Below, in pieces: positions 1 to 64,000 of a stretch of DNA of 64,000 bases. Position numbers and translations under genes: made by a program. Within the stretch, counting starts at the first letter, position 1. Each line of letters begins with the position of its first letter. A model generated the notes under the pieces. It saw nothing but the letters and a program-made list of their open reading frames with translations, made no database searches and was not told the origin of the DNA. This DNA is from Limosilactobacillus coleohominis 101-4-CHN. GTDB lineage: Bacteria > Bacillota > Bacilli > Lactobacillales > Lactobacillaceae. Location of the stretch: contig NZ_GG698803.1 in NCBI RefSeq assembly GCF_000161935.1, positions 268,888 to 332,887 on the forward strand, given 5' to 3'.

Positions 1-257
1 GCTTTTTCTTTGTCTTCATTTAAATTAACGACAACACACTCGGCTTCTTTGATCCCTTCATCCTGGAGAATCTTTAACCGCTGGTGTCCGCCAACCACGC
101 GACCAGTTTGCTGGTTCCAGATGATTGGATCAACGTAGCCGAATTCTTTCATTGAGTGTTTTAGCTTTTCGTAGTCAGGATCACCTGGCTTTAAGTCTTT
201 TCGTGGATTGTAATCCGCGGGGATGAGGTCCGGTATTTTTTTCTTAACAAATTTCAT
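1..257 (-). CDS. ParB-like N-terminal domain protein of prophage (partial)
   Basis: This is the first 85 codons of a gene that continues beyond the left edge. The translation begins MKFVKKKIPDLIPADYNPRK and contains a VGGHQRL box typical of the ParB/Srx-like nuclease-CTPase fold. In phages this domain is often fused to or paired with a DNA adenine or cytosine methyltransferase, but the C-terminal part is not in view. The ATG overlaps the TAA of the terminase small subunit gene (TAATG), so the two are translationally coupled. Family assignment is good; function is open. Confidence 0.8.
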   Translation of the reverse strand, partial: MKFVKKKIPDLIPADYNPRKDLKPGDPDYEKLKHSMKEFGYVDPIIWNQQTGRVVGGHQRLKILQDEGIKEAECVVVNLNEDKEK

Positions 258-799
258 TAGTTCATTCCTTTCCGACTTCTTAAGAGTCTTTCCATGACAT
301 CATCTTGTGGTGTTGATCCTTGATAAGTCGTGGCATTGTTTTCTTTAACCACTTGAAAAATCTGAAACCATAATTGGCTCGATTGCTTCATGTAGTCACG
401 ACTCATGGAAACATATGGTGAAGCAATTGCATTACCAGTGGTAGGGTGGCGAGCGAGAAAACCAAACTTAGAGATACATTCTTCGCACTGGATCCACCGG
501 CTAACGCTAACGGCATAGTGTTCAATCAGCTGAGTGTTAACTAGCTTTTCACAACCACGTTCGACCAACCATTCCCAGGTTTCTTTGAAAATATCAGCGG
601 CGTCAAATTCTAAACCATTCTTCTGTTTGGCCTTGAGGTATTTCTTGACTGGCGGCATCACGTGGCCTTCCAGATTAGCTGGCTCTGGCAAATCAATGAC
701 GGTTGCTTCTTGGCCAGCTTCGAGCTTATCGTGAAGTGACTTAGGTTTACGTCCAGCACCAATTCGGGATCCACCACGATTCGTACCATCTTTAGCCAA
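257..799 (-). CDS. terS: Phage terminase small subunit (P27-like)
   Basis: A 180-residue protein that would bind the phage packaging site and hand DNA to the large terminase. It opens with a basic Gly/Arg-rich stretch (NRGGSRIGAGRKPK), typical of P27/terS-type small subunits, followed by a helical body with WEWLVERG and YMKQSSQLWFQIFQ segments. The large subunit is not in the window and would be expected further left. It sits after the HNH gene and before the ParB-like gene, the usual place where the replication block meets the packaging block. The start has a purine-rich SD (GGAGGGAGAGA on the minus strand). Confidence 0.8.
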   Translation of the reverse strand: MAKDGTNRGGSRIGAGRKPKSLHDKLEAGQEATVIDLPEPANLEGHVMPPVKKYLKAKQKNGLEFDAADIFKETWEWLVERGCEKLVNTQLIEHYAVSVSRWIQCEECISKFGFLARHPTTGNAIASPYVSMSRDYMKQSSQLWFQIFQVVKENNATTYQGSTPQDDVMERLLRSRKGMN

Positions 800-918
800 A
801 TCTCTCCCTCCTTCCGGCAGGGGTTAATACCCTGTTTGATTTCGATTTTTTGTACACGAAGGCCCAGGCCCGCTCCCGCGCGAAAAATTTTTAAGGATTT
901 GATGGCCCCCTCCGTGGT

Positions 919-1296
919 TTAGTAATGATATCGACGTGGCTTTTTATGCCAGCGATCATCCATCTGGGCGGTGATGCGGGAGTGGCATGGCTTACATAAT
1001 GCCATCAGGTTCTTGAACTCGTTGGTGCCGCCGTGTTCCAGAGGCAGAACGTGATGGACCTCGGTGGCTTGGGTATACCTTCCTTGGCTTAGGCACATCT
1101 CACAGAAGGGATGGTGGAGCAAGTAGCGTTGACGGATCTTTGGCCAGCCGTAATGATAGCGCGGACGACTACGCTTTGGTCGTTGGTAACGATTATAGTG
1201 AGAGCTGACTTGCTTGGCGTGCGCGTCACAATAAGTGTTGTGGGTTAATCGTGGGCAGCCAGGGTAGCGACAGGGTTTCTTAGGTGAGTAAGGCAT
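919..1296 (-). CDS. HNH endonuclease (phage)
   Basis: 125 residues from an ATG at 1296. That start was chosen over an upstream in-frame ATG because an AAAGGAGG site sits 7 bases before it. The protein has an N-terminal CRYPGC...YCDAH zinc-like knuckle, a CEMC pair, the HNH core VHHVLPLEHGGTNEFKN and a closing CKPC, so it is a complete zinc-supported HNH fold. In tailed phages an HNH protein beside the terminase genes takes part in specific packaging-site cleavage. The terminal RYHY tail is basic. It could alternatively be a homing nuclease, but its position next to terS favours a packaging role. Confidence 0.87.
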   Translation of the reverse strand: MPYSPKKPCRYPGCPRLTHNTYCDAHAKQVSSHYNRYQRPKRSRPRYHYGWPKIRQRYLLHHPFCEMCLSQGRYTQATEVHHVLPLEHGGTNEFKNLMALCKPCHSRITAQMDDRWHKKPRRYHY

Positions 1297-1443
1297 GACA
1301 CTCCTCCTTTCTGAGGTTATAAGAAAAGCCCAGCAGTTTGCACCGCCAGGCTTCAATGTTATAAAGCAAATGCCTTTATCCTAATTTTCTACACTACTAT
1401 CGTAACATGGATAGGCTGATTGTTTGTTCTGCGTTTTACCTTT

Positions 1444-1911
1444 CTAATGATGGGATCCATAAAGTAAGAGCGTGAGGTGATCGAGTGCTTTGTTCTTTCG
1501 ATTGTAAGCAGTGGTTTTCGCAATGAAGTACTTGTCCATCACGATGGTTAGTCCCTCGTTCATTGACTGGTTTGGAGTGCGATAGCAGACATCTAAAACA
1601 AAGCGCTCGTCTTCAGATAACTCTTGCCAGGCTGGCTCGAACCACTTGAAGTAAAGTTGGGCTTGTTGGTAGCGTTCATTCAGCTTGGTTGTCTCATCGA
1701 TGCCATGCAGCAGGCGATGCTCAGTTGGGTTATCTTTTTTACTGCCGCCAGGTACGAAACCGTAGCGTGGCGAACTGACACCAATCATTTGTTCCCTGGC
1801 TAGCTTCAAGTCGTCTTGGTAAGAGTCAATGATGAACTTCATACCATCGTAATCTTTCAAGGCTGCAACGGTTGCTCGCCGTTTGTCTAAGTAATTCCAC
1901 ATGATACTCAT
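1444..1911 (-). CDS. ArpU/DUF1492-type phage transcriptional regulator
   Basis: 155 residues, predicted cytoplasmic. It resembles the DUF1492/ArpU/RinA group that controls late gene expression in phages of Gram-positive bacteria. It has a helical N-terminus (YLDKRRATVAALKDYDGMK), a middle with ERYQQAQLYFKWFEP, and a C-terminal sigma-region-4-like helix-turn-helix (DERFVLDVCYR...IAKTTAYNRKNKALDHL). Its ATG overlaps the stop of the SNF2 gene (ATGA). It is the last gene before HNH/terS, as expected for a late activator. The motif match was made by eye, so the exact Pfam family is uncertain. Confidence 0.7.
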   Translation of the reverse strand: MSIMWNYLDKRRATVAALKDYDGMKFIIDSYQDDLKLAREQMIGVSSPRYGFVPGGSKKDNPTEHRLLHGIDETTKLNERYQQAQLYFKWFEPAWQELSEDERFVLDVCYRTPNQSMNEGLTIVMDKYFIAKTTAYNRKNKALDHLTLLLYGSHH

Positions 1912-3263
1912 GCCATAACACTTCCTTTCAGGTTGGCTTTCACTGCGTTAATTAAAGCTAACTGGGTTTTATCTTTACGTTTCAAGGCAGCCAGAATGTT
2001 TTCGTCAATGGTTCCTTCGGTGATGATGTGGTGGATAACTACTGGCTGACGCTGTCCTTGTCGCCAGAGCCGAGCGTTAGTTTGCTGGTAGAGTTCCAGA
2101 CTCCAAGTTAATCCATACCAAATCAAGGTGGCACCACCAGCCTGCAGGTTGAGACCATGTCCGGCAGAAGCAGGATGAATCAATGCCAATGGAATATTAC
2201 CAGCATTCCAGTCCTGAATGTCACGGGGTGTTTTGATCTCACGAACTTTGAAACGACTTTTAATCTGGATTAGATCATGTTTGAACCAGTAAGCTACCAA
2301 GACAGGTTTACCATTAGCAGCTTCAACCAAATCTTCAAGGGCATCAAGTTTTCGCTGGTGAATTTGAACAATCTGCTGCTGGTCGTCGTAGACACAACCA
2401 TTTGCCATCTGGCAAAGTTTATTCGATAGACTGGTTGCGTTGAGGACATCGATTTGTTTACCCTGGGTTGAAACTACTAGCTGGGCATTAAGCTCATCAT
2501 AGATTGCCTGCTCACTATTACTCATTTTTACCGGAACGGTGTTCATAGTTAATGGTGGCAGATTCAAGTAGTCCTTAGACTTCATAGAAATGGTGATGTC
2601 ATCAATGGCACGGTAGATACTTTGCTCAGCGCCAGGCTTGGGTTTGTAGGTAAACACTTGATACATGTTCCGTTTGTCGGGGTCAAAGTAGTTCATCCGG
2701 TAAGATGAGATGAAGCGCCCGAGTCGTTGGCCCATGTCCAGTACGCGGAATTCCGCCCACAGATCCATCAAGCCATTAGACGACGGTGTACCTGTTAAGC
2801 CAACCACGCGTTTAATCAAGGGTCGTACTCGTTTGAGGGCTTTGAAGCGTTGTGAGCGGTAGGACTTAAAACTGGAGAGTTCATCGATCACCAACATGTC
2901 ATAGTCAAAGGAAGTACCAGAGGATTCAATTAGCCATTTCAAGTTTTCCCGGTTGATGATATAAATGTTGACATCTTGTTGTAGTGCTTTGATTCTTTGT
3001 GTCCTAGAACCAGTGACAACAGAGTAGGTAAGGCCTTTTAAGTGGTCCCACTTTTCAATTTCTTCCGGCCAGGTTTGTTTTGCCACGCGCAATGGTGCAA
3101 CAACTAAGACTCTTTGCACTTCACCACAATTGATGAGTTGCTTGATGGCCGTCAAAGTAATGACGCTTTTACCAAGTCCCATATCAAGCAAGATAGCTGC
3201 TATGGGATGGTCCAGAATAAACTGAGTTGCATATTGTTGATATTCATGCGGCTTGTATTGCAT
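1908..3263 (-). CDS. SNF2-family DEAD/DEAH helicase (phage)
   Basis: About 451 residues from an ATG at 3263 preceded by GGGGGAA; an upstream ATG at 3317 would add an unrelated tail. It is an SF2 SNF2-like translocase: Walker A LDMGLGKS near residues 26-33, motif II DELS near 127-130, LTGTPSSNG (motif III) and the C-terminal pair SAGHGLNLQ and QTNARLWRQGQ (motifs V and VI). Such genes sit beside VRR-NUC in many Lactobacillus and Streptococcus prophages and probably help remodel or repair replicating phage DNA. It overlaps the VRR-NUC gene by 20 bases. DELS in place of DEAH is normal in this phage group. Confidence 0.9.
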   Translation of the reverse strand: MQYKPHEYQQYATQFILDHPIAAILLDMGLGKSVITLTAIKQLINCGEVQRVLVVAPLRVAKQTWPEEIEKWDHLKGLTYSVVTGSRTQRIKALQQDVNIYIINRENLKWLIESSGTSFDYDMLVIDELSSFKSYRSQRFKALKRVRPLIKRVVGLTGTPSSNGLMDLWAEFRVLDMGQRLGRFISSYRMNYFDPDKRNMYQVFTYKPKPGAEQSIYRAIDDITISMKSKDYLNLPPLTMNTVPVKMSNSEQAIYDELNAQLVVSTQGKQIDVLNATSLSNKLCQMANGCVYDDQQQIVQIHQRKLDALEDLVEAANGKPVLVAYWFKHDLIQIKSRFKVREIKTPRDIQDWNAGNIPLALIHPASAGHGLNLQAGGATLIWYGLTWSLELYQQTNARLWRQGQRQPVVIHHIITEGTIDENILAALKRKDKTQLALINAVKANLKGSVMA

Positions 3264-3525
3264 CAAGCATTCCCCCAATCTGATCAAACTGGTCGCAAAC
3301 AAAAACCTGGTAGCCAAGCCGTTTTAATTGGTTGATTCTTTGTACTTGCAACGGGCGGGGATGCTTACCAGGAGCCTTCATCTCCACAAAGCCCATGTGG
3401 CCATCAGGCAGGAGAACTAACCGATCAGGTACTCCGGCCATCGATGGGGAGGTGAACTTCAGGCAAAGGCCCCCACGTTGGTGAGTAGCTTTGACAAAAG
3501 CAGTTTCAATTCGTTTTTCTAACAT
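3244..3525 (-). CDS. VRR-NUC domain nuclease
   Basis: 93 residues, the whole length being one VRR-NUC (PD-(D/E)XK-type) nuclease domain: E6 near the N-terminus, AGVPDRLVL, then FVEMKAPGKHPRPLQ, where D, E and K form the metal-binding triad, and QVFVCDQFDQI at the end. VRR-NUC proteins cut branched DNA, and stand-alone phage versions form multimers. It is directly upstream of the SNF2 helicase with overlapping reading frames, which suggests the two act together on recombination or replication intermediates. The start has AGAAAGGA a few bases upstream. Confidence 0.9.
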   Translation of the reverse strand: MLEKRIETAFVKATHQRGGLCLKFTSPSMAGVPDRLVLLPDGHMGFVEMKAPGKHPRPLQVQRINQLKRLGYQVFVCDQFDQIGGMLDAIQAA

Positions 3526-3575
3526 TTATAAAATCCTTTCTAAACGTTGATTTATCAGTGATTCGTCAGGATTAA

Positions 3576-3740
3576 TGACGGTCGTGTCAGTTGATTTACT
3601 ACTCTTCTCTATACCTCTTTTTTTCTATTTTTATTCCTATATACAAGTAAGGTAAAAGAGTGTCATGACTGTCATTAGGATTGGTAAATACTGATGTATC
3701 AAGTTTTTTAAGTTGTAAAGGGTGACAGTCGATGACAGTC
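3576..3740. repeat. TGACAGTC-like octamers between VRR-NUC and primase genes
   Basis: The 213-base gap between the primase stop (3739) and the VRR-NUC start contains TGACAGTC at 3723-3730 and again at 3733-3740, its reverse complement GACTGTCA at 3667-3674, and the variant TGACGGTC at 3576-3583. The stretch is otherwise AT-rich. Four near-identical octamers beside a primase-helicase gene look like iterons, so this could be the phage replication origin. That role is inference from position and repetition only. Confidence 0.4.
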
Positions 3741-5994
3741 AACTGAGGAATTCATCAGCCTTAACTTTTAATCGCAGTCCCTTGATGAAACGACCGTTTT
3801 GTTTGTGTTGACGTTGAAAGCCAGCATTTTTGAGGGCCGTGTAAAAGTCTGACGTGCTGCGGATATATTCACCGATACTTTGACAATATTCGCGATACTT
3901 TTGATAAAGATCGCCTGACTTTTGTTCATAACTGGGGTCAAGTTCACAATTCTCATTAAGAAAATGTCCTAGCCAATCGTTATTAGCGTGGTAGGATCGT
4001 ACCGCTTTGGTTACGGCAACGGGGGTGGTTAACTGGTAATTTTGCTGAATGATTCGCTGGGCACCCTCAATAATCCACTGCAATACCGCTGGACCAGCTT
4101 GTTCGGTTAGATACTGAGCATAGTTTTTAATGTCATTCCGTTTAGCAATCGTGGCTTTAAAGGGAATCACAATCAATCGGCGCCAGATTCCTTCATCATT
4201 ACCACCTACGTGGGGCAGGTAATTGGTGTATAACACGATGGTGTGGCTGGGCGTAAAAGAGAAAGGTTTCATGTATTTCTTTTCGGCATAGATTTCATCA
4301 GTTGAACAGAGTTGCTTGACGATGGAAGTGTTCAGTCGCTTACCTTCTTCTAGTTCAGCGGAGATGATTAGCCGCTTGCCTTTGACTTCGGCCATCTCTG
4401 GTTTGACGTTTCGCCGAACACCAGTGGTCAAGGCATCAGCTGAGAGGTGACCGGTATAAGTGCCGAGTACATTAGCGATGGTGTTCCAGAAGGTTGACTT
4501 ACCATTCCTCCCGCTGCCGTAAGCAATAATCAGAGCTTCCAGGTACACCTGACCGATCGCCACCAGTCCCACAATTTCTTGGACGTAATTAATCAACGCT
4601 TGGTCACCACAGAAGAAAGTAGTAAGTGCTTCTTGCCAGAGTGAAGCTCCTTGATTACCAGGAACACAGGATGTGGATTTGGTGATTAATTCATCAGCTT
4701 GAATTTCCTGTTGACCGTGCATCCCTTTCTTTAAATTGAAAGGTCCGTTGGGCGTGTTCAATAAAAACGGATCAGCATCAAAATCATTAATCTCTTTGAC
4801 GAGCTTTGGTCGAGAATTAGTTAAGATCCCGTTAATACCTCGAGTGCTGCGTTCCTTGAGAATAAAGGCTTCGTAAGCTTTAGCATTTTCGTAATCTTTG
4901 AATGCGGCTAGTTGTTCATCATTAAAAGTACGACTAGCTTTTGTTTTACCCATTGCTTGCAAAGCGGATGTCACACCATTTTGCTGAATCTTCTTATAAC
5001 TATTAGTGACACGAAGCTGAGCATCAGTTAATTGTTTATCGGTAAAGCGCTGGACTTCACCGAGAGCTAAAGGTTCCGATTCCTGCCAAACCTTCCCATC
5101 GAACCACATAAAACCTGATTGGTTGGTATAGCAAACCCGCTCTTTGCAGTTGTTGACAAAGACATAAGATTCACCAGTATCCGAGTAATCATCCGGTTGT
5201 AGATCGTCATTGGGCTGATTGTATTCTTCAGGCGGAATATAACCTTTTTGACTAGCCATGCGCTGACCAAATTTGGTGGCACTATGCCAGATGTTTTTTA
5301 ATTCCTGCTTGCTTAGTGGTGGATCACATTTAGCAGCTTCTTCCTGAAATGCCTGACGAGCTTCAGCAGTATTGCCAAGACGCATAATGATGCGACCGGC
5401 AAAATGTGAGAGGGTTGCATTACGTTTGCCTTCATGGATTGATCCGATGTTTTGCTGAGCAAAGTAACGCTGGGCCATCATAAATTTGTCCACGGCTTGT
5501 GATCCTTCATGCCAGATGGCTTTAGTACTAGGCACACCAAAGACAAACCGGGCCGCATCAAGCGCATTGTCATCAAAATAGGGAAAGTATTCTTGAATTT
5601 CGTGTTTTAGTTCGGCGTAGGTTTTAGCATCCGTAATCTCAGTAATCGGAAAGTAGACGTGAAACTTAGGCCGGGGTGTTTTATGGTGCTTGGCCTTCAT
5701 ATTGTTTCGCGAGAAAGTAATGGCGTAGGAAACATCATCGAAATAGTTAGCAATGTTTGCAGGTTTGATCCAAGTAGTCGGATCGTCAGAATGATCGTTA
5801 TCGCAGTCCATGATCAGGCAGTCAGCTTTGATGAAGTTGGCAATAGCGCGTTGGTTATTTGTAAATTGACCGCAGACATGGTCATAATGGGCAGCCTGTT
5901 CTAATTCCTGTGCGTTAGTGATAGTTTGTTGATGAGGATAGATCGTATTGCTAGCCTGACCGGAATTACCTGCCATCGATAAAGTAAAATGCAT
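3739..5994 (-). CDS. Phage primase-helicase (AEP primase fused to D5/SF3 helicase)
   Basis: 751 residues combining primer synthesis and DNA unwinding. The N-terminal part carries archaeo-eukaryotic primase features: LIMDCDNDH near 60-68 with the metal-binding acidic pair, and RPKFHVYFP near 108-116. Around 215-250 is a PriCT-like helical linker. A D5_N-type region follows, then an SF3 ATPase with Walker A AYGSGRNGKST near 491-501 and an arginine-finger region with GIWRRL. Poxvirus D5-like primases load at phage or plasmid origins. Its ATG lies 2 bases after the stop of the neighbouring DUF4406-like gene, so it is in one operon with the polymerase. Confidence 0.92.
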   Translation of the reverse strand: MHFTLSMAGNSGQASNTIYPHQQTITNAQELEQAAHYDHVCGQFTNNQRAIANFIKADCLIMDCDNDHSDDPTTWIKPANIANYFDDVSYAITFSRNNMKAKHHKTPRPKFHVYFPITEITDAKTYAELKHEIQEYFPYFDDNALDAARFVFGVPSTKAIWHEGSQAVDKFMMAQRYFAQQNIGSIHEGKRNATLSHFAGRIIMRLGNTAEARQAFQEEAAKCDPPLSKQELKNIWHSATKFGQRMASQKGYIPPEEYNQPNDDLQPDDYSDTGESYVFVNNCKERVCYTNQSGFMWFDGKVWQESEPLALGEVQRFTDKQLTDAQLRVTNSYKKIQQNGVTSALQAMGKTKASRTFNDEQLAAFKDYENAKAYEAFILKERSTRGINGILTNSRPKLVKEINDFDADPFLLNTPNGPFNLKKGMHGQQEIQADELITKSTSCVPGNQGASLWQEALTTFFCGDQALINYVQEIVGLVAIGQVYLEALIIAYGSGRNGKSTFWNTIANVLGTYTGHLSADALTTGVRRNVKPEMAEVKGKRLIISAELEEGKRLNTSIVKQLCSTDEIYAEKKYMKPFSFTPSHTIVLYTNYLPHVGGNDEGIWRRLIVIPFKATIAKRNDIKNYAQYLTEQAGPAVLQWIIEGAQRIIQQNYQLTTPVAVTKAVRSYHANNDWLGHFLNENCELDPSYEQKSGDLYQKYREYCQSIGEYIRSTSDFYTALKNAGFQRQHKQNGRFIKGLRLKVKADEFLS

Positions 5995-5996
5995 CT

Positions 5997-6383
5997 TTAG
6001 TTGGCCTCCATTTCATTATTAAAGTAGCGGATATTTTTATTTTTACGTTTGGCAAAGCGGATGAAGTAGCACATATCGTGCGTCGGTTTACCAAATGACC
6101 AGGCTTCGGCGCATTTAGTCAGTAGCACAATGTTAATAAAAGTGGCTACTTGAAATTCCTGTGAATGGTGCAGGTTAATAAATTGAGGTAGGTAAAGCTG
6201 TGGACAAATGGGAATGCCGCCATGTTGATAGACAAATCGGCAGTAAGACTGCACCTTATGAACGATCACTGGATCTTTTTTCACTACTTCCGTAAAGGGA
6301 GCGACTACGAAGATCAACGGTCGGTAGTTGGGATTAGGCTTATTGGTACGTAGCTTGGCGATAGCTAGCGTTGCTTCTGACAT
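5997..6383 (-). CDS. DUF4406-like phage protein
   Basis: 128 residues without signal peptide or membrane segment. The pattern PLIFVVAPFTEVV...YCRFVYQHGGIPICPQLYLPQF...VLLTKCAEAWSFGKPTHDM resembles DUF4406/DUF7768 proteins, which have a nucleoside 2-deoxyribosyltransferase-like Rossmann fold (compare YxSPxxG...AxxxGxxPxxPH in that superfamily). Role in the phage is unknown, possibly in nucleotide metabolism. It sits between the polymerase and primase genes with an AGAAAGGAT site before the ATG. Confidence 0.65.
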   Translation of the reverse strand: MSEATLAIAKLRTNKPNPNYRPLIFVVAPFTEVVKKDPVIVHKVQSYCRFVYQHGGIPICPQLYLPQFINLHHSQEFQVATFINIVLLTKCAEAWSFGKPTHDMCYFIRFAKRKNKNIRYFNNEMEAN

Positions 6384-6469
6384 AGATTCAGATCCTTTCT
6401 TAATAATTTATGGGACTAAAAAAGCCCTCACTGATAAGCCAGATGAGGGCGAGAAGTAAACCATAAAAA

Positions 6470-8404
6470 TTAATCTTTTTTGTAGAAGCCTCCGACAAAG
6501 CCAGCAGCATTGAGGATTAAGCCATCAGCCCAGTCAGGGACTTCGGTCATAATCTTAACTATTGTGTCGAGCGAGCGGTCTGTCGGAGCATCAATCACGG
6601 CTTCATCATGAATGTGCATTACGACAGGATTACCAGCTGTTTCTAAGCGACGCATAGCCCCGGCTAACAAGTCCCGACTAGTTGCTTGGACAATGTTTTC
6701 TACCAGCTTGGCCCCATAGGTTTCAATTCGATCCCATTTTTTCACGGTGTTGTTCCCCATGAAGGTAATCGATTCAGAACCAAACCGGTTAATGCCAATT
6801 TTAGGTTGGGGGTAGCAAAGATAACGTCCCGACCGTAAACGAAGAAACATGCAGCCACTCCGGTAAATAAACTTCATTCCGTGGGTAGTTTGCGGGAGGT
6901 GCGTTTTAATACATTCTTTAGCTGCTTTATCAACGTCCCACCAAAACTGCACAATGTGAGGACTAGCATTACGCCACATTTGAACCAGTGGTGGTAATTC
7001 ATCATCGGTTAGGCCAAGATTAGTGGCACCCATGGCTTTGAGCGCACCAATAGAACCGCCATAGCCCAGGGCGAGTTCCGCAATTTTACCCTTTTGACGG
7101 AGTTCACCATTGATTCCATGTTTGACCACCGGGACACCAAACATCTGGCTTGCGGATGCACAATAGATATCTTCATTCTTGGCAAAGGATTCTTGTCGCC
7201 ATTTTTCATTAGATAGCCAAGCAATCACCCGTGCTTCAACCGCTGAGAAGTCAGCCACGTAGAAATGATGATTTTTGCTAGGGATAAAAGCAGTGCGAAT
7301 CAATTGTGATAAGACGTCTGGTACTGAATCATAAAGCATTGCAAGTGCTGGTACGTTGCCTTGCTTAACTAATTCGCGAGCTTCTTCGAGGTCTGGCATT
7401 GAATTACGGGGAAGATTTTGTACTTGTACAAGGCGACCAGCCCACCGACCCGTCCGGTTAGCACCATAAAATTGTAAAAGACCATGGACACGACCATCTT
7501 GGCACATAGCTTTCTGCATAGCCTGATACTTTTTGATACTTGATTTAGATAACAACTGGCGGAGAGCTAATACTTGATGGACCGTGCCGGTAGTGGTTTG
7601 TAATAGCTGTGCCACTGATGCTTTGGATAGTGAATCAGTTTTAATGCCTTGCTGATGGAGCCAGTCTTTTAGTTGCAAAGGAGAGTTAGGATTTGCTAGA
7701 CCCGTTAATTTTTTAGCAGTTTGTAAGTACTGGTCATGGAAGACGTTTTGACATTTGATCGCATTGTTAACCAGTTGTTGGTCAATCCGGATACCGCGAT
7801 CATTAATGTCTTGATCCATCCAGTAGTTTTCCCATTCATTCTGTGGGACGGGGAAGCATTCGAGCTTCTGGGTGATTTCCATTTCAACCTCGACGTCACG
7901 CTGATTGTATTGCTTAAACTGTTGCCATTTATCAGGAGCATGGTAGGGGAAGTTACGAGTGCGATTTTGATTGGCCTTCGTAGGTTTGCAAGGTGTACAG
8001 AAGTAGCGCACAAGCTCTTTACCAGCAGTGATTTTTTGTCGTGGTAGCCCTAAAACGGTACCTACATCACGAAGCGACAAGGGTAGTCCTAAGGTAGCCG
8101 ACCATACCCGTGAGCAATGCCAACCAGCAGGCTTTAAGCGGTGGCTTACGAAACGTGACAGACAGACCCGTTCAAATTGAGCGTTAAAGGCACTTTTAAT
8201 AATAGTAGGATCATCTAACGCCTTAATAACCTGAGGAGGAATTGATTCACCCTGAGTGAGGTCTATAACCTTTACTGGACCGAAGTCGATAGCGTAGCCA
8301 AAAAGCAGGAGTTCAAAGTCTTTACTGTCTGCATAACGATAGACTCCAGTCTGGTTCAGGTTAGTATTGGAATAAGTTTCGATATCTATTGAAAGTTGCT
8401 TCAT
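6470..8404 (-). CDS. Phage family A DNA polymerase
   Basis: 644 residues. The N-terminal 3'-5' exonuclease begins with SIDIETYS, where D7 and E9 are metal ligands, and continues with FNAQFERVC. The polymerase part shows motif A YVADFSAVEARVIAWL with the catalytic Asp near 385, motif B with KIAELALGYGG, and motif C MHIHDEAV near 605. There is no 5'-nuclease domain, as usual for phage PolA-like enzymes. It is the replicative polymerase of this prophage, in one operon with the primase-helicase and DUF2815. An AGAAAGGAT site precedes the ATG. A small hairpin region 6404-6450 lies between it and the next gene. Confidence 0.95.
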   Translation of the reverse strand: MKQLSIDIETYSNTNLNQTGVYRYADSKDFELLLFGYAIDFGPVKVIDLTQGESIPPQVIKALDDPTIIKSAFNAQFERVCLSRFVSHRLKPAGWHCSRVWSATLGLPLSLRDVGTVLGLPRQKITAGKELVRYFCTPCKPTKANQNRTRNFPYHAPDKWQQFKQYNQRDVEVEMEITQKLECFPVPQNEWENYWMDQDINDRGIRIDQQLVNNAIKCQNVFHDQYLQTAKKLTGLANPNSPLQLKDWLHQQGIKTDSLSKASVAQLLQTTTGTVHQVLALRQLLSKSSIKKYQAMQKAMCQDGRVHGLLQFYGANRTGRWAGRLVQVQNLPRNSMPDLEEARELVKQGNVPALAMLYDSVPDVLSQLIRTAFIPSKNHHFYVADFSAVEARVIAWLSNEKWRQESFAKNEDIYCASASQMFGVPVVKHGINGELRQKGKIAELALGYGGSIGALKAMGATNLGLTDDELPPLVQMWRNASPHIVQFWWDVDKAAKECIKTHLPQTTHGMKFIYRSGCMFLRLRSGRYLCYPQPKIGINRFGSESITFMGNNTVKKWDRIETYGAKLVENIVQATSRDLLAGAMRRLETAGNPVVMHIHDEAVIDAPTDRSLDTIVKIMTEVPDWADGLILNAAGFVGGFYKKD

Positions 8405-8459
8405 TAGAAATCCTTTCTACAAAAAATGGGTAGTCAAAGTCGACTGCCCATCTTTTGGT

Positions 8460-9008
8460 TTAAGCTAAGAAATCATCATCGCTGTTGTCATCAATGGCGG
8501 TAAAGTCATCGCTGGCACTAGCATGTCCACCTAGTGGTTCTCCATCACGGATCTTTTGGATGTTACCCAGGCCACAGGCAATTCCACGGTTACCGTTGGT
8601 GTTAAAAGCATAGAAGTTAATCGATACTCGGGCATAGCAGCCACTGTAAACTTCATCACGATCAAGGATTGGTTGGACATGCTTGTCCACAATCTGTGGT
8701 GCCGTGATCGAATTAGCGTTGATGAAGTAACTATCTTGGTAGGCATCATCACGTTCCACATCTCCATCGCGCAGGGGTAGCTTGAGAGTAGCCTTGTTAG
8801 GCTTCTTACCACCGAACTTACCGATTCCTTCCTGGATAGCAGTATCGATTGCTTTCTCAATTGCATTGACCGTTTTCTGATCTGACTTAGGGATGATCAA
8901 GCTAACCGAATACTTTTCCTTTCCGCCATTGATGGACTTGGGTTCCCAGATGTTAGCGTAAGAAAGACGAGTATTGATACCAGTAACTACTTTAGTTTGT
9001 TGTGACAT
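8460..9008 (-). CDS. DUF2815 family phage protein (probable ssDNA-binding)
   Basis: 182 residues from the ATG at 9008, chosen because AAGGAGG lies 8 bases upstream; an earlier in-frame ATG at 9032 is inside the preceding gene. Recognised by TKVVTGINTRLSYANIWEPK near the N-terminus and the acidic C-terminal tail DDFTAIDDNSDDDFLA. DUF2815 proteins are predicted OB-fold single-strand binding proteins, and the acidic tail fits SSB-like partner recruitment. Encoded just before the DNA polymerase, which supports a replication role. Binding activity is inferred, not shown. Confidence 0.85.
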   Translation of the reverse strand: MSQQTKVVTGINTRLSYANIWEPKSINGGKEKYSVSLIIPKSDQKTVNAIEKAIDTAIQEGIGKFGGKKPNKATLKLPLRDGDVERDDAYQDSYFINANSITAPQIVDKHVQPILDRDEVYSGCYARVSINFYAFNTNGNRGIACGLGNIQKIRDGEPLGGHASASDDFTAIDDNSDDDFLA

Positions 9009-9009
9009 A

Positions 9010-10149
9010 TTATTTTTCCTCCTTGAATTCATCCTTCGGGTTTGATTTACCTATGCTTTGGCGGCTGTCTGAATCCGGCACCAGAGTTGGTTTACCCGCG
9101 GGTTTAACAATTTCTTGACTAAACAGTTCGGTGAATTTCTTCTTACCGACCTGTTTTTCTAGTTTTGTAATCGGTAATAGCTTCTTTTGGTAAATATCAT
9201 GGTAGCCATGTTCTTCAGCAATTTTTGCTACGGCAGCTTCATCCTTGTAATGGCGGACAGACCTACCTTCGACTATTTTGTAACCAGGCCACTGCTTACC
9301 ATGGTTAATGGCTAGGTCAGCGGCATAGTCTTTAATTTCGTGAGCCCAACGATTCAAATCATCGATGTGCTCGAGAACCTCGGTTACCTGACTATCTGTT
9401 AGCAAGTTCGGTGACCGTAGTTGAAAGCGGGTGAGCTTGTGATGATAGTCAAAACGAGCTCGCAGTACAGCATTACAAGCGGAGAATTGGCACCAAGGAC
9501 CATAATGGACGGTACCTTTGCCAGCAAATGCGAGTTCGGCTTTCTCTTTTAATTCGGAATTGGCCCAGTGCATTAGTTCTTTAGCATTAATGGTCCAGGT
9601 ACTAATATTGGCCATTCGAGGTTGAAAGATTGTCGTTTCAACTTCATCAACGTTGTACAGACTGCCGAACATTTCTAGTGCACCGACGGAATAGAGTTTC
9701 ATCTGGGGATTGTTTTGCGCTTCTACCCGGACACCCTTGCCATACTTAAAGTCGATAATATGGAGTAGGTGATCAGAAACAATTACGCAGTCACCGGTAC
9801 CAAAACCTTCTGGAACATATTTCGAGAAGTCCAGTTTTTGCTCTACTCTGATGGTGGCGTCAGGTGCGAATTCCTTTGCCTGATTGTATTGCTCGATTAC
9901 ATAGCTGGCATAATCATCGGTCAGACTTTCCATTTCATCAGATTGATAATCAGAAACGGGACGTTTGAACTTGTCGCCGAGCAAGCGGTGAATCTTATAC
10001 TCGCCTAGTGCATGAGCAGCAGTACCTTCAGCGGCTGCACTGGAAGTGGAGTGCGGGAAGTATTGTTCTAAACGTGGCAATGGTGGGGCGCTTAACCAGC
10101 GATGAGCACTGGAAGCCGATAATAGTGCGTGATGGGTTGGCGAACTCAT
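9010..10149 (-). CDS. DUF2800 family PD-(D/E)XK nuclease-like protein
   Basis: 379 residues, a Cas4/RecB-like nuclease fold common in phages beside DUF2815. Visible are HALLSASSAHRWLSAPPLP, EGTAAHALGEYKIHRLL (motif with His), GTGDCVIV...IDFKYGKG (Asp and Asp-x-Lys core) and QMKLYSVGALEMF (QxxxY). The C-terminal cysteine cluster expected for an iron-sulphur site is incomplete here: CQFSAC only, where relatives usually show a third Cys a few residues on. It probably processes DNA ends in phage recombination. The stop overlaps the start region of the DUF2815 gene (TAATATG). Confidence 0.85.
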   Translation of the reverse strand: MSSPTHHALLSASSAHRWLSAPPLPRLEQYFPHSTSSAAAEGTAAHALGEYKIHRLLGDKFKRPVSDYQSDEMESLTDDYASYVIEQYNQAKEFAPDATIRVEQKLDFSKYVPEGFGTGDCVIVSDHLLHIIDFKYGKGVRVEAQNNPQMKLYSVGALEMFGSLYNVDEVETTIFQPRMANISTWTINAKELMHWANSELKEKAELAFAGKGTVHYGPWCQFSACNAVLRARFDYHHKLTRFQLRSPNLLTDSQVTEVLEHIDDLNRWAHEIKDYAADLAINHGKQWPGYKIVEGRSVRHYKDEAAVAKIAEEHGYHDIYQKKLLPITKLEKQVGKKKFTELFSQEIVKPAGKPTLVPDSDSRQSIGKSNPKDEFKEEK

Positions 10150-10463
10150 TGTCCAATCGCCTCCGCACTATAATAGAGATCTTCGTAATCCTTAGGATCC
10201 ACGTCAGATAATTTTTTCGCGTTGAACTTATGAAGTAATTCTTTGACTTGAGCGGTGTATCCTTCGGCACTCTTCTTTGCTAATATCTTGCGGACGGTTA
10301 CTTTATCTTCTACAGGGTCACGTTTTGTTTGGTCATTCTTGCTTTGAGATTCATCTTCATGACCTGAAAGCAATTCTCTAATGGACCGAATAGTATTTTG
10401 GGCTTGATAAAGATGCTCTTCAGCCTCCTTGAGTTTTAAATCAAGGTCATTCATCACGCTCAT
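10146..10463 (-). CDS. Small phage protein of unknown function
   Basis: 105 residues starting at an ATG with AAAGGAGG 6 bases upstream. The first 40 residues form a likely coiled coil (LDLKLKEAEEHLYQAQNTIRSIRELL), followed by a charged linker and a C-terminal helical part ending KDYEDLYYSAEAIGQ. I recognise no enzymatic motif. Its stop overlaps the DUF2800 start (ATGA) and its start lies inside the end of the preceding small gene, so it belongs to the early operon. Confidence 0.7.
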   Translation of the reverse strand: MSVMNDLDLKLKEAEEHLYQAQNTIRSIRELLSGHEDESQSKNDQTKRDPVEDKVTVRKILAKKSAEGYTAQVKELLHKFNAKKLSDVDPKDYEDLYYSAEAIGQ

Positions 10464-10650
10464 AGGAATCCTCCTTTACTTCGTTAATCTCTAGCTGTTG
10501 AACATCTTTACCTGGTGTGATCACCATCAGATTGTGTGGTTGACCGAGTAGTAAACGCAGCAGTCGTTCACGGATTGTGATGCCACGCATGCTGACGACA
10601 CCATCTTGGTGGGGATGCCTGGCTACTGAAATCGAAATTTTGTTAGCCAT
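10447..10650 (-). CDS. Small phage protein of unknown function
   Basis: 67 residues (MANKISISVARHPHQDG...) from an ATG at 10650 with AAGAAAGGAA upstream. Upstream in-frame ATGs would run into the sigma-like gene and have no SD, so this short start is preferred. It has the core GVVSMRGITIRERLLRLLLG followed by VMVITPG-type strands, and an acidic tail. No family recognised. Overlaps the next gene by 17 bases. Confidence 0.65.
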   Translation of the reverse strand: MANKISISVARHPHQDGVVSMRGITIRERLLRLLLGQPHNLMVITPGKDVQQLEINEVKEDSYERDE

Positions 10651-10732
10651 TTTGACTGTTCCTTTCTTATTAAGTTTGGTAAGGAATAACTGCCTTACAC
10701 TTACAGGCCATGGGAAACGAAAAAGTAAACGA

Positions 10733-11191
10733 TTATTTTTGAAGAATTTTCTTGAGATGCCGCTTGATGGTTTGCAACCGCTTAGTAATTGCCATTTTGC
10801 TGACGCCTTCGTCTTTGGCAATGTCGATCTGTTTCATGCCAACCCAGAATTTCTTCATGAGTAACTTTTGCTGTGCTGGCGTAAGTTGACTGATACTCTG
10901 GTGGAGTTGATCCATTTCTTCCTTATTAATTACCTCTTGCAACGGATCGGCATCGTCCTTGACCAGGGTGCCATATGGGTCATAGGCTTGGAGTGAAACG
11001 TGACGCCGAGTTTCACGGTGATTATCGTTGTACTCAATACGATTAAGCTCGATGATTTCTTTACCTTCAGCTTCTGTAACTGTGATTTCTTTAATCCCAG
11101 TCGGTTGATGTAGCCTGATGTGCATACTGCCATCTTTAGCATCTGAGATCTCCATATTGAGTTGGTTCCGGTCGTCGTAGTATTTCTTCAT
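10733..11191 (-). CDS. Sigma-70-like phage regulator
   Basis: 152 residues from the ATG at 11191, chosen because AGAGGAGGAA lies just upstream. The N-terminal half is a beta-rich stretch (MHIRLHQPTGIKEITVTEAEGKEI) seen in phage sigma-factor-related proteins. The C-terminal half is a sigma region 4 helix-turn-helix: LTPAQQKLLMKKFWVGMKQIDIAKDEGVSKMAITKRLQ. It is the first gene of the visible minus-strand operon and could direct RNA polymerase to phage early promoters. No region 2 is seen, so it is a regulator or partial sigma factor rather than a full one. Confidence 0.75.
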   Translation of the reverse strand: MKKYYDDRNQLNMEISDAKDGSMHIRLHQPTGIKEITVTEAEGKEIIELNRIEYNDNHRETRRHVSLQAYDPYGTLVKDDADPLQEVINKEEMDQLHQSISQLTPAQQKLLMKKFWVGMKQIDIAKDEGVSKMAITKRLQTIKRHLKKILQK

Positions 11192-11569
11192 AAAAATTCC
11201 TCCTCTTGGATCTCCCAAGCGAAGGAATCGAAGGCATACTAAAAGCCACCAGAAAGACAGCACTAAACAGTCCTAAACGATTGAATCGCTTGGGTACTGT
11301 AGCCGTCCTTCCGATGGTTGGTTACAGATTAAATATTTAAGTATGTAGAAGGTGGTAATGTCGGAAAATAATCACGTCTGAATATTCACTACTATCTTCA
11401 ATTAAGATAATAAGAAATCTATAACTACAAAAAAACGATATTTAAGCTCTAAAAAGCTCTGTTTTTGCTCAAAAAAAAAGCACCCGTATTGTAGGGTGCT
11501 AGAGATGAGTAGTAATAATGTATTATAATTATAATGAGTGATTATGCATAAAATGACAGGTGAGGTACT
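11192..11569. other. Intergenic junction between prophage and defence island
   Basis: 378 bases between two divergent gene blocks. I see no integrase, repressor or tRNA. It holds short ORF debris, a direct repeat AAGCTCT at 11443 and 11453, and a hairpin terminator at 11471-11500 oriented to the minus strand. Right of it come TATAAT-like boxes at 11524-11535 that may serve hamA, but without a clear -35. The stretch is the point where base composition shifts from prophage-like to strongly AT-rich. Confidence 0.6.
11471..11500 (-). terminator. Orphan rho-independent terminator on the minus strand
   Basis: Perfect 7-bp stem AGCACCC (11479-11485) with GGGTGCT (11494-11500), loop of 8, followed on the minus strand by nine T. 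It would stop leftward transcripts arriving from the right, but the gene to its right (hamA) is on the plus strand. It therefore has no visible client gene. Confidence 0.75.
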
Positions 11570-12976
11570 ATGGTGAGATTAAAATTTGGGATTATGCTAA
11601 CTGATTTTTGGGCATGCTCTAGTTTGAAACAGAGAGTAGCTTGTGATTACTTGTTTAAATTAGTTAATCCTGATTATAATGTGGAGAATGGAGTTGCCAC
11701 AAAAATGAAGAACTGTCTTGCTTCAATACCTCGTGATATTACTGGCAATATTTTCTACATAGAAGAAGATGCCAGATTTATTCAAAATGTCAGAACAAAA
11801 ATTGTACCTTTAATAACGAAGCCTTTAGCATTTGTCGCTTTTTTTCTGAATTGCCTAAAAAAGGATAGCAGCTTGAATGATGATACACCTATCGGAAACA
11901 ACACAAAGAGGCATTATCTAAATGCTAGCTCTTTTGATTTAGCTCAAACCATAGCAGATTTTTTATTTTTCACAATTAGACAGAATGATAATGAAGATCA
12001 GGAGACGCACAGTTATATTAAAAGTCTGTCTAAAACGAAAATCGCTTCTTTTAACGTGGCAGGGTTATCGTTAACAGAGGCAAGACACCCATTAAATGAT
12101 GTTAAACTCACGTCTTCAAATAGAAATTTCGACTCCGTATTTGAGGAGATATGTGTGGGGAAACTTGACATTCCTAATCCTAATCATATCCGTGCTTTTA
12201 AACTAAGAAATAGTTTGTATGAAGAAGATTACACACAGGTAATTAGTTTGTTGCAAAATAATATTTGCAATTATGTATATTCTAGAGCTGAAATAGATCA
12301 ACTTGAAAGAAACATTAGCTTTGCAGACGTTCAACGTAAAACCTTATTAGCAGCTTCTCAATTAAATGTTGACAGTAATACTTTAGGTGATTTACTAAAT
12401 TATCTTTTTATTGAAAATGAAGAAAATGCACCTAAACTAATGAGCAAAATTGAATTTAATAATTATAAGAATGATTGTGATGGCGTTTATTTGAAGAAAA
12501 TTAACGATAAATATCAGATCGTTTTAGGCACTTCAAAAATATACCCATCGGTATACGATGGAATATCACATGCGGTAGAGAGAATATGTTCTTTAGTCTC
12601 TCAATCCTTTAACCCTTCTATATTGGTATCGGACTTCAACTTTATCAACAGGTTTCCCGTAGATGATTTAAAAGCCCTGAAGCGTATATTTATCCCAACA
12701 CAGCCGCAAGATGAACTTGAAGTTAATGGCTTCGGAATATTTTTAGGATACTCAATGAACTTATCATGTGATATTAATCTACTGTCTACCGAAAAGGTGC
12801 GGGAGATTGTCAATTTACAAATTAATAATGATTTAAAGGATGTTATTCAACAACTGAATATAGCAATAAGTGATAAAAATATTAAGCAATATTCATATTA
12901 TGTCTATTTATTGCCATTTAGGGATGTTACTGAAACAAGCAAAATGATAATGGAAAAGGTATTGGGAAAAAGATGA
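11570..12976 (+). CDS. hamA: HamA-like Hachiman defence protein (DUF1837), variant nuclease motif
   Basis: 468 residues. The C-terminal 270 match the HamA/DUF1837 layout: AFKLRNSLYEEDY and CNYVYSRAEID near 209-242, LGDLLNYLFIENEENAPKLMSK near 272-293, a DG at 304-305 leading to VLGTSKIY at 318-325, and GFGIFLGYSM and YYVYLLPFRD near the end. HamA is the nuclease effector held by the HamB helicase and released on DNA damage or phage attack. The family signature is G-E-x-K; here it reads G321-less-Glu, that is GTSK with T321 in the Glu position and K323 kept. About 190 N-terminal residues precede the family domain and are unrecognised. The hamB ATG overlaps its stop by 4 bases. The SD AGGTGAGG precedes the ATG. 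Confidence 0.8.
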   Translation: MVRLKFGIMLTDFWACSSLKQRVACDYLFKLVNPDYNVENGVATKMKNCLASIPRDITGNIFYIEEDARFIQNVRTKIVPLITKPLAFVAFFLNCLKKDSSLNDDTPIGNNTKRHYLNASSFDLAQTIADFLFFTIRQNDNEDQETHSYIKSLSKTKIASFNVAGLSLTEARHPLNDVKLTSSNRNFDSVFEEICVGKLDIPNPNHIRAFKLRNSLYEEDYTQVISLLQNNICNYVYSRAEIDQLERNISFADVQRKTLLAASQLNVDSNTLGDLLNYLFIENEENAPKLMSKIEFNNYKNDCDGVYLKKINDKYQIVLGTSKIYPSVYDGISHAVERICSLVSQSFNPSILVSDFNFINRFPVDDLKALKRIFIPTQPQDELEVNGFGIFLGYSMNLSCDINLLSTEKVREIVNLQINNDLKDVIQQLNIAISDKNIKQYSYYVYLLPFRDVTETSKMIMEKVLGKR

Positions 12977-15576
12977 AAACAACTACTAAAGCAGCAATGG
13001 AAGAATTTTTCGGGGATATTACTTCTAATAAATATTTAAAAGTTCTTTTTTCAAAACTTTTAGATGAGTATTCCAATAAAGTATTTGGTAAAAAACACCA
13101 ATTGGATTTAGTAACTAAAAATAATTTGATGAGGTTTGCAGACTTACTAGCACATTCAAGGATGCTGAAAGAATCCAATTTTCATCAAAATATTTCACAA
13201 CAAATTATTTTTATGTTGGAGTACTTATTTCCTGATGATATATCTGTCAAGTTTGTTAAGCAAAGAATTCAATCTACACTAAACAATTATTCTGTTCAAA
13301 ATAATGATCTACATACGGTTCCATCTGGAGATGCTTTGCTTAATTATTTAGCGAATACTTATAAAAAAGGGGAGTTACAAATACCAGGTTCTCATGATCA
13401 AACGTTTATAGGTGAGCAGAAAGCAGTCTATATTGATATGACCGAAAGTAACCTTAGTTTTTCCGCGCCTACTTCAATGGGGAAATCCTTTTTAGCTAGA
13501 ACATATATTAAGAATCAAATACTGACTAATAAAAATGGAAATTATGCATTTGTTGTTCCAACTAAAGCATTAATTAACGAAATTTCTAGCAAAATTATCA
13601 ATGATTTGGGTAATAATTTATCTCAAAATAGATATCGAGTTATTCGTTCAGTTAGCGAGTTGAATGAATACAGTATTGATGATGGATATCATTATGTTTT
13701 TGTGATGACTCCTGAAAGATTAATGTACTTACTAATTGCGTTTCCAAACATGGACTTGCCATTCGTTTTTATTGATGAAGCACAAAATATTTCTAAACAT
13801 GACGTTCGATCTGGGTTTTATTACAATTTAGTTGATATGTTGGAAGAAAGAAATTCTCGAATCTCGTTTGCTTCTCCTAACATACCCAATCCTGATATTT
13901 ATTTAGAGTTAATACGAGACAATAAAAAAAGTAAAAATGCTAGGAAAATAAAGTACTCACCGGTAGTTCAAGTCTCATATGTGGTAGATTTTACGGATAG
14001 TACTGTTCAGATTTATAACCCAGTAAGTAAACAATTAAAGCCACTAAAAAATATAGGTGAAGAAAGCTTATTTGATCTGATTGATTCTTTTTCTGATAAC
14101 TCGAATTGTGGAATTCAGAATTTGATTTATTGTAACAAAATTGATACAGCTATTGGATTAGCAGTTCAATATGCTGATAGCTTAGAAGATAAAAATGATT
14201 TGACATTGGACAAATTATCGTCAGATATAAAGAGTGAAATAAACGAGGATTATTATTTAGCTGATTTGGTAAAAAAAGGCGTAGCATATCATGTATCTTT
14301 TTTACCCAAAAACGTAAGACTAAGAATTGAAAAGGCGTACAGAGCAGGAAAAATAAAGAATTTATTCTCAACTAGTACTCTGATGGAAGGGGTTAATCTT
14401 CCGGCAGATAATTTGATTATTACCAGTAATAAGAAGGGGAATGCTATCTTAAGTACTGTTGATTTTAGAAATTTAGTAGGACGCACCGGTCGTTTAAAGC
14501 ATTCAATGATAGGAAATGTATTTTTAGCAATATTACCTGAATCATTTTCTGGAAGAGCTAATAAGAGAGACTATAAAAAATTACTAAAGGCGACTATAGA
14601 ACATCAAAGATTGAATACAGATCTTTTGACTAAAAAAGTTGTATTGCTGATAAAAAAAAGTTTGTTTGAGGGAGATCTTACACTGAAATTGCTTTTCAAT
14701 CTCTCTAATTGGACAAACTGGAAATACAAAACAGTTAGGAAATTTGTACTTCAATATTTAAATGATATTCAAAATAATAGACAGAGTATTGTTAGAAAAA
14801 AATTCCAGCAATTTATTGATCCTCAAGAGGAGCATGAAATACTAACTTGTTTACATAGTCGCTATAGCGAAAAATTTGATAATGATGTAAATATTTCAAC
14901 TGACCAAACTAGTAAGTTAAAACTGATGATTAAGAAAGGATTAAAATATCCCACATTCAATGAAAGTGGGCAGTTAAATTATCAAGAAGTATTAAGTTTT
15001 CTTGATCAGCTGGACTCAATATTTAATTGGCAACAGTATGAGAAAAGTAAAATCGGTAATGCGAACAAGCGTCGATGGTATGCAGTTATCTTAATTCAAT
15101 GGATTTCTGGATTAGGCTTGAGAAACATAATTAATAAAGCAATCGAATATAAACGTGAGAATCCTCATAATGCTATATATCGTAATCAAGAGTACTATGA
15201 TTTTGATGATTCTAAATCTCAAAAAAATATAATCATTAATGATACCTTATATGCTATACAAAACGTTCTGCTTTTTGATTTTGCTAGTTATTTCCTGAAA
15301 GTCTCCAAAGAAATGAAAAATTATTTTAATGTGCCGAGCCTAGATAATGATTGGTATGAATTCATTGAATATGGGACTCACGACGGGTTCCGGATTTGGT
15401 TACAAAAATGTGGTTATTCAAGAGAATCTGCTAACTATATTGAAAAACATCCAGAATTTTTTGATGTTGATGGCACATCATATCGATTGAGTAGTGATTT
15501 GGCAAATGTTAATGATATAAATCTTAGAGATGAAACTAGAGATATTATGTTCAACCATCCGGAAATTTTTGTTTAA
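12973..15576 (+). CDS. hamB: HamB-like superfamily 2 helicase of Hachiman-type system
   Basis: 867 residues. SF2 helicase core with motif I SAPTSMGKS at 164-172, Ia FVVPTKALINE, Ib MTPERLMYLL, motif II FIDEAQ at 266-271, motif III-like SFASPN, motif V STSTLMEGVNLPADN at 466-480 and motif VI LVGRTGR at 501-507. The order and the Ski2-like spacing fit HamB, which scans DNA and restrains HamA until it meets damaged or phage DNA. The long C-terminal 360 residues are helical and carry no motif I can name. Translationally coupled to hamA (ATGA). AT-rich with Lys/Asn-rich composition, unlike the flanking prophage, which supports horizontal acquisition. Confidence 0.85.
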   Translation: MKTTTKAAMEEFFGDITSNKYLKVLFSKLLDEYSNKVFGKKHQLDLVTKNNLMRFADLLAHSRMLKESNFHQNISQQIIFMLEYLFPDDISVKFVKQRIQSTLNNYSVQNNDLHTVPSGDALLNYLANTYKKGELQIPGSHDQTFIGEQKAVYIDMTESNLSFSAPTSMGKSFLARTYIKNQILTNKNGNYAFVVPTKALINEISSKIINDLGNNLSQNRYRVIRSVSELNEYSIDDGYHYVFVMTPERLMYLLIAFPNMDLPFVFIDEAQNISKHDVRSGFYYNLVDMLEERNSRISFASPNIPNPDIYLELIRDNKKSKNARKIKYSPVVQVSYVVDFTDSTVQIYNPVSKQLKPLKNIGEESLFDLIDSFSDNSNCGIQNLIYCNKIDTAIGLAVQYADSLEDKNDLTLDKLSSDIKSEINEDYYLADLVKKGVAYHVSFLPKNVRLRIEKAYRAGKIKNLFSTSTLMEGVNLPADNLIITSNKKGNAILSTVDFRNLVGRTGRLKHSMIGNVFLAILPESFSGRANKRDYKKLLKATIEHQRLNTDLLTKKVVLLIKKSLFEGDLTLKLLFNLSNWTNWKYKTVRKFVLQYLNDIQNNRQSIVRKKFQQFIDPQEEHEILTCLHSRYSEKFDNDVNISTDQTSKLKLMIKKGLKYPTFNESGQLNYQEVLSFLDQLDSIFNWQQYEKSKIGNANKRRWYAVILIQWISGLGLRNIINKAIEYKRENPHNAIYRNQEYYDFDDSKSQKNIIINDTLYAIQNVLLFDFASYFLKVSKEMKNYFNVPSLDNDWYEFIEYGTHDGFRIWLQKCGYSRESANYIEKHPEFFDVDGTSYRLSSDLANVNDINLRDETRDIMFNHPEIFV

Positions 15577-15662
15577 TGTTGCTGATAGTAGTTTATGCAT
15601 CATATAAATTTTTTGCCTAATAGTTAGGTAGACACATATTCATCTAGTTCACCTTAAATAAA

Positions 15663-15694
15663 AAGCAAGGTATTGAATTGTCAAAACCTTGCTT
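15663..15694. terminator. Bidirectional terminator between hamB and the methyltransferase
   Basis: AAGCAAGGT (15663-15671) pairs with ACCTTGCTT (15686-15694) around a 14-base loop, with A/T-rich flanks on both sides. It sits between the convergent hamB and methyltransferase genes and can serve both. Confidence 0.75.
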
Positions 15695-15737
15695 AATAAT
15701 ATTTGATCTTTATTTTTATCATAACTTAAAATCTTTA

Positions 15738-16787
15738 CTATATATGGGCATCTTGGGATGGATAATCAATGCCAGCAAATGTCTTCAAGATTGCTTCAAA
15801 GATAATACGCGCACCACGTACTGGTACAGCCATGCCTACCTGCTTCCTAACGCTTTCCTTGGAACCCATAAATTCAAAAGTATCTGGGAAAGTTTGCAAA
15901 CGAGCTTTTTCACGGTTAGTTAATGCTCGTGGCTCCGACCAGTGATACATGTGAGTTCCACCTCCGCCAGAACCGGTAACAGTATATGATGGTTTATCAG
16001 GTTCTAGTCGACGATAAATCTGACTAATCTTGGCTCCTTTAACATGTAATTTAAGTTTGTCAGGAATGTCGGCATTGAAGGCATTTTGCCCCGGCTTAAT
16101 ATACTTTAATCGTTCAACGACAGTTTTGGTTTGACGCGTGCGTTCATTGTTAAATGCATTTTCTGGAATTGGTGGATTTTCAATAGCATTTCTTGCACTG
16201 TTATCCACGTTTTTATACATTTCCGTAGAGGGGACTTTATAATGGTATTTGGATGCCAGGTCATTACGAATTCCTACTACAATAATCCGATGACGAGCTT
16301 GTGGAACGCCATAATCTTCGAATTTATAAAGGTTTGGAACAATTGTATAGCCAGCGTCCTTCATATCTGAAAGTATCTTTTGAAAAGCCTTGCCTTGATT
16401 TGTTGATTTTATGCCCCCTACATTTTCTGCAAGAAACCATTTAGGCTGATATATTTTCAACGCCTTGACACCATATGTGTAAAGAGGCCCATAAGTTCCG
16501 TTAAATCCCTTTTGCTTGCCCACAACTGAAAAGTCATTGCAGGGAAATCCAAATGCTAGTCCATCAATTGGTGTTAATTGTGTTAAATCAAATTTTCTAA
16601 CATCTTCACAATAGACAGATTCTGGATTTTCTGGACATATATTATGAATATAGGTTTCACATGTGTCTTTATCAAAGTCATTCGCCCATGCGTGAACAAT
16701 TTGATCACCGTTACCTATATCTGCTGTCTTGGCACCAAGGGCTAAACCGCCTGGACCACAAAATAATTCACCTAGTTTATACTTCAT
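15738..16787 (-). CDS. DNA (cytosine-5-)-methyltransferase
   Basis: 349 residues with all conserved C5-MTase motifs: I (LGELFCGPGGLALGAK, SAM binding, 5-20), IV (FGFPCNDFS with catalytic Cys83), VI (AENVGG, 120-125), VIII (QARHRIIVVG), a short target recognition region around 205-265 (YIKPGQNAF...), IX (REKARLQTFPD) and X (QVGMAVP). It modifies an unknown cytosine target and should protect host DNA from the PLD/Z1/Vsr genes encoded divergently. The XRE regulator gene upstream overlaps it by 11 bases, so the two are one operon. PCN in place of the more common PCQ is seen in several type II enzymes. Confidence 0.95.
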   Translation of the reverse strand: MKYKLGELFCGPGGLALGAKTADIGNGDQIVHAWANDFDKDTCETYIHNICPENPESVYCEDVRKFDLTQLTPIDGLAFGFPCNDFSVVGKQKGFNGTYGPLYTYGVKALKIYQPKWFLAENVGGIKSTNQGKAFQKILSDMKDAGYTIVPNLYKFEDYGVPQARHRIIVVGIRNDLASKYHYKVPSTEMYKNVDNSARNAIENPPIPENAFNNERTRQTKTVVERLKYIKPGQNAFNADIPDKLKLHVKGAKISQIYRRLEPDKPSYTVTGSGGGGTHMYHWSEPRALTNREKARLQTFPDTFEFMGSKESVRKQVGMAVPVRGARIIFEAILKTFAGIDYPSQDAHI

Positions 16788-17103
16788 TGTTCCATCTCTC
16801 TTTCGTTAACAAGTCAATAATTCTTTGTAAGCTGTCTATTTCTTCTTTATTCAAGAAGGACGTATGATTAAATGGCGTAGATTTATCTATATCCATGCCT
16901 GCTTCATTTAGCACATTAACAACATCTACGCCATAGCATTTGGATAGCTTGCAGATTACTGATATTGAGGGGTCGGTTATCTGATTATTTTCTAACTTAG
17001 AAAGCCGAGAATTAGTTATATTTGTTTGTTCACGAACATCGGCCATGCTCATATGCTTGGTGTTGCGAAGGCTTCTTAAATATTGACCTAATGATTCGCT
17101 CAT
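16777..17103 (-). CDS. XRE-family regulator, C-protein-like, of the R-M locus
   Basis: 108 residues with an N-terminal helix-turn-helix (LGQYLRSLRNTKHMSMADVREQTNITNSRLSKLENNQ), followed by LSKCYGVDVVNVLNEAG and a helical tail. Controller (C) proteins and XRE regulators beside methyltransferases delay expression of the restriction arm until DNA is methylated. It lies at the divergent promoter region (17104-17211) with the nuclease operon on the other side, ideal for controlling both. Its 3' end overlaps the methyltransferase start. The C-terminal 40 residues are longer than in minimal C proteins. Confidence 0.82.
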   Translation of the reverse strand: MSESLGQYLRSLRNTKHMSMADVREQTNITNSRLSKLENNQITDPSISVICKLSKCYGVDVVNVLNEAGMDIDKSTPFNHTSFLNKEEIDSLQRIIDLLTKERWNNEV

Positions 17104-17211
17104 ATGATACCTTCCTTACATTATTAATTGTCTATAATTTTAACATATTAGCTGCGATAAAGAAACGATTAATGAATATATTTTCGATTTCGCAGCAAAA
17201 AGGAGAAAGCT
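17104..17211. promoter_or_regulatory. Divergent promoter/operator region of the R-M locus
   Basis: 108 AT-rich bases separating the XRE/methyltransferase operon (minus) from the PLD nuclease/Z1/Vsr operon (plus). A TATAAT box is visible on the plus strand at 17131-17136, and AAAAAGGAG (17198-17206) is the SD of the nuclease gene. No clear C-box dyad stands out by eye. The regulator gene next to it makes this the likely operator. Confidence 0.45.
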
Positions 17212-18339
17212 ATGTCTATTCTATATACAAATGTCCCTCCACTTCGTACAGATAACACTAAAGATAACTTTCGTGATAAATTCTACGAATATATTAAACA
17301 AGCCGATAGTGTAGAAATTGCAACTGGATATGTTTCACAGGATTCGCTTGAAGATCTCGATAGGCTTATAGCTGAATACAATATCAGCCATATTAATCTG
17401 GTTATTGGCATGTACTTTATCGAAGGAATGCCCGAAAACATCTTTAACACGCTTATAAGAATGAATCATCGATGGAAAGAACGCGGTATCGGCGGAGTTA
17501 ATATAGTATGTACTTTCCGCTATCATGGCAAATGCTATCTTTTTTCACGTGATGGAAAAGACTTTGCCGGCATTGTTGGATCGGCTAACCTAGGAGCTAT
17601 TTCATTAAACGCTCAGACTCGCCGGCAATATGAGATGTCCATCAATTTAGAAGAACAGAGCAGCCTTCATGAGCTAAATGATCACATTGCAAAGCTTGAT
17701 AAGTCATGTTGCAAGCCAATTGACGCTGTTAAAGACAATATCCCATTAATTCGTCAAGAGAATGCCAAATTAAAAGATGTTGAACACGTCCAACGCATGA
17801 ATTCGGATGAAATTGCCACCTACGAGCGTCATTTAACTGGTACGACGATCGAAATTCCATTAAAGGTGCCAAAGGACAATAATGACCAGAAGTTTAGAGG
17901 ATCTAATATTAATGTTTGCTATGCAAAGGGTCGTAAACGTGAATGGTGGGAAACAGAGGTCGTTAACGGAAAGAAAATATATACTCTGCCAGGCTATCCC
18001 GAATATAAAAAACCATTCATGGTTGTCACTGACGATGGTTGGAAGTTTGAAGCATGGACATGCGGTGACCACAACAAGAACTTTTATTCCAAAGATGATC
18101 TTAAAATTATGGGTTACTGGTTAAAAGGCCGTCTTGTTGCTGCTGGTATCGTTAAACCTATAGATCATGTTGAAAATGATAAGGACTTCAAAGGCCTTAT
18201 TACCGAAAAAATGTTAGAACAGTATGGCAAGACTACCTTGAGTCTTACCAAAACTACTCAAAAGTCTAAAAACGAGCATGGAGAAGTACTAGATGTTTGG
18301 CTCCTGTCGTTCTTACCACACCAACTGAAAGAAGATTAG
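17212..18339 (+). CDS. PLD-family (NgoFVII-like) restriction endonuclease
   Basis: 375 residues. The N-terminal 190 form one phospholipase D-type nuclease domain: SVEIATGYVS, then FRYHGKCYLF with the HxK pair H105/K107, and FAGIVGSANLG (120-128) supplying the Ser/Asn of the active site. NgoFVII and BfiI restriction enzymes use this metal-independent fold, usually as dimers with one active site. The C-terminal part (GRKREWWETEVV...FMVVTDDGWKFEAWTCGDHNKNFYS) resembles the restriction-type DNA-recognition region annotated with NgoFVII. Followed 4 bases later by the Z1 gene, so cutting is probably tied to that ATPase. Confidence 0.82.
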   Translation: MSILYTNVPPLRTDNTKDNFRDKFYEYIKQADSVEIATGYVSQDSLEDLDRLIAEYNISHINLVIGMYFIEGMPENIFNTLIRMNHRWKERGIGGVNIVCTFRYHGKCYLFSRDGKDFAGIVGSANLGAISLNAQTRRQYEMSINLEEQSSLHELNDHIAKLDKSCCKPIDAVKDNIPLIRQENAKLKDVEHVQRMNSDEIATYERHLTGTTIEIPLKVPKDNNDQKFRGSNINVCYAKGRKREWWETEVVNGKKIYTLPGYPEYKKPFMVVTDDGWKFEAWTCGDHNKNFYSKDDLKIMGYWLKGRLVAAGIVKPIDHVENDKDFKGLITEKMLEQYGKTTLSLTKTTQKSKNEHGEVLDVWLLSFLPHQLKED

Positions 18340-18343
18340 CTAA

Positions 18344-20212
18344 ATGAGTTATCTGAACGATTACGTATCACATATCACTAATAGTGGAAACCCGCAATTT
18401 GCCAATTCTATTAAAGAAACTGCTGAAGAAGCCTATCAAAAAATTGCAAATAACTTTGATTACATGGGTGGCCGAAAAACCGGTCTATTATTTGGCAATA
18501 TTCAGTCTGGTAAAACAGGGCATATGTTCGGCATTATTTGCGCCGCGGCAGACGAAATGTTTCCGCTTTTTATTTTACTTACTACCGACAACGTCACTTT
18601 ACAGAAACAAACACTAGAGAGAATCCAAAACGACCTGCCTGATTTTTGCATTTGTGGTGAATATGACACTGAAAAATTCAATGAAAACAACCTGGCAAAA
18701 CCCACGGTAATTGTATTAAAAAAGAATTTTCATACACTTCATCAATGGTCCAATAACCTGAAATCTTCTGGTGTCGTCGCAGGAAATCCTTTATTTATTT
18801 TGGATGACGAGGCCGATGCTTCATCACTGAATACCCTTGTTAATAAGGATAAGCAATCCACTATTAATAAATATCTGGATGAGATTAATCAGCTTTCTAT
18901 TGGTTCGATTTACCTACAATCAACTGCAACACCCCAAGCCTTGTTATTACAAACTGCTGATAGTACCTGGCATCCAGATTTTGCGGTCTACTTTACTCCA
19001 GGGCAACAATATCTTGGTGGCAACTTCTTTTTCCCAGAAAATAAAGTTCCATCATGCATTCATTACATCGATGAAACACCAGATCCACTTGAAGAATCTG
19101 TGCTTCATCATTTGGTTGTTGCCGCTCAGATGTTTAACAGTGGTGATAAGGTATGCAACATGATGATCCATCCATCAGTCCGAGTTGCTAAACACCAAGA
19201 ATACGCTAATAAGGTAAAAAGAATCCTTAGCTCCTATCAAGAAAATAATAGCGACTTCAAAGCTAAATTTTCTAAAGAGTATGATGAAGTTGCCAAAGAG
19301 GCCAGCCTAACGACTAAGAATCAGCTTTTACAACTGGCTACTGATCTGCTTAATATTACAAACATCTACATGCTTAATGGAAAAGAGCACGTTGAAGCTG
19401 AAGATTACGCTACTGGTAGCAATATTGTGATCGGTGGAAATACTCTTGGACGTGGGGTCACGTTTCCTAAGTTGCAAACAATTTACTATGTACGCTCTTC
19501 TAAGCGCCCGCAGGCTGATACCATGTGGCAACATAGTAGAATGTTTGGTTATGACCGACATGCTAATTTAATGGCTGTTTATATCAGTAAAGAACTTTAT
19601 AAGCTCTTTGAAGACATCAACTCTGTTAATAATGCGATTGTTCAACAGATTGACAGCAGTGATGGTGACCTTTCTCAAATAACTATTTCATTACCAGAAG
19701 GATTATCACCGACGCGTGCCAATGTACTTGATAATCGTTTCGTTCACATATTTGTCGGCGGCAAAAATTACTTTCCGTTTAATCCATCTAACAAGTCGTT
19801 TGATGAAATCACTAAAATTGTCAATATTCTGGATCCAATTGAAGCACATAAACCATCAGAACAGGTTAATTTAGCATTGTTTATCCGTATTTTGGAAAAT
19901 ATTGACGGTGGTGCTGACTTTAATGTCGGTGACTACATAACCGCTTTGCAGGATATGTTAAAAGATCATAGAAGCCAAGGAGTTATAATTATTCGTCGAA
20001 ATCGTGACATTACTCAGGGAACAGGTGCATTGCTTTCTCCAAATGATCTTGCTTTAGGAAATCAAATTACCGACATGCCAGTTATGACACTTTACGAAGT
20101 GGTTGGTAAAGGATGGAAGTCAGATAAAATCTGGGTTCCTAATATTAAGTTCCCAGTCAATAAGGCTATTTATCATGTTACGGAAAAGAAGGCAGACTAT
20201 GGAGACAACTGA
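18344..20212 (+). CDS. Z1 domain ATPase/helicase-like protein of R-M locus
   Basis: 622 residues. Walker A LLFGNIQSGKTGHM (48-61), Walker B FILDDEADAS (151-160), STATPQALLLQ (motif III-like), and the Z1 signature VIGGNTLGRGVTFPKLQTIYYV followed by QADTMWQHSRMFGYDR, equivalent to SF2 motifs V and VI. Z1 proteins occur with cytosine methyltransferases, Vsr-like nucleases and other restriction-type proteins, and are thought to translocate on DNA or remodel the nuclease complex. It lies in an operon with PLD nuclease and Vsr genes. Start ATG follows the nuclease stop by 4 bases; SD is weak (GAAAGAAGATT). Confidence 0.87.
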   Translation: MSYLNDYVSHITNSGNPQFANSIKETAEEAYQKIANNFDYMGGRKTGLLFGNIQSGKTGHMFGIICAAADEMFPLFILLTTDNVTLQKQTLERIQNDLPDFCICGEYDTEKFNENNLAKPTVIVLKKNFHTLHQWSNNLKSSGVVAGNPLFILDDEADASSLNTLVNKDKQSTINKYLDEINQLSIGSIYLQSTATPQALLLQTADSTWHPDFAVYFTPGQQYLGGNFFFPENKVPSCIHYIDETPDPLEESVLHHLVVAAQMFNSGDKVCNMMIHPSVRVAKHQEYANKVKRILSSYQENNSDFKAKFSKEYDEVAKEASLTTKNQLLQLATDLLNITNIYMLNGKEHVEAEDYATGSNIVIGGNTLGRGVTFPKLQTIYYVRSSKRPQADTMWQHSRMFGYDRHANLMAVYISKELYKLFEDINSVNNAIVQQIDSSDGDLSQITISLPEGLSPTRANVLDNRFVHIFVGGKNYFPFNPSNKSFDEITKIVNILDPIEAHKPSEQVNLALFIRILENIDGGADFNVGDYITALQDMLKDHRSQGVIIIRRNRDITQGTGALLSPNDLALGNQITDMPVMTLYEVVGKGWKSDKIWVPNIKFPVNKAIYHVTEKKADYGDN

Positions 20213-20627
20213 ATATCGTTCCAAAATGATGTCCAAAATCCGCTCAACCGGTGGAAAGGCGGAAACCATTCTTGGTAAAGCAATCTGGCATAAGGGAATT
20301 CGATATTTCCGCAACTATAAAAAACTTCCCGGTAAGCCAGATCTGGCAATTACCAAATACAAAATTGCAGTATTTGTAGATGGTGAATATTGGCATGGCT
20401 ATAATTATGATGAAATCAAGTCAGGTAAAAGAGTGCATCGTAATCGACAATACTGGCTTAAGAAAATAAATTATAATATGGAACACGACAGGAAAGTTAA
20501 CGATGAGCTTAAAAAAATGGGATGGACAGTGATTCGTTTTTGGGAAAGACATCAAGTGTTCAAAGATTTAAATTATTGTACGGATACGATTCTAAATGCT
20601 ATAAAATCTAAGGAAGGGAACAAATAA
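20199..20627 (+). CDS. vsr: Vsr-fold endonuclease
   Basis: 142 residues from the ATG at 20199, which overlaps the Z1 stop by 14 bases; an earlier start would lie deep in Z1. It opens with TEYRSKMMSKIRSTGGKAE, the Vsr N-terminus, and holds GKPDLAI, IAVFVDGEYWHG and VIRFWERH. Classical Vsr nicks T:G mismatches left by cytosine-5 methylation, which fits the methyltransferase in this locus. E. coli Vsr has zinc-binding Cys in GCFWHHHHC and WEC; here those positions read GEYWHGY and WER, so the zinc site is gone. It may be mismatch repair or may have become a restriction nuclease for the Z1 complex. Confidence 0.88.
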   Translation: METTEYRSKMMSKIRSTGGKAETILGKAIWHKGIRYFRNYKKLPGKPDLAITKYKIAVFVDGEYWHGYNYDEIKSGKRVHRNRQYWLKKINYNMEHDRKVNDELKKMGWTVIRFWERHQVFKDLNYCTDTILNAIKSKEGNK

Positions 20628-21172
20628 TATAGTATAGAAATTTTTCCTCCCTAATTATATAAATACGTCAAAGGTTTACAAAACCACTATAAAAATATGT
20701 ATTAAAAATTAAATCTAGTTAAAATTGGGTCCCGGAAGTTTAAGCTCTAAAAATTATGATGCTTATAGTGAGAAGCACTGTGAAGATATGATTAACCATT
20801 TCCAGACCGGGAATGCGCAAGTAAAATATTAGTGTCAAATCCTAGTACCTTGGGTGAATCAATTTCACTGTGTCAGACAGTGTATTATAGTGCGGTTGTA
20901 CTTTGAGTATTTTAATCTGACTTTCATGTTGCTTCCCCAAAATTGGGTCAACAGTCGGGACTAGCCAGCAGATTAGTGCACCAGGTACTATTTATTATTA
21001 ACAACCAAGAGTGATCTTATTCAATATGGCTTTATCGACAGTACTGTCTTAATAAGAAGTTGAAAGATAAAGAGAAAGTTATGATTATGAACGCGATTCG
21101 CGATTGATAAGTAGCTTCTAGTGCCTGATATGCAGATTACTGTCAGGGTATCATGATGTGGAGGTATAGGTA
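20628..21172. other. Gene-poor AT-rich stretch between vsr and AbiH
   Basis: 545 bases without a recognisable gene. It contains a 37-codon open stretch ending at 20832 (…DAYSEKHCEDMINHFQTG…) with no start signal, the inverted repeat CACTGT/ACAGTG at 20876-20892, and a perfect 12-base palindrome GACAGTACTGTC at 21037-21048. The pentanucleotide-rich phrase AAAATTGGGTC occurs twice (about 20720 and 20937). It looks like decayed DNA left by gene turnover in the island, plus regulatory elements for AbiH. Confidence 0.5.
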
Positions 21173-22438
21173 GTGAATCAGCTGATTGTACTAGGAAATG
21201 GTTTCGATATTCATTGTGGTTTAAAGAGTAGTTATTCAGATTTCTTTTTTGATAGATTTAGAAGCTTATTTTGTGAAGAAAAAGAAAGCACAACGTGCAT
21301 TGAAGATTTAGAAGATAATTTATCTGAAAGAAGACGAAGCATTTTATCATTTATTTCGAATTTAAGAAATCAACTTAACTTTGAGCCTAACGATAATAAT
21401 GATTGTGATTATTTTAAACGTTACAAGGAAACCTATTTTTCAGAAAATAATGACATCACGAGATGGGATTTATTCTTTCTTTTTGCGGATGCTTGTGTGG
21501 ATAAGAGTGTAAATAAATATGAATGGCAAGATGTTGAATCTCTAATCTTTGATGTTATTTCTATTGCGTTAAATGCAAAGAGTACTTACAAAATGCACTA
21601 TGTTAAGGATGTCCAAATTGGCCCATATGAAGATGAAGGTATTAAGTTATTTTCAAAGATAGTCTATTATTTATCTTTTACAGGGCACAATACGGATGAA
21701 GAAATTGCTGCTGAACTTTTAAGAGAATTAAAAAAATTTGAACATAGCTTTGCTATATATATTACAAACCAAATCGACTTGAATCAGACTCATAGTGGGT
21801 ACGTTGATAATGCAATTAAGTTATACAAAGATATTTCTAAATACAATCGGTCTAATAAGGGTTCCGTAAGTGACCAAATTGATGTCCTAAATTTTAATTA
21901 TTCATTAGATGATAGGTTTAAGGATATTTTGGATAGAGAAATAGATGATAATAGATTAGAGACCTGGTCTAATATTCATGGAATTGCTCATCATGAGGAA
22001 ACACCATATTATCCAGCTCCTATTTTTGGCATTGATAGTCATGGTATAGTTTCACGAAAAGGCCAATCAGATCTTAGAATTTCATTTACTAAAGCCTATA
22101 GAGTTATTGAGAATGAGATAAATGAAATGAGAAGTTCATCAGGGTATGCTGGAAAAGATCTGATTACAATTTATTGTCATTCCCTGAGTGCAGCAGATTA
22201 TTCATATTTTGAAGCTATTTTTGACGAGAATGATCTTTATTACTCTAATTGTAAGATAGAATACTATTATTATCCTGGCGAGAATGATCAGGAAAAGTTA
22301 ATCAAGCGTCAGGAAGCTATAACTCATTTGTATAATTTACTTACGAATTATGGTGATTCGTTGAGCGAAACACATGGTGATAACATTGTAAATAAATTAA
22401 ATTTGGAAAATCGGCTTAGTGTAATCCCAAGTGAATAA
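21173..22438 (+). CDS. AbiH family abortive infection protein
   Basis: 421 residues with a GTG start and GGAGG 8 bases upstream. The N-terminus LIVLGNGFDIHCGLKSSYSDF is the AbiH signature, a nucleotide-binding-like GNGFD loop. A second family element is the mid-protein VLNFNYSLDDRF...NIHG (around 240-265) and LITIYCHSLSAADYSYF near the C-terminus. AbiH of Lactococcus causes infected cells to die before phage burst; the biochemical activity is unknown. It stands alone between gene-poor stretches, so probably a single-gene system with its own promoter. Confidence 0.87.
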   Translation: MNQLIVLGNGFDIHCGLKSSYSDFFFDRFRSLFCEEKESTTCIEDLEDNLSERRRSILSFISNLRNQLNFEPNDNNDCDYFKRYKETYFSENNDITRWDLFFLFADACVDKSVNKYEWQDVESLIFDVISIALNAKSTYKMHYVKDVQIGPYEDEGIKLFSKIVYYLSFTGHNTDEEIAAELLRELKKFEHSFAIYITNQIDLNQTHSGYVDNAIKLYKDISKYNRSNKGSVSDQIDVLNFNYSLDDRFKDILDREIDDNRLETWSNIHGIAHHEETPYYPAPIFGIDSHGIVSRKGQSDLRISFTKAYRVIENEINEMRSSSGYAGKDLITIYCHSLSAADYSYFEAIFDENDLYYSNCKIEYYYYPGENDQEKLIKRQEAITHLYNLLTNYGDSLSETHGDNIVNKLNLENRLSVIPSE

Positions 22439-22740
22439 TCTGCTAATTTCATATTTTTCCACAAACGCTGTAATTTTATTTTGAGGGTTATGTGTTCCCG
22501 CAAACCGGTATAAATTGGAAGTCTGCTATTTATCGCGATAATAGGTCAAAAATCGTTATTACGATAGCGAGTTAACAAACACAATGTTTTGAAACAAACG
22601 AAGCAAAAAGCCTAACGTGACGGTTGTTTGAAAATGTGTAATTGACCAACTGAGCTCGTGGCATGTTGAGAGCGTTACTTTGCTGGAACGCACATAAAAA
22701 TAGGCGATGAATGTCGGTGTGACGGCATCCTTGATAGATG

Positions 22741-22788
22741 AAAAGTGTACTAATTCTCGTTTTATTGATTGGGGATTAGTACACTTTT
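22741..22788. terminator. 14-bp inverted repeat, bidirectional terminator-like
   Basis: AAAAGTGTACTAAT (22741-22754) pairs perfectly with ATTAGTACACTTTT (22775-22788) around a 20-base loop, giving an A run on one side and a T run on the other. Either a terminator after AbiH or a structured part of a small RNA upstream of the HEPN gene. Confidence 0.55.
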
Positions 22789-22801
22789 TGCTTATTGTAC
22801 T

Positions 22802-22890
22802 AGAGTGTCGAGTGGACAGCGTGCTGGATTTTCGGGTCGAGTGTGCAAGTGTCCGTTTTGGAGAGTTGAGTGGATAGGTGTAATATTGAA
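22802..22890 (+). repeat. Three degenerate ~30-base tandem repeats
   Basis: Units begin near 22802, 22831 and 22861. The shared core is GTCGAGTG at 22806-22813 and 22835-22842 and GTTGAGTG at 22865-22872, spaced 29 and 30 bases apart, with weaker similarity around it (GAGxGTxGAGTGGAxAG in units 1 and 3). They lie 110-200 bases upstream of the HEPN gene. Confidence 0.45.
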
Positions 22891-22999
22891 TTTTAGCAAT
22901 TTTGCTGAAAAAAAGGAAATAGCAGGACAGTTGTGTACTCGACGTATAATATAACAAAGCAAAAATTTTATTGATATGATTTAAAGGGAGTTATATTAA

Positions 23000-24214
23000 G
23001 TGAGCAAAAAGAAAGATAAAATTCTCGAAAATTTTAATAAATTACTTGAAGCATTAAAGCAAAATCAGCAAAACGGTAATGTAATGTACTTCAAAAAAGA
23101 GGAATATTTATATTGTCCGTCAAAGAGCTTATATTTTAGCCAGGATAATTTGAAACAGTACAATGATATATGCGATAACATTTTACGTAAATTAGAAGTA
23201 AATAATTTGCCCGGCTACAGCATTATAGATGTAAGAAAGATGACAAGTAACTGGCTTAGTGATCTATTGTCTAAGGACCATTTGAATATAACAAAAAGCA
23301 TATTTCGGGAGAAGTTAAAACTTTGGCGACAAGAAATGCAGACGAACAGGTCGTATATCTTTTTAGTGTCTGGCATTAAAATTCCTCAACAGCCTATCCA
23401 AATTGATTCAACGGATTATTTTACTAACACTAAAGGTATCAAAAATAAACTTCATTTGAGTCATAGCAATCATTTGGAAAAAATACTAAGTAAAGATAAT
23501 GCTATTCTTATTGTTACTGTTCAAGGTGCACAGAATGATATGACCTATGAAGTAGCAAAAAAGAAAGCTAATCGAATAATAGGTCTCGTAAACTTAATAT
23601 ATGGTAACAAGTTTCCGATTAAGGTATACCCCATTAACGAAGTGATAGTTCATAACGATATTGATGAATATTATGGATTTGTGGATGGTAAAGGTGCATT
23701 TGGTAGGTCAAGAGTGAAAGATCCTATACCTGAAATTCAATTAAATGACATATCAAATACGTTACATAACTTTGAGTTCTTAATAAATGTGCAAAAAGAA
23801 CAAGCATTGACGAAGTTACAAGAAAAGGCATGTACAGCTATAGACTGGATGAGCTTGGCGGATTTAAGTAATATACCAATGTCTTTTTTACAAGCTATGA
23901 TAGCTTTAGAAACGATTCTTGAAATAAAAAGCAATAATATCTCCATTGTCAGCCAGATAAGTATGTCTATCTATACCCTTTTAGGCAAAAACATAGAAGA
24001 TAAGAAAAAATTAAATACATTTATGAAGCGAAGTTATGATGTGAGGTCTAATATTGTTCATAACGGACGTGCGGAAGTTGCTGATGATATGTACTTTGAA
24101 CTATGCAAGATTATATTCCAACTAATTTCTAAAATAGGAACAGACAAAGAACTAACGAAGTTAAAAGATACAGAAGATCTTTGGAAATATGTGGAGTTAC
24201 GGCTAATGCAGTAA
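23000..24214 (+). CDS. HEPN (Apea-like) domain protein, putative ribonuclease effector
   Basis: 404 residues, GTG start with AAAGGGAG upstream. The C-terminal quarter is a HEPN-like four-helix region: FLQAMIALETILE (297-309), KLNTFMKRSYDVRSNIVHNGRAEV with R349 and H354 forming the R-x4-H ribonuclease motif, and MYFELCKIIFQLI. The N-terminal 250 residues are mixed and unrecognised, with IVTVQGAQNDMTYEVAKKKANRIIGLVNLIYG in the middle. HEPN proteins in defence islands cut RNA to stop phage growth. No antitoxin gene is adjacent, so control may lie in the upstream leader or in the N-terminal part. Function is inferred from the motif and the island. Confidence 0.68.
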   Translation: MSKKKDKILENFNKLLEALKQNQQNGNVMYFKKEEYLYCPSKSLYFSQDNLKQYNDICDNILRKLEVNNLPGYSIIDVRKMTSNWLSDLLSKDHLNITKSIFREKLKLWRQEMQTNRSYIFLVSGIKIPQQPIQIDSTDYFTNTKGIKNKLHLSHSNHLEKILSKDNAILIVTVQGAQNDMTYEVAKKKANRIIGLVNLIYGNKFPIKVYPINEVIVHNDIDEYYGFVDGKGAFGRSRVKDPIPEIQLNDISNTLHNFEFLINVQKEQALTKLQEKACTAIDWMSLADLSNIPMSFLQAMIALETILEIKSNNISIVSQISMSIYTLLGKNIEDKKKLNTFMKRSYDVRSNIVHNGRAEVADDMYFELCKIIFQLISKIGTDKELTKLKDTEDLWKYVELRLMQ

Positions 24215-24286
24215 TTAAAAACAGCACCCAACCAAAATAGTTAAGTGACATATCCCGTAAATATTCACATCTTAACTTTAATCACT

Positions 24287-24337
24287 TCACTATCTTTGAA
24301 CGTGAACTCTATTTAGCGTTGGAAGATGGTGATTTTT
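24287..24337 (+). terminator. Terminator after the HEPN gene
   Basis: TCACTATCTT (24287-24296) pairs with AAGATGGTGA (24323-24332) with one G-T pair, followed by TTTTT. The loop contains TTTGAACGTGAA, also present in the terminator at 25232. Confidence 0.65.
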
Positions 24338-24408
24338 GATATTTTTAAGGTCTAAACGTCATGGAGATGTACAATAACCTTAGAACTATCAAATCGAGGT
24401 GGCACGAG

Positions 24409-25176
24409 ATGCGAAAATATGCCAAAGCGTTAATCATGATCATCGTAGTGATGATACTAATGATAGTGGGACAAATTGCACCGCTAGCAGTAGCTGATCA
24501 TTTAAACTTTTCGGAAAATGCTGCGGTGATCACGATGACGATTGTCTATCCAATTATTGTGATCGGCGGTGGATGGCTACTAAATCATTTTTTATTTCAC
24601 CAGGAATTACCATTAGTAGCAAAATGGCATTTTAAATGGTGGCCGATAATTTACGCAATTTTGGCGGATGGATTAGTTTACTTATTTTCTTTACTGGCCC
24701 AAACCGGTTTTCATTCATCAGTAACGACGATGAGTAATTGGTGGCTCCAATTTGCCATGACGGTTATTAGTGCTCCATTAGTTGAAGAATATGTTTTCCG
24801 TGGGTATGTATTTGGTGCCTTAGATAGTATTTTCAACCGTTCCACAACAATTTGGCTAACGGCATTTATTTTTGGCCTGATTCACCTATCATCACTTGGC
24901 AAAGCGGCTTGGTACAATGCATTATTTCTTGTGGTTGCCTATACAGCAATGGGGATGTTTTTCACCCTCATTGCTGTTGCAAATCGCAGTATCTGGGCTA
25001 GTTTTACCGCGCATGTTGTAAATAATTTATTGATTTACGTTGTCGGAATTTGGGCGGCAGTATCTAGTTCACGAAGTATGATGTGGCGTAGTTTGACAGG
25101 TACCTTACTGGGGATGGGAATTGCAGCTTACGTAGTCTACCGGAACTTCCTGAGTAACAGTAAAGTGAAAATTTAG
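24409..25176 (+). CDS. CPBP family intramembrane metalloprotease
   Basis: 255 residues from an ATG at 24409 with GAGGTGG upstream; an ATG 48 bases earlier lacks an SD. It has about seven hydrophobic membrane segments and the three CPBP (Abi) motifs: EEYVFRG with E126, E127 and R131, FGLIHLSS (FxxxH) and HVVNNLL (HxxxN), which build the metal site inside the membrane. Relatives in lactobacilli act in bacteriocin self-immunity or peptide maturation, but no bacteriocin gene is seen here. It is a single gene between two terminators. Confidence 0.9.
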   Translation: MRKYAKALIMIIVVMILMIVGQIAPLAVADHLNFSENAAVITMTIVYPIIVIGGGWLLNHFLFHQELPLVAKWHFKWWPIIYAILADGLVYLFSLLAQTGFHSSVTTMSNWWLQFAMTVISAPLVEEYVFRGYVFGALDSIFNRSTTIWLTAFIFGLIHLSSLGKAAWYNALFLVVAYTAMGMFFTLIAVANRSIWASFTAHVVNNLLIYVVGIWAAVSSSRSMMWRSLTGTLLGMGIAAYVVYRNFLSNSKVKI

Positions 25177-25231
25177 AGACCAATTTTTGCTGATCAATTA
25201 GTACAACAATATCAAAAAAATCTTAATGATT

Positions 25232-25278
25232 ACGTCACCTTTGAACGTGAATTAAAATCGCGTGAAGGTGACGTTTTT
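25232..25278 (+). terminator. Terminator after the CPBP gene
   Basis: ACGTCACCTT (25232-25241) pairs with AAGGTGACGT (25265-25274), then a T run. Loop TTGAACGTGAA matches that of the terminator upstream of the CPBP gene. Confidence 0.85.
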
Positions 25279-25295
25279 ATGTATTAATCGAGTAC

Positions 25296-25340
25296 TTTAC
25301 CCCCCCATTTTTTCAGGTATAATCCTAAAAAATGGGGGGG
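25296..25340 (+). promoter_or_regulatory. Promoter inside a perfect inverted repeat with C7/G7 arms
   Basis: CCCCCCCATTTTTT (25300-25313) pairs perfectly with AAAAAATGGGGGGG (25327-25340). The 13-base loop holds a consensus -10 TATAAT (25318-25323), with TTTACC (25296-25301) as a weak -35 at 16 bases. The G7 run directly precedes the ribosome binding region of the methyltransferase gene. Confidence 0.6.
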
Positions 25341-25347
25341 ATAGGAT

Positions 25348-26043
25348 ATGAAAAAGGGAATTGATGCGCCCATTACGCCGCTTATGTTCACTATGTATGG
25401 CTTAGTTGGATTAATGTTTGCAATGCATTCGAATAATTACGTTAATTATATTTTTCCAGCTTTCATGATATTAATGGCGATAATTTATCTGCATACGAGT
25501 TTGATTGGTAAATACAGAATTATCCAGCATGTTGTAGAAAAGCTGGAGATTCCAAGTACTTCCCAGATTTTAGACTTAGGGACCGGTCATGGAGCAGTAT
25601 TATTAACGGTTGCTCAAAGGTTAAGTGTTCCTGGAAAAGTTATTGGAATCGATATTTGGAATTCTGTCGATCAGTCGAATAATTCACGGCTTGTTACGCA
25701 ACAAAATATAGATCAATTGGGACTGGATGATGTTGCACGCCTGCAAACAGCTGATATGACTAGTCTGCCTTTTCAAGAAAATCATTTTGATTATGTATTT
25801 GCGAGTTTAGCAATCCATAATGTTAAGCCCAAAGCACAGCGACGTCTAGCGATTGAAGAGGCAATGCGGACATTAAAGAATAATGGACAATTGGTGATTA
25901 TTGATATTGAACATGTACAGGAATATAAGAAGTGGTTATCTGAATTAGGGTGCAATGAGGTTCAAGTTTATTCTGCTGGCTGGGATGGTCTGTGGGGATG
26001 GTTACCAACCAAAATCCTGATAGCTAAAAAGAATCCGAGGTGA
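25348..26043 (+). CDS. Membrane-anchored class I SAM-dependent methyltransferase
   Basis: 231 residues. Two hydrophobic segments at the N-terminus (FTMYGLVGLMFAM and YIFPAFMILMAIIYL) anchor a cytoplasmic Rossmann methyltransferase: motif I ILDLGTGHGAVLL near 74-86, motif II VIGIDIW, then ADMTSLPF and FDYVFASLAIHN, and LVIIDIEH. The substrate is unknown; membrane attachment suggests a lipid or quinone-like molecule. The next gene, a small membrane protein, overlaps its end. Expression may depend on the G tract in the promoter. Confidence 0.82.
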   Translation: MKKGIDAPITPLMFTMYGLVGLMFAMHSNNYVNYIFPAFMILMAIIYLHTSLIGKYRIIQHVVEKLEIPSTSQILDLGTGHGAVLLTVAQRLSVPGKVIGIDIWNSVDQSNNSRLVTQQNIDQLGLDDVARLQTADMTSLPFQENHFDYVFASLAIHNVKPKAQRRLAIEEAMRTLKNNGQLVIIDIEHVQEYKKWLSELGCNEVQVYSAGWDGLWGWLPTKILIAKKNPR

Positions 26044-26048
26044 TGAAG

Positions 26049-26342
26049 ATGACATTAAAAAAATTACACGATAAGATTAAAGCTCGTTACGAGTCAGGAG
26101 AATTTACTACGGCTCGTTCTAACCAAGTAACGCCTAGTCCTTTGAATTCAATAATGATCAACGTAATTATTTTGTTGTTGCTAGGATTAATTATATCTTT
26201 CCCAATTACAAGGATGATGGTTACAAAATTTGATTGGCTTTACGTTATTTTTTTGATTTGTATTATTCTAAATTGTATTGGACTGATTTTTTCAATTGGT
26301 TACTATTACTATCAAAAAAGGACACCCAACCACAATCGTTGA
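26049..26342 (+). CDS. Small two-TM membrane protein
   Basis: 97 residues from the third of three in-frame ATGs, chosen because AGGTGA lies 5 bases before it. Basic N-terminus (LKKLHDKIKARYESGE) followed by two membrane helices (INVIILLLLGLIISFPI and WLYVIFLICIILNCIGLIFSI) and a basic tail. It directly follows and overlaps the membrane methyltransferase region, so the two probably act together. No family recognised. Confidence 0.65.
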   Translation: MTLKKLHDKIKARYESGEFTTARSNQVTPSPLNSIMINVIILLLLGLIISFPITRMMVTKFDWLYVIFLICIILNCIGLIFSIGYYYYQKRTPNHNR

Positions 26343-26347
26343 GTGTC
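26321..26347 (-). terminator. Terminator for the Rpn gene, minus strand
   Basis: GACACCCAAC (26321-26330) with GTTGAGTGTC (26338-26347), an A run on the left (T run on the minus strand). It overlaps the stop codon of the small membrane protein gene. A partner hairpin TACCATC/GATGGTA with TTTTT (26360-26395) ends plus-strand transcription. Confidence 0.7.
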
Positions 26348-26359
26348 AACAAAAGCTTT

Positions 26360-26395
26360 TACCATCTTAAGGTGTTACCTACGGATGGTATTTTT
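26360..26395 (+). terminator. Terminator after the small membrane protein gene
   Basis: TACCATC (26360-26366) pairs with GATGGTA (26384-26390), followed by TTTTT. It abuts the stop of the convergent Rpn gene. Confidence 0.7.
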
Positions 26396-27182
26396 ATTGG
26401 AATAATTTAGCAACTTCCTGATCAGACAGCTTAAACTGTTTCTGAACTTTTTGCCTCAATTGCTCTTCTGGGACATCTAGTTGACGAGTCAGCGTGATCA
26501 TTTGTTGAATGGTTTCTTGTCGACTTTCTTGGCGGACATCTTCGTCGTGAAACATCATATGAGTTTTATTATCCATATAGCCGTTCCTCCATTTCCGATC
26601 TCGGCTTAGTTGGCCGAGATAGCTTTGTAATTCATCTACGTAGCGATCGTTTTTGACATCTTTATTATCTACGTAATGAAGGAAGTTTTGCAAGTCTTTT
26701 GAAACATCATTTTGGCAACCTTTGGTATTCAAAAAAATCGCGGTCCGCCCATCATGCATTTCTAATTCTTTAGCATTAACGCAAAAATTGCGAAATTCAT
26801 ATTTATATAAACCTTTACCATATGGATCAAATGGACAAATAAAAATGACATAAGTTCTTTTCATTAAATCATATTGATCACCATGATTTAATAGTTCAGC
26901 GTCAATCCGTCCCTGGTAATACCGCACCCGTTTCGGTAATCCTTTTGTGTGCCGCACTTGCATATCAATCTCATAAACTGCATTTTGATCTTCTGTGTAA
27001 ACATCAAAACGTACGCCATGACTATGGGGATCCTCTTGAACTGCTTTTTGCAATGTTGGAAATTCAATTCGCTGAATTTTCAGTTCAGGTAATATCAACT
27101 GGATCAAATGGTGACAAAGTTTCGCATTACTCATCACGCTACCAAAAACATAATCATCTTGAATACTAATTTGATTTTTCAA
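26394..27182 (-). CDS. Rpn family recombination-promoting nuclease (intact copy)
   Basis: 262 residues from a TTG at 27182. This start is chosen because GAGGTGATAAAA lies before it and the paralogue at 53623 starts with ATG at the same codon (KNQIS). PD-(D/E)XK-type nuclease: FVFGSVMSN-like N-terminus (DDYVFGSVM), GVRFDVYTEDQNAVYEIDMQ with the Asp/Glu metal ligands, RVRYYQGRID, and FICPFDPYGKGLYKYEFRN. The C-terminal tail is charged and helical. Rpn proteins were first annotated as transposases and cut DNA to promote RecA-independent recombination; some act in phage defence. It is the only intact one of three copies in the window. Confidence 0.87.
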   Translation of the reverse strand: MKNQISIQDDYVFGSVMSNAKLCHHLIQLILPELKIQRIEFPTLQKAVQEDPHSHGVRFDVYTEDQNAVYEIDMQVRHTKGLPKRVRYYQGRIDAELLNHGDQYDLMKRTYVIFICPFDPYGKGLYKYEFRNFCVNAKELEMHDGRTAIFLNTKGCQNDVSKDLQNFLHYVDNKDVKNDRYVDELQSYLGQLSRDRKWRNGYMDNKTHMMFHDEDVRQESRQETIQQMITLTRQLDVPEEQLRQKVQKQFKLSDQEVAKLFQ

Positions 27183-27304
27183 TTTTATCACCTCAAATTT
27201 TGTTCTCATTATTTAAAGACGGCAAAATTCAAGAAATATATTTTAATCTCACACTTAATTTCCACGCTCCTCAAAACCCTTGATGAGTTTTTTACTATCC
27301 AGGG

Positions 27305-27337
27305 TATCGCCAAAATTTAAATGGGGGGGGGTAAAAT
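27305..27337 (+). promoter_or_regulatory. Candidate promoter with a G9 tract upstream of the ABC transporter
   Basis: Nine G (27323-27331) directly precede TAAAAT (27332-27337), a good -10. The tract therefore lies in the spacer, so its length would set spacing to any -35 (TATCGC at 27305 is a poor candidate). This is the layout of known phase-variable promoters. Confidence 0.45.
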
Positions 27338-27393
27338 TAAAGTGAAACCGCTTTTAACATGAAGGTAAAGTTCTGAAGTGAGGTTGGATAACA

Positions 27394-28272
27394 ATGTTAA
27401 ATGTACAAAATCTGAATATCTACTATGGCCGAAAACAGGTGATTAAGGAGGCAACCTTTCAAATTCAGCCAGGTGAAATTGTGGGGTTAATTGGTCCGAA
27501 TGGTGCTGGTAAAACCACGATTATGAAAACTTTACTAGGCTTAACGAAATTCACTGGCACAATCACTTTTAATCATCAGCCAATTACAGCGAATAGTCAC
27601 CAGCCCCTTCAACAGGTTGGTGCGCTAATTGAAAATCCAGCGGTCTATCCATTCCTGTCTGGTCGAGAAAATTTAGAACTTTACTCCCAAGATACCGCAG
27701 ACATGAAACGATTGATTAATCGACTTGGGATGGACACCTACATTGATGAACCGGCAAAGGCCTATTCCATCGGAATGAAACAGAAACTGGGAATCGCACT
27801 AGCACTGCTGAATAAACCTAAATTTGTCATCTTGGATGAACCAATGAACGGGTTGGATATTGAAGCAACTATTTTGATCCGTCAAATTATTCATGAATAT
27901 GCAGCCCAAGGGACCGCGTTCCTAATTTCTAGCCATGTGCTAAGTGAGTTGCAGAAAGTTATGACTTCAGTCATTATTCTGAACCATCATGAAATTGTGA
28001 TGAATGTTCCAATTGATCAGTTTAAAAATGCACCAGTGACCCAATACCAAATCAAGACGCTCGACAATGAGGCAGCGGCTAAAATACTGAAGGCCAATGA
28101 TATTTTTTACCGCCGTCAGAATCAGTCGTTGTTTATAAACATTGCAGATATTGATCAGGTTCAAACAATTCTGCGTCATCACCAAATGATGTTGCGGGAG
28201 TTAGTGCCCGTCCGGAAAACTTTTGAGCAGTCGATTGTTGAAGTATTGAAAGAAAAGCTGGTGGATGAGTAA
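27394..28272 (+). CDS. ABC transporter ATP-binding protein (lantibiotic/antibiotic export type)
   Basis: 292 residues with Walker A GLIGPNGAGKTT (near 35-46), Q-loop region GALIENPAVY, signature YSIGMKQKLGIALALL, Walker B KFVILDEPMNGLD and H-loop SSHVLSEL. The C-terminal extension (EAAAKILKANDIFYRRQN) is usual for BcrA/NatA-like ATPases. It partners the two permeases that follow with overlapping or closely spaced genes. The group exports or confers resistance to peptides such as bacitracin or lantibiotics. Substrate unknown. Start has GAGGTTGGATA upstream. Confidence 0.93.
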   Translation: MLNVQNLNIYYGRKQVIKEATFQIQPGEIVGLIGPNGAGKTTIMKTLLGLTKFTGTITFNHQPITANSHQPLQQVGALIENPAVYPFLSGRENLELYSQDTADMKRLINRLGMDTYIDEPAKAYSIGMKQKLGIALALLNKPKFVILDEPMNGLDIEATILIRQIIHEYAAQGTAFLISSHVLSELQKVMTSVIILNHHEIVMNVPIDQFKNAPVTQYQIKTLDNEAAAKILKANDIFYRRQNQSLFINIADIDQVQTILRHHQMMLRELVPVRKTFEQSIVEVLKEKLVDE

Positions 28273-29030
28273 TGAAAATGACGTTTTCTCACGAACTTTA
28301 TAAAATGGTTCATCAGCGCTCGTCATGGGTTGCCATCGTTGCTCTCTGCTGTCTGATGACTTATTCAGCAACGCCCACGGCTTACATTACTAAAAATTTA
28401 GTTGCTCAAGGTTTTGGCGTTGGTCAATGGAGCATTATCATCATGATTGCGTTGACTGCGAACTTTTTTACCATGGAACTCCGTAATAATACGATGACAA
28501 CTCTGCTCTATAAGAGTCCTAGTCACTCCACGGTTTTTCTCGCCAAATTTTTCGTCCTTGTAATTTATGGACTTTTGTTGATTTTGATTGGCTTTCTTTT
28601 CGCGTTACTAATTAAAATCGGCTTTGTAGGCAATAAGTTTGCATGGCAGATGATGTATCATCAACATCCGCTCATTAATGACCTCCTGCTGAACCTACTT
28701 GGAGTTGCAGTCTACCTAATGTTTATAATTGCACTCACGTTACTCTTAATTACACTATTTAAATCCAGCGCGCTAGTAATTGTCGTCGGTTTATTGATCG
28801 GCTTTCTAGGTGCTAATTTTTCCGGAATTGCGCTGCAGGCTTTTCCGCATTTTCGAAGAGTCATTGCGTGGAACCCGTTGAATATGATTAACGTGATTAA
28901 TCAATTATCAGATGCGGGAATGAATAAGATCACAGCACTGACTGACACAGAATTAGTCATCGGTAATCTAGTGTACGCCGCCATTTTTCTATTTATTGGA
29001 CTGATTGTTTTCCGGAAAAGCGATTTGTAA
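28272..29030 (+). CDS. ABC transporter permease 1
   Basis: 252 residues with six hydrophobic segments: WVAIVALCCLM, SIIIMIALTANFF, FFVLVIYGLLLILIG, LLLNLLGVAVYLMFIIAL, LVIVVGLLIGFLGANF and LVYAAIFLFIGLIVF. The N-terminus MTFSHELYKMVHQRSSW and the WNPLNMINV motif place it in the ABC-2/lantibiotic permease group. Its ATG overlaps the ATPase stop (TAATG). Similar in arrangement to the next gene, so the transporter is probably a heterodimer. Confidence 0.88.
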   Translation: MKMTFSHELYKMVHQRSSWVAIVALCCLMTYSATPTAYITKNLVAQGFGVGQWSIIIMIALTANFFTMELRNNTMTTLLYKSPSHSTVFLAKFFVLVIYGLLLILIGFLFALLIKIGFVGNKFAWQMMYHQHPLINDLLLNLLGVAVYLMFIIALTLLLITLFKSSALVIVVGLLIGFLGANFSGIALQAFPHFRRVIAWNPLNMINVINQLSDAGMNKITALTDTELVIGNLVYAAIFLFIGLIVFRKSDL

Positions 29031-29046
29031 GGGGAGCGCAAAATAT

Positions 29047-29817
29047 ATGAATAGTGAAATTCGTCAAGAACTTTATAAATTAAGGCATCGTCGTTTGCCG
29101 TGGCTCGTAATTATCCCGCTAGTCATTTTGATGATCATCATTGGCTTAGCGATGGGGCACACCTATAGTAATTTATTAGTAATGACTTGCTATGATTCCA
29201 GTACTATTATTTGGTTGTTGCTTGTTATCGTGGGTTCCACGATTTTTTCCATGGAGTTTCAAAATGGCACGATCATTCCATTGATGTACCATTCTAGCAG
29301 CCGATCAGCCGTTTTTTTCGCCAAAGTTCTGGTTCTGCTGATGTATAACGTCTTTTTGCATATGATCGCAATGGCAATTACCATCTTGCTGAATATTGTT
29401 CCACTAATTAATAATCCAATTTCATGGACTGCAATTTACCAGTATCATCAGCCACTATGGTTGAATATGCTGGTAACCACCGGGGTTGATTTAATCACTT
29501 CCTCCATGATCATTAGTCTAATTTGTTTAACCTCCTGCCTCATTAATTCGAATATGACCGTAATTGCACTGAATACGTTAATCATTTTTATGGGTAGCGG
29601 GTTATCGTCGAATTTACAGTTAGCTCAAGTCGGTTCGCGTAACCTGATTCGGTGGAATCCGTTTAATATGCTGAATCTGACCAATCAATACTATAACTAT
29701 GCGGCTTATCACCCTGCGTCATTGCTTTCGAATGGGCAGTTATTCTGGGGAACTTTTATCTATACCATTATTTTTGTCTTGCTTGGTTATGGTTGTTTTC
29801 AACGTAAGCATTTTTAA
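29047..29817 (+). CDS. ABC transporter permease 2
   Basis: 256 residues from an ATG at 29047 with AAGGGGAG upstream; the earlier ATG at 29005 is inside permease 1 and lacks an SD. Six membrane segments. It shares with permease 1 the NSEIRQELYKLRHRRLPW start, SMEFQNGTIIPLMY (compare TMELRNNTMTTLLY) and WNPFNMLNL. The two permeases are clearly paralogues. Ends at a strong terminator. Confidence 0.88.
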   Translation: MNSEIRQELYKLRHRRLPWLVIIPLVILMIIIGLAMGHTYSNLLVMTCYDSSTIIWLLLVIVGSTIFSMEFQNGTIIPLMYHSSSRSAVFFAKVLVLLMYNVFLHMIAMAITILLNIVPLINNPISWTAIYQYHQPLWLNMLVTTGVDLITSSMIISLICLTSCLINSNMTVIALNTLIIFMGSGLSSNLQLAQVGSRNLIRWNPFNMLNLTNQYYNYAAYHPASLLSNGQLFWGTFIYTIIFVLLGYGCFQRKHF

Positions 29818-29841
29818 ACTCTTAAGAACAATAGATTTATT

Positions 29842-29886
29842 AATAAGTATGATGTGCTAATAAATGACATTATGCTTATTTTTTAT
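29842..29886 (+). terminator. Terminator after the ABC operon
   Basis: AATAAGTATGATGT (29842-29855) pairs with ACATTATGCTTATT (29867-29880) with two G-T or A-C mismatches, followed by a T run. Confidence 0.75.
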
Positions 29887-29932
29887 TAGTTTAAATCTAA
29901 CATTAACTTGAATTAACGATTTTACTAATCGG

Positions 29933-29961
29933 TTGAAAAGATAAATTATTTATATTATTAT
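29933..29961 (+). promoter_or_regulatory. Sigma-A promoter of the BspA-like adhesin gene
   Basis: TTGAAA (29933-29938), 17-base spacer, TATTAT (29956-29961). Transcription would start near 29968, leaving a leader of about 58 bases with AAAAAGGGAG before the ATG. Confidence 0.7.
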
Positions 29962-30025
29962 AAAGGCGTAACAATATAAAAGATTTCTGGTTAATTTTTG
30001 ATAAATAAAAAGGGAGTATTCAACA

Positions 30026-33000
30026 ATGATAGCGAAAAATAATCGGGAAGTTAAAATACAAAAATGGCTGGGTAATCATCAGCAACACTTTGCTTTAAGG
30101 CACTTAACGATTGGGGTGGCATCAGTATTAATCGGGATTTCCATTACCGGTGCCAGTGTTTTAGCTGATAGTGATCAACCGGTAACTACAGAACCAACGA
30201 CATCAAGCCAAACTGCATCAGTCGCTAATCCAACGCCATTAAATCAGTCGACGGTGAAACTAAACAATGCAACAGCAATTCCAGATTCAAAGGAAAAGAA
30301 TGGGGTTGCTAACTTACAAAGCAGTTTACAAGCAAAGACTGGTGATCAAGCGTCTGATCAGCAGCAAGCACCAGCCGCAAAAGAGGCAACACCGGTAGCG
30401 GATGTTCATCAATGGACGGCAACCACACCTGATGCAAATGGTTCAGTTACTTTAACAAATTATCAAGGGTCGGTTACTGGCCAAACGATTGTGATTCCCA
30501 ACGCAGTTGATTTCCGTAATGCTGGGCAGCAAGACGTTAAGCAAATTATTATTACTCCAGAACTGGCGGGAATTTTAAAGAATGCAACTACGTTAGTCAC
30601 CAGTCAAACCAGCGATGAAAAATCTATTAAGGCAGCGGATGGTAGCTGGAATGGTGCTTTCCAAGGTGGAAAATTAGAAAATATTGATCTCACAGGTTTG
30701 AACATCAGTGGGGTGACCGATGTTTCATCAATGTTTGCTAATAATGAACAATTGAAAGCAATTACAGGTTTACAAACTTGGGACACAAGTAACGTTCGTA
30801 ACTTTAATAATCTATTCAATGGTGACCGTAGTCTAACGGGGACAGTTGACATTTCTAACTGGAATTTAGCTAGTTTGGATGCGGTTGGTGAACAGGAAAA
30901 TCGTGCTGATACGCACGTCCATGGTGCCGGCATGGATGGCATGTTCCAAGGAACTCAAGTCACGGCTATCAAAGCAGCTAACTGGGACTTTACTGCTAAT
31001 AAACTAGTGGTTGACCGTTTTCCAGATGACTATTCAGTAGCATTTGGTTTAAGGGTGGCGCCGTTTACCGGTTTAGCACATCTTCAAACATTAGACATTA
31101 GTGGTTGGAAACTGCCAACTGTCACTGATCCGAAGAACGCTAGTCTTTCCCTTACATATTTAGCGATGAATTGTCCTGAATTAACGATAGTTGATTTGAG
31201 TGGCTGGCAAGGAAATAGTCTTGGACGGATGACGGCGGCCTTTGAAAATGATGGTAATTTAACGACTATCAAAGGGATTGAAGATTTTAATGTCAGCAAC
31301 GTTTGGGACCTTTCTGACGCATTTCAAGGAACCGGTTTAACCAATGTGGATTTACATAAATGGGATGTCCGCAACGTTCACTTCTTTACTCAGATGCTGA
31401 AGGATACTAAAAAACTGCAAACGATTAATTTGGCTAGCTGGAAACTATATGATTTAACCCCATGGCATTACCCAACGCGTAATTTTAGTTTTGATAATTT
31501 AAAGACGATGTTGGAAGGAACGGGAGCCACTAGCATTGATACATCTAATTGGGACTTTGGTAATAATAATGCGGATGTTCACGGGCTTTTCTCTAGTTTG
31601 GCCAACTTAACGACTGTTGATGTGTCAGGCTGGAATTCACCAGAGATCACTAATATGGCAGACCTGTTTGCTTATGATCCAAAATTAGCCACGATTAAGG
31701 GATTAGCTGATCTGGATACTGGAAAGGTCACGAATATGAGTGGGGTTTTTCAACATGACTTGGCTTTGACATCAGTTGACGGAATTCAGAACTGGAATAC
31801 CAATAATGTCACAACGATGGCCGGCATGTTTAATTTCATGACAGACTTTTATGGTCAACCAACGCCATGCGCATTAATGAGCATTCCGGATTTATCTTCG
31901 TGGAAAACAGGGCAAGTTCAAGACATGACCAACATGTTCTCTGGATTGGGTAATCCAGGTTTAACGACAATTAATGGAATTACTGATTGGGATACTTCCA
32001 ACGTCGTTAAAACTAATCAAATGTTTGCCAAGAGTACGAGTTTAAAGAACCTTGATTTGACAAAGTGGCGAATGGACAAGGTTATAACCACGAACTCAAT
32101 GTTTTATGGTGCTGATCATTTAACAACGGTAGGTAACCTGACTAACTGGAATCTTGCAAATGACACTGATACGGCTTGGATGTTTAGACAAACAACGAGT
32201 TTGAAGCAAATTGGTGATCGAACAACACCATGGAAGTGGGCGCTCTCAGCTAAAAATACTAATGCAGGCGGAATGTTCTCGCAAAGTGGGGTTGAATATG
32301 TTGATGCCCGTGATTGGGATTTAAGCCATTCCAATGCCTCTCAACTGTTCTTCAACAGTGCTGTTCAATTTGTTGATGGGCGGAACATGAAACTCGGTAA
32401 TGCTAACACTACTGGAATGTTTGCAGCGCTTAAGAAGCCAGCTGTTATTGATTTGCGGGGGACTAAAGGCAACTTTAAGATGGATGCCTTTGATGGATTA
32501 GGTAAGTTTATCAATGCTAATTCAGAATATAGTCAACCGTTAGTTGTCTTGAGTGATGATCCCGCGGTCCGCGCATTAAATGATGCGAAGTATACCTACA
32601 CCAAGACTAGTCAGCAAACATTTACTGGGCGGAATGATTCTAACTATCTTAGTTTCTTCTGGCCTGCAACTGACGGCGATAATCCAACGTTGATTGGCAC
32701 CTACTCAATTAATGCTGACAAGCAACATCCAGGAATGTTTGTTTTTGAAGATCCCGACAGTGTTTGGTCAGCATTTCGCCAAGCAACTAGTAAGGATAAA
32801 ATTGCAAAACTACTTGGTAAGCAAGCAACGAAGTGGAATTATGTTGCAGATTTAGATCCAGCGACTAATTCACTAAAAGTTGACCCACAAACCTCTTTAC
32901 CAGAATTAGTTAGCTATGCTGCTGAATTGACTGTGAAGAGTGCGCCGACTACGGTTACTGATACAAAGAAAGTTAACGAAACAATTCATTACCGATTTGC

Positions 33001-33760
33001 GGATGGTACCACGGCCAAACCGGATGTTGTGAAGACAGTAACCTTAAGTCGGACTGGAAGTAAGGATTCCATGACTGGTGAGATTACCTGGGATGCTTGG
33101 AGTACAAGTGTCTTTCCAGATGTTGAAAGTCCAGAACTTGTTGGCTACACGGCCGATCAAACTGTTGTGGCCGGATTACCTGCTACGGCCAATCGTGAGG
33201 TAACAGTAACGTATTATAAGAATGCGCCAACGACCGTTACAGATACGAAGACGGTAACAGAAACAATTCACTATAAGTTTGCGGATGGAACAGAAGCACA
33301 CCCTGATAAAACTCAGGCTGTGATCCTGACTCGGACAGGTAGTAAGGACGCAGCAACTGGTGATATCACTTGGGGTGTCTGGAATACTGCCTCATTCCCT
33401 GCAGTATTAAGTCCGGAACTTGCAGGATATACAGCTTATCAAACAATTGTTACTGAAATGCCGGCTACGGATGATCTTGATATAACAGTAACTTATGTTA
33501 AAAATAAGGAAGTTGAATCGAATACTTCAGATCAATCGAAACCGGTCACTCCAACTATTGGGCAAGGTTCTAAATCACAGATTTCAAGGAAGAATGATTT
33601 AGCTAGCAGAGCAGTTGCGAAGTCTGCTCCTCAAAAGAGTAATGCTGAATTACCACAAACGGGTAATGATGATGAATCTCTGGGGGTGTTGGGACTTGCA
33701 ATTGTTGGTTTAACCAGCCTGTTTGGCTTTGAAAGTGAGCAGAAGAAGCGTACGTATTAA
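30026..33760 (+). CDS. BspA-type leucine-rich repeat LPXTG surface protein
   Basis: 1244 residues, sorted to the cell wall. The YSIRK-type signal FALRHLTIGVASVLIGISI near 26-44 is followed by a Ser/Thr/Gln-rich linker and, from about 200 to 870, many DUF285/BspA-like units of the form NW(D/N)(T/L)SNV..M..MF (for example DTSNVRNFNNLFNGD). Two Mub B2-like repeats (TVTDTKKVNETIHYRFADGT and TVTDTKTVTETIHYKFADGT, near 975-1160) precede the sortase anchor LPQTGNDDESLG, hydrophobic helix and basic tail. Such proteins bind host mucus or matrix. Promoter and terminator flank it as a single transcription unit. Confidence 0.92.
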   Translation: MIAKNNREVKIQKWLGNHQQHFALRHLTIGVASVLIGISITGASVLADSDQPVTTEPTTSSQTASVANPTPLNQSTVKLNNATAIPDSKEKNGVANLQSSLQAKTGDQASDQQQAPAAKEATPVADVHQWTATTPDANGSVTLTNYQGSVTGQTIVIPNAVDFRNAGQQDVKQIIITPELAGILKNATTLVTSQTSDEKSIKAADGSWNGAFQGGKLENIDLTGLNISGVTDVSSMFANNEQLKAITGLQTWDTSNVRNFNNLFNGDRSLTGTVDISNWNLASLDAVGEQENRADTHVHGAGMDGMFQGTQVTAIKAANWDFTANKLVVDRFPDDYSVAFGLRVAPFTGLAHLQTLDISGWKLPTVTDPKNASLSLTYLAMNCPELTIVDLSGWQGNSLGRMTAAFENDGNLTTIKGIEDFNVSNVWDLSDAFQGTGLTNVDLHKWDVRNVHFFTQMLKDTKKLQTINLASWKLYDLTPWHYPTRNFSFDNLKTMLEGTGATSIDTSNWDFGNNNADVHGLFSSLANLTTVDVSGWNSPEITNMADLFAYDPKLATIKGLADLDTGKVTNMSGVFQHDLALTSVDGIQNWNTNNVTTMAGMFNFMTDFYGQPTPCALMSIPDLSSWKTGQVQDMTNMFSGLGNPGLTTINGITDWDTSNVVKTNQMFAKSTSLKNLDLTKWRMDKVITTNSMFYGADHLTTVGNLTNWNLANDTDTAWMFRQTTSLKQIGDRTTPWKWALSAKNTNAGGMFSQSGVEYVDARDWDLSHSNASQLFFNSAVQFVDGRNMKLGNANTTGMFAALKKPAVIDLRGTKGNFKMDAFDGLGKFINANSEYSQPLVVLSDDPAVRALNDAKYTYTKTSQQTFTGRNDSNYLSFFWPATDGDNPTLIGTYSINADKQHPGMFVFEDPDSVWSAFRQATSKDKIAKLLGKQATKWNYVADLDPATNSLKVDPQTSLPELVSYAAELTVKSAPTTVTDTKKVNETIHYRFADGTTAKPDVVKTVTLSRTGSKDSMTGEITWDAWSTSVFPDVESPELVGYTADQTVVAGLPATANREVTVTYYKNAPTTVTDTKTVTETIHYKFADGTEAHPDKTQAVILTRTGSKDAATGDITWGVWNTASFPAVLSPELAGYTAYQTIVTEMPATDDLDITVTYVKNKEVESNTSDQSKPVTPTIGQGSKSQISRKNDLASRAVAKSAPQKSNAELPQTGNDDESLGVLGLAIVGLTSLFGFESEQKKRTY

Positions 33761-33770
33761 ATCGATAAAT

Positions 33771-33814
33771 GCACCATCTTTGAGTATCATTACGGACTTA
33801 GGGATGGTGCTTTT
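33771..33814 (+). terminator. Terminator after the BspA-like gene
   Basis: GCACCATC (33771-33778) pairs with GATGGTGC (33803-33810), followed by TTTTG. Confidence 0.8.
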
Positions 33815-33877
33815 GTATATTAAATTTGTAAACAGTGATGATATAATATTGCAAAACGATGTTGAAGGAGAAAATTT

Positions 33878-34294
33878 ATGAAGATTTACTTTGCAGCTTC
33901 AATTAGTGGTGGACGTGCTGATCAGGGATTATATCGTCAATTAATTGATTTTATGAAATCTTTGGGTCATCAGGTTTTAACAGAACATATCGGCAATCCC
34001 AATCTTTCCAAGGATGGTGAACATGAATTATCTGCCACCGAAATTCGTGATCGTGACATTAATTGGCTAGAAGAAAGTGATATTGTTGTGGCAGAAACCA
34101 CTCAGCCGAGCCTGGGAGTTGGCTATGAATTGGCTTATGCGGAGAAAATTAATAAACCAGTGTTAATATTACATCGCAATCATGAGCGGCACTTGTCAGC
34201 GATGATTTCAGGAACCCATCATTTTGATAATATTAACTATTATGCTGATTTTCAGGAAGCCCGAAAGATATTACAAACAGAACTTAAATCGTAA
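33878..34294 (+). CDS. DNPH1/nucleoside 2-deoxyribosyltransferase-like N-hydrolase
   Basis: 138 residues. KIYFAASISGGRAD at the N-terminus, LLEESDIVVAETTQPSLGVGYELAYAEKI with the catalytic Glu in GVGYEL, and KPVLILHR are features of the DNPH1 (Rcl)/nucleoside deoxyribosyltransferase fold. Its GVGYELxxA is closer to DNPH1, which hydrolyses deoxynucleoside 5'-monophosphates, than to classical transferases. It would help clean or salvage the nucleotide pool. GAAGGAGAA provides a good SD. Single gene. Confidence 0.8.
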   Translation: MKIYFAASISGGRADQGLYRQLIDFMKSLGHQVLTEHIGNPNLSKDGEHELSATEIRDRDINWLEESDIVVAETTQPSLGVGYELAYAEKINKPVLILHRNHERHLSAMISGTHHFDNINYYADFQEARKILQTELKS

Positions 34295-34356
34295 AAGAAC
34301 TTGTAAAAAGTAAGTGTTATGCTATAATACTCAAAAATAAAGTTGAGGAAAAAGAA

Positions 34357-35151
34357 ATGCAATTAGGTTTAGATGAGAAGACCGCATTAATTACAGGGTC
34401 TACTAAAGGAATTGGGAGGGCCATCGCGATTGAAATGGCTAAGGAAGGAACGAATGTTATTATTAATGGTCGCCAGTCGAAAGTCGTTAATGATGTTGTG
34501 AATGAATTGAAGGAAAAGTTTCCGGAAACGAATCCACAAGGAGCCGCATTTGACATTTCATTAGCTGATCAACGGCAGGCGATGTTTGAAAAATTTCCTA
34601 AAGTGGACATCCTAGTGAATAATATGGGAATTTTCAAACCAATGGATTACTTTGACATTGATGATGCCACTTGGCAACGATTTATCGATGTGAACTTTAT
34701 GTCTGGTAACGCTTTGGCTAAGTTTTATTTACCAAAGATGTTGAAACAAGACTTTGGACGGATTATCTTCATTGCAAGTGAAGAGGCCATCATGCCATCC
34801 GGCGAAATGCCGCAATATAGTTTGACAAAGACAATGAACCTTTCATTAGCCAAGAGTCTTTCAAAGCTCACCAAGGGAACCCATGTTACGGTTAACACAA
34901 TTATGCCTGGTTCCACGTTAACGGAAGGAGTTCAACAAATGTTGGTTGATATGTATGGCAATACGGATCTTCCGGAAAGCGAATGGGAAAGGGACTTTAT
35001 GAAGCATCACCGTCCGTTGTCACAAATTCAGCGGTTAATTCGTCCGGAAGAGGTTGGTCGTTTCACAGCATTTGTGGCTAGTCCATACTCTAGCTCATTC
35101 TCTGGTGAGGCGCTACGTCTTGATGGTGGATTAGTACCAACGATTTTTTAA
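34357..35151 (+). CDS. SDR family oxidoreductase
   Basis: 264 residues of a classical short-chain dehydrogenase: NAD(P)-binding TGSTKGIGRAIA (14-25), NNMGIF (NNAG variant), catalytic Ser in FIASEEAIMPSGE and YSLTK (Tyr and Lys), plus the C-terminal SGEALRLDGGLVP. Substrate unknown. GTTGAGGAA precedes the ATG. Ends at a strong terminator shared with the Rpn remnant region. Confidence 0.92.
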   Translation: MQLGLDEKTALITGSTKGIGRAIAIEMAKEGTNVIINGRQSKVVNDVVNELKEKFPETNPQGAAFDISLADQRQAMFEKFPKVDILVNNMGIFKPMDYFDIDDATWQRFIDVNFMSGNALAKFYLPKMLKQDFGRIIFIASEEAIMPSGEMPQYSLTKTMNLSLAKSLSKLTKGTHVTVNTIMPGSTLTEGVQQMLVDMYGNTDLPESEWERDFMKHHRPLSQIQRLIRPEEVGRFTAFVASPYSSSFSGEALRLDGGLVPTIF

Positions 35152-35218
35152 CAGATTTAATAAGGGAGACAGAAGTTATAAATTGATTTCATCTTTTTGT
35201 CCTCCTCCGCAAGAGTAT

Positions 35219-35266
35219 AAGGACTCCATAGTTCGGTTTTACCGAGCAATGGAGTCCTTATTTATT
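35219..35266. terminator. Terminator after the SDR gene
   Basis: AAGGACTCCAT (35219-35229) pairs with ATGGAGTCCTT (35249-35259) with an inner CGG/CCG, then ATTTATT. Confidence 0.85.
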
Positions 35267-35326
35267 GTAATGTGCTGTGATTGTAGAGGGTCTTATGGCA
35301 CAGTCCCTGCTAGTACGAAACGGAAA

Positions 35327-35788
35327 TTATTCAAAAAATTTGGTGAGCGCTTCGTCTGATAGATCAAACTGTTTTTGAACCTTTTGCTTAAGTTGATCTT
35401 CCGAAACACCAAGTTGGCGAGTTAAGGCAATCATTTGACGGATTGCTGACTCTTGACCTTTTCGTTGACCTTTTTCTAATCCAAGTTTTAGTCCCCGCTG
35501 TTCACCAATTTTGATACCTTCTTCACGAACGTCTTCATCATGAAACATCATATGTGTCTTGTTATCCATATAACCTTTCCTCCACTTGGTACTTTGATTG
35601 AGCAATGAAATATACTCTTGTAGTTCATCGACATACGGATCATTATTGACATCTTTATTATCGACATAGTGGAGAAAATTTTGCAAGTCCTTTGATACAT
35701 CATTACGTGTTCCCTTTGTGTTTAAAAAGATTGCAGTCCGTCCATCATTCTCGATTAATAAATGGCATCTTTTTAGAATACGTAACAT
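35327..35788 (-). pseudogene. 5'-truncated Rpn family nuclease
   Basis: From about 35746 leftwards the product (DGRTAIFLNTKGTRNDVSKDLQ...) aligns with residue 150 onward of the intact copy at 26394-27182, then to its end (LTKFFE against VAKLFQ). The nuclease core with its catalytic acidic residues, about 140 residues, is absent. The first 14 codons of the open frame (MLRILKRCHLLIEN) are unrelated. It has a longer Gly/Lys/Gln-rich hinge (LKLGLEKGQRKGQE) before the C-terminal helices. Probably not functional as a nuclease. Confidence 0.8.
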
Positions 35789-35825
35789 AATAAACCTATC
35801 TAATATGAAATGTGGGGAGATTAAA

Positions 35826-36023
35826 ATGAGTAAATATCAAAAGCTTTGGAAATACGTCCAGCAAAATCACCCAACTGAGCTTTCTTTTTCTGAAATTGGT
35901 CAGATTGCCGGAGTACCGCTTGATCATTCCTTTTTAAACTATAAAAAAGAGTTGAACGAATACGGCTATCAAGTCGACAAGATCTCTTTGAAGCATCAAG
36001 TAGTCAAATTTAGCCGGTTATAA
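35826..36023 (+). CDS. Small DUF7662-like protein
   Basis: 65 residues from an ATG with GGGGAG upstream; an upstream in-frame ATG would run into the truncated Rpn gene. The pattern MSKYQKLWKYVQ...LSFSEIGQIAGVPLDHSFLNYKKEL resembles DUF7662, a small winged-helix-like domain that in relatives begins SYxPLxxYL and contains LSFxEIExI. Ending IVxxVVKFSRL. Could bind DNA. It is downstream of the Rpn remnant and may have been part of the same mobile insertion. Confidence 0.65.
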   Translation: MSKYQKLWKYVQQNHPTELSFSEIGQIAGVPLDHSFLNYKKELNEYGYQVDKISLKHQVVKFSRL

Positions 36024-36108
36024 TTGGCGGGTGTCTGACGGGTGAGTGTCGTCTACTTTTCGGCTACCGTTTGTTACAATGAAATTGAAATCAAGGGAGG
36101 GGATAAAC

Positions 36109-36615
36109 ATGGTTAACACACAGATTAAAGAATTACGGGTTGCAAAGGGATTATCCCAAGAGCAATTAGCTGAAGCCGCTAAAGTTTCCGTTCGGACAAT
36201 TCAGCGATTAGAAGCCGGTCAAGATGGAAGTATTGAAACCTTAAACCTTGTTGCTGGCGCATTAGGGGTTAGTGTACGGGACTTGTTTGAAGATCCGCAA
36301 GCACAAGCAAATCAAGAACGAATTAGTCGCTCAGATAGTCAGTTACAAGTTCAACTTACGAACCGCTGGCAAGAATTCAAAACGTTTAAGCGGCTTTATG
36401 GCACAATTTATATTATTGTAATGCTGGTCTGGGGCGCTTGCTTTCCGATGATTCATGGTCGCTGGTCTGCAGTTATTGGGATGCTATGGGTTGGTGGCTG
36501 GATGATCATGAACCCTCTTCGCAGGTGGTGGATTGTAAATAAAATTGATCCAAAACTGGATACCAAGTATCCTTTAACGGCGAGTCGAACAGATAAGAAT
36601 CACTCAAGTAAATAA
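36109..36615 (+). CDS. XRE-family regulator with C-terminal two-TM domain
   Basis: 168 residues from an ATG at 36109 with AAGGGAGGGG upstream. The N-terminal helix-turn-helix (IKELRVAKGLSQEQLAEAAKVSVRTIQRLEAGQDG) is followed by LVAGALGVSVRDLFED, a linker, and two membrane helices (LYGTIYIIVMLVWGACFPM and AVIGMLWVGGWMIM). The membrane part resembles the 2TM domain of bacterial regulators, which suggests a membrane-bound transcription factor. No partner gene is evident. Confidence 0.85.
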   Translation: MVNTQIKELRVAKGLSQEQLAEAAKVSVRTIQRLEAGQDGSIETLNLVAGALGVSVRDLFEDPQAQANQERISRSDSQLQVQLTNRWQEFKTFKRLYGTIYIIVMLVWGACFPMIHGRWSAVIGMLWVGGWMIMNPLRRWWIVNKIDPKLDTKYPLTASRTDKNHSSK

Positions 36616-36620
36616 GTAAG

Positions 36621-36656
36621 GCGAGTTCAAAGCGAGAATGTTTGAACTCGCTGTTT
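36621..36656 (+). terminator. Terminator after the XRE-2TM gene
   Basis: GCGAGTTCAAA (36621-36631) pairs perfectly with TTTGAACTCGC (36641-36651), then TGTTTT. Confidence 0.85.
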
Positions 36657-36719
36657 TGCGTTTTAACATCTTTAAATCTATTATGGTATTAATTAATTTA
36701 GGTGAAGCTGGTGAAAGCA

Positions 36720-37310
36720 ATGACAACTAATCAATTTCAAAAGATCTTTCACGAAATCGAGGTCAGTCCTGAGAATAAGCAATTTACGGAACAAGGGATT
36801 CAGCCACTTTACTATGCAGGCAAACAGGTAAGAATCAATATTATTGCCCAAGCGCCAGGACAACGGGCACAGGCGCAACGAATGTTTTGGAATGACCGGA
36901 GTGGGCAGCGCTTGCGTGAGTGGTTGGGGGTCAGCTGGGATGAATTTTATCATTCCGGAAAGATTGGCATTATGCCAATGGATTTTTATTTCCCGGGAAA
37001 TGGTCCGCATGGTGATTTACCGCCTCGGCCAAATTTCGCCCAGCAGTGGCATCCGCAGTTACTAAAATTAATGCCTAATATCAAACTAACCATTCTAGTT
37101 GGCGCCTATGCTACCCACGCTTACCTTGATATTCAGAAATCCGTCAACTTAACGACGATTGTTCGTCATTATCAGAAATTCTTACCTAATTATTTTCCAA
37201 TTGTGCATCCGTCACCCCGGAACCAAATTTGGATGGCTAAGAATCCGTGGTTCACGGATGAAGTATTACCAGATTTACAAAAACGGGTACGACAAATTAT
37301 GGATGAGTGA
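36720..37310 (+). CDS. Uracil-DNA glycosylase family protein
   Basis: About 196 residues. Motif INIIAQAPGQRAQAQRMFWND near 36-56 corresponds to the GExPG...E motif of family 4/5-like glycosylases, FYHSGKIGIMPMDFYFPG follows, and the C-terminal PIVHPSPRNQIW matches HPSPRN. It would excise uracil from DNA. The start is uncertain: GTG codons at 36702 and 36711 are also possible; ATG at 36720 is preceded by GGTGAA. Its TGA overlaps the start region of the next repair gene, and the two form a DNA repair operon. Confidence 0.85.
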   Translation: MTTNQFQKIFHEIEVSPENKQFTEQGIQPLYYAGKQVRINIIAQAPGQRAQAQRMFWNDRSGQRLREWLGVSWDEFYHSGKIGIMPMDFYFPGNGPHGDLPPRPNFAQQWHPQLLKLMPNIKLTILVGAYATHAYLDIQKSVNLTTIVRHYQKFLPNYFPIVHPSPRNQIWMAKNPWFTDEVLPDLQKRVRQIMDE

Positions 37311-37318
37311 GGTGCTTT

Positions 37319-37627
37319 ATGACCAAAATTGATGATCAATTTATGCGTGATGTTTTAAATGTTGTGGATATTATTCCACTAGGTCGGGTAGCTACTTATG
37401 GACAGATTGCCCGTCTGATCGGGCGGCCACGAAATGCGCGTTTAGTCGGGAAGGCTCTTAGTAAAGCTGGTGGTTATGGTAAGCACCCCTGCCACCGGGT
37501 GGTCACTGCTAATGGCCGACTTGTTCCAGGATGGATTGACCAACGACCAATGTTAGTGGCAGAGAACATTCCATTTCGGGATGAAAATCATGTTGATATT
37601 AAACGCTGTTTATGGCAGGGCATGTAA
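37319..37627 (+). CDS. MGMT family methylated-DNA alkyltransferase
   Basis: 102 residues from the ATG at 37319 with GAGGTG upstream. It consists of the C-terminal DNA-binding domain of the family: VDIIPLGRVATYGQIARLIGRPRNARLVGKALSKAGG and the active-site motif GKHPCHRVV, which retains the alkyl-accepting Cys, unlike ATL proteins with Trp at that position. The N-terminal domain of Ada/Ogt is absent, as is normal in this short class. It would remove O6-alkyl groups from guanine. Follows the glycosylase gene by 8 bases. Confidence 0.9.
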   Translation: MTKIDDQFMRDVLNVVDIIPLGRVATYGQIARLIGRPRNARLVGKALSKAGGYGKHPCHRVVTANGRLVPGWIDQRPMLVAENIPFRDENHVDIKRCLWQGM

Positions 37628-37681
37628 CTGACTTAAGCATTCTTCCTGAATTCTTTGATGGAAAAGAGTACAATATAGGTG

Positions 37682-37696
37682 TAGAAAACGTTTACA
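37682..37696. promoter_or_regulatory. Candidate CcpA cre site
   Basis: TAGAAAACGTTTACA fits the WTGNAANCGNWNNCW consensus with one mismatch at the second position. It lies just after a TACAAT -10 box (37669-37674) and upstream of the hydrolase gene fragment, so it could repress that promoter. Confidence 0.45.
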
Positions 37697-37719
37697 AAGA
37701 TTAACTGGAGGGGATCATT

Positions 37720-38196
37720 ATGTTAGCTGCACAAACACGTTTTGTAACATTACCGAATGGTCAACACCTGTGGACACGGCGAATTGGCCATAGTCCACGA
37801 AAGCTGATGCTCGTCCACCAAAGTCCAGAGATGCCATGGAATTACCTCCGGGTATTTTCTGATTTTGCTCGACAAAATGATGTCGAAATTATCATGGTAG
37901 AATTAACTGGTTCGTACCTCTCAGATCAAAATGAAATGGCCAGTCTTCCGGCACGGGTTGCGGAGATTCAATCAGCAGTCGCTGCATACCAATTAGACCA
38001 GTTTGTAATTCATGGAATTGGTGATGCAACGACGATAACTCGTCAATACGTTCAAGATCATCCGCGGGTGCATCGTCTAATTACCACTTCCAATGATTCT
38101 GCCAAGGTACGGGCTACAGAGATTTTAGGAGATTTTGCTAATCCGGACTATCTTAATTTAATCCGTACACAAATGCGTGCAATGGTAGTGGCCTAG
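37720..38196 (+). CDS. Truncated alpha/beta hydrolase (proline iminopeptidase-like)
   Basis: 158 residues. The N-terminus VTLPNGQHLWTRRIGHSPRKLMLVHQSPEMPWNYLRVF resembles proline iminopeptidase (PepI) of lactobacilli, with HQSPEM in the place of HGGPG. The nucleophile elbow that should read GHSWGG is VIHGIGDATT here, so the catalytic Ser is missing, and the protein ends after about half of the usual 290 residues (cap domain and catalytic Asp/His missing). Good SD (CTGGAGGGG). It is probably a degraded or repurposed gene that still has a promoter. Confidence 0.65.
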   Translation: MLAAQTRFVTLPNGQHLWTRRIGHSPRKLMLVHQSPEMPWNYLRVFSDFARQNDVEIIMVELTGSYLSDQNEMASLPARVAEIQSAVAAYQLDQFVIHGIGDATTITRQYVQDHPRVHRLITTSNDSAKVRATEILGDFANPDYLNLIRTQMRAMVVA

Positions 38197-38237
38197 TCAT
38201 ACCAAAATATTTCCGGGGAAATGAGTGATATAAATAG

Positions 38238-38759
38238 ATGACAATTCGACTAGCTACGACTGCAGATCTATCGGCCTTATGTGATTTTTATCTACAGATT
38301 TGTCTGCAGCAACAGAATGATGAATATTCACCTCGCTGGAAGTGGGGTGATTACCCGAGCAAAGAATACCTCAGCGCTAAATTAGATGATGCGCAAGTTA
38401 TCATCAATGTGATTAACGAGAAAATCGCAGCAGCGGGGGTTCTTTCGATCGGTGAAGATCCCAATTACCGAGTGGTTCCATGGCAGCATCATTTCTTAGA
38501 TAGTGAAGTGGCAATTCTGCACTTATTTGCGGTTGGCAAAGCATACCGTGGTCAAGGAATTGCGCAGCAAACCCTTCAGGGGATTTTTAATCAAGCACGG
38601 CAGAATGGTCAACGCGTGATTCACATTGATGTAGTTGAGCATAATCTGCCTGCTGAAAAGGCCTATTTAAAGGCTGGTTTTAAATTTAATAACGAGCAGA
38701 TTCTGGATTACGATGATCTTGGGCCGACTCCTGCCAAGCTTTTTGAGTATTTACTTTAA
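38238..38759 (+). CDS. GNAT family N-acetyltransferase
   Basis: 173 residues with the GNAT core: MTIRLATTADLSALCDFY at the N-terminus, LHLFAVGKAYRGQGIAQQTLQGIF, where the R-G-x-G-I acetyl-CoA loop is visible, and VIHIDVVEHNLPAEKAYLKAGFKF. Substrate unknown. SD is weak (GGGGAAATGAG, 16 bases from the ATG). Ends at a terminator. Confidence 0.9.
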   Translation: MTIRLATTADLSALCDFYLQICLQQQNDEYSPRWKWGDYPSKEYLSAKLDDAQVIINVINEKIAAAGVLSIGEDPNYRVVPWQHHFLDSEVAILHLFAVGKAYRGQGIAQQTLQGIFNQARQNGQRVIHIDVVEHNLPAEKAYLKAGFKFNNEQILDYDDLGPTPAKLFEYLL

Positions 38760-38770
38760 ATGAGGCGCCA

Positions 38771-38801
38771 AACTTCATGTTTTTTGACATGAAGTTTTTT
38801 T
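38771..38801 (+). terminator. Terminator after the GNAT gene
   Basis: AACTTCATG (38771-38779) pairs with CATGAAGTT (38788-38796), followed by TTTTTT. Confidence 0.85.
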
Positions 38802-38882
38802 CGTAAAAAGCTATCTTATTTACTAACATTTGTGGTATGTTAGCACTGTACTTAAATTTTAAGAAGGATTTAAAGATTACAA

Positions 38883-39719
38883 ATGAAACTTAAAAAATAC
38901 TTGTTCTTAATGGTGGCCGTTTTGGTCGCCTTTGTTGCTTGTGGAGTGAATGCGCAGGCAGCGACCTACGCTGGTGGAACGCCGACTGTCTTTGTACATG
39001 GTTTGCAAGGAAATCATGGTTCCACTGATACGATGATTCAGGATTTGAGCCGTCGGTATCCCGGTACTAAAAAGGTTATGACAATTAATGTTAAACCCAA
39101 CGGTGAGTTATCGACATCCGGGAACTTCCAGAAGGTCAAACATCCGCTCGTTCAAGTCAACTTTCTTAATAATTCCGCTAGTACTACGACGAACGCGCAT
39201 TGGCTAAATAAGGCGTTGACCTACCTATATGAAAAACAGGGGGTTCAAAAGATTAATATCGTGGCGCATTCTGCAGGAAATGTTGCGGTGTACCAAGCTT
39301 TGGCAGCGCAGACCAGTCATACGCCAACTACCCAAAAGTTTGTAATTTTGGCGGGGCCGTTTGATGGTGTTCTGTCATTGAACGATGAAGCTAATAAGAA
39401 TAAGGTAAATGCTAAAAATCATTACAAGCCAAGTATTATGTATCCGGCGAATAGTTATTACCCAAGTTACCAGCAATTGCTTCAGTTGAGTACCAGTTTT
39501 CCGAAGCAAGTGAAAGTGTTAAACATTTACGGAAACTTAGGTGATGGTTCAAATTCTGACAGTCTAGTAACGAATGCGTCTTCGTTATCCGTTAACTACT
39601 TACTTCGTCACCAAAAGACGCCAGTTAAAAATAAGTGTTTCAAGAATGCAAAGGCTACTCATTCGGGATTGCATAAGAGTAAAACCGTTGATAATTGGAT
39701 TGCTAATTTTTTGTGGTAA
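38883..39719 (+). CDS. Secreted DUF915 alpha/beta hydrolase
   Basis: 278 residues. Signal peptide MKLKKYLFLMVAVLVAFVACG with cleavage near AQA-A27. Mature part shows PTVFVHGLQGNHGSTDTMIQDL (oxyanion-hole strand), the nucleophile elbow NIVAHSAGNVAVYQ with Ser near 129, and NAKATHSGLHKS with the catalytic His. DUF915 proteins in Lactobacillus are cell-surface hydrolases of lipase type. It is a single gene with AAGAAGGATTT as SD. A VACG lipobox is weakly possible, but AQA-A fits better. Confidence 0.87.
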   Translation: MKLKKYLFLMVAVLVAFVACGVNAQAATYAGGTPTVFVHGLQGNHGSTDTMIQDLSRRYPGTKKVMTINVKPNGELSTSGNFQKVKHPLVQVNFLNNSASTTTNAHWLNKALTYLYEKQGVQKINIVAHSAGNVAVYQALAAQTSHTPTTQKFVILAGPFDGVLSLNDEANKNKVNAKNHYKPSIMYPANSYYPSYQQLLQLSTSFPKQVKVLNIYGNLGDGSNSDSLVTNASSLSVNYLLRHQKTPVKNKCFKNAKATHSGLHKSKTVDNWIANFLW

Positions 39720-39769
39720 TTGCCACGATTAAAAGATAAAAGAAAAAGAATTAGATGAAGGTGAAGGTA

Positions 39770-41266
39770 ATGGATAAGCAAGAGTTAGAAACCGCCTTTC
39801 ACGAACCAGCGTTTCGTGATTTGCTATTTGAAGGTAAGTTTGGGATGCGGACGGAAATGCACCGGATTCTCACCAATGGTCGAACCAGCACGTTCCCTTA
39901 TCCAAAGGAACTCGGGGATCGGGATTGTAATCCGTACTTAACAAGTGGTTATTCTGATAACTTAATGGAATTCAACGCGATTATTGTCCGGAGCGCCAAA
40001 GCGGCGGTTCGACAACTAGAAATTTTGGAACAAATCGTGGATGGTGACTTGCACGAAACGGAACGGCTTTGGCCGCTTAGCCTTGCACCGACGCCCGTTT
40101 ATCTCCATGACTTGGATCGATTGAGTGATTCTTGTACAAAGAAGAGTACTCGTGACCGCTGCCGTCGGATGACCGAAAAGTATGGTGTCAAACGGGCTCT
40201 AATGGGTGGAGTCCACGTTGGTTATAGTTTGGATGAAGAGCTAATTGCTAAGCTGTATGAAAAGTTTGGTCAATTCGAATTTGATTCCGAAGCCGACTTC
40301 CGTAACTACCTCTACTTTAAACTGGGCCTTGGCTATTACGCTCTTCAATGGTTGTTCACCTACTTGTTTGGTGCTAGCCCAGTGCCACCAAAGGCTCAAG
40401 ATATCATCGCACCAGGACTAGATCACCAAGTGCGGAGCTTCCGCAATGGTCCCGATGGATTCCATAATCTGCCAGGTGAACAAGTGGAATATGGTTCTTT
40501 TAACGAGTACGTTTCATCATATTCCCGGTTGCTGGAAAACGGCACCTACATGGATAGTGGTGATTTCTGTGGTCCGGTTGCTTTCCATGGGAAGACCAAC
40601 GACGTTCGGAAACTACCACAAGAAGGGGTGCAATTCATTAGTTTGCGGATGTTTGATCTAGATCCATTCTCCCGGGCTGGAATTAGTGAAGACACCTTGA
40701 ACTTTATTGAATTAGTAATGGTTTATCACTTAGTAAAGCCCGTTGGCGAATACACTCCAGAAGAGATTGCGGACGCGCGGGAACGGAACTTCGCAGTGGC
40801 GATGCAGGATCCAACGGAACAATTTGATTGGACTAAACAAGAGGCGACAGAGTTTACCGATAAGTTAGCGGCGTTTTGTGATGAGTATGATGCCCCAAAG
40901 CGGTATCGGTTAGCTTTGAAGTTTGTGCAACGCCGGATTGAAGATCCCAGCCTGACAATTTGTGGTCAAATGGTTAGCAAGATTGACGATGGCAAGTTGC
41001 TTTCATTTGGTTTAAAGTTAGCAAATGACCGCTTCTCCCAACTGGTTCAATCTGGTAAACCATTAACGGTAATTTCTGAAGGGAGTTCAGTCTCCGTTCA
41101 GCGCTTAGTGCGGGTGGCAATTACCTTGGGAATCCAAGTTTGGTTTAATGATGAAGTTGAATTTGAATATGGTGATCATGTTGAAAAACTTGATCCAGAA
41201 TTGGAAATTGAAATGCCAGAGGGCCCAGAAGCCTATCTTCGTAACCTGTTTCCAGAAATTCAGTAA
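39770..41266 (+). CDS. gshA: Glutamate-cysteine ligase
   Basis: 498 residues from an ATG at 39770 with AAGGTGAAGGT upstream; a second ATG 15 bases earlier lacks an SD. It joins glutamate and cysteine to gamma-glutamylcysteine, the first step to glutathione or kokumi peptides. Seen are FEGKFGMRTEMHRIL (ATP/glutamate site with Glu), STFPYPKELGDRDCNPYLTSGYSDNLMEF (binding loop with the family NPYI-type motif) and LSLAPTP. The glutathione synthetase domain of GshF is absent: GshF is about 750 residues, this one about 500. Lactobacilli of the reuteri group carry this stand-alone type. Confidence 0.87.
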   Translation: MDKQELETAFHEPAFRDLLFEGKFGMRTEMHRILTNGRTSTFPYPKELGDRDCNPYLTSGYSDNLMEFNAIIVRSAKAAVRQLEILEQIVDGDLHETERLWPLSLAPTPVYLHDLDRLSDSCTKKSTRDRCRRMTEKYGVKRALMGGVHVGYSLDEELIAKLYEKFGQFEFDSEADFRNYLYFKLGLGYYALQWLFTYLFGASPVPPKAQDIIAPGLDHQVRSFRNGPDGFHNLPGEQVEYGSFNEYVSSYSRLLENGTYMDSGDFCGPVAFHGKTNDVRKLPQEGVQFISLRMFDLDPFSRAGISEDTLNFIELVMVYHLVKPVGEYTPEEIADARERNFAVAMQDPTEQFDWTKQEATEFTDKLAAFCDEYDAPKRYRLALKFVQRRIEDPSLTICGQMVSKIDDGKLLSFGLKLANDRFSQLVQSGKPLTVISEGSSVSVQRLVRVAITLGIQVWFNDEVEFEYGDHVEKLDPELEIEMPEGPEAYLRNLFPEIQ

Positions 41267-41272
41267 TTGAAG

Positions 41273-41310
41273 AGGCGGTGGGCCAATAGAACTGGCCACA
41301 CCGCCTTTTA
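41273..41310 (+). terminator. Terminator after gshA
   Basis: AGGCGGTG (41273-41280) pairs with CACCGCCT (41299-41306), with inner GGCCA/TGGCC, then TTTTA. Confidence 0.85.
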
Positions 41311-41327
41311 TACGAGGGGATATATTA

Positions 41328-42236
41328 ATGCGTGAAATTGTAATTATTGGAGTTGGTCAAGTTGGTAGTGCATTGGCAGCGCAATTGTTGGCTACCCACC
41401 AAGTTGATCGTTTAACATTGCTGGATGAGAATGACGAACGGGTGGTGGGCCTTCAAAACGACCTTCAAGCCGGGTGGCCGACCGCCGAAATCAAGACCCA
41501 GGACTGGTCGAGTCTGCACACTGCGGATGTGATTATCACAGCGTTTGGTAACCAACAGCAACTACAGGAGAATCGTTTTGGTGAATTAACGGTGAATGCC
41601 CGGGCGGTTCATCAAATGGCAAAGCAGGTGCGTGAGGCCGATCCACAAGGAATTGTTCTTAACCTAGCCAATCCCAATGAAGCGCTAACCGCGCTGATTC
41701 AACAGGAATGGCTGCTTGCGCCTAAACAAGTCATCGGGTTGGGAACGGTGGTTGATACCGCACGGTTAAAGTTAGCCATTCAAAATGCTAGCCAACAGAA
41801 TGTGCACTCAATTGAAGGTTACGTATACGGCCAACACGATGGTAATTTGGTGACGGCCTGGTCAACGGTTCGGGTTAATGGCCAAACTATTGATCAGCCG
41901 ATTTATGGAAAAAAGCTGGATGATCATGAACTGACGGTTCAGGCTAAGTTAAATGGTTTCTATGCACTCCGCGGGTTAGGGAGCGACTGGAACGCCGTGG
42001 TAGCTTGGACATTGCGGGTTCTGCAAGCCATTTTCACGAATAGTAACGCAACGTTTTCCCTAGCGGTCAATCAGCCCCAGTTTGATGGGTATGTAAGTTA
42101 TCCAGTTCAACTTAATCGTCAGGGAGTTGGTAACTACGTGTTACTACCCCTGTACCCACTGGAAACTGAGCAAATAAAAGTCGCTGCTAACGCGATTCAA
42201 CAGCAGTTAGCAGCGATGCAGAATGTTTTAAATTAG
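41328..42236 (+). CDS. L-2-hydroxyacid dehydrogenase (lactate dehydrogenase superfamily)
   Basis: 302 residues. IVIIGVGQVGSALAAQLL is the NAD-binding Rossmann loop, LNLANPNEALT, GLGTVVDTARLKLAI (GTxLDxAR) and VYGQHDGN with the catalytic His follow. This set fits the L-2-hydroxyisocaproate dehydrogenase group more than classical L-LDH, where GEHGDS replaces GQHDGN. It reduces branched 2-oxo acids with NADH. Its stop lies next to the convergent LOG gene, sharing a 4-base overlap. Confidence 0.85.
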   Translation: MREIVIIGVGQVGSALAAQLLATHQVDRLTLLDENDERVVGLQNDLQAGWPTAEIKTQDWSSLHTADVIITAFGNQQQLQENRFGELTVNARAVHQMAKQVREADPQGIVLNLANPNEALTALIQQEWLLAPKQVIGLGTVVDTARLKLAIQNASQQNVHSIEGYVYGQHDGNLVTAWSTVRVNGQTIDQPIYGKKLDDHELTVQAKLNGFYALRGLGSDWNAVVAWTLRVLQAIFTNSNATFSLAVNQPQFDGYVSYPVQLNRQGVGNYVLLPLYPLETEQIKVAANAIQQQLAAMQNVLN

Positions 42237-42802
42237 TGATATTGGCGGTAAGTTGGTGCTTGATAATGGTTCATGAAGTCCAGCATCTCGCCGAATGAAT
42301 CGGTAAAACAAACGGCGTCTAGATATTCTTTTTCAAGAAATCCTTCTCGATTCATGACGACGAATTGTTCGTACATTTGATCATAAAAGTGGTTGTAATT
42401 GAAGAAGGCAACGGGTTTTGCATTATCACCAACTCCGGTCCATGAAGCAGCTTGGATAACTTCTTCAGCCGTCCCTAAACCACCAGGGAGGGCTACTAAC
42501 CCGTCCGCCATGTCCATCATTGTTTCCTTTCGCAAGTCCATGTTGGCGGTGACTTTCAGATCAGTGAGGCGGGATAAACTGGTGTTACGGGAATAGAGTT
42601 CTTCAGTAATGACTCCATAGGCGTGACCGCCGTTATCCAAAACGTGGTTTGCAACGGTGCCCATTAAACCAAACCGACCACCACCATACACGAGTTCGAT
42701 GTGGTTTTTCACCATGGCGTCACCAAAAGCGGCTGCCATATCAATATATTCTTGGTTGCAACCGGGACGGGCACCACAGTACACTGCAAGTTTTTTAATC
42801 AT
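42233..42802 (-). CDS. LOG family protein (TIGR00730)
   Basis: 189 residues with the family signatures YGGGRFGLMGTVANHVL (40-56 region) and ALPGGLGTAEEVIQAASW, where PGGxGTxxE binds the nucleotide phosphate. LOG proteins hydrolyse nucleoside 5'-monophosphates, cytokinin-type in plants; in bacteria the physiological role is unclear. SD is ATTTGGGGAT. It faces the hydroxyacid dehydrogenase gene. Confidence 0.92.
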   Translation of the reverse strand: MIKKLAVYCGARPGCNQEYIDMAAAFGDAMVKNHIELVYGGGRFGLMGTVANHVLDNGGHAYGVITEELYSRNTSLSRLTDLKVTANMDLRKETMMDMADGLVALPGGLGTAEEVIQAASWTGVGDNAKPVAFFNYNHFYDQMYEQFVVMNREGFLEKEYLDAVCFTDSFGEMLDFMNHYQAPTYRQYH

Positions 42803-42865
42803 GATTTCATCCCCAAATTTAGATTAATACCTGTATTTTAACATTGAACCACCAATCTAAGTAGC

Positions 42866-42894
42866 AAAAAAGCATGAGCCAAATCAACTCATGC
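42866..42894 (-). terminator. Terminator after the DUF4828 gene
   Basis: GCATGAG (42872-42878) pairs with CTCATGC (42888-42894). The A run at 42866-42870 is the T run on the minus strand. Overlaps the stop of the DUF4828 gene. Confidence 0.75.
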
Positions 42895-43266
42895 CTTTTT
42901 ACTAACCACTGGTTTAATCCGGTAGGCTTGTTCATCCGCTTCATCAATAATTTGAATCGGCATTTGTTCGTTCGCCTTAACGGTAATATGATACCCGAAT
43001 TTATCAAGATACACTAGCTCCGTACTGCTCACCTGTTCAACCGTTGCGGGGATCTCTTGATGATCAATCCCCAACTTTAAATCAGGAGCAATGGTGATGA
43101 TATGCGACCGCTTCCGTTCTTCGTCAAAGTATTCCCATGTACCAGCGTAAAATAGGGGAGAGGTCGTTGCGGGAGTTTTATGTCGTGAATGGCTGAAACC
43201 AAATGAACTTGAGATTCCAGCCATTAATCCCGCGCCGAACAAAAGCATTCCTTTTTTCTTCATCAT
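42889..43266 (-). CDS. DUF4828 family protein
   Basis: 125 residues from an ATG with GGGAGAG upstream. N-terminal hydrophobic segment [23 protein letters not shown] may be a signal anchor. Then [29 protein letters not shown] and [17 protein letters not shown], a beta-rich layout seen in DUF4828 proteins of lactobacilli. Function unknown, probably at the membrane or cell surface. Confidence 0.75.
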
Positions 43267-43430
43267 TTGCAACTCTCCCAACAGTAATAATTTCTTTTAT
43301 CGTCTGATCTAAATTAATTCATTACATTCATTATACACAGATTTATGGAAGGGAAAGATTTCATTTCTGTTAAAAACTCGCAATAGTTTGTATAATAGAA
43401 TAGTAAAGATTGCAAAGGAGATTGATGATA

Positions 43431-44444
43431 ATGTTGAAACTTGGAATTATTGGTACTCATATCATTACTGATCAGATGTTAGATGCCGCTAAAACGACTG
43501 GTCGTTATCAATTAACGACGGTTTATTCACGGACGCTTGACCGAGCAAAACAATTTGGCAAACCTTACGGAGCAACCGAATTTTATGACAGTTTGGAAGA
43601 CTTCTTTGATGAAGGCGACTTCGATGTGGTTTACATTGCTTCACCAAACAGTCTGCACTACGAACAAGTCCGCTTAGCAATTGAAAATGATAAGTTTATC
43701 ATTCTGGAAAAGCCAGCGCTCGTCAATCCAGAAGAATTTAGCGCAATCGAATCGCTGTTGAAGGCCCACCCTAAGGCTCGTTTGATTGAAGCTGCCCGGC
43801 ACATCCATACCGGCATTTACCAACAAGCTAAGGACAAGATGAAGGAAATGAAGACGATTCAGGGAGCTACCTTTACCGTCATGAAGTATTCTTCACGGTA
43901 CGACAAGGTCTTAGCTGGTGAAAAGCCATATCCAAACATCTTTACCCCGGAATTTGCTGGTGGAGCTTTGCAAGACTTAGGGGTTTACGGTGTTTACGCG
44001 GCTGTGGACCTCTTTGGTACCCCTAATTCAGTCGTTTACTTCCCAACGATGGTTGCCAGCGGCGTTGATGGTAAAGGAGTTGCCATCTTAACCTATGACA
44101 ACTTTGAAGTTACACTGAACGTTGGTAAGACCGCGAACTCGTACCTTGGTTCTGAAATTTACGGCTTAAAGGATACGCTGTACTTTGACAGTATTTTCGA
44201 TACCACTAAGGTAACGTATTACAACGAAAAAAAGCAGGCGGAACCAATTAAGGCACCAGTCTTCTACACCAACTCAATGGTTGATGAAATGAACGATTTT
44301 GCGGATGTTTTCGAAAATCCAGATGATCAAGATCAACTGGCACGTTACAACAAGTGGTTTGATGAAGCGCGGGTTGTTAACTCAGTGATGTTTGACCTGC
44401 GTCAATCCGCTGATTTGATGTTCCCAGCTGATCGGAACCGTTAA
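43431..44444 (+). CDS. Gfo/Idh/MocA family oxidoreductase
   Basis: 337 residues with NAD(P)-binding LKLGIIGTHIITDQML, VVYIASPNSLHYEQVRLAI and the EKPA motif (FIILEKPAL) with catalytic Lys. C-terminal GGALQDLGVYGVYAAVDLFG is the substrate domain signature. Substrate unknown; members act on sugars, inositols or biliverdin-like molecules. The start is uncertain between ATG 43425 and 43431; 43431 gives the canonical MLKLGIIG. A TATAAT box lies at 43391-43396. The next gene starts 12 bases on. Confidence 0.88.
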   Translation: MLKLGIIGTHIITDQMLDAAKTTGRYQLTTVYSRTLDRAKQFGKPYGATEFYDSLEDFFDEGDFDVVYIASPNSLHYEQVRLAIENDKFIILEKPALVNPEEFSAIESLLKAHPKARLIEAARHIHTGIYQQAKDKMKEMKTIQGATFTVMKYSSRYDKVLAGEKPYPNIFTPEFAGGALQDLGVYGVYAAVDLFGTPNSVVYFPTMVASGVDGKGVAILTYDNFEVTLNVGKTANSYLGSEIYGLKDTLYFDSIFDTTKVTYYNEKKQAEPIKAPVFYTNSMVDEMNDFADVFENPDDQDQLARYNKWFDEARVVNSVMFDLRQSADLMFPADRNR

Positions 44445-44456
44445 AAAGGAGTTATT

Positions 44457-45770
44457 TTGAACGAGCAATTACAAGCACATTTTGAAAAACGCGGTTTTAA
44501 GAAACAAACTGCCATCCAAGCTGCCGTGTACGACGCATTGGCAGATGGCAAGACAGTAGTGGGAATTGCCCCAACTGGTTCTGGTAAGACGCTTGCCTTC
44601 ACGTGGCCCTTATTGACCCGGGTGCAAGCGGGTACGGGAATCCAAATTGTAGTTTTGGAACCTTCCCAAGAATTGGCACTCCAGACTGCACGAGTAATGC
44701 GCGAATGGGCTGGCTTAATGGGGATTAAGGTTCAGTCATTAACTGGTGGTGCTAATCTCCGGCGGCAAGTTGAACACCTGAAAAAGGGCCATCCCGATAT
44801 CGTCGTGGGAACGCCAGGGCGGATTCTTCACTTGCTGGATAGTCGTCATCTGAAGTTAAAACACCTGAAGACGCTGGTCATTGACGAAGCTGATGACTTA
44901 CTCCGTGATGATACGCAAGCGGTAGTTGAAGATATTGAACGGCGGACACCGCTAAGTACCCAGCTGGCATTTTTCTCGGCGACGAGTTCCAAACAATTAA
45001 GTCAGGCAGATGTTATTTTTGGTCGGGATGTGGTTAAGTATGATGTTCGTAAGCAAGACGATAGCCGGGGGCCGGTTAAGCATGGTCTGCTATATGCACG
45101 AACCATGGCGCAAAAGGCGCAAATGCTGGAACGATTAAGCAAAACCAAGAATTTCCGGGCACTGGTTTTCTTTTCCAGTATTAAGACCCTCCACTACACG
45201 GCGAGTCGTTTGAAACACGCTGGAGTGTCGTCCGCAACTTTAGGTGGTCGGCAACGACAAACGGAACGGGAAAAGGTAATGCGCCAGTTCCGGAAGCACC
45301 AGATTAAATTGTTGCTGACCACGGATGTGGCGGCGCGGGGAATTGACATTCCAAAGTTGCCAGCGGTGGTTAATTATGAGTTGCCCCAATCAGTGGAAGA
45401 GTACGTTCATCGGACAGGACGAACTGGCCGACAAGGAGAACCTGGTCTAGTAGTAAACCTTGGTGATGACCATGACTTTCGGGACTTAAAGAAGTTATTG
45501 AAGGCAACGGATTATCATTTACAACCACTAACAATCGATAATCGTCAGTTAACGGAAGAAACGGGCGATGAGACGACTAAAAATGAAACCGTCCGTCACG
45601 AAAATGCTAAGCGGATCCAGAAGGCGCAGCATCAACGCTCAAATACTGTCAAGAAGTCAGTCCAGCGAACGTTGGATACTTTCACTAAACCGAAAAAGAA
45701 GAAGCGCCATAAACAGCGTAAGAATAAGGGAATTCGCCTGAAACACCGGCGAAAATCCGCAAATAAATAA
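44457..45770 (+). CDS. DEAD-box RNA helicase
   Basis: 437 residues with a TTG start at 44457 and AAAAAGGAG 5 bases upstream. Full set of motifs: Q (FKKQTAIQAAVYDAL), I (APTGSGKT), Ia (PSQELALQ), Ib (TPGRIL), II (DEAD), III (SAT), V (TDVAARGID) and VI (HRTGRTGRQG). The last 50 residues are very basic (KKKKRHKQRKNKGIRLKHRRKS), an RNA-binding tail. Probably a ribosome assembly or mRNA decay helicase of the CshA/RhlE type. In the same transcription unit as the Gfo/Idh/MocA gene. Confidence 0.93.
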   Translation: MNEQLQAHFEKRGFKKQTAIQAAVYDALADGKTVVGIAPTGSGKTLAFTWPLLTRVQAGTGIQIVVLEPSQELALQTARVMREWAGLMGIKVQSLTGGANLRRQVEHLKKGHPDIVVGTPGRILHLLDSRHLKLKHLKTLVIDEADDLLRDDTQAVVEDIERRTPLSTQLAFFSATSSKQLSQADVIFGRDVVKYDVRKQDDSRGPVKHGLLYARTMAQKAQMLERLSKTKNFRALVFFSSIKTLHYTASRLKHAGVSSATLGGRQRQTEREKVMRQFRKHQIKLLLTTDVAARGIDIPKLPAVVNYELPQSVEEYVHRTGRTGRQGEPGLVVNLGDDHDFRDLKKLLKATDYHLQPLTIDNRQLTEETGDETTKNETVRHENAKRIQKAQHQRSNTVKKSVQRTLDTFTKPKKKKRHKQRKNKGIRLKHRRKSANK

Positions 45771-45820
45771 GGAAATTATCTTTACTTCAAATTAAAAGAA
45801 TGGGATAATTTCCCTTGTTT

Positions 45821-45893
45821 GGTCCCATAGTATAACTGGATAGTACATCCGCCTCCTAAGCGGCCGATTCCGGTTCGAGTCCGGATGGGACCA
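45821..45893 (+). tRNA. tRNA-Arg (anticodon CCT)
   Basis: Acceptor GGTCCCA (45821-45827) pairs with TGGGACC (45886-45892), discriminator A at 45893. Anticodon loop CTCCTAA with CCT at 45854-45856, read as Arg codon AGG. T arm TCCGG-TTCGAGT-CCGGA. The CCA end is not encoded. The first anticodon-stem pair is a mismatch, the rest pairs well. Confidence 0.92.
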
Positions 45894-45908
45894 TTAATGA
45901 ATGACGAG

Positions 45909-45941
45909 CATCGTTATCTAGAATTGGATAGCGATGTTTTT
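45909..45941 (+). terminator. Terminator after tRNA-Arg
   Basis: CATCGTTATC (45909-45918) pairs with GATAGCGATG (45926-45935) with one T-G pair, followed by TTTTTT. Confidence 0.85.
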
Positions 45942-45986
45942 TATTATGAAGAATTTATCATTCGTTAACATTATAAATTTCGTTAT

Positions 45987-45995
45987 GGGGGGGGG
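45987..45995. repeat. G9 mononucleotide tract upstream of the mucus-binding-like adhesin
   Basis: Nine consecutive G in the 472-base gap 45771-46242 between the helicase and adhesin genes; that gap otherwise holds the tRNA, its terminator and the adhesin promoter. The tract lies about 180 bases upstream of the TTGACA/TAAGAT promoter, so it would act at a distance or on another transcript. Confidence 0.6.
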
Positions 45996-46176
45996 ATTGA
46001 TAAGACCGCTTTTTACGCAATGTTTACTTCAAGCGATAAGCGAAAATTTTCTTTAACGTTTTCTACAGCTAAAAAGCTTTCCACCCTTAACTATGAAAAG
46101 CCGTAAGGTCGGGTTTGGGGGTATTATCGAGCGAATAGGAAAAATTAAATAACGAAAAAATCGGTTGATTGTTGAT

Positions 46177-46205
46177 TTGACAACGTTTTGAGCCGTTCCT
46201 AAGAT
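46177..46205 (+). promoter_or_regulatory. Sigma-A promoter of the large adhesin gene
   Basis: Consensus TTGACA (46177-46182), 17-base spacer, TAAGAT (46200-46205). The leader is about 30 bases with AAAGGAATGGAG before the ATG at 46243. Confidence 0.85.
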
Positions 46206-46242
46206 AAAGAATGTAAAATTTGCAAAAGGAATGGAGTAAAAA

Positions 46243-49200
46243 ATGGTTTCGAAAAATAATCAATGGCAAAAGCGACAAAAAGAAATGCAAACTGTCCAAC
46301 ACTTTGGGATTCGGAAGTTAACGGTTGGGGTTTCTTCGGTTTTACTAGGATTATCTTTTATGGGAATGGCCGCCACGAATGTGAAGGCTGATACAGTTAG
46401 TGGTAGTCAAGCAACCAATGTGGCAGCAGAACAAGCAACAGATAGTGCCAAGAAGGCAAACAATAATCCTGCACCTGCAAATGATGTGCAGAAGGGTGCT
46501 GATCAAAAGTCTGCTGCACCAGCAGCTTCACAAACTCAAACAGTCCAAGTGAAGAATTTACAGAAGGCTGCAGCAACTGTACCAGCAGATAGCTTGAAAA
46601 AAAGCAAAGCTGTTTCTGCGGAACCGGAAGCAAAAGAAGTTGATCTACAAATTCGTCGTGATAGTGGAGAGAAGACGAATGATTGGTATCCTTCAAAATC
46701 TGATTTATACAATGGTTCTTGGAATCGTTTTGGTGTTGAAGGATCATTTGTTATTCCTAAAGATGAAATTAAGGGTGGCAATGAGATCAAATTATTAACT
46801 CTTGGGCAAACCAGTGATACGGGATGGCTAAGTAGTATTTATTTTGAATGGATTCCAGATGTAATCGTTGATGGAAAAAAGATTGGAACATTAACTGGTT
46901 CTACGCAGCAAAATGGTTACCAACAAATGAGTTCCGCTACGTTATATATTAAATTGGTAGATGATGTTTCAAGCTTCGCTGGTTCGGATCAATTTATTAG
47001 ATTAAATGTTTCTCACGCCGGAGTGTTCGGTTTCCGTGAAGACTTATTACCATTAGGGAAAAACCCTAATAAGAAGTCAGTGAATACTTATACCATTATG
47101 AATGGTGCACAAAAGGGAAAGCATTACATCATTAATCATATTCTTAATATGAATATTAGTGATTATGATGGGAGTAACGCTAACTATCAAAGTCAATTTA
47201 ATAATGCGAACCCAATTGGAATGGACAGTACGGGAACAACTTATTTTGATCCATATCCAAGCACCAGTACCTTGAATAGTGAAGAACAAGCAAACTTTAA
47301 GAATTCAAAAGGGCAAAATTATCAAATCAGCCCAGATTATAAATTACCAGTTGTGGCAGTTAACTTTAAGAATAGCCAAACCGGAGTTTCGTATATGGGT
47401 GGAAGTGACTATGCTGGTACTCAAGGAAGCCGGATTCCATTAGTCGGTTCCGATGGAAAAGTTAAGAATGTTACGTTAGACATTGGTGATGCAAGTAAAT
47501 ATATTAAAAATTACGATAAGAACTTCGGTGATAACCTTAGTATCAAAGATCTGCTTGCTTTAAATTATCATGGGGTTGCTTATAGTAAACAGAGTGATGG
47601 ATCACTGAATATGGTTGTACGGGCACAAGCCGGTGATTATGAGATTACTAAAGATTTAGGAATTGATAATAACGGTAATATCAAAGATTGGTCATTTGCT
47701 GGTGATTTGTTGCACTATAATCCAGCAATTGCCATGGATCCCAATCCGGAACAAGCGGTTAAAAACACTATTAATGCCATTCGAAAGGCTGGTAATATTC
47801 AATTTATTATTTCACCGTTGATTGGTGTAAGTCTTGATGATACAAAGAAAGTAGGTCAAACCACTACTACCTTCTATGACGCAGATGGTAATTTTGTAAA
47901 ACGCTCGGTAAACAATGATGCCAGCAAAAAATTTGCAATGGAAGGCCAGACAACAGTTAATATTCACTACATTAACGGATTAACTGGTGACGAAATTCAG
48001 CCAGCTGAACAACATATTGGTTGGCCGGCTGGTAATAATAAGGGCCATGCTGCTGATACATTAACTGTTACCGGAGCAACAATTCCGGGTTATACTTACC
48101 GAAATAATGACAATAATCAGCAACTAGATGATCGTCAAAGCGATGACCTAAATAAGGGCCAAAATACGCAAATTACTAAGGGTAACCATGCTGTAATTAT
48201 TAATGGTAAGGCATCTTCTTTGCAGTATCCTGAAAATGGAACTCAAGATTACGACTTTATTTTGGATCCAAATTCACAAAAGATGACAGTTCAATATATT
48301 GACCAGGATGATAATAATAAGGTTCTTGAATCCAAAGAGCTGCACGGCTATTCAGATAAAATGGTTGATTACAATGTTCAAGATGTGATTAATGGTTATC
48401 TTCAAAAAGGCTATAAACTTATTAGCGATGAGACACATGGTCAAACATTGCAGTTTGACCAAAGTGATAATGTGGATCAGGTTTATAAAGTTATTTTAGG
48501 CCACAAGCACATCACAGTTACGCCTGATCAACCACAAGATAATGGCAAGAAGTTACCAGATAATCCAAATAAAACGTTTAGCGGTGTTACCGCCACAGAT
48601 TTAAATAAGACAATTAAGCGAACAATTAATGTAGCGGCTACCCCAGAAAGCAAGAGTTCCCAAACAGTTCAAACCGCTCACGTAACTCGGACTGCTGACG
48701 TTGATGAAGTGACTGGAGTAGTAACGCCTAATCCATGGACAACTGATACCTGGCAAGAATTTGATACGCCAGCTGTTCCTGGGTATACTCCAAATAGATC
48801 TGAAGTTGCAGCTCAAACGGTAACTCACGATGATACGGATAATGTGATTTATATTGTATACAATCCAAATATCCAAAAGGGAACAGTTAAATACATTGAT
48901 GATGACGATCAAGGTAAAGTTTTAGCTGATGATGAACTATCAGGAGCTAGTGATAGCAAGAGCGATTACCAAGTTCGTGACTATTCAAACCAAGGTTACA
49001 AGGTGAAGAGTAGAAATGTGCCAGCCACCATTGTATTTGATCATGATGACTCAGCTTCACAGGATTACGAAGTTCATTTAGTCCACCAACACACTACAGT
49101 TACGCCTGATCATCCAAAGACTCCTGATGACGTATTGCCAGATAATCCAGGTAAGAAATATCCGCAGGGTGTTGATCAGGATAGTTTAAATAGCGAAGTT

Positions 49201-51057
49201 CATGAAAAGATTCGCGTTGAAGACCCACATACCCATAAGGTGGCTACTTATAATGAAACACTTCGGTTTATCCGAACTGCAGATATCGATGAAGTAACTG
49301 GTGAGATTACTAAGTATGGTGACTGGTTACGCGAAGGAACCAAGCAGGATCAAGGAACGTTTGCTAAATATGACATTCCAACTGTGAAGGGTTACACCCC
49401 GCATGAAAAGAATTCAAATACCAGTGCCGAAGACCTTGTCCTGATCGAAGTACCAAGTGACAATGATTTGGAAAAGGAAACGGACGGTCACTACGAAATT
49501 AAACCTATGAAGGTTAATCATGGTAGTGATGATATTAACATTGATGTTATTTACTCACCTGATCCACAAAAGGCATCGATTTCATATATCGATGATGTAA
49601 CTGGGAAAACTTTGATAACTGTTCCATATACTGGAGTTACTGATCAAGTCATTGATACCAAAGCTAATGATAAGGTTAGTGAATATGAAAAGGATGGTTA
49701 CAAATTAGCTGATCATGCGGTGACCCCAGCTCAGATTACATTTGATAACGATGATCAAAATGATCAAGCCTATGTTGTTCATTTGACTCATAACCACACT
49801 ACCGTTCAACCAACAGATCCTAAAACACCGGATGCCACTATTCCAGGAACAGACCAGAAGTACCCACATGGAGTTAGCCACGATGATCTGAATAAAGAAA
49901 TTACGCGGACTATTAACATTAGTGGTGATCCACGGAACAAAGACAAGTCAACGAAGACGACAGTTACTTTGACTCGGACAGCAGATGTTGACGAAGTTAC
50001 TGGTAAAGTAACGTACGGTGACTGGTCCAAAGGTCACTTTAACCAGACAAGTATGGATCTTGTTCCGGGCTATACTTATCACATCAAACAGCTTTCAAAT
50101 GACGGTATTGATGCTCAAGCGGACTTAGCAGATATTCCAGCTGAAGATGTTACGGATGAGACACCAAATGAAGTGTTTGACGTTCGCTACACACCAGATG
50201 ATCAATCAGCTTATCTGAACTTTGTGGATGATGATAGTAAGACAAGCCTTGCTAACTGGGATCAAGCACAAGGGAAGAGTGATCGTGGTCCAATTAGTTT
50301 TGCGCATGCGACCCAGATCATGGATGCTTACGCTAAACAAGGTTACCAATTCGTAGACGTTACGAATGATTCTGGAAAGGTAACGCTGGATGGTCAAACG
50401 TTGGCTGAATCATTGAAGAATCTAGGTAATTACGATCACGTTGATAATGTTGATCAAATCTTTACGGTACACCTGACTCACGGCCACACCACGGTTCAAC
50501 CAACTGATCCAAAGACGCCGGATGATATTATTCCGGGAACGGATCATCATTATCCAGATGGGGTCAGCCATGATGACCTCAACCGGACAGTAACGCGGAC
50601 CATTACGGTTAATTATCCTGATGACCGGAAGGAAACGATTGTCCAAAAGGCAACCTTTACCCGGACAGCAGACGTTGATGACGTTACAGGAAAGGTGACC
50701 TATGGTAAGTGGAATCGTTATGCACAACAGTTAGCTGAATTCACGGCTCCTTCAGTATCGGGTTACTTACCAGATATTGCGGTGGTTGAAGCGGCAACGG
50801 TAATGCCTGATAGTGATGATTTAACAGTTGAAATTAACTATCACGTTGATCCAGCGGTTGAAGCTGCTCGGCAGGCTCGTTTAGCCCAAAGCAACGCCAT
50901 TAGTGCGGCTAACCAAGGTCATACTAAAGGTCAACGCAATGAAGCCCATCAATTACCACAAACTGGTAACGACCATGATGGCGCATTAATTGGCTTAGGT
51001 ATTGCTGGTGCGATGAGTATGCTTGGTTTAGCTAAGACTAAGCGTCGTCATAACTAA
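46243..51057 (+). CDS. Mucus-binding-like LPXTG surface protein
   Basis: 1604 residues. YSIRK-type signal HFGIRKLTVGVSSVLLGLSF near 20-40, Ala/Gln/Lys-rich linker to about 130, an unrecognised globular region (about 140-570) and four repeats of roughly 200 residues beginning VQYIDQDDNNK, VKYIDDDDQGK, ISYIDDVTGK and LNFVDDDSKT (near 48290, 48885, 49570 and 50210). Each repeat has a MucBP-like part and a second Mub B2-like part with TADVDEVTGxVT. LPQTGNDHDGALIGLG, hydrophobic helix and RRHN tail form the sortase anchor. Such proteins bind mucin. Repeats 3 and 4 are closest to each other, a sign of recent duplication. Confidence 0.93.
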   Translation: MVSKNNQWQKRQKEMQTVQHFGIRKLTVGVSSVLLGLSFMGMAATNVKADTVSGSQATNVAAEQATDSAKKANNNPAPANDVQKGADQKSAAPAASQTQTVQVKNLQKAAATVPADSLKKSKAVSAEPEAKEVDLQIRRDSGEKTNDWYPSKSDLYNGSWNRFGVEGSFVIPKDEIKGGNEIKLLTLGQTSDTGWLSSIYFEWIPDVIVDGKKIGTLTGSTQQNGYQQMSSATLYIKLVDDVSSFAGSDQFIRLNVSHAGVFGFREDLLPLGKNPNKKSVNTYTIMNGAQKGKHYIINHILNMNISDYDGSNANYQSQFNNANPIGMDSTGTTYFDPYPSTSTLNSEEQANFKNSKGQNYQISPDYKLPVVAVNFKNSQTGVSYMGGSDYAGTQGSRIPLVGSDGKVKNVTLDIGDASKYIKNYDKNFGDNLSIKDLLALNYHGVAYSKQSDGSLNMVVRAQAGDYEITKDLGIDNNGNIKDWSFAGDLLHYNPAIAMDPNPEQAVKNTINAIRKAGNIQFIISPLIGVSLDDTKKVGQTTTTFYDADGNFVKRSVNNDASKKFAMEGQTTVNIHYINGLTGDEIQPAEQHIGWPAGNNKGHAADTLTVTGATIPGYTYRNNDNNQQLDDRQSDDLNKGQNTQITKGNHAVIINGKASSLQYPENGTQDYDFILDPNSQKMTVQYIDQDDNNKVLESKELHGYSDKMVDYNVQDVINGYLQKGYKLISDETHGQTLQFDQSDNVDQVYKVILGHKHITVTPDQPQDNGKKLPDNPNKTFSGVTATDLNKTIKRTINVAATPESKSSQTVQTAHVTRTADVDEVTGVVTPNPWTTDTWQEFDTPAVPGYTPNRSEVAAQTVTHDDTDNVIYIVYNPNIQKGTVKYIDDDDQGKVLADDELSGASDSKSDYQVRDYSNQGYKVKSRNVPATIVFDHDDSASQDYEVHLVHQHTTVTPDHPKTPDDVLPDNPGKKYPQGVDQDSLNSEVHEKIRVEDPHTHKVATYNETLRFIRTADIDEVTGEITKYGDWLREGTKQDQGTFAKYDIPTVKGYTPHEKNSNTSAEDLVLIEVPSDNDLEKETDGHYEIKPMKVNHGSDDINIDVIYSPDPQKASISYIDDVTGKTLITVPYTGVTDQVIDTKANDKVSEYEKDGYKLADHAVTPAQITFDNDDQNDQAYVVHLTHNHTTVQPTDPKTPDATIPGTDQKYPHGVSHDDLNKEITRTINISGDPRNKDKSTKTTVTLTRTADVDEVTGKVTYGDWSKGHFNQTSMDLVPGYTYHIKQLSNDGIDAQADLADIPAEDVTDETPNEVFDVRYTPDDQSAYLNFVDDDSKTSLANWDQAQGKSDRGPISFAHATQIMDAYAKQGYQFVDVTNDSGKVTLDGQTLAESLKNLGNYDHVDNVDQIFTVHLTHGHTTVQPTDPKTPDDIIPGTDHHYPDGVSHDDLNRTVTRTITVNYPDDRKETIVQKATFTRTADVDDVTGKVTYGKWNRYAQQLAEFTAPSVSGYLPDIAVVEAATVMPDSDDLTVEINYHVDPAVEAARQARLAQSNAISAANQGHTKGQRNEAHQLPQTGNDHDGALIGLGIAGAMSMLGLAKTKRRHN

Positions 51058-51066
51058 ATAAAATGA

Positions 51067-51100
51067 AGAGATTGGGGACTCACCCAGTCTCTTTGCTTTT
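51067..51100 (+). terminator. Terminator after the adhesin gene
   Basis: AGAGATTGGG (51067-51076) pairs with CCCAGTCTCT (51083-51092), then TTGCTTTT. Confidence 0.8.
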
Positions 51101-51207
51101 TATAGAGCTAATGGTGGGGATTACGACTCGGGATACGCTAGTTTTATAATCAAAATCGCGGTACAATTAAGCATGAAATTTTTTATTAGACACGAGGAGG
51201 TGACAAC

Positions 51208-52320
51208 ATGGCTCGATTACGGATTATGATTTTATTTGGGACCCGGGCGGAAGTCATCAAGATGGCCCCAATCATTAAACTGATGAAGCAGGATCCAGAA
51301 ACTTTTGAACCAATTATTGTTGTTGCTTCTAAGCAGTATCAGCAACTGCACCAAGCAATGCGATTCTTCGGAATTGATTCCGATTTTGATTTGAACGTGA
51401 AGTCTAGTCGCGAGATCGGGATGATTGAGCAGCTCAGTCAGTTGTTGCATAATTTTCAAACGGTAATTAGTGCCGCCCAGCCGGACATGCTGATGGTTTT
51501 AGGGGACACGATTACGACCCTGGCGGCTAGTTTGAGTGCTTTTTATAATCGGTTACCAGTTGCTCATGTCGAGGCCGGTTTGCGAACATATGATAAGTTA
51601 AATCCATTTCCGGATGAAATGCAGCGTCACTTGACTGATACACTGAGTGATGTGTTTTTTGCACCAACTGAGCAGGCGCGCGATAATTTATTGAATGAGC
51701 AGGTGGCCGACGAACGGATCTTTGTGACTGGAAATACGGTTGTTGATACGGTGACGCAGTACTATGATCCGGATTATCATAGTAAACTTCTAGATTCGAT
51801 TCCCAACGATCATGATTTGATTTTGCTGACGATGGGACGGATTGAAAATACCGGTTTCCCAATGGAACGCGTTTTCCGCACGATGCGTGATGTGGTGGAA
51901 ACGAACCCGAATGTCGAACTGGTTTGTCCGGTCGCCACCGATTCGGCGGCTTTTGGGATTGCGACGGAGATTTTAGCGAATCGCGATCGCATTCATGTAA
52001 TGCCCCTCATGGACTTGGGAGACTTCTTGAATACGGCGGCCCGGAGTAAATTTATTTTGACGGATTCAGCAGGGACGGTTGAAGAGGCATCAGTGTTCCA
52101 TAAGCCGGTATTGCTGTTGCGGAAGAACACGGAACGTTTGGAAGCCATTAAGGCTGGAACGGCTAAGGTCGTAGGAACGGATCCAACAAGTATTCAGCAG
52201 GCGACGTTCTCGTTGCTCCACGATAAGAAGTTTTATAATCGGATGACGTCCGGAGGCCAGCTCTTCGGTGATGGCCATGCTGCCGATCAAATTGTTGAGA
52301 TTATTAAGCGGGAATTTTAA
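51208..52320 (+). CDS. wecB: UDP-N-acetylglucosamine 2-epimerase (non-hydrolysing)
   Basis: 370 residues. The family N-terminus normally reads GTRPExIKMAP; here LFGTRAEVIKMAPIIKLM with Ala for Pro. VLGDTITTLAASLSAF, HVEAGLRTYDKLNPFPDEMQRHLTD (catalytic acid region) and DSAGTVEEASVFHKPVLLLR (UDP binding) follow. It makes UDP-ManNAc for wall polysaccharide or teichoic acid linkage units. AGGAGGTGACA is a strong SD. Single gene, some 10 kb from the polysaccharide locus at the right end. Confidence 0.93.
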   Translation: MARLRIMILFGTRAEVIKMAPIIKLMKQDPETFEPIIVVASKQYQQLHQAMRFFGIDSDFDLNVKSSREIGMIEQLSQLLHNFQTVISAAQPDMLMVLGDTITTLAASLSAFYNRLPVAHVEAGLRTYDKLNPFPDEMQRHLTDTLSDVFFAPTEQARDNLLNEQVADERIFVTGNTVVDTVTQYYDPDYHSKLLDSIPNDHDLILLTMGRIENTGFPMERVFRTMRDVVETNPNVELVCPVATDSAAFGIATEILANRDRIHVMPLMDLGDFLNTAARSKFILTDSAGTVEEASVFHKPVLLLRKNTERLEAIKAGTAKVVGTDPTSIQQATFSLLHDKKFYNRMTSGGQLFGDGHAADQIVEIIKREF

Positions 52321-52386
52321 AGATGAAGTAATGGAAGTTGCTAAGTTATTTGCAGATAATTAAAGGAAATTCAGGACATAAAGCAA

Positions 52387-52427
52387 AAACAGAGATAAGG
52401 AATTAGTGGATTTCCTTATCTCTGTTT
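52387..52427. terminator. Bidirectional terminator between wecB and Fic
   Basis: A perfect 16-bp inverted repeat, AAACAGAGATAAGGAA (52387-52402) with TTCCTTATCTCTGTTT (52412-52427), T run on one side and A run on the other. It overlaps the last Fic codons. Confidence 0.85.
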
Positions 52428-53041
52428 AACTTTTCCATATTTAATAATTGCTTTTTAGCATTCTGTTGAAAGGCCACCTGCTGGCTATCAATATCTGTAA
52501 TTTTGATAAACTTTTGTATTTTTACCAAGTCGGATTGGTTTAGGGCAACAATGACTTCACGATCTTGCCGATTGTAATCAATAGATTGGTGATGGTTAGC
52601 CGCAAGCAATTGGATAAATAAACGGGTAGTACGGCCGTTTCCCTCCCTAAAAGGGTGTAGATAATTCAGTGAATCTAGTAATTGTGCATATTGTTTACTG
52701 GTTGGCTTCACCGTGTTTTTAATCATCTTTAATTGGTGAGTAATATTAGTAATGGCGGTGTCAAAGGCGGTTGGCGGCATAAAGTCTGTTTTACCTTTAG
52801 ATAAATAGTAATCACGAAATTGACCGGCCCAACTATAAATTTCTCCAAATAGGAACTGGTGAATTTTAGCATAATCATCAATGCTCTTAATTACATAGCC
52901 ATGATGTAATAGCCAAACAGCATTGTGAGCTACCGTACGATACTCCACCATTCTTAACTTAGCCGCATCTTGTAAATTGAGCTTATTACGAAGAGTACCG
53001 TTAGGGTAGAGAAAGTATTGTTTCAGTTCTTCGTCGGTCAT
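52403..53041 (-). CDS. Fic family protein (toxin-like AMPylator)
   Basis: About 212 residues from ATG 53041, with GGTGAA upstream; a GTG at 53050 is an alternative. Fic motif HPFREGNGRTTR near 129-140 is complete (HxFx(D/E)GNGRxxR), so it can transfer AMP or another nucleotide phosphate to a target protein. Upstream IYSWAGQFRDYYLSKGKTDFMPP is the flap region. The N-terminal FLYPNGTLRNKLNLQDAAKLRMVE resembles VbhT/Doc-like toxins that need an antitoxin. I see no intrinsic inhibitory helix. It follows the HTH gene by 1 base, so the pair is likely a toxin-antitoxin operon. Confidence 0.87.
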   Translation of the reverse strand: MTDEELKQYFLYPNGTLRNKLNLQDAAKLRMVEYRTVAHNAVWLLHHGYVIKSIDDYAKIHQFLFGEIYSWAGQFRDYYLSKGKTDFMPPTAFDTAITNITHQLKMIKNTVKPTSKQYAQLLDSLNYLHPFREGNGRTTRLFIQLLAANHHQSIDYNRQDREVIVALNQSDLVKIQKFIKITDIDSQQVAFQQNAKKQLLNMEKLNRDKEIH

Positions 53042-53042
53042 G

Positions 53043-53453
53043 TTATTCACCGAAAATTTCTTTAAATCTTTGATTTAACTCTGGATGACTGATTTCAGCA
53101 AAAGCTTTTAGTTCTTCAATGTCTGCCCGAGAAGGTTGCCATCCCTCCATCACGTTGTTTTTCACAGAAAATTTAATATTCCGATAGATCTCTGGATCAG
53201 CGATTTTAACTCCCTGGATGGTTTGAGCCTGATCGTCAATTGTTAAGGAATATTGGTCCCCCTGTAATAAGTGGAGCAGTTTTTCTGGGGATTCATTAAT
53301 GGCTGTTGCAACCCCGTTAAGGATTCGAATGGTCCAAGTGCTAATAGGGCGTTTAAAGGCATTGCTAAGTGTAGTTTTGCTAATCCCTGATTTATGGGAA
53401 ATATTGGTGATATTGGTATCATAGTTGGCCATTACTTCGTTGACGCTCATCAT
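53043..53453 (-). CDS. HTH antitoxin-like partner of Fic
   Basis: 136 residues with AAGGGGGTGA before the ATG. N-terminal helix-turn-helix (NITNISHKSGISKTTLSNAFKRPISTWTIRILNGVATAI), a short beta part (YSLTIDDQAQTIQGVKI), and a C-terminal helix DIEELKAFAEISHPELNQRFKEIF. Its gene directly precedes fic. The canonical Fic-inhibitory (S/T)xxxE(G/N) motif is not evident; NNVMEG is the nearest thing. It probably represses the operon and may neutralise Fic by another contact. Confidence 0.72.
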   Translation of the reverse strand: MMSVNEVMANYDTNITNISHKSGISKTTLSNAFKRPISTWTIRILNGVATAINESPEKLLHLLQGDQYSLTIDDQAQTIQGVKIADPEIYRNIKFSVKNNVMEGWQPSRADIEELKAFAEISHPELNQRFKEIFGE

Positions 53454-53622
53454 TATGAATCACCCCCTTAATAAAATTATTTTAGATCTATTATACCAAA
53501 TATAGTATATTGGTTACCAGAACAGGTACAAATGATACACATTTTCTTTTTGCTAATTTACAGAATAAAAATTATCACCTTTGCCGTAATTAAATGATAG
53601 AGGCAAAAAAGAGGTGGTAATT

Positions 53623-54417
53623 ATGAAAAATCAGATTAGCCTTCAGGAGGACTTTGTATTCGGTAGTGTAATGAGTAACCGGAAGTTGTGTCAGCACCTC
53701 ATCCAACTTATACTACCGGAACTCAAAATTAGTCATATTAAATTTCCCACGCTGCAAAAGGCTGTTCAGGAAGATCCGCGACAGCATGGTGTCCGCTTTG
53801 ATGTCTACACAGAGGATCAGAATGGTGTGTACGAAATTGATATGCAGGTACGACATACAAAAGGACTAGCAAAACGGGTTCGGTATTATCAGAGCCGAAT
53901 TGATGGTGATTTATTAAATCATGGTGAAGGTTATGAATTGATGAAACGGTCATACGCCATTTTTATTTGTCCGTTTGATCCATAGGGAAAGGGATTGCAC
54001 AAATACGAATTTCGTAATTTGTGTGTTCATGATCATAAAATTGAAATGATGGATGGTCGCACAGCAATCTTTCTTAATACCAAGGGAATTGCAAATGATG
54101 TCTCAAAGGCCTTGCAAAACTTCTTGCACTACGTGGATAATAAAGAGGTAGAGAATGATCAGTATGTGGATGAACTCCACGATTACATTCAACAACTTTG
54201 TCAAAACACTAAGTGGAGGAATGATTATATGGATAATAAAACACATATGATGTTTCATGATGAAGATGTCCGTAAAGAAGGGGAAAACAGTGCCATTAAA
54301 AAGATGATTGCTATGACGCGCCAGTTAGGTGTTCCAGAAGATCAGTTGCGACAAAAAGTCCAGGCTGAATTTCACCTATCAGATCAAGAAGTTGCAAAGT
54401 TGTTTGCGGATAATTAA
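53623..54417 (+). pseudogene. Rpn family nuclease with one in-frame nonsense codon
   Basis: 264 codons from the ATG at 53623 (GAGGTGGTAATT before it) are open except for TAG at 53983-53985. The intact copy at 26394-27182 has TAT (Tyr in FDPYGKGLYKYEF) at that point. The reading frame is unchanged on both sides, so only one base substitution separates it from a full gene. Nuclease core (GVRFDVYTEDQNGVYEIDMQ) and C-terminal part (VAKLFADN) are present. The product is either truncated after 120 residues with the acidic core kept, or read through. Confidence 0.9.
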
Positions 54418-54449
54418 AAGGAGTTGGCGATATTTCGCGTCAACTCCTT
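54418..54449. terminator. Bidirectional terminator between Rpn pseudogene and GtrA
   Basis: AAGGAGTTG (54418-54426) pairs with CAACTCCTT (54441-54449), with T-rich flank on the plus side. Confidence 0.75.
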
Positions 54450-54885
54450 ATTTGTCCTCAATTTTATCGTTGCTTTTAAAAATTAACCATTTTGAGAAAA
54501 TGTAGTTAGCGATTACCACCACGACGTTATCTAATGTTTTGGCGATTAATTGCTCAAGCGGTGCTCGCATTCCCAGCACGCTTAATGCTAACCACATGAA
54601 TGCCATGTCCATCAATAGGGTAACGCCCCGGTAGAAGAAAAATTCAATAATTTCAATCCAAAAGGCTTTCCACGTGGTGTAGGGTGAACCAAATACCCAG
54701 ACCTTATTAGTAAAGAAGGCCACCAAGACCGATAAGAACCAGGCAATGACGGTGGCCACTTCGTAGTTCCAATGCAATCCCGTACTCATCCATTGGTAAG
54801 AAGCAATGTTAACGATCGTGGTAACTACACCCCAAAAGAGGTAGGCGACAACCTGCTTATATTTATTCCAAAGTTCCTTAATCAT
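54448..54885 (-). CDS. GtrA family membrane protein
   Basis: 145 residues from an ATG at 54885 with AGGAG upstream. Four membrane segments: VVAYLFWGVVTTIVNIASY, VATVIAWFLSVLVAFFTN, RGVTLLMDMAFMWLALSVLG and NVVVVIANYIFSKWLIF. The FWGVVTTIVN and F(T)NKVWVF motifs are typical of GtrA flippase-like proteins, which help move lipid-linked sugars across the membrane for wall polysaccharide glycosylation. Its start overlaps the end of the flavodoxin gene by 8 bases. Confidence 0.92.
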   Translation of the reverse strand: MIKELWNKYKQVVAYLFWGVVTTIVNIASYQWMSTGLHWNYEVATVIAWFLSVLVAFFTNKVWVFGSPYTTWKAFWIEIIEFFFYRGVTLLMDMAFMWLALSVLGMRAPLEQLIAKTLDNVVVVIANYIFSKWLIFKSNDKIEDK

Positions 54886-55339
54886 TACCTGCTCCTGTCT
54901 TGGCTTGATCGATGAGCTTGTCGACAAAAGCGTCTAGTGTCTTAATGTCGTCCTCATCAGGTGCTAGGTTAATGTGGACGTTTTCCGCTCCCTTAGTAGC
55001 GCCAGCAACGTCAAAGGCTTCGCCAAATTTATCGACAGCAACACAAAAATCGTCCGCGTAAGCAGTATCACCAGAACCAGCGACGCCGTACACTTTGCCA
55101 TGCAGGTCTGATTCCTGTAGATCGTCAAAGAAGTCTAGGCCTTCATCTGGTAAGGCCCCTTCATCGTAGGTGTATGGACATACAACACAAATGTCCGCAT
55201 CTTCAAAGTCTGCGACATCGGCCATAGTCATTTCATTTTCGTCGACTTCCACACCATGGCTTTCGAACGCATCGGTAACGATATCGGCAACGTCTTCGTT
55301 ATTTCCAGTAATGGTTGCAAATACAACAACTGCTTTCAT
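54878..55339 (-). CDS. Flavodoxin
   Basis: 153 residues from an ATG at 55339, with GGAGGAATC upstream (another ATG 3 bases earlier). FMN-binding loop KAVVVFATITGNNEDVADIV is the flavodoxin phosphate loop. DICVVCPYTYDEGALPD and YGVAGSGDTAYADDFCVAVD are the flavin-contact loops. Very acidic, as typical of electron-transfer flavodoxins. It would pass electrons between a reductase and unknown acceptors. Confidence 0.92.
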   Translation of the reverse strand: MKAVVVFATITGNNEDVADIVTDAFESHGVEVDENEMTMADVADFEDADICVVCPYTYDEGALPDEGLDFFDDLQESDLHGKVYGVAGSGDTAYADDFCVAVDKFGEAFDVAGATKGAENVHINLAPDEDDIKTLDAFVDKLIDQAKTGAGND

Positions 55340-55453
55340 CATGATTCCTCCGTTCAATTAAATGCAAGGGCTAGTATATCACAAAAGCGGTTCGTTGCGG
55401 ATAGTGCTATACTAAATACTGAGATTTTAAAAATTAAGGGAGTAATTCAGAAC

Positions 55454-56314
55454 ATGATTAGTCTTAAATCACCCCGAGAAATTCGGGCAATGGAAGTTGC
55501 TGGTGCTGCGCTGGCGGGGATGCATATTGGTCTCCAAAAGATTGTTCGTCCAGGAATTTCATCATGGGTTATCGAAAAATTTGCCCGGAAGTATTTCAAG
55601 GCTGCTGGTGCAAAGGCAGAACAAATTGGTTTTGAAGGTTACAAGTACGCAACCTGTGTCAGTGTGAACGATGAAATCTGCCACGGTTTTCCACGGAAAA
55701 AGCTGATCTTAAAGGATGGCGATTTGGTCAAGATTGACACTGTAGTTAGTGTTGATGGTGCCTTTTCTGATTCTTGCTGGTCATATGCGGTTGGCGAAGT
55801 GAAGCCAGAAATCAAAAAGTTGATGGATGTTACCAAGAAGGCCCTTTACATGGGGATTGATCAATGTGTTCCTGGCAACCGGATTGGTGATATTGGTGCG
55901 GTTATTCAGCATTATACAGAAGACGAAAATGGCTATGGTGATGTGCGTGAATTTGTTGGTCATGGTATTCAACCAACGATGCACGAAGACCCAATGGTGC
56001 CACACTATGGTGAACATGGTCAAGGAGTTCGGCTTCGTAAGGGTATGACTATTACAGTAGAACCGATGATTAATACCGGAACCTGGGAAGCTGACACGAG
56101 TGATCCAGATGGCTGGTTAGCGAAGACTGCTGATGGTGGCTGGTCTTGCCAGTATGAACATACGTTAGTGATCACGGATGACGGTCCCAAGATTTTAACT
56201 TCACAGGATCCGGAAGCGGATGCCAAGTACATGTACGATGATGAATATGCGAAGGATTTAAAGCATTATTCAGAAATTGCATTACGGGTGGCTAAGCCAT
56301 TTGAAGAAAAATAG
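55454..56314 (+). CDS. map: Type I methionine aminopeptidase
   Basis: 286 residues from an ATG at 55454 with AAGGGAG upstream; an earlier in-frame ATG lies inside the divergent flavodoxin gene. It removes the initiator Met. Metal-binding residues are in VKIDTVVSVDGAFSDSCW (Asp pair), FVGHGIQPTMHEDP (His), TVEPMI (Glu) and CQYEHTLVI (Glu). The C-terminal 40 residues (AKYMYDDEYAKDLKHYSEI) are longer than in E. coli MetAP, as usual in lactobacilli. A single gene ending in a terminator. Confidence 0.95.
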   Translation: MISLKSPREIRAMEVAGAALAGMHIGLQKIVRPGISSWVIEKFARKYFKAAGAKAEQIGFEGYKYATCVSVNDEICHGFPRKKLILKDGDLVKIDTVVSVDGAFSDSCWSYAVGEVKPEIKKLMDVTKKALYMGIDQCVPGNRIGDIGAVIQHYTEDENGYGDVREFVGHGIQPTMHEDPMVPHYGEHGQGVRLRKGMTITVEPMINTGTWEADTSDPDGWLAKTADGGWSCQYEHTLVITDDGPKILTSQDPEADAKYMYDDEYAKDLKHYSEIALRVAKPFEEK

Positions 56315-56316
56315 TG

Positions 56317-56348
56317 AAAAGCTGTTGGAAATTATTCCAACAGCTTTT
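56317..56348 (+). terminator. Terminator after map
   Basis: AAAAGCTGTTGGAA (56317-56330) pairs perfectly with TTCCAACAGCTTTT (56335-56348), then CTATTTT. Confidence 0.88.
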
Positions 56349-56395
56349 CTATTTTAAAGTTTAAAATGTCACAGCGCAGTAGCTGGCTGGCAGTT

Positions 56396-56523
56396 CAAAT
56401 ACTGATAAATCAGTATTTGACCCACCTAGCCATCCTTGCGGGGGTGGGAAGACGAACTAGACAAGCTAGTTCTGTCCCACTCCCTTTCGTACCTTAATAT
56501 TGGGCACAATCAATATTAAGGAG
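56396..56523 (+). promoter_or_regulatory. Hairpin-rich leader with sequestered Shine-Dalgarno
   Basis: Three structures follow each other. CAAATACTGAT (56396-56406) with ATCAGTATTTG (56409-56419) is a perfect palindrome. GGGGGTGGGA (56440-56449) with TCCCACTCCC (56475-56484) encloses GAACTAG/CTAGTTC (56454-56460, 56466-56472). CCTTAATATTG (56492-56502) pairs perfectly with CAATATTAAGG (56511-56521), and its right arm contains part of the AAGGAG SD (56518-56523) of the next gene. Folding would hide the ribosome site. Confidence 0.55.
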
Positions 56524-56533
56524 CTGAAGTTGC

Positions 56534-57148
56534 ATGGACGACCTGATCGCATATTTTCAAAACTGTTTAGAAATGGTATCGAATTTGATCACCCCACTCG
56601 GGGTAGTGACGGTAGCACTGAATATTCGCAAATTTTGTAATGATGTGGATGCTCATCGAAAGCAAGATGAGCAAATTTTGATTCAAAACTCAATTAATGT
56701 TTTACGGAAGTTTGCGGAGCAGATTATTCCAGAGGTAAAGTCAATTAACCAGAAGATGGCAAGTAAATTGCAACAAAGACAAAGAAAAGTGTTGGTGGAG
56801 ATTAATGAAGAAATGGCTCCAGAGAGGAGTATCTCTATGCAAGAATTTATAAAAAAGCCACAGTGGCTATCAATTAATGACCGGTTAAGAAATGAGATTA
56901 AGGATGAATATAATTTAAGCAATATTTTTAATGAACTAGAGCAAGTTTCAGTCTATATGAATTATAATATGGTTAAACAGGATTTGGTTTTTAGCCCACT
57001 ACATAAATTTTTACTAGATTTTATCAATGATAACCTAGACTATTTTAATCGTTTAAAGGAAAACCAAGTTCCATATATTAATCTAACTAGGCTTTATAAT
57101 AATTGGCAAAGGTTTCTCATGATTAAGAAGAATAACAATAATGACTAA
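56534..57148 (+). CDS. Single-pass membrane protein, DUF4760-like
   Basis: 204 residues. N-terminal amphipathic and hydrophobic stretch (FQNCLEMVSNLITPLGVVTVALNIRKF) followed by a cytoplasmic helical domain (NVLRKFAEQIIPEVKSINQKM... and NIFNELEQVSVYMNYNMVKQDLVF). The latter part resembles DUF4760 proteins by eye. Tail is basic and Asn-rich. The ATG is 10 bases after an AAGGAG that is inside a hairpin, so translation may be controlled. Low GC relative to neighbours suggests transfer. No function known. Confidence 0.6.
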   Translation: MDDLIAYFQNCLEMVSNLITPLGVVTVALNIRKFCNDVDAHRKQDEQILIQNSINVLRKFAEQIIPEVKSINQKMASKLQQRQRKVLVEINEEMAPERSISMQEFIKKPQWLSINDRLRNEIKDEYNLSNIFNELEQVSVYMNYNMVKQDLVFSPLHKFLLDFINDNLDYFNRLKENQVPYINLTRLYNNWQRFLMIKKNNNND

Positions 57149-57155
57149 AGAATAG

Positions 57156-57275
57156 ATGGAAAATCAAGTAATTAATAACGTACTTGCAAGACTAGACAAA
57201 GAAGATAAAGAACGTTTGAGAAAAATTCGCGAGAATTCATATAAAGTCTGGCAAGATTACAGCAAGAAAAAGTAG
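57156..57275 (+). CDS. Small 39-residue basic ORF
   Basis: Open frame of 39 codons, MENQVINNVLARLDKEDKER then a basic tail ending YSKKK, 7 bases after the preceding gene. Mostly helix-forming and charged. SD is weak (AAAGAATAG). It may be a small protein of the same operon as the upstream membrane protein. Coding is possible, not certain. Confidence 0.4.
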   Translation: MENQVINNVLARLDKEDKERLRKIRENSYKVWQDYSKKK

Positions 57276-57318
57276 GTTGGCTGGAAAGATCTTTAATGAT
57301 AAAGTAAATAATAATCAC

Positions 57319-57370
57319 ACCTCCACATTGACAGGGTTAGGTTATCTAACGACTAGGCGTGGAGGTTTTA
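57319..57370 (+). terminator. Terminator or attenuator 20 bases upstream of the LtaS-like gene
   Basis: ACCTCCAC (57319-57326) pairs perfectly with GTGGAGGT (57359-57366). An inner GTTAG/CTAAC (57336-57350) makes a long hairpin, followed by TTTATTA. The next ATG is at 57387, leaving no room for a promoter in between. Confidence 0.7.
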
Positions 57371-57386
57371 TTAATGGAGAAAATCA

Positions 57387-60314
57387 ATGAAAGCAAAGAG
57401 AAATTCGATCCTATTTACCTGGGGGATTATTTTTACCATTTTGAATTTATGGTTGTGGAACCCGCAATTACCACTGGCTAACTATGCTATCAATAACAAT
57501 AAGATGATGCTAATTCAGGTTGTGCACGTGATCTTAAACATTGGTATGACATTTATGCTACTGAAATATGGTCAGCTGTTTGTGAAAGCTAAACCATCTT
57601 TAGCAAAGTTAGTTAACAGCTGGATTCTAGTGATTATTCTGGGTCTGTTGGAAGTGCTGATCCAATTACTATGGAAGAACCAATTCCAATTATCAGACTT
57701 ATTAAATAGTTTGTTTCCCTTCTCTAGAAACGTCATTCCGGTTGTGATGGGAATAATTCTATCAAGATGTTTGGTTCCATTTTATGCAAAATTAAAATTA
57801 TCCAGTCGCCACCAAATTGGTGCCTCGCTATTGGCTGGTTTATTTGCTAGCACCATTTTTAACGCTAATTTATGGGGATTTGATAATAGTTATAATCTTG
57901 CCCTTACCATAATTATAGTAAGTATTGGTGCTTTACTGTGCGACCTGAAACTGCAGTTAAATCAACGGATACTAAAAATCTCAGTAGGGGGGGTATTTCT
58001 TCTTAATCTGCTTTTGGCAGCTGTAATGCCCCAAATTTCAGTTTCGGTTCACAATAATTTTTCTACAGCAGCGCGTTTCGCTAATCCTTCAAACGTCCTC
58101 ACAATTATTGTCGCGCTTGGCCTGTGTTATTTATTTACCAAACAGCTTAATTTTCGGATGGTTGATACGATGCTGATTAGTATCACATTCGCTTCATACC
58201 CGGTCCTAATGAATTTGTTCGTTTCATCGATCGTCGGCCACTTTCCACATGCTGCCCTCCGGTATGGTGTTATGTTAATTTGTGCAATCCTTTTGATACC
58301 GGTCAGTTACTGTGGATTGCGCTTGCTAGATTTAATTTCCAAAACAAAGTGGTACGACCGTTATCACAAAACAGTTGCTAGTTTCAGAACGTTCACGGAT
58401 ATTAAGACGTTCTTGATACAACATTGGCAACAGCATGCACACCAATATTTAGCGATTGACTTTTGCTATCTTCTGGCTATTGTTTCGCTATTAGCCATGG
58501 ATAATAGCTTGAAGTTAACGCCGAACGTAAATTACACATACAATACGTTGATTTATACGTTCTGCAATAAACAATCAATTATTATCTTCACGGCTTTCTT
58601 AATTTGGCTGATGTTCAAGCTGTTCCAGTCAATCACGAATAGTTTTTGGTGGGGGATTGGAATTACCACGATGATCAATCTCATCTGGATCATTGCCAAT
58701 CGCATTAAAATTGGCGCCCGGAATGAACCAATTATGCCTTCAGAAATGATTATGTATCAGGCATACGGTAGTATTTTGAAAATGGTTAATCCATGGCTGT
58801 TAGTGTGTGCAGCGATCGTGATTGTTGGGGCTTGCTTAGCTATTTGGCGGGTAAACAGAAAGAAGCCGTTCACGAAGCTCTCAATAAAAGCGCGAGGATT
58901 TTACATCATCTTAACGATTCTTGTTTATGGCAGTGCGCTATTCTGGAATCATCAAGGTTCGCCAATTCAGACGGTTGTGCAAGGAATGGGTGTGGAATCG
59001 TACCCATTTAATCAACTAAGTGGGGCCCGGGTGAATGGACCAATTGTCCAATTTATGAGTAACGTTGATGTTAAGGTGATGGATCAGCCGACTGGATATT
59101 CTAAAGCAACGATGAACCGTTTAGCTAAAAAGTATCAGCTAACGGCTAAACAAATTAATCAACACCGGCAGAATAATTTAAGTGATCAAACAATTATCCT
59201 GAATTTGAGTGAAAGCTTTGCAACTCCTAATCGGGTTCCCGGAGTTCATTTAAAGAATGATCCAATTCCTTATATCAATAGGTTAAAGAAGAAAACGACC
59301 AGTGGGTTAATGATTAGTTCTGGATATGGTGGCGGTACTGCAAATATAGAATATATGTCACTCACGGGGTTAACCCTGGCTAACTTTACGCCAACGTTAG
59401 CGACGCCGTTTACGCAATTAGTACCATTTGCCAAACAATCATGGTCGATTAATCAGTTATTTAAAGATTCCACGGCAATTCATCCTTATGTCGGTACTTT
59501 TTATAGTCGCCCAACCGTTTATCGGAAATTTGGGTTTGACCGTTTTATGTATTTAGGAAGTCGCTATAAAATTCGTCATCAAAAGAAGATCGATCGGAGT
59601 CCCTACTTATCAGATGAGACCTCTTATCAGAACGTTGAAGATCAACTAAAGCGTAATCGCAAGGCGCAATTTATTAGTTTGGTAACGATGCAAAACCATT
59701 TCCCATATACGGAGCACTTCTATGATGGAGCAAGTAAGTACCAAGTTTCAATTCGTGGAGCAAACACTGATAGTGAGACGGTCGCTCAATACGCAATGGG
59801 GATTCATTACACGGATCAGGCTGTTCAGCAATTTATCAAGAAAATTAATCAAATGAAGCAGCCGATTACAGTGGTGTTTTATGGAGATCATTTACCCGGA
59901 ATCTATCAAAACGATATGAGTCAGGATGGACTAAAGTTGCACGAAACGGATTACTTTATCTACTCAAATCCGGCTGCTCGCCAGCAAGGTGCTAAGCAAT
60001 TTATCCATAACTCACGGGTTGTTTCGCCAAATGACTTTATCGCTATGCTGGCAAAACAAACCAACTCCAAAGTTACGCCTTACATCGCCTTATTGACCAA
60101 GGTCTATCAAGACCTGCCAGCGGTGTCGCTTAAGACCAGTAATGCGGATGCTAACGGTTATCATTCTGCTCCGCAATTTACCAATGAACAGGGTAAAGTT
60201 ATTTCTCAAAAGTATTTTTCAAAATCACAAAAAGAACTTTGGCACGATTATCTTTTAGTTCAATATGATATGACAGCCAGTCACCATTATTTAGGAAAGA
60301 GTTTTTTAAAGTGA
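57387..60314 (+). CDS. LTA synthase-like membrane sulfatase
   Basis: 975 residues, longer than usual LtaS (650-700) because the membrane part is extended. About 13 hydrophobic segments span residues 8-530. The sulfatase domain follows: TIILNLSESFA (metal), MISSGYGGGTANIEYMSLTG with the catalytic Thr in GGGTA, FISLVTMQNHFPYTEHFYDG, VVFYGDHLPGIYQND and the HETDYFIYSNPA end. LtaS-type enzymes build polyglycerolphosphate chains outside the cell. SD GGAG lies 8 bases before the ATG. A G7 run at 57987-57993 (ISVGGVFLL) sits in the coding sequence and could shift the frame by slippage. Confidence 0.9.
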   Translation: MKAKRNSILFTWGIIFTILNLWLWNPQLPLANYAINNNKMMLIQVVHVILNIGMTFMLLKYGQLFVKAKPSLAKLVNSWILVIILGLLEVLIQLLWKNQFQLSDLLNSLFPFSRNVIPVVMGIILSRCLVPFYAKLKLSSRHQIGASLLAGLFASTIFNANLWGFDNSYNLALTIIIVSIGALLCDLKLQLNQRILKISVGGVFLLNLLLAAVMPQISVSVHNNFSTAARFANPSNVLTIIVALGLCYLFTKQLNFRMVDTMLISITFASYPVLMNLFVSSIVGHFPHAALRYGVMLICAILLIPVSYCGLRLLDLISKTKWYDRYHKTVASFRTFTDIKTFLIQHWQQHAHQYLAIDFCYLLAIVSLLAMDNSLKLTPNVNYTYNTLIYTFCNKQSIIIFTAFLIWLMFKLFQSITNSFWWGIGITTMINLIWIIANRIKIGARNEPIMPSEMIMYQAYGSILKMVNPWLLVCAAIVIVGACLAIWRVNRKKPFTKLSIKARGFYIILTILVYGSALFWNHQGSPIQTVVQGMGVESYPFNQLSGARVNGPIVQFMSNVDVKVMDQPTGYSKATMNRLAKKYQLTAKQINQHRQNNLSDQTIILNLSESFATPNRVPGVHLKNDPIPYINRLKKKTTSGLMISSGYGGGTANIEYMSLTGLTLANFTPTLATPFTQLVPFAKQSWSINQLFKDSTAIHPYVGTFYSRPTVYRKFGFDRFMYLGSRYKIRHQKKIDRSPYLSDETSYQNVEDQLKRNRKAQFISLVTMQNHFPYTEHFYDGASKYQVSIRGANTDSETVAQYAMGIHYTDQAVQQFIKKINQMKQPITVVFYGDHLPGIYQNDMSQDGLKLHETDYFIYSNPAARQQGAKQFIHNSRVVSPNDFIAMLAKQTNSKVTPYIALLTKVYQDLPAVSLKTSNADANGYHSAPQFTNEQGKVISQKYFSKSQKELWHDYLLVQYDMTASHHYLGKSFLK

Positions 60315-60329
60315 TGTAATAAGTTTATC

Positions 60330-60366
60330 AATCCTCCAGGGAACGTAGAATTTCTTGGGGGATTTT
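60330..60366 (+). terminator. Terminator after the LtaS-like gene
   Basis: AATCCTCCA (60330-60338) pairs with TGGGGGATT (60356-60364) with one G-T pair, then TTA. Confidence 0.7.
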
Positions 60367-60383
60367 ATGTTGCAAATTTAAAA

Positions 60384-60417
60384 AAAGATGCGTTCATGAT
60401 AAAATGGATGCATCTTT
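60384..60417 (+). promoter_or_regulatory. Inverted repeat enclosing an extended -10 box
   Basis: AAAGATGC (60384-60391) pairs with GCATCTTT (60410-60417). The loop holds TGATAAAAT (60397-60405), an extended -10 (TGnTAAAAT). It precedes the YihY gene; the SD GAAGGGAA follows. Confidence 0.5.
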
Positions 60418-60437
60418 AACTTTATGAAGGGAACGAC

Positions 60438-61328
60438 ATGGAAGAGCGACGAGGCAAAATTAAACAATTTCTGGCGGTCTTTTTCCACCATTTTCAAATG
60501 GCCCAAGTGTCAGCTTCGGCTGCTGTTTTAGCGTACTATTCGTTATTATCAATTTTTCCGGCAATCCTGGTAGTCGGCAATCTTCTACCAATGATCGGAA
60601 TCGATGCTAACACGGTGTTAGGTTATCTGCAGACGGCCGTTCCCGAGTCGGTGTTTGCCTTTATCAAACCAATCGTTTACGACTTTCTTCGCCATGGCAG
60701 TGGCGGGATTTTAACGACGGGGGCGGTCATTGCGCTATGGTCGACCAGCCAAGGAATTGCCGCCTTCCAACGGAGTGTTAACCATGCCTACGGGGTTGCC
60801 GAAAACCAAAATCCGATCATTAACCGGACGGTATCTTTTATCTGGATGTTGGTAGTCATTCTGATCCTGTTCTTAATGGCGTTAACCTACGGGATTGGTG
60901 AAGATTTGCTGCAAAGTCTGCAACCAATCTTCCGGTTCAACACGTCGTATATCAAGACCTTCGCCCAACTGAAATGGCCGGTTACGTTCTTCAGTCTCTT
61001 CATCGCGTTAACCCTGCTCTATTACTTCGTTCCCAACGCACGGGTGCGGTTACGGTATGTGGTAGTAGGGGCGGTAATTGTGGCACTCCTTTGGATGGGC
61101 CTGTCCCGCGTCTTTTCTATGTATGCCCAATTGCTTAGCCGGCGGGTTACGTCTTATAAGACAATCGGGGCTTTTATTGCTATGATGATTTGGCTGGATT
61201 TCTCTGGAATGTTGGTCATGATTGGGGCCACGATTAATGCAACCCTCCAAGAGGAGCACGAAGGCGAAATTGTGGAACGTCGTCACTTAATGCAGTGGAT
61301 TCGTGATACTCGTCAACAACGTCCATGA
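60438..61328 (+). CDS. YihY/virulence factor BrkB family membrane protein
   Basis: 296 residues. It has six membrane segments: AAVLAYYSLLSIFPAILVVGNLL, FLRHGSGGILTTGAVIALW, FIWMLVVILILFLMALTYG, PVTFFSLFIALTLLYYFVPN, YVVVGAVIVALLWMGLSRVFS and IGAFIAMMIWLDFSGMLVMIGATINATL. AYYxLLSIFPAIL and WSTSQGIAAFQRSVNHAYG are YihY/BrkB signatures. Family function is unclear, often annotated as ribonuclease BN in error. Confidence 0.92.
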   Translation: MEERRGKIKQFLAVFFHHFQMAQVSASAAVLAYYSLLSIFPAILVVGNLLPMIGIDANTVLGYLQTAVPESVFAFIKPIVYDFLRHGSGGILTTGAVIALWSTSQGIAAFQRSVNHAYGVAENQNPIINRTVSFIWMLVVILILFLMALTYGIGEDLLQSLQPIFRFNTSYIKTFAQLKWPVTFFSLFIALTLLYYFVPNARVRLRYVVVGAVIVALLWMGLSRVFSMYAQLLSRRVTSYKTIGAFIAMMIWLDFSGMLVMIGATINATLQEEHEGEIVERRHLMQWIRDTRQQRP

Positions 61329-61341
61329 GGGTACAAAAAAG

Positions 61342-61370
61342 GTCGGGATTCAAACGAATCCCGACTTTTC
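61342..61370. terminator. Bidirectional terminator after YihY and DUF2922
   Basis: GTCGGGATTC (61342-61351) pairs perfectly with GAATCCCGAC (61356-61365), flanked by A and T runs. Shared by YihY (plus) and DUF2922 (minus). Confidence 0.9.
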
Positions 61371-61372
61371 GT

Positions 61373-61600
61373 CTAGTCTTGTGAGGAATCAAAGATAACC
61401 TCATCAGTAGTGGTAACGTACTTGGCCGCCATGGCTTTCAAGTAGAGTAAGTCATCATCCTTTTGGAATAACTTACTTTCCACAATCTTATTCATGGCAT
61501 CCCGAACAGTTTGTTCAGTCAAACCGTCATTCGCGTAGTTCAACTTCAGTGAGTGGCCTTTACCTAAACTACCCTTGAAAGATAAACTCAGTGTTTTCAT
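61373..61600 (-). CDS. DUF2922 small protein
   Basis: 75 residues. KTLSLSFKGSLGKGHSLKLNYA...LTEQTVRDAMNKIVESKLFQ is the pattern of DUF2922, a short beta-alpha protein of Firmicutes of unknown function. It lies 15 bases after the DUF1659 gene, and such pairs usually occur together. SD GAGGACATTG is present. Confidence 0.83.
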   Translation of the reverse strand: MKTLSLSFKGSLGKGHSLKLNYANDGLTEQTVRDAMNKIVESKLFQKDDDLLYLKAMAAKYVTTTDEVIFDSSQD

Positions 61601-61615
61601 AGTTCAATGTCCTCC

Positions 61616-61822
61616 TTAGTCGTGAGCGAGTGTTTCAGCGTTCGTCAAAGTGATATTTTGCACTGTTTCACCAGTTAAGATCACAATTGCGTCGAGGAAT
61701 AGCGTGATTTGATCATCAGATGGGTTCGGGCAGATGTTATTAAATGTCCGGATTAGCCCATCTGGATGACGTTCACTAGTAACCTTGACTTGCAACTTGT
61801 TCGACTTAAATTGATGTTTCAT
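61616..61822 (-). CDS. DUF1659 small protein
   Basis: 68 residues. NKLQVKVTSERHPDGLIRTFNNICPNPSDDQITLFLDAI is the DUF1659 pattern. Function unknown. It is the first gene of a two-gene operon with DUF2922; TAGGAGTT is its SD. Confidence 0.8.
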   Translation of the reverse strand: MKHQFKSNKLQVKVTSERHPDGLIRTFNNICPNPSDDQITLFLDAIVILTGETVQNITLTNAETLAHD

Positions 61823-61920
61823 GATAAAAACTCCTAAAAAATAATTTTGTAAGGGTGATCACAACTTACATTTCCTAATAACGGCTGCTTAATCAAAAAG
61901 TACACGGAGAAATTTTAAAA

Positions 61921-62712
61921 ATGAAAAAAATTACTAAAATTGAAGCGCAAAAACGTAAAGGACGCTATAACGTCTACCTTGATGATCAATATGCCTTTCC
62001 GGTGGCGGAGAGTGTCCTGATTAAGTATCGGTTGATGAAGGGGATGGAACTGGATCAGAATCAGGTCGCCCAAATTACGACGGATGATCAGATTGCGAAG
62101 GCCTATGGACGGATGCTGGACTACCTTTCTCATCAATTAAGGACAGAAAAGGAGGTCATCCAGAAGCTTCAAGAAATTGAAACGCCGGAAGAATATTTTG
62201 AACCGATCCTCCAAAAACTCCGTGAAGAGCGTTTGCTTGATGATCATAATTACGCAATGAGCTATGTGCGGACGGTTATGAATACTGAACTGAAGGGGCC
62301 CAATGTGATTCGTCAGAAACTCAGATTGAAGGGTATTGGCGAATTAGATATTGATGCAGCGTTGGAGAAGTTTACGGATGAAAAACAGCTCGAGAATGCA
62401 ATCAAGCTGGCGCAGAAATTATTCAGACGTTACCGAAGTCAACCAACGCGGCGTCAAGAAGAGAAGGTCCGCCAGGGATTAATGACGAATGGGTATCAGG
62501 CGGATATTTTTAATCAGATTCAAGAAGCGGTGAAGCCAGAGGCGGATGCTGATCAGCAAAATGAATTGCTAGATCGGCAAGCAACTAAACTCCTGCGTCG
62601 TTACCAAAAATATCAAGGCTATGAGCGGCAAATGAAGCTCAAACAGGCACTATATCGTAAAGGGTTCGACCTCGATGACATTAATGAATGGGTTATGGAA
62701 CATTTAAATTAA
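61921..62712 (+). CDS. recX: RecX regulatory protein
   Basis: 263 residues. ITKIEAQKRKGRYNVYLDDQYAF and the three-helix repeats (YLSHQLRTEKEVIQKLQE, KLREERLLDDHNYAMSYVR, IRQKLRLKGIGELDIDAAL) are typical of the RecX/OraA family in Firmicutes. It binds RecA filaments and tunes recombination. recA is not adjacent in the window. SD is weak and the gene starts with AAGGAGAAATT-like bases (GGAGAAATT). Confidence 0.92.
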   Translation: MKKITKIEAQKRKGRYNVYLDDQYAFPVAESVLIKYRLMKGMELDQNQVAQITTDDQIAKAYGRMLDYLSHQLRTEKEVIQKLQEIETPEEYFEPILQKLREERLLDDHNYAMSYVRTVMNTELKGPNVIRQKLRLKGIGELDIDAALEKFTDEKQLENAIKLAQKLFRRYRSQPTRRQEEKVRQGLMTNGYQADIFNQIQEAVKPEADADQQNELLDRQATKLLRRYQKYQGYERQMKLKQALYRKGFDLDDINEWVMEHLN

Positions 62713-62819
62713 GTAAAAAGGACTTTTTCAATTGTTGATTTACTGGTATTATAGGATAGTTAGTGTAATACAACTTTTTATTTTATAAATTGAAATCGTT
62801 AGATAGGAAATTTAAAATC

Positions 62820-63461
62820 ATGAACAATTCATACAAAAAGCAGTCAGCTTGGTATTTGTTCTGGAAAAGATTAACTGATATTGTTTTATCAATCATTGCG
62901 TTAATCTGCTTTAGCCCAATCTTTCTTGTAGCTTGGATTATGTCCTTATTTGGTGAAAACAAAGGACCAGTATTTTTTAAGCAAACTCGAATTGGTAAAT
63001 ATGGTAAACCCTTTAAAATTTACAAATTCCGATCGATGATTGTAAATGCTGACGAGATTCTGCATTCAGATCCAGTTCTTTATCAAAAGTATGTGGACAA
63101 TAATTATAAATTGGAGCCTGAAGAGGATCCTCGAGTTACTAGATTGGGACATTGGTTGCGTAAGACATCAATTGACGAAATTCCACAGTTTATTAACATT
63201 CTTCGTGGAGAAATGAGTATTATCGGTCCGCGGCCAATTGTGAAAGAAGAATTGGTTGAATATGGTGATCGAGTGGATAAGTTTTTGTCAGTAAAGCCTG
63301 GAGCAATGGGATTATGGCAGGCCAGTGGACGAAGTAATATTGGTTATCCAGAACGTTGTGATCTAGAACTTAGTTATGTAGATCGAGCTTCATACTGGTT
63401 TGACATTAAAATTATGTTTAAAAACATCATTAGTATCTTCATGAGCACTGGTGCGTATTAA
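62820..63461 (+). CDS. Priming sugar transferase (undecaprenyl-phosphate phosphoglycosyltransferase)
   Basis: 213 residues from the ATG at 62820; a TTG 30 bases earlier has no SD. One membrane helix (TDIVLSIIALICFSPIFLVAWIMSLFG), then FKQTRIGKYGKPFKIYKFRSM, DPRVTRLGHWLRKTSIDEIPQF and IIGPRPIVKEEL, which are the monotopic phosphoglycosyltransferase motifs with the Asp-Glu catalytic pair in IDEIPQ. It loads the first sugar phosphate on undecaprenol for exopolysaccharide. It probably starts the locus that continues past the right edge. Confidence 0.93.
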   Translation: MNNSYKKQSAWYLFWKRLTDIVLSIIALICFSPIFLVAWIMSLFGENKGPVFFKQTRIGKYGKPFKIYKFRSMIVNADEILHSDPVLYQKYVDNNYKLEPEEDPRVTRLGHWLRKTSIDEIPQFINILRGEMSIIGPRPIVKEELVEYGDRVDKFLSVKPGAMGLWQASGRSNIGYPERCDLELSYVDRASYWFDIKIMFKNIISIFMSTGAY

Positions 63462-63472
63462 GGAGATTTGTT

Positions 63473-64000
63473 TTGGAGATTAAAGTATTAGTAGCGGCAC
63501 ATAAAAATTATCAAATGCCAACAGATCCGCTGTATTTACCAATTTTTGTTGGTAAGGATCTTCATCCTGATGTAAACCATACTTTCCAAGGAGACAATAC
63601 GGGAGATAATATTTCTTCTAAAAATGCCCATTACAATGAGTTAACAGCAATTTACTGGGGATGGAAAAATTTAGATGTGGATGCAATGGGCTTAGTACAT
63701 TATCGTAGATATTTGAGCCTAAAGGACGGAAAGTCGTTTGATAATATCTTATCAATGAATGAAGCTCAAAAGTTAATGACAGAATATGATGTTATTTTGC
63801 CCAAGAAGCGGAACTATTATATTGAAACAAATAAGTCCCACTACCTACATGCTCATGAACATGAACCGTTTGAAATCATGGAAAAAGTGATTAAATCAGA
63901 GTATCCAGAGTATGCTAAATCTTTTAATAAAGTAATGAATCGAACGTGGGCACACATGTTTAATATGTTCATTATGAAGAAACAACCACTTGATGAGTAT
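63473..64000 (+). CDS. DUF4422 glycosyltransferase (partial)
   Basis: 176 codons seen, gene continues past the right edge. TTG start at 63473 with AAGGAG 7 bases upstream and 11 bases after the sugar transferase. The translation EIKVLVAAHKNYQMPTDPLY, DNISSKNAHYNELTAIYWGWKNL, MGLVHYRRYL and HMFNMFIMKKQPL matches DUF4422 capsular polysaccharide glycosyltransferases, in which the FxGDxTGDNIS and HYRRY motifs recur. It adds a galactose-type sugar in EPS synthesis. Confidence 0.9.
   Translation, partial: MEIKVLVAAHKNYQMPTDPLYLPIFVGKDLHPDVNHTFQGDNTGDNISSKNAHYNELTAIYWGWKNLDVDAMGLVHYRRYLSLKDGKSFDNILSMNEAQKLMTEYDVILPKKRNYYIETNKSHYLHAHEHEPFEIMEKVIKSEYPEYAKSFNKVMNRTWAHMFNMFIMKKQPLDEY

Follow-up and report, generated by a model that had tools for sequence, protein, structure and literature searches.

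The closest described relatives of the locus are CglI of Corynebacterium glutamicum and NgoAVII, restriction-modification systems whose PLD-family cutter is gated by a Z1 ATPase, a mechanism published in the available portion of PMC4267653; a further publication of the ATP-dependent cutting mechanism is PMC5737866. Systems of this class have a GCSGC/GCNGC-type target, an R2H2 complex, and ATP-dependent cleavage at a fixed distance. In the same portion of PMC4267653, CglI is described as three genes, mutation of NgoAVII D150/E151 abolished activity, and BceSIV of Bacillus cereus is presented with similar features, namely a PLD nuclease with an ATPase, a requirement for ATP or GTP, and the target GCWGC. 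The NgoAVII locus of N. gonorrhoeae has a set of methylase (M), nuclease (R), and ATPase subunit (H) genes, all in one direction, and carries neither of the two further genes described below (X and V).

The window, i.e., the whole 64,000 nt stretch of Limosilactobacillus coleohominis 101-4-CHN analysed here, encodes the same M-R-H set together with a regulator (X) and a Vsr-type endonuclease (V). All five genes were confirmed at the coordinates given in the original prediction:

15738..16787, minus strand: M, C5-cytosine DNA methyltransferase, 349 aa (Pfam DNA_methylase 2e-77; PADLOC MTase_II PDLC03378 1.6e-117)
16777..17103, minus strand: X, XRE-family helix-turn-helix regulator, 108 aa (Pfam HTH_3 5.8e-10)
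17212..18339, plus strand: R, PLD-family nuclease with C-terminal B3-like DNA-binding domain (RE_NgoFVII, PF09565, 1e-34; RE_NgoFVII_C, PF20731, 3e-21)
18344..20212, plus strand: H, DEAD-Z1 helicase-like ATPase subunit, 622 aa (Pfam Z1 1.1e-26; PADLOC Helicase_II 1.7e-217 over full length)
20199..20627, plus strand: V, Vsr-type endonuclease, 142 aa from the ATG at 20199 (TIGR00632 above cut-off; 1cw0 E 1.4e-13)

X overlaps M by 11 bases on the minus strand, and R, H, and V follow each other divergently on the plus strand, with a gap of 4 bases between R and H and an overlap of 14 bases between H and V. Gene order, strands, gap, and overlap are thus all as predicted. The divergent X-M pair and the added V distinguish the locus from NgoAVII and CglI, and its M shares only 40% identity with the NgoAVII enzyme. 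Comparison with locus L096 gave dN/dS of 0.05 for X, 0.01 for M, 0.06 for R, 0.03 for H, and 0.05 for V, values that are only rough because dS is high (1.5–2.5); by these ratios, the five genes look to be under selection.

Relatives were collected as 106 mapped loci, which formed 86 clusters at 97% H identity, 61 of them with flanks of 3.5 kb or more on either side; phmmer searches with the proteins of the window served to call their genes. The genome loci are the 80 best among 352 or more H matches, and the frequencies given below therefore do not represent a random sample.

R matches R.NgoAVII (4rct) over most of its length with E 4e-40. Its HGK motif at residues 105–107 has the catalytic HxK form, which is kept in 85/85 first-position R proteins of relatives. 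The predicted structure of R (pLDDT 90.8) has 4rct as its best fold match (E 5.6e-31, TMq 0.46 over both domains), and TMt is about 0.9 against the B3-DNA complexes 4rdm and 4rd5. The C-terminus of H matches the CglI H subunit 6f1s (sequence E 3e-19), and the fold matches of H are the HsdR motor 4beb and 6f1s. H has SF2 motor motifs, with GNIQSGKT as Walker A and DDEAD at residues 154–158, where D155/E156 are the counterparts of NgoAVII D150/E151. In an alignment of 42 H proteins, QSGKT of Walker A and D154/E156 are invariant, and D155 is present in at least 90%. Since R matches R.NgoAVII and H, at its C-terminus, the CglI subunit, M-R-H is, judged by sequence, an ATP-dependent restriction-modification system of the CglI/NgoAVII type, with C5-MTase M, PLD-B3 R, and DEAD-Z1 H encoded together and the catalytic HxK and DE residues retained. 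This homology supports the predicted NTP-driven restriction with a Z1 ATPase gating the PLD cutter; the set had been regarded as uncharacterised, whereas M-R-H is a three-gene system already known. The Z1/MORC systems of Iyer 2008 (PMC2292703) carry a GHKL ATPase gene with the helicase, and no GHKL family (MORC/paraMORC) was found when nine window proteins were scanned against Pfam at E 0.01. By analogy with the characterised enzymes, R would bind the unmethylated target via its B3 domain, and H would hydrolyse NTP, probably translocate, and license the PLD catalytic centre of dimeric R for cleavage close to the target.

By its family, M would methylate a GCNGC-type site, most likely GCWGC to judge from related systems. 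GCWGC methylases are reported for Enterococcus faecalis, Clostridium thermocellum, Listeria, and M.BatI in the parts available of PMC4894674, PMC6791906, PMC10059834, and PMC8936443. M is 66–74% identical to M of X-bearing relatives (four closest loci excluded), and two Listeria phage records carry M at 57.5%. The phi3T MTase, 31.5% identical over 87%, was not retained as a reference for specificity. GCWGC depletion was looked for in 300 kb of the own genome and was absent (O/E 1.07); long-term restriction has thus left no mark on the genome, and depletion was abandoned as support for the GCWGC target; three genomes of the same genus gave O/E of 0.94 (200 kb), 0.86 (100 kb), and 0.89 (100 kb).

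X is presumed to be the first gene of an X-M operon. The operator of the clade upstream of X-M consists of GCTGC-N6-GCAGC and a third GCAGC in the promoter spacer, and two of these three boxes are retained in the window:

17137..17142, minus strand: proposed -10, TAAAAT, with TG ahead at the extended -10 place, located where 29 aligned relatives have their conserved -10
17151..17155, read on the X-M strand: operator box C, GCAGC, within the proposed promoter spacer, conserved in the window, L016, L017, and L096
17160-17165, minus strand: matching -35, TTTCTT, weak, paired with the proposed X-M -10
17192..17196, read on the X-M strand: operator box A, GCTGC; the middle box B of relatives is degenerate here

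This promoter was not reported by a consensus promoter scan. The sequence GCTGCG...CGCAGC at the spacing found here occurs at a single place in the entire own genome. In 41 X-M upstream regions, 118 GCWGC were counted (mean of 200 shuffles 21.6, maximum 35) and the inverted box pair was present in 32 of them vs. 0.035 expected, while upstream of R there were 22 GCWGC in 86 regions vs. 12.6 by base composition. The strict operator was recognized in 29 of 39 members of the X clade (clade A), a frequency partly by construction because the pattern was drawn after viewing these loci, and was missing in the other 10; two sister clades had it in 0/5 and 0/16 loci (0/21 together). Adjacency of X and M was tabulated against the operator pair in 66 clusters, a set with a looser left-flank limit than the 61 loci: 31 clusters had both, 26 had neither, and the two discordant classes numbered 5 and 4 (Fisher p 2e-9). 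A scan of viral_contigs gave 15 operator matches, 14 on contigs carrying H, 12 of which are from clusters in the pattern-drawing set, with only L098 and L106 as fresh loci. The single match in 398 Bacillota genomes is identical to L059, itself in that set. A looser pattern without promoter elements matched at least 120 stretches and was left out of the evidence.

X adjoins M or is fused to it in 36 of 39 clade members; neither was detected in three. L025 and L042, where the X start is probably wrong, were scored as misses. X forms the N-terminal part of M in three relatives (L027, L028, and L106). X had been called C-protein-like, and this held in part. According to the available part of a 2025 review (PMC12707154), Type II C proteins are small HTH proteins that act back on their own expression through operators within the promoter of their gene, and X is likewise a small XRE protein (HTH_3) with operator-like boxes at its own promoter. 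The pairing did not hold: the C gene activates R and, according to the same part of PMC12707154, shares a promoter with it, whereas X heads the M operon, has an operator core reading GCWGC, and can be fused to M. X and R of the window share a single intergenic stretch, and an effect of X on R is conceivable there. Methylation in the M promoter controls M in CfrBI, LlaDII, and AhdI, as stated in the same part of the review. At the present locus, the M promoter contains GCWGC boxes, which would be sites of this kind if GCWGC is the target of M. For those three systems, section 10 of PMC12707154, as available, describes neither a reader protein binding the methylation site nor a conserved three-box array. 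AhdI also has a C protein, by the title of a reference, so the two designs already meet in one system. The HTH-MTase fusion of the three relatives resembles the regulatory MTases Ecl18kI and SsoII with their N-terminal HTH; unlike in these, the HTH protein is separate in most members and the operator consists of what is likely the target sequence. The RptR paper (PMC12255303) was searched for XRE or inverted repeats, and the available portion has no mention of them.

In the closest clade, the operator consists of a short sequence that probably doubles as the methylation target of the system. It is proposed that X autoregulates M by binding the GCTGC/GCAGC boxes, one of them between -35 and -10, and that it may sense whether this operator is methylated; since GCWGC is what the boxes spell, X binding may depend on their methylation by M. 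That X is a methylation sensor in the full sense, measuring the protection given by M and setting M expression accordingly, is put forward tentatively, at rather less than even odds. A simpler reading has close to an even chance: the boxes would be ordinary operators of X, a Cro-like autorepressor or activator of X-M, their identity with GCWGC coincidental and methylation irrelevant. It agrees with the missing depletion of GCWGC sites and with the conservation of promoter elements as well (TTG in 29/29 aligned relatives). In sister clade B, five loci with a related M have another palindrome-like element in common and lack GCNGC ahead of M, so the family can do without its own target in that clade. 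Coincidence has to be set against a 5-base core equal to the reported target of a related system, which by estimate would arise by chance about once in a few hundred, and against the known control of M by promoter methylation in the systems named above.

Binding of the boxes by M itself or by the B3 domain of R instead of X is unlikely. GCWGC would be the target of both proteins, and the X-M fusions have the layout of regulatory MTases (PMC12707154, available part), but clade B and the NgoAVII-like clade C possess M and R without such an array, and the repeat pair tracks X.

The longer V ORF from TTG 20103 scores 113.4 bits with TIGR00632 vsr (cut-off 97.85). Vsr endonucleases nick T:G mismatches next to the cognate methylation site. 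V reads GEYWHGYNY where E. coli Vsr has GCFWHHHHC, so that the two Cys are missing, and the form DGE-Y/F-WHGY was found in 4 of 65 V among relatives. V was predicted to be a third restriction enzyme. As a nickase completing the cut with R and H it would fit its place after R-H on the same strand, with the 14-base overlap in the window, and 22 of the 61 well-flanked relatives have V directly after H. This role is nevertheless quite improbable: V is absent in 21/61, none was found at the NgoAVII locus, and among the 40 present (one a remnant) its position varies, with nine after a further gene, four upstream on the same strand, and five on the other strand. In L. bombicola (L017), V is a pseudogene and X, M, R, and H are open, so V looks dispensable. 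The absence, decay, and changing position weaken V as a third cutter, and it is better read as a mismatch repair enzyme, which would repair T:G mismatches from deaminated methylated cytosine and would not be needed for restriction.

The 61 relatives span Clostridia, Bacilli, Bifidobacterium, and others. R is within 7 kb of H in all of them and directly upstream in 60 (R of L082 is shortened), M is present in 60, and X in 34. Co-occurrence outside this genome, the lack of which was to speak against the original prediction, is therefore clear, with V counted in 40/61 as above. Nearly all members of the clade carry a regulator, and a repair enzyme and a second PLD subunit that is degenerate (L045, for example, has a second PLD protein) are frequent additions. 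That separate defence genes merely happen to adjoin here would fit the variable hotspot around the locus, where Hachiman genes lie at 11570-15576 and AbiH at 21173, and the other cargo between similar flanks in L096 and five same-genus genomes. Such a chance run is barely credible, and unrelated island neighbours are rejected by the R-H-M neighbourhood recurring across these groups.

Taken together, the locus is explained as a CglI/NgoAVII-type restriction-modification system with its own regulator X and the mismatch-repair accessory V, with a probability of roughly 0.8. Its core is not new; the new part is regulatory, i.e., the operator boxes at X-M. The few characterised ATP-dependent PLD restriction enzymes are extended to a large clade, mostly of Bacillota, and the operator is a sequence tag of the system (14/15 viral_contigs matches on contigs with it) that also predicts the methylase target. 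The available part of PMC12707154 lists promoter methylation, HTH-fused regulatory MTases, and C proteins as separate designs; if X is a sensor, it would join the three in one family, and its separate and fused forms would be intermediates between them. Mobile restriction systems must protect a new host before cutting, and a regulator bound at the protection sites would then sense directly whether the genome is safe.

The predicted five genes and their neighbours are arranged on the window as follows; the coordinates, 4-base gap and 14-base overlap all agree with the original prediction.

11570-15576, Hachiman HamA/HamB, directly adjoining the restriction-modification (RM) locus (HamA PF08878, 1.4e-42; HamB helicase full length in PADLOC)
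15738-16787, minus strand, M, C5-methylase (DNA_methylase)
16777-17103, minus strand, X, XRE regulator (HTH_3)
17151-17155, box C of the operator, kept
17192-17196, box A of the operator, kept
17212-18339, plus strand, R, PLD nuclease with B3 domain (RE_NgoFVII and RE_NgoFVII_C)
18344-20212, plus strand, H, DEAD-Z1 ATPase (Z1)
20199 (ATG) to 20627 (end), plus strand, V, Vsr-type endonuclease (Vsr)
21173-22438, AbiH-family protein, RM locus neighbour (PF14253, 6e-10)

X and M overlap by 11 bases on the minus strand; on the plus strand, R and H are separated by 4 bases, and H and V overlap by 14. Type II models of PADLOC match M, R, and H, the last at full length (E 1.7e-217). Solved R.NgoAVII matches R residues 16-343 in sequence (E 4e-40), and the C-terminus of H resembles the C-terminal domain of the solved CglI H subunit, 6f1s (E 3e-19). 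The AlphaFold model of R (pLDDT 90.8 from 46 aligned sequences) has R.NgoAVII as best fold match, with TMq only 0.46 across both domains and TMt about 0.9 for the DNA-bound B3 domain. The H model (pLDDT 84.8) matches the EcoR124I HsdR motor and 6f1s. HGK is retained in R (residues 105-107), and Walker A and DDEAD in H. CglI and NgoAVII are described as three-gene M-R-N systems, N later being named H, in which cutting by R requires N and ATP; in CglI the two subunits assemble as R2N2, which consumes about 170 ATP per second for each monomer (PMC4267653). Translocation and communication between complexes along DNA have been proposed (PMC5737866). Because of these sequence and fold matches, kept motifs, and published systems, the window locus is a member of the CglI/NgoAVII kind. 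The proposal that the ATPase gates the PLD nuclease is thus the mechanism published for CglI/NgoAVII (PMC4267653); the gene set was observed correctly, and it belongs to a kind of system already known.

H was found at E <= 1e-20 in 6 of 396 Lactobacillaceae genomes, its own included. The genome_contigs scan confirmed at least 352 relatives, of which the best 80 were used, and IMG/VR gave 20 loci. At 97% H identity the 106 mapped loci collapse to 86 clusters, of which 61 have at least 3.5 kb on each side. Among these 61, whose source loci include the best 80 of at least 352 and those from IMG/VR, R is present in 61, M in 60, V in 40, X in 34, and a second PLD protein in 26; X, M, R, and V occur together in 28, and R immediately precedes H in 60. 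By identity to the window M, the well-flanked clusters fall into three clades, with one cluster outside them where no M was detected.

Clade A, M at least 66%: 39 clusters; X beside M or fused to it 36, V 31, second PLD 26
Clade B, M 57-62%: 5 clusters; X 0, V 2
Clade C, M under 45%, NgoAVII included: 16 clusters; X 0, V 7

A DUF262-domain gene adjoins M-R-H or lies one gene away on two lactic-acid-bacterium plasmids and one Mucilaginibacter plasmid (L002 7926-9713, L003 7927-9708, L004 8651-10492).

Two boxes are common to the otherwise drifting X/R intergenic stretch of the window and its close relatives L016, L017, and L096. Across 41 X-M upstream regions (the window and 40 clusters), GCWGC occurs 118 times; over 200 dinucleotide shuffles the mean is 21.6 and the highest count 35. 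In 39 of the regions there are two or more copies versus 4.3 expected. GCTGC-N5-7-GCAGC is present in 32 of the 41 (31 with N6) versus 0.035 expected, and in 29 of the paired regions a third GCAGC follows 25-28 bases further; it falls within the promoter spacer, flanked by a TTG that never varies and a TATAAT-like box. In the 86 regions preceding R the excess of GCWGC is small (22 versus 12.6). The strict three-box operator is found in 29/39 clusters of clade A, 0/5 of clade B, and 0/16 of clade C. The repeat pair and an X adjoining M are associated (both 31, neither 26, discordant 4 and 5; p 2e-9). Three of the four pairs without detected X belong to X-M fusions, and at the fourth, L065, an X-like coding stretch read by eye lies just before M. 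Of the five X without the pair, L096 and L017 carry the window-like two-box form, L029 and L032 two boxes, and L042 none in place. X and M form a single reading frame of 461-467 aa, preceded by the operator, at L027:12590-13984, L028:13471-14856, and L106:12308-13711. In five clade B loci without X (L002, L081, L082, L091, L115), a palindrome-like element around GGCATATGC lies upstream of M, and no GCNGC was found in the 190 bases inspected. A run of GCGTT-type pentamer repeats immediately precedes M of NgoAVII (L006, about 2650-2770).

The window pair GCTGCG...CGCAGC occurs at one place in its own 1.73 Mb genome. In viral_contigs the strict pattern was hit 15 times: 14 of these matches fall on contigs already found by the H protein search, and one on L247, represented by a short piece only. 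In 398 Bacillota genomes it gave one hit, adjoining an M 67% identical, and the reversed pattern none. These scans show specificity, not sensitivity, since the pattern-defining alignment already represented 12 of these 14 viral contigs; the Bacillota hit is likewise identical to L059 of that set. Two finds lie outside it, L098 and L106, and in each of them X is fused to M.

Of the 61 clusters, 22 have V immediately after H and 9 have it after a further gene; 4 carry it upstream in the same orientation, 5 encode it on the opposite strand, and 21 lack it. One of the 40 V counted is the remnant in Lactobacillus bombicola (L017), disrupted by stops and frame changes; the frames of X, M, R, and H are all open there, so these four can persist without V. 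Vsr beside C5-methylases usually repairs T:G mismatches, and this role would fit V best. Two Cys of E. coli Vsr are missing from the aligned stretch of the window V, whose DGE-Y/F-WHGY form is common to 4 of 65 relatives' V. The 86 clusters hold 33 second PLD-B3 proteins of about 320 aa, encoded for the most part between H and V or M (e.g., L045:11875-12831, L022:11871-12842, L034:11855-12799); none was found at the window locus. Each of the five that were scanned matches both NgoFVII Pfam domains. HxK is intact in 5/33 (HxN in 14) versus 85/85 of the first R, and the second protein is a putative degenerate, nuclease-like partner.

The RM system sits in a hotspot. Window flanks at about 11.3 kb (~11344) and 22.4-22.9 kb (22450-22870) recur in L096 and five same-genus genomes (L297, L298, L299, L300, L301) with differing cargo between them; among these six, blastn (1e-8) finds the RM genes in L096 alone and the AbiH stretch in L299. 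L096 likewise has an AbiH-looking ORF after V. Searches of Pfam, PADLOC, and NCBIfam with a limit of E 0.01 found no match for the 404-aa ORF at 23000-24214.

M.CglI and M.NgoAVII target GCSGC, and the homologous BceSIV system GCWGC (PMC4267653); REBASE neighbours of one GCNGC methylase target GCSGC, GCWGC, GCAGC, GCNNGC, GCGC, CCGG, and GGCC (PMC10734518). Because of such targets, M probably methylates the operator boxes, and if so, X would read the methylation state. Restriction-site depletion was absent. Four designs of RM regulation are distinguished in PMC12707154: promoter methylation (CfrBI; LlaDII and AhdI for M alone), HTH-fused regulatory methyltransferases, antisense RNA, and C proteins. 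Features of three of the four are seen in the X-M clade. Among the open-licence papers searched, none was found to describe the X-M operator, or X and V alongside CglI-type systems. The kind of system is already known, and for its conserved regulatory design no earlier description was found; the interest of the locus rests on the operator more than on the gene set.
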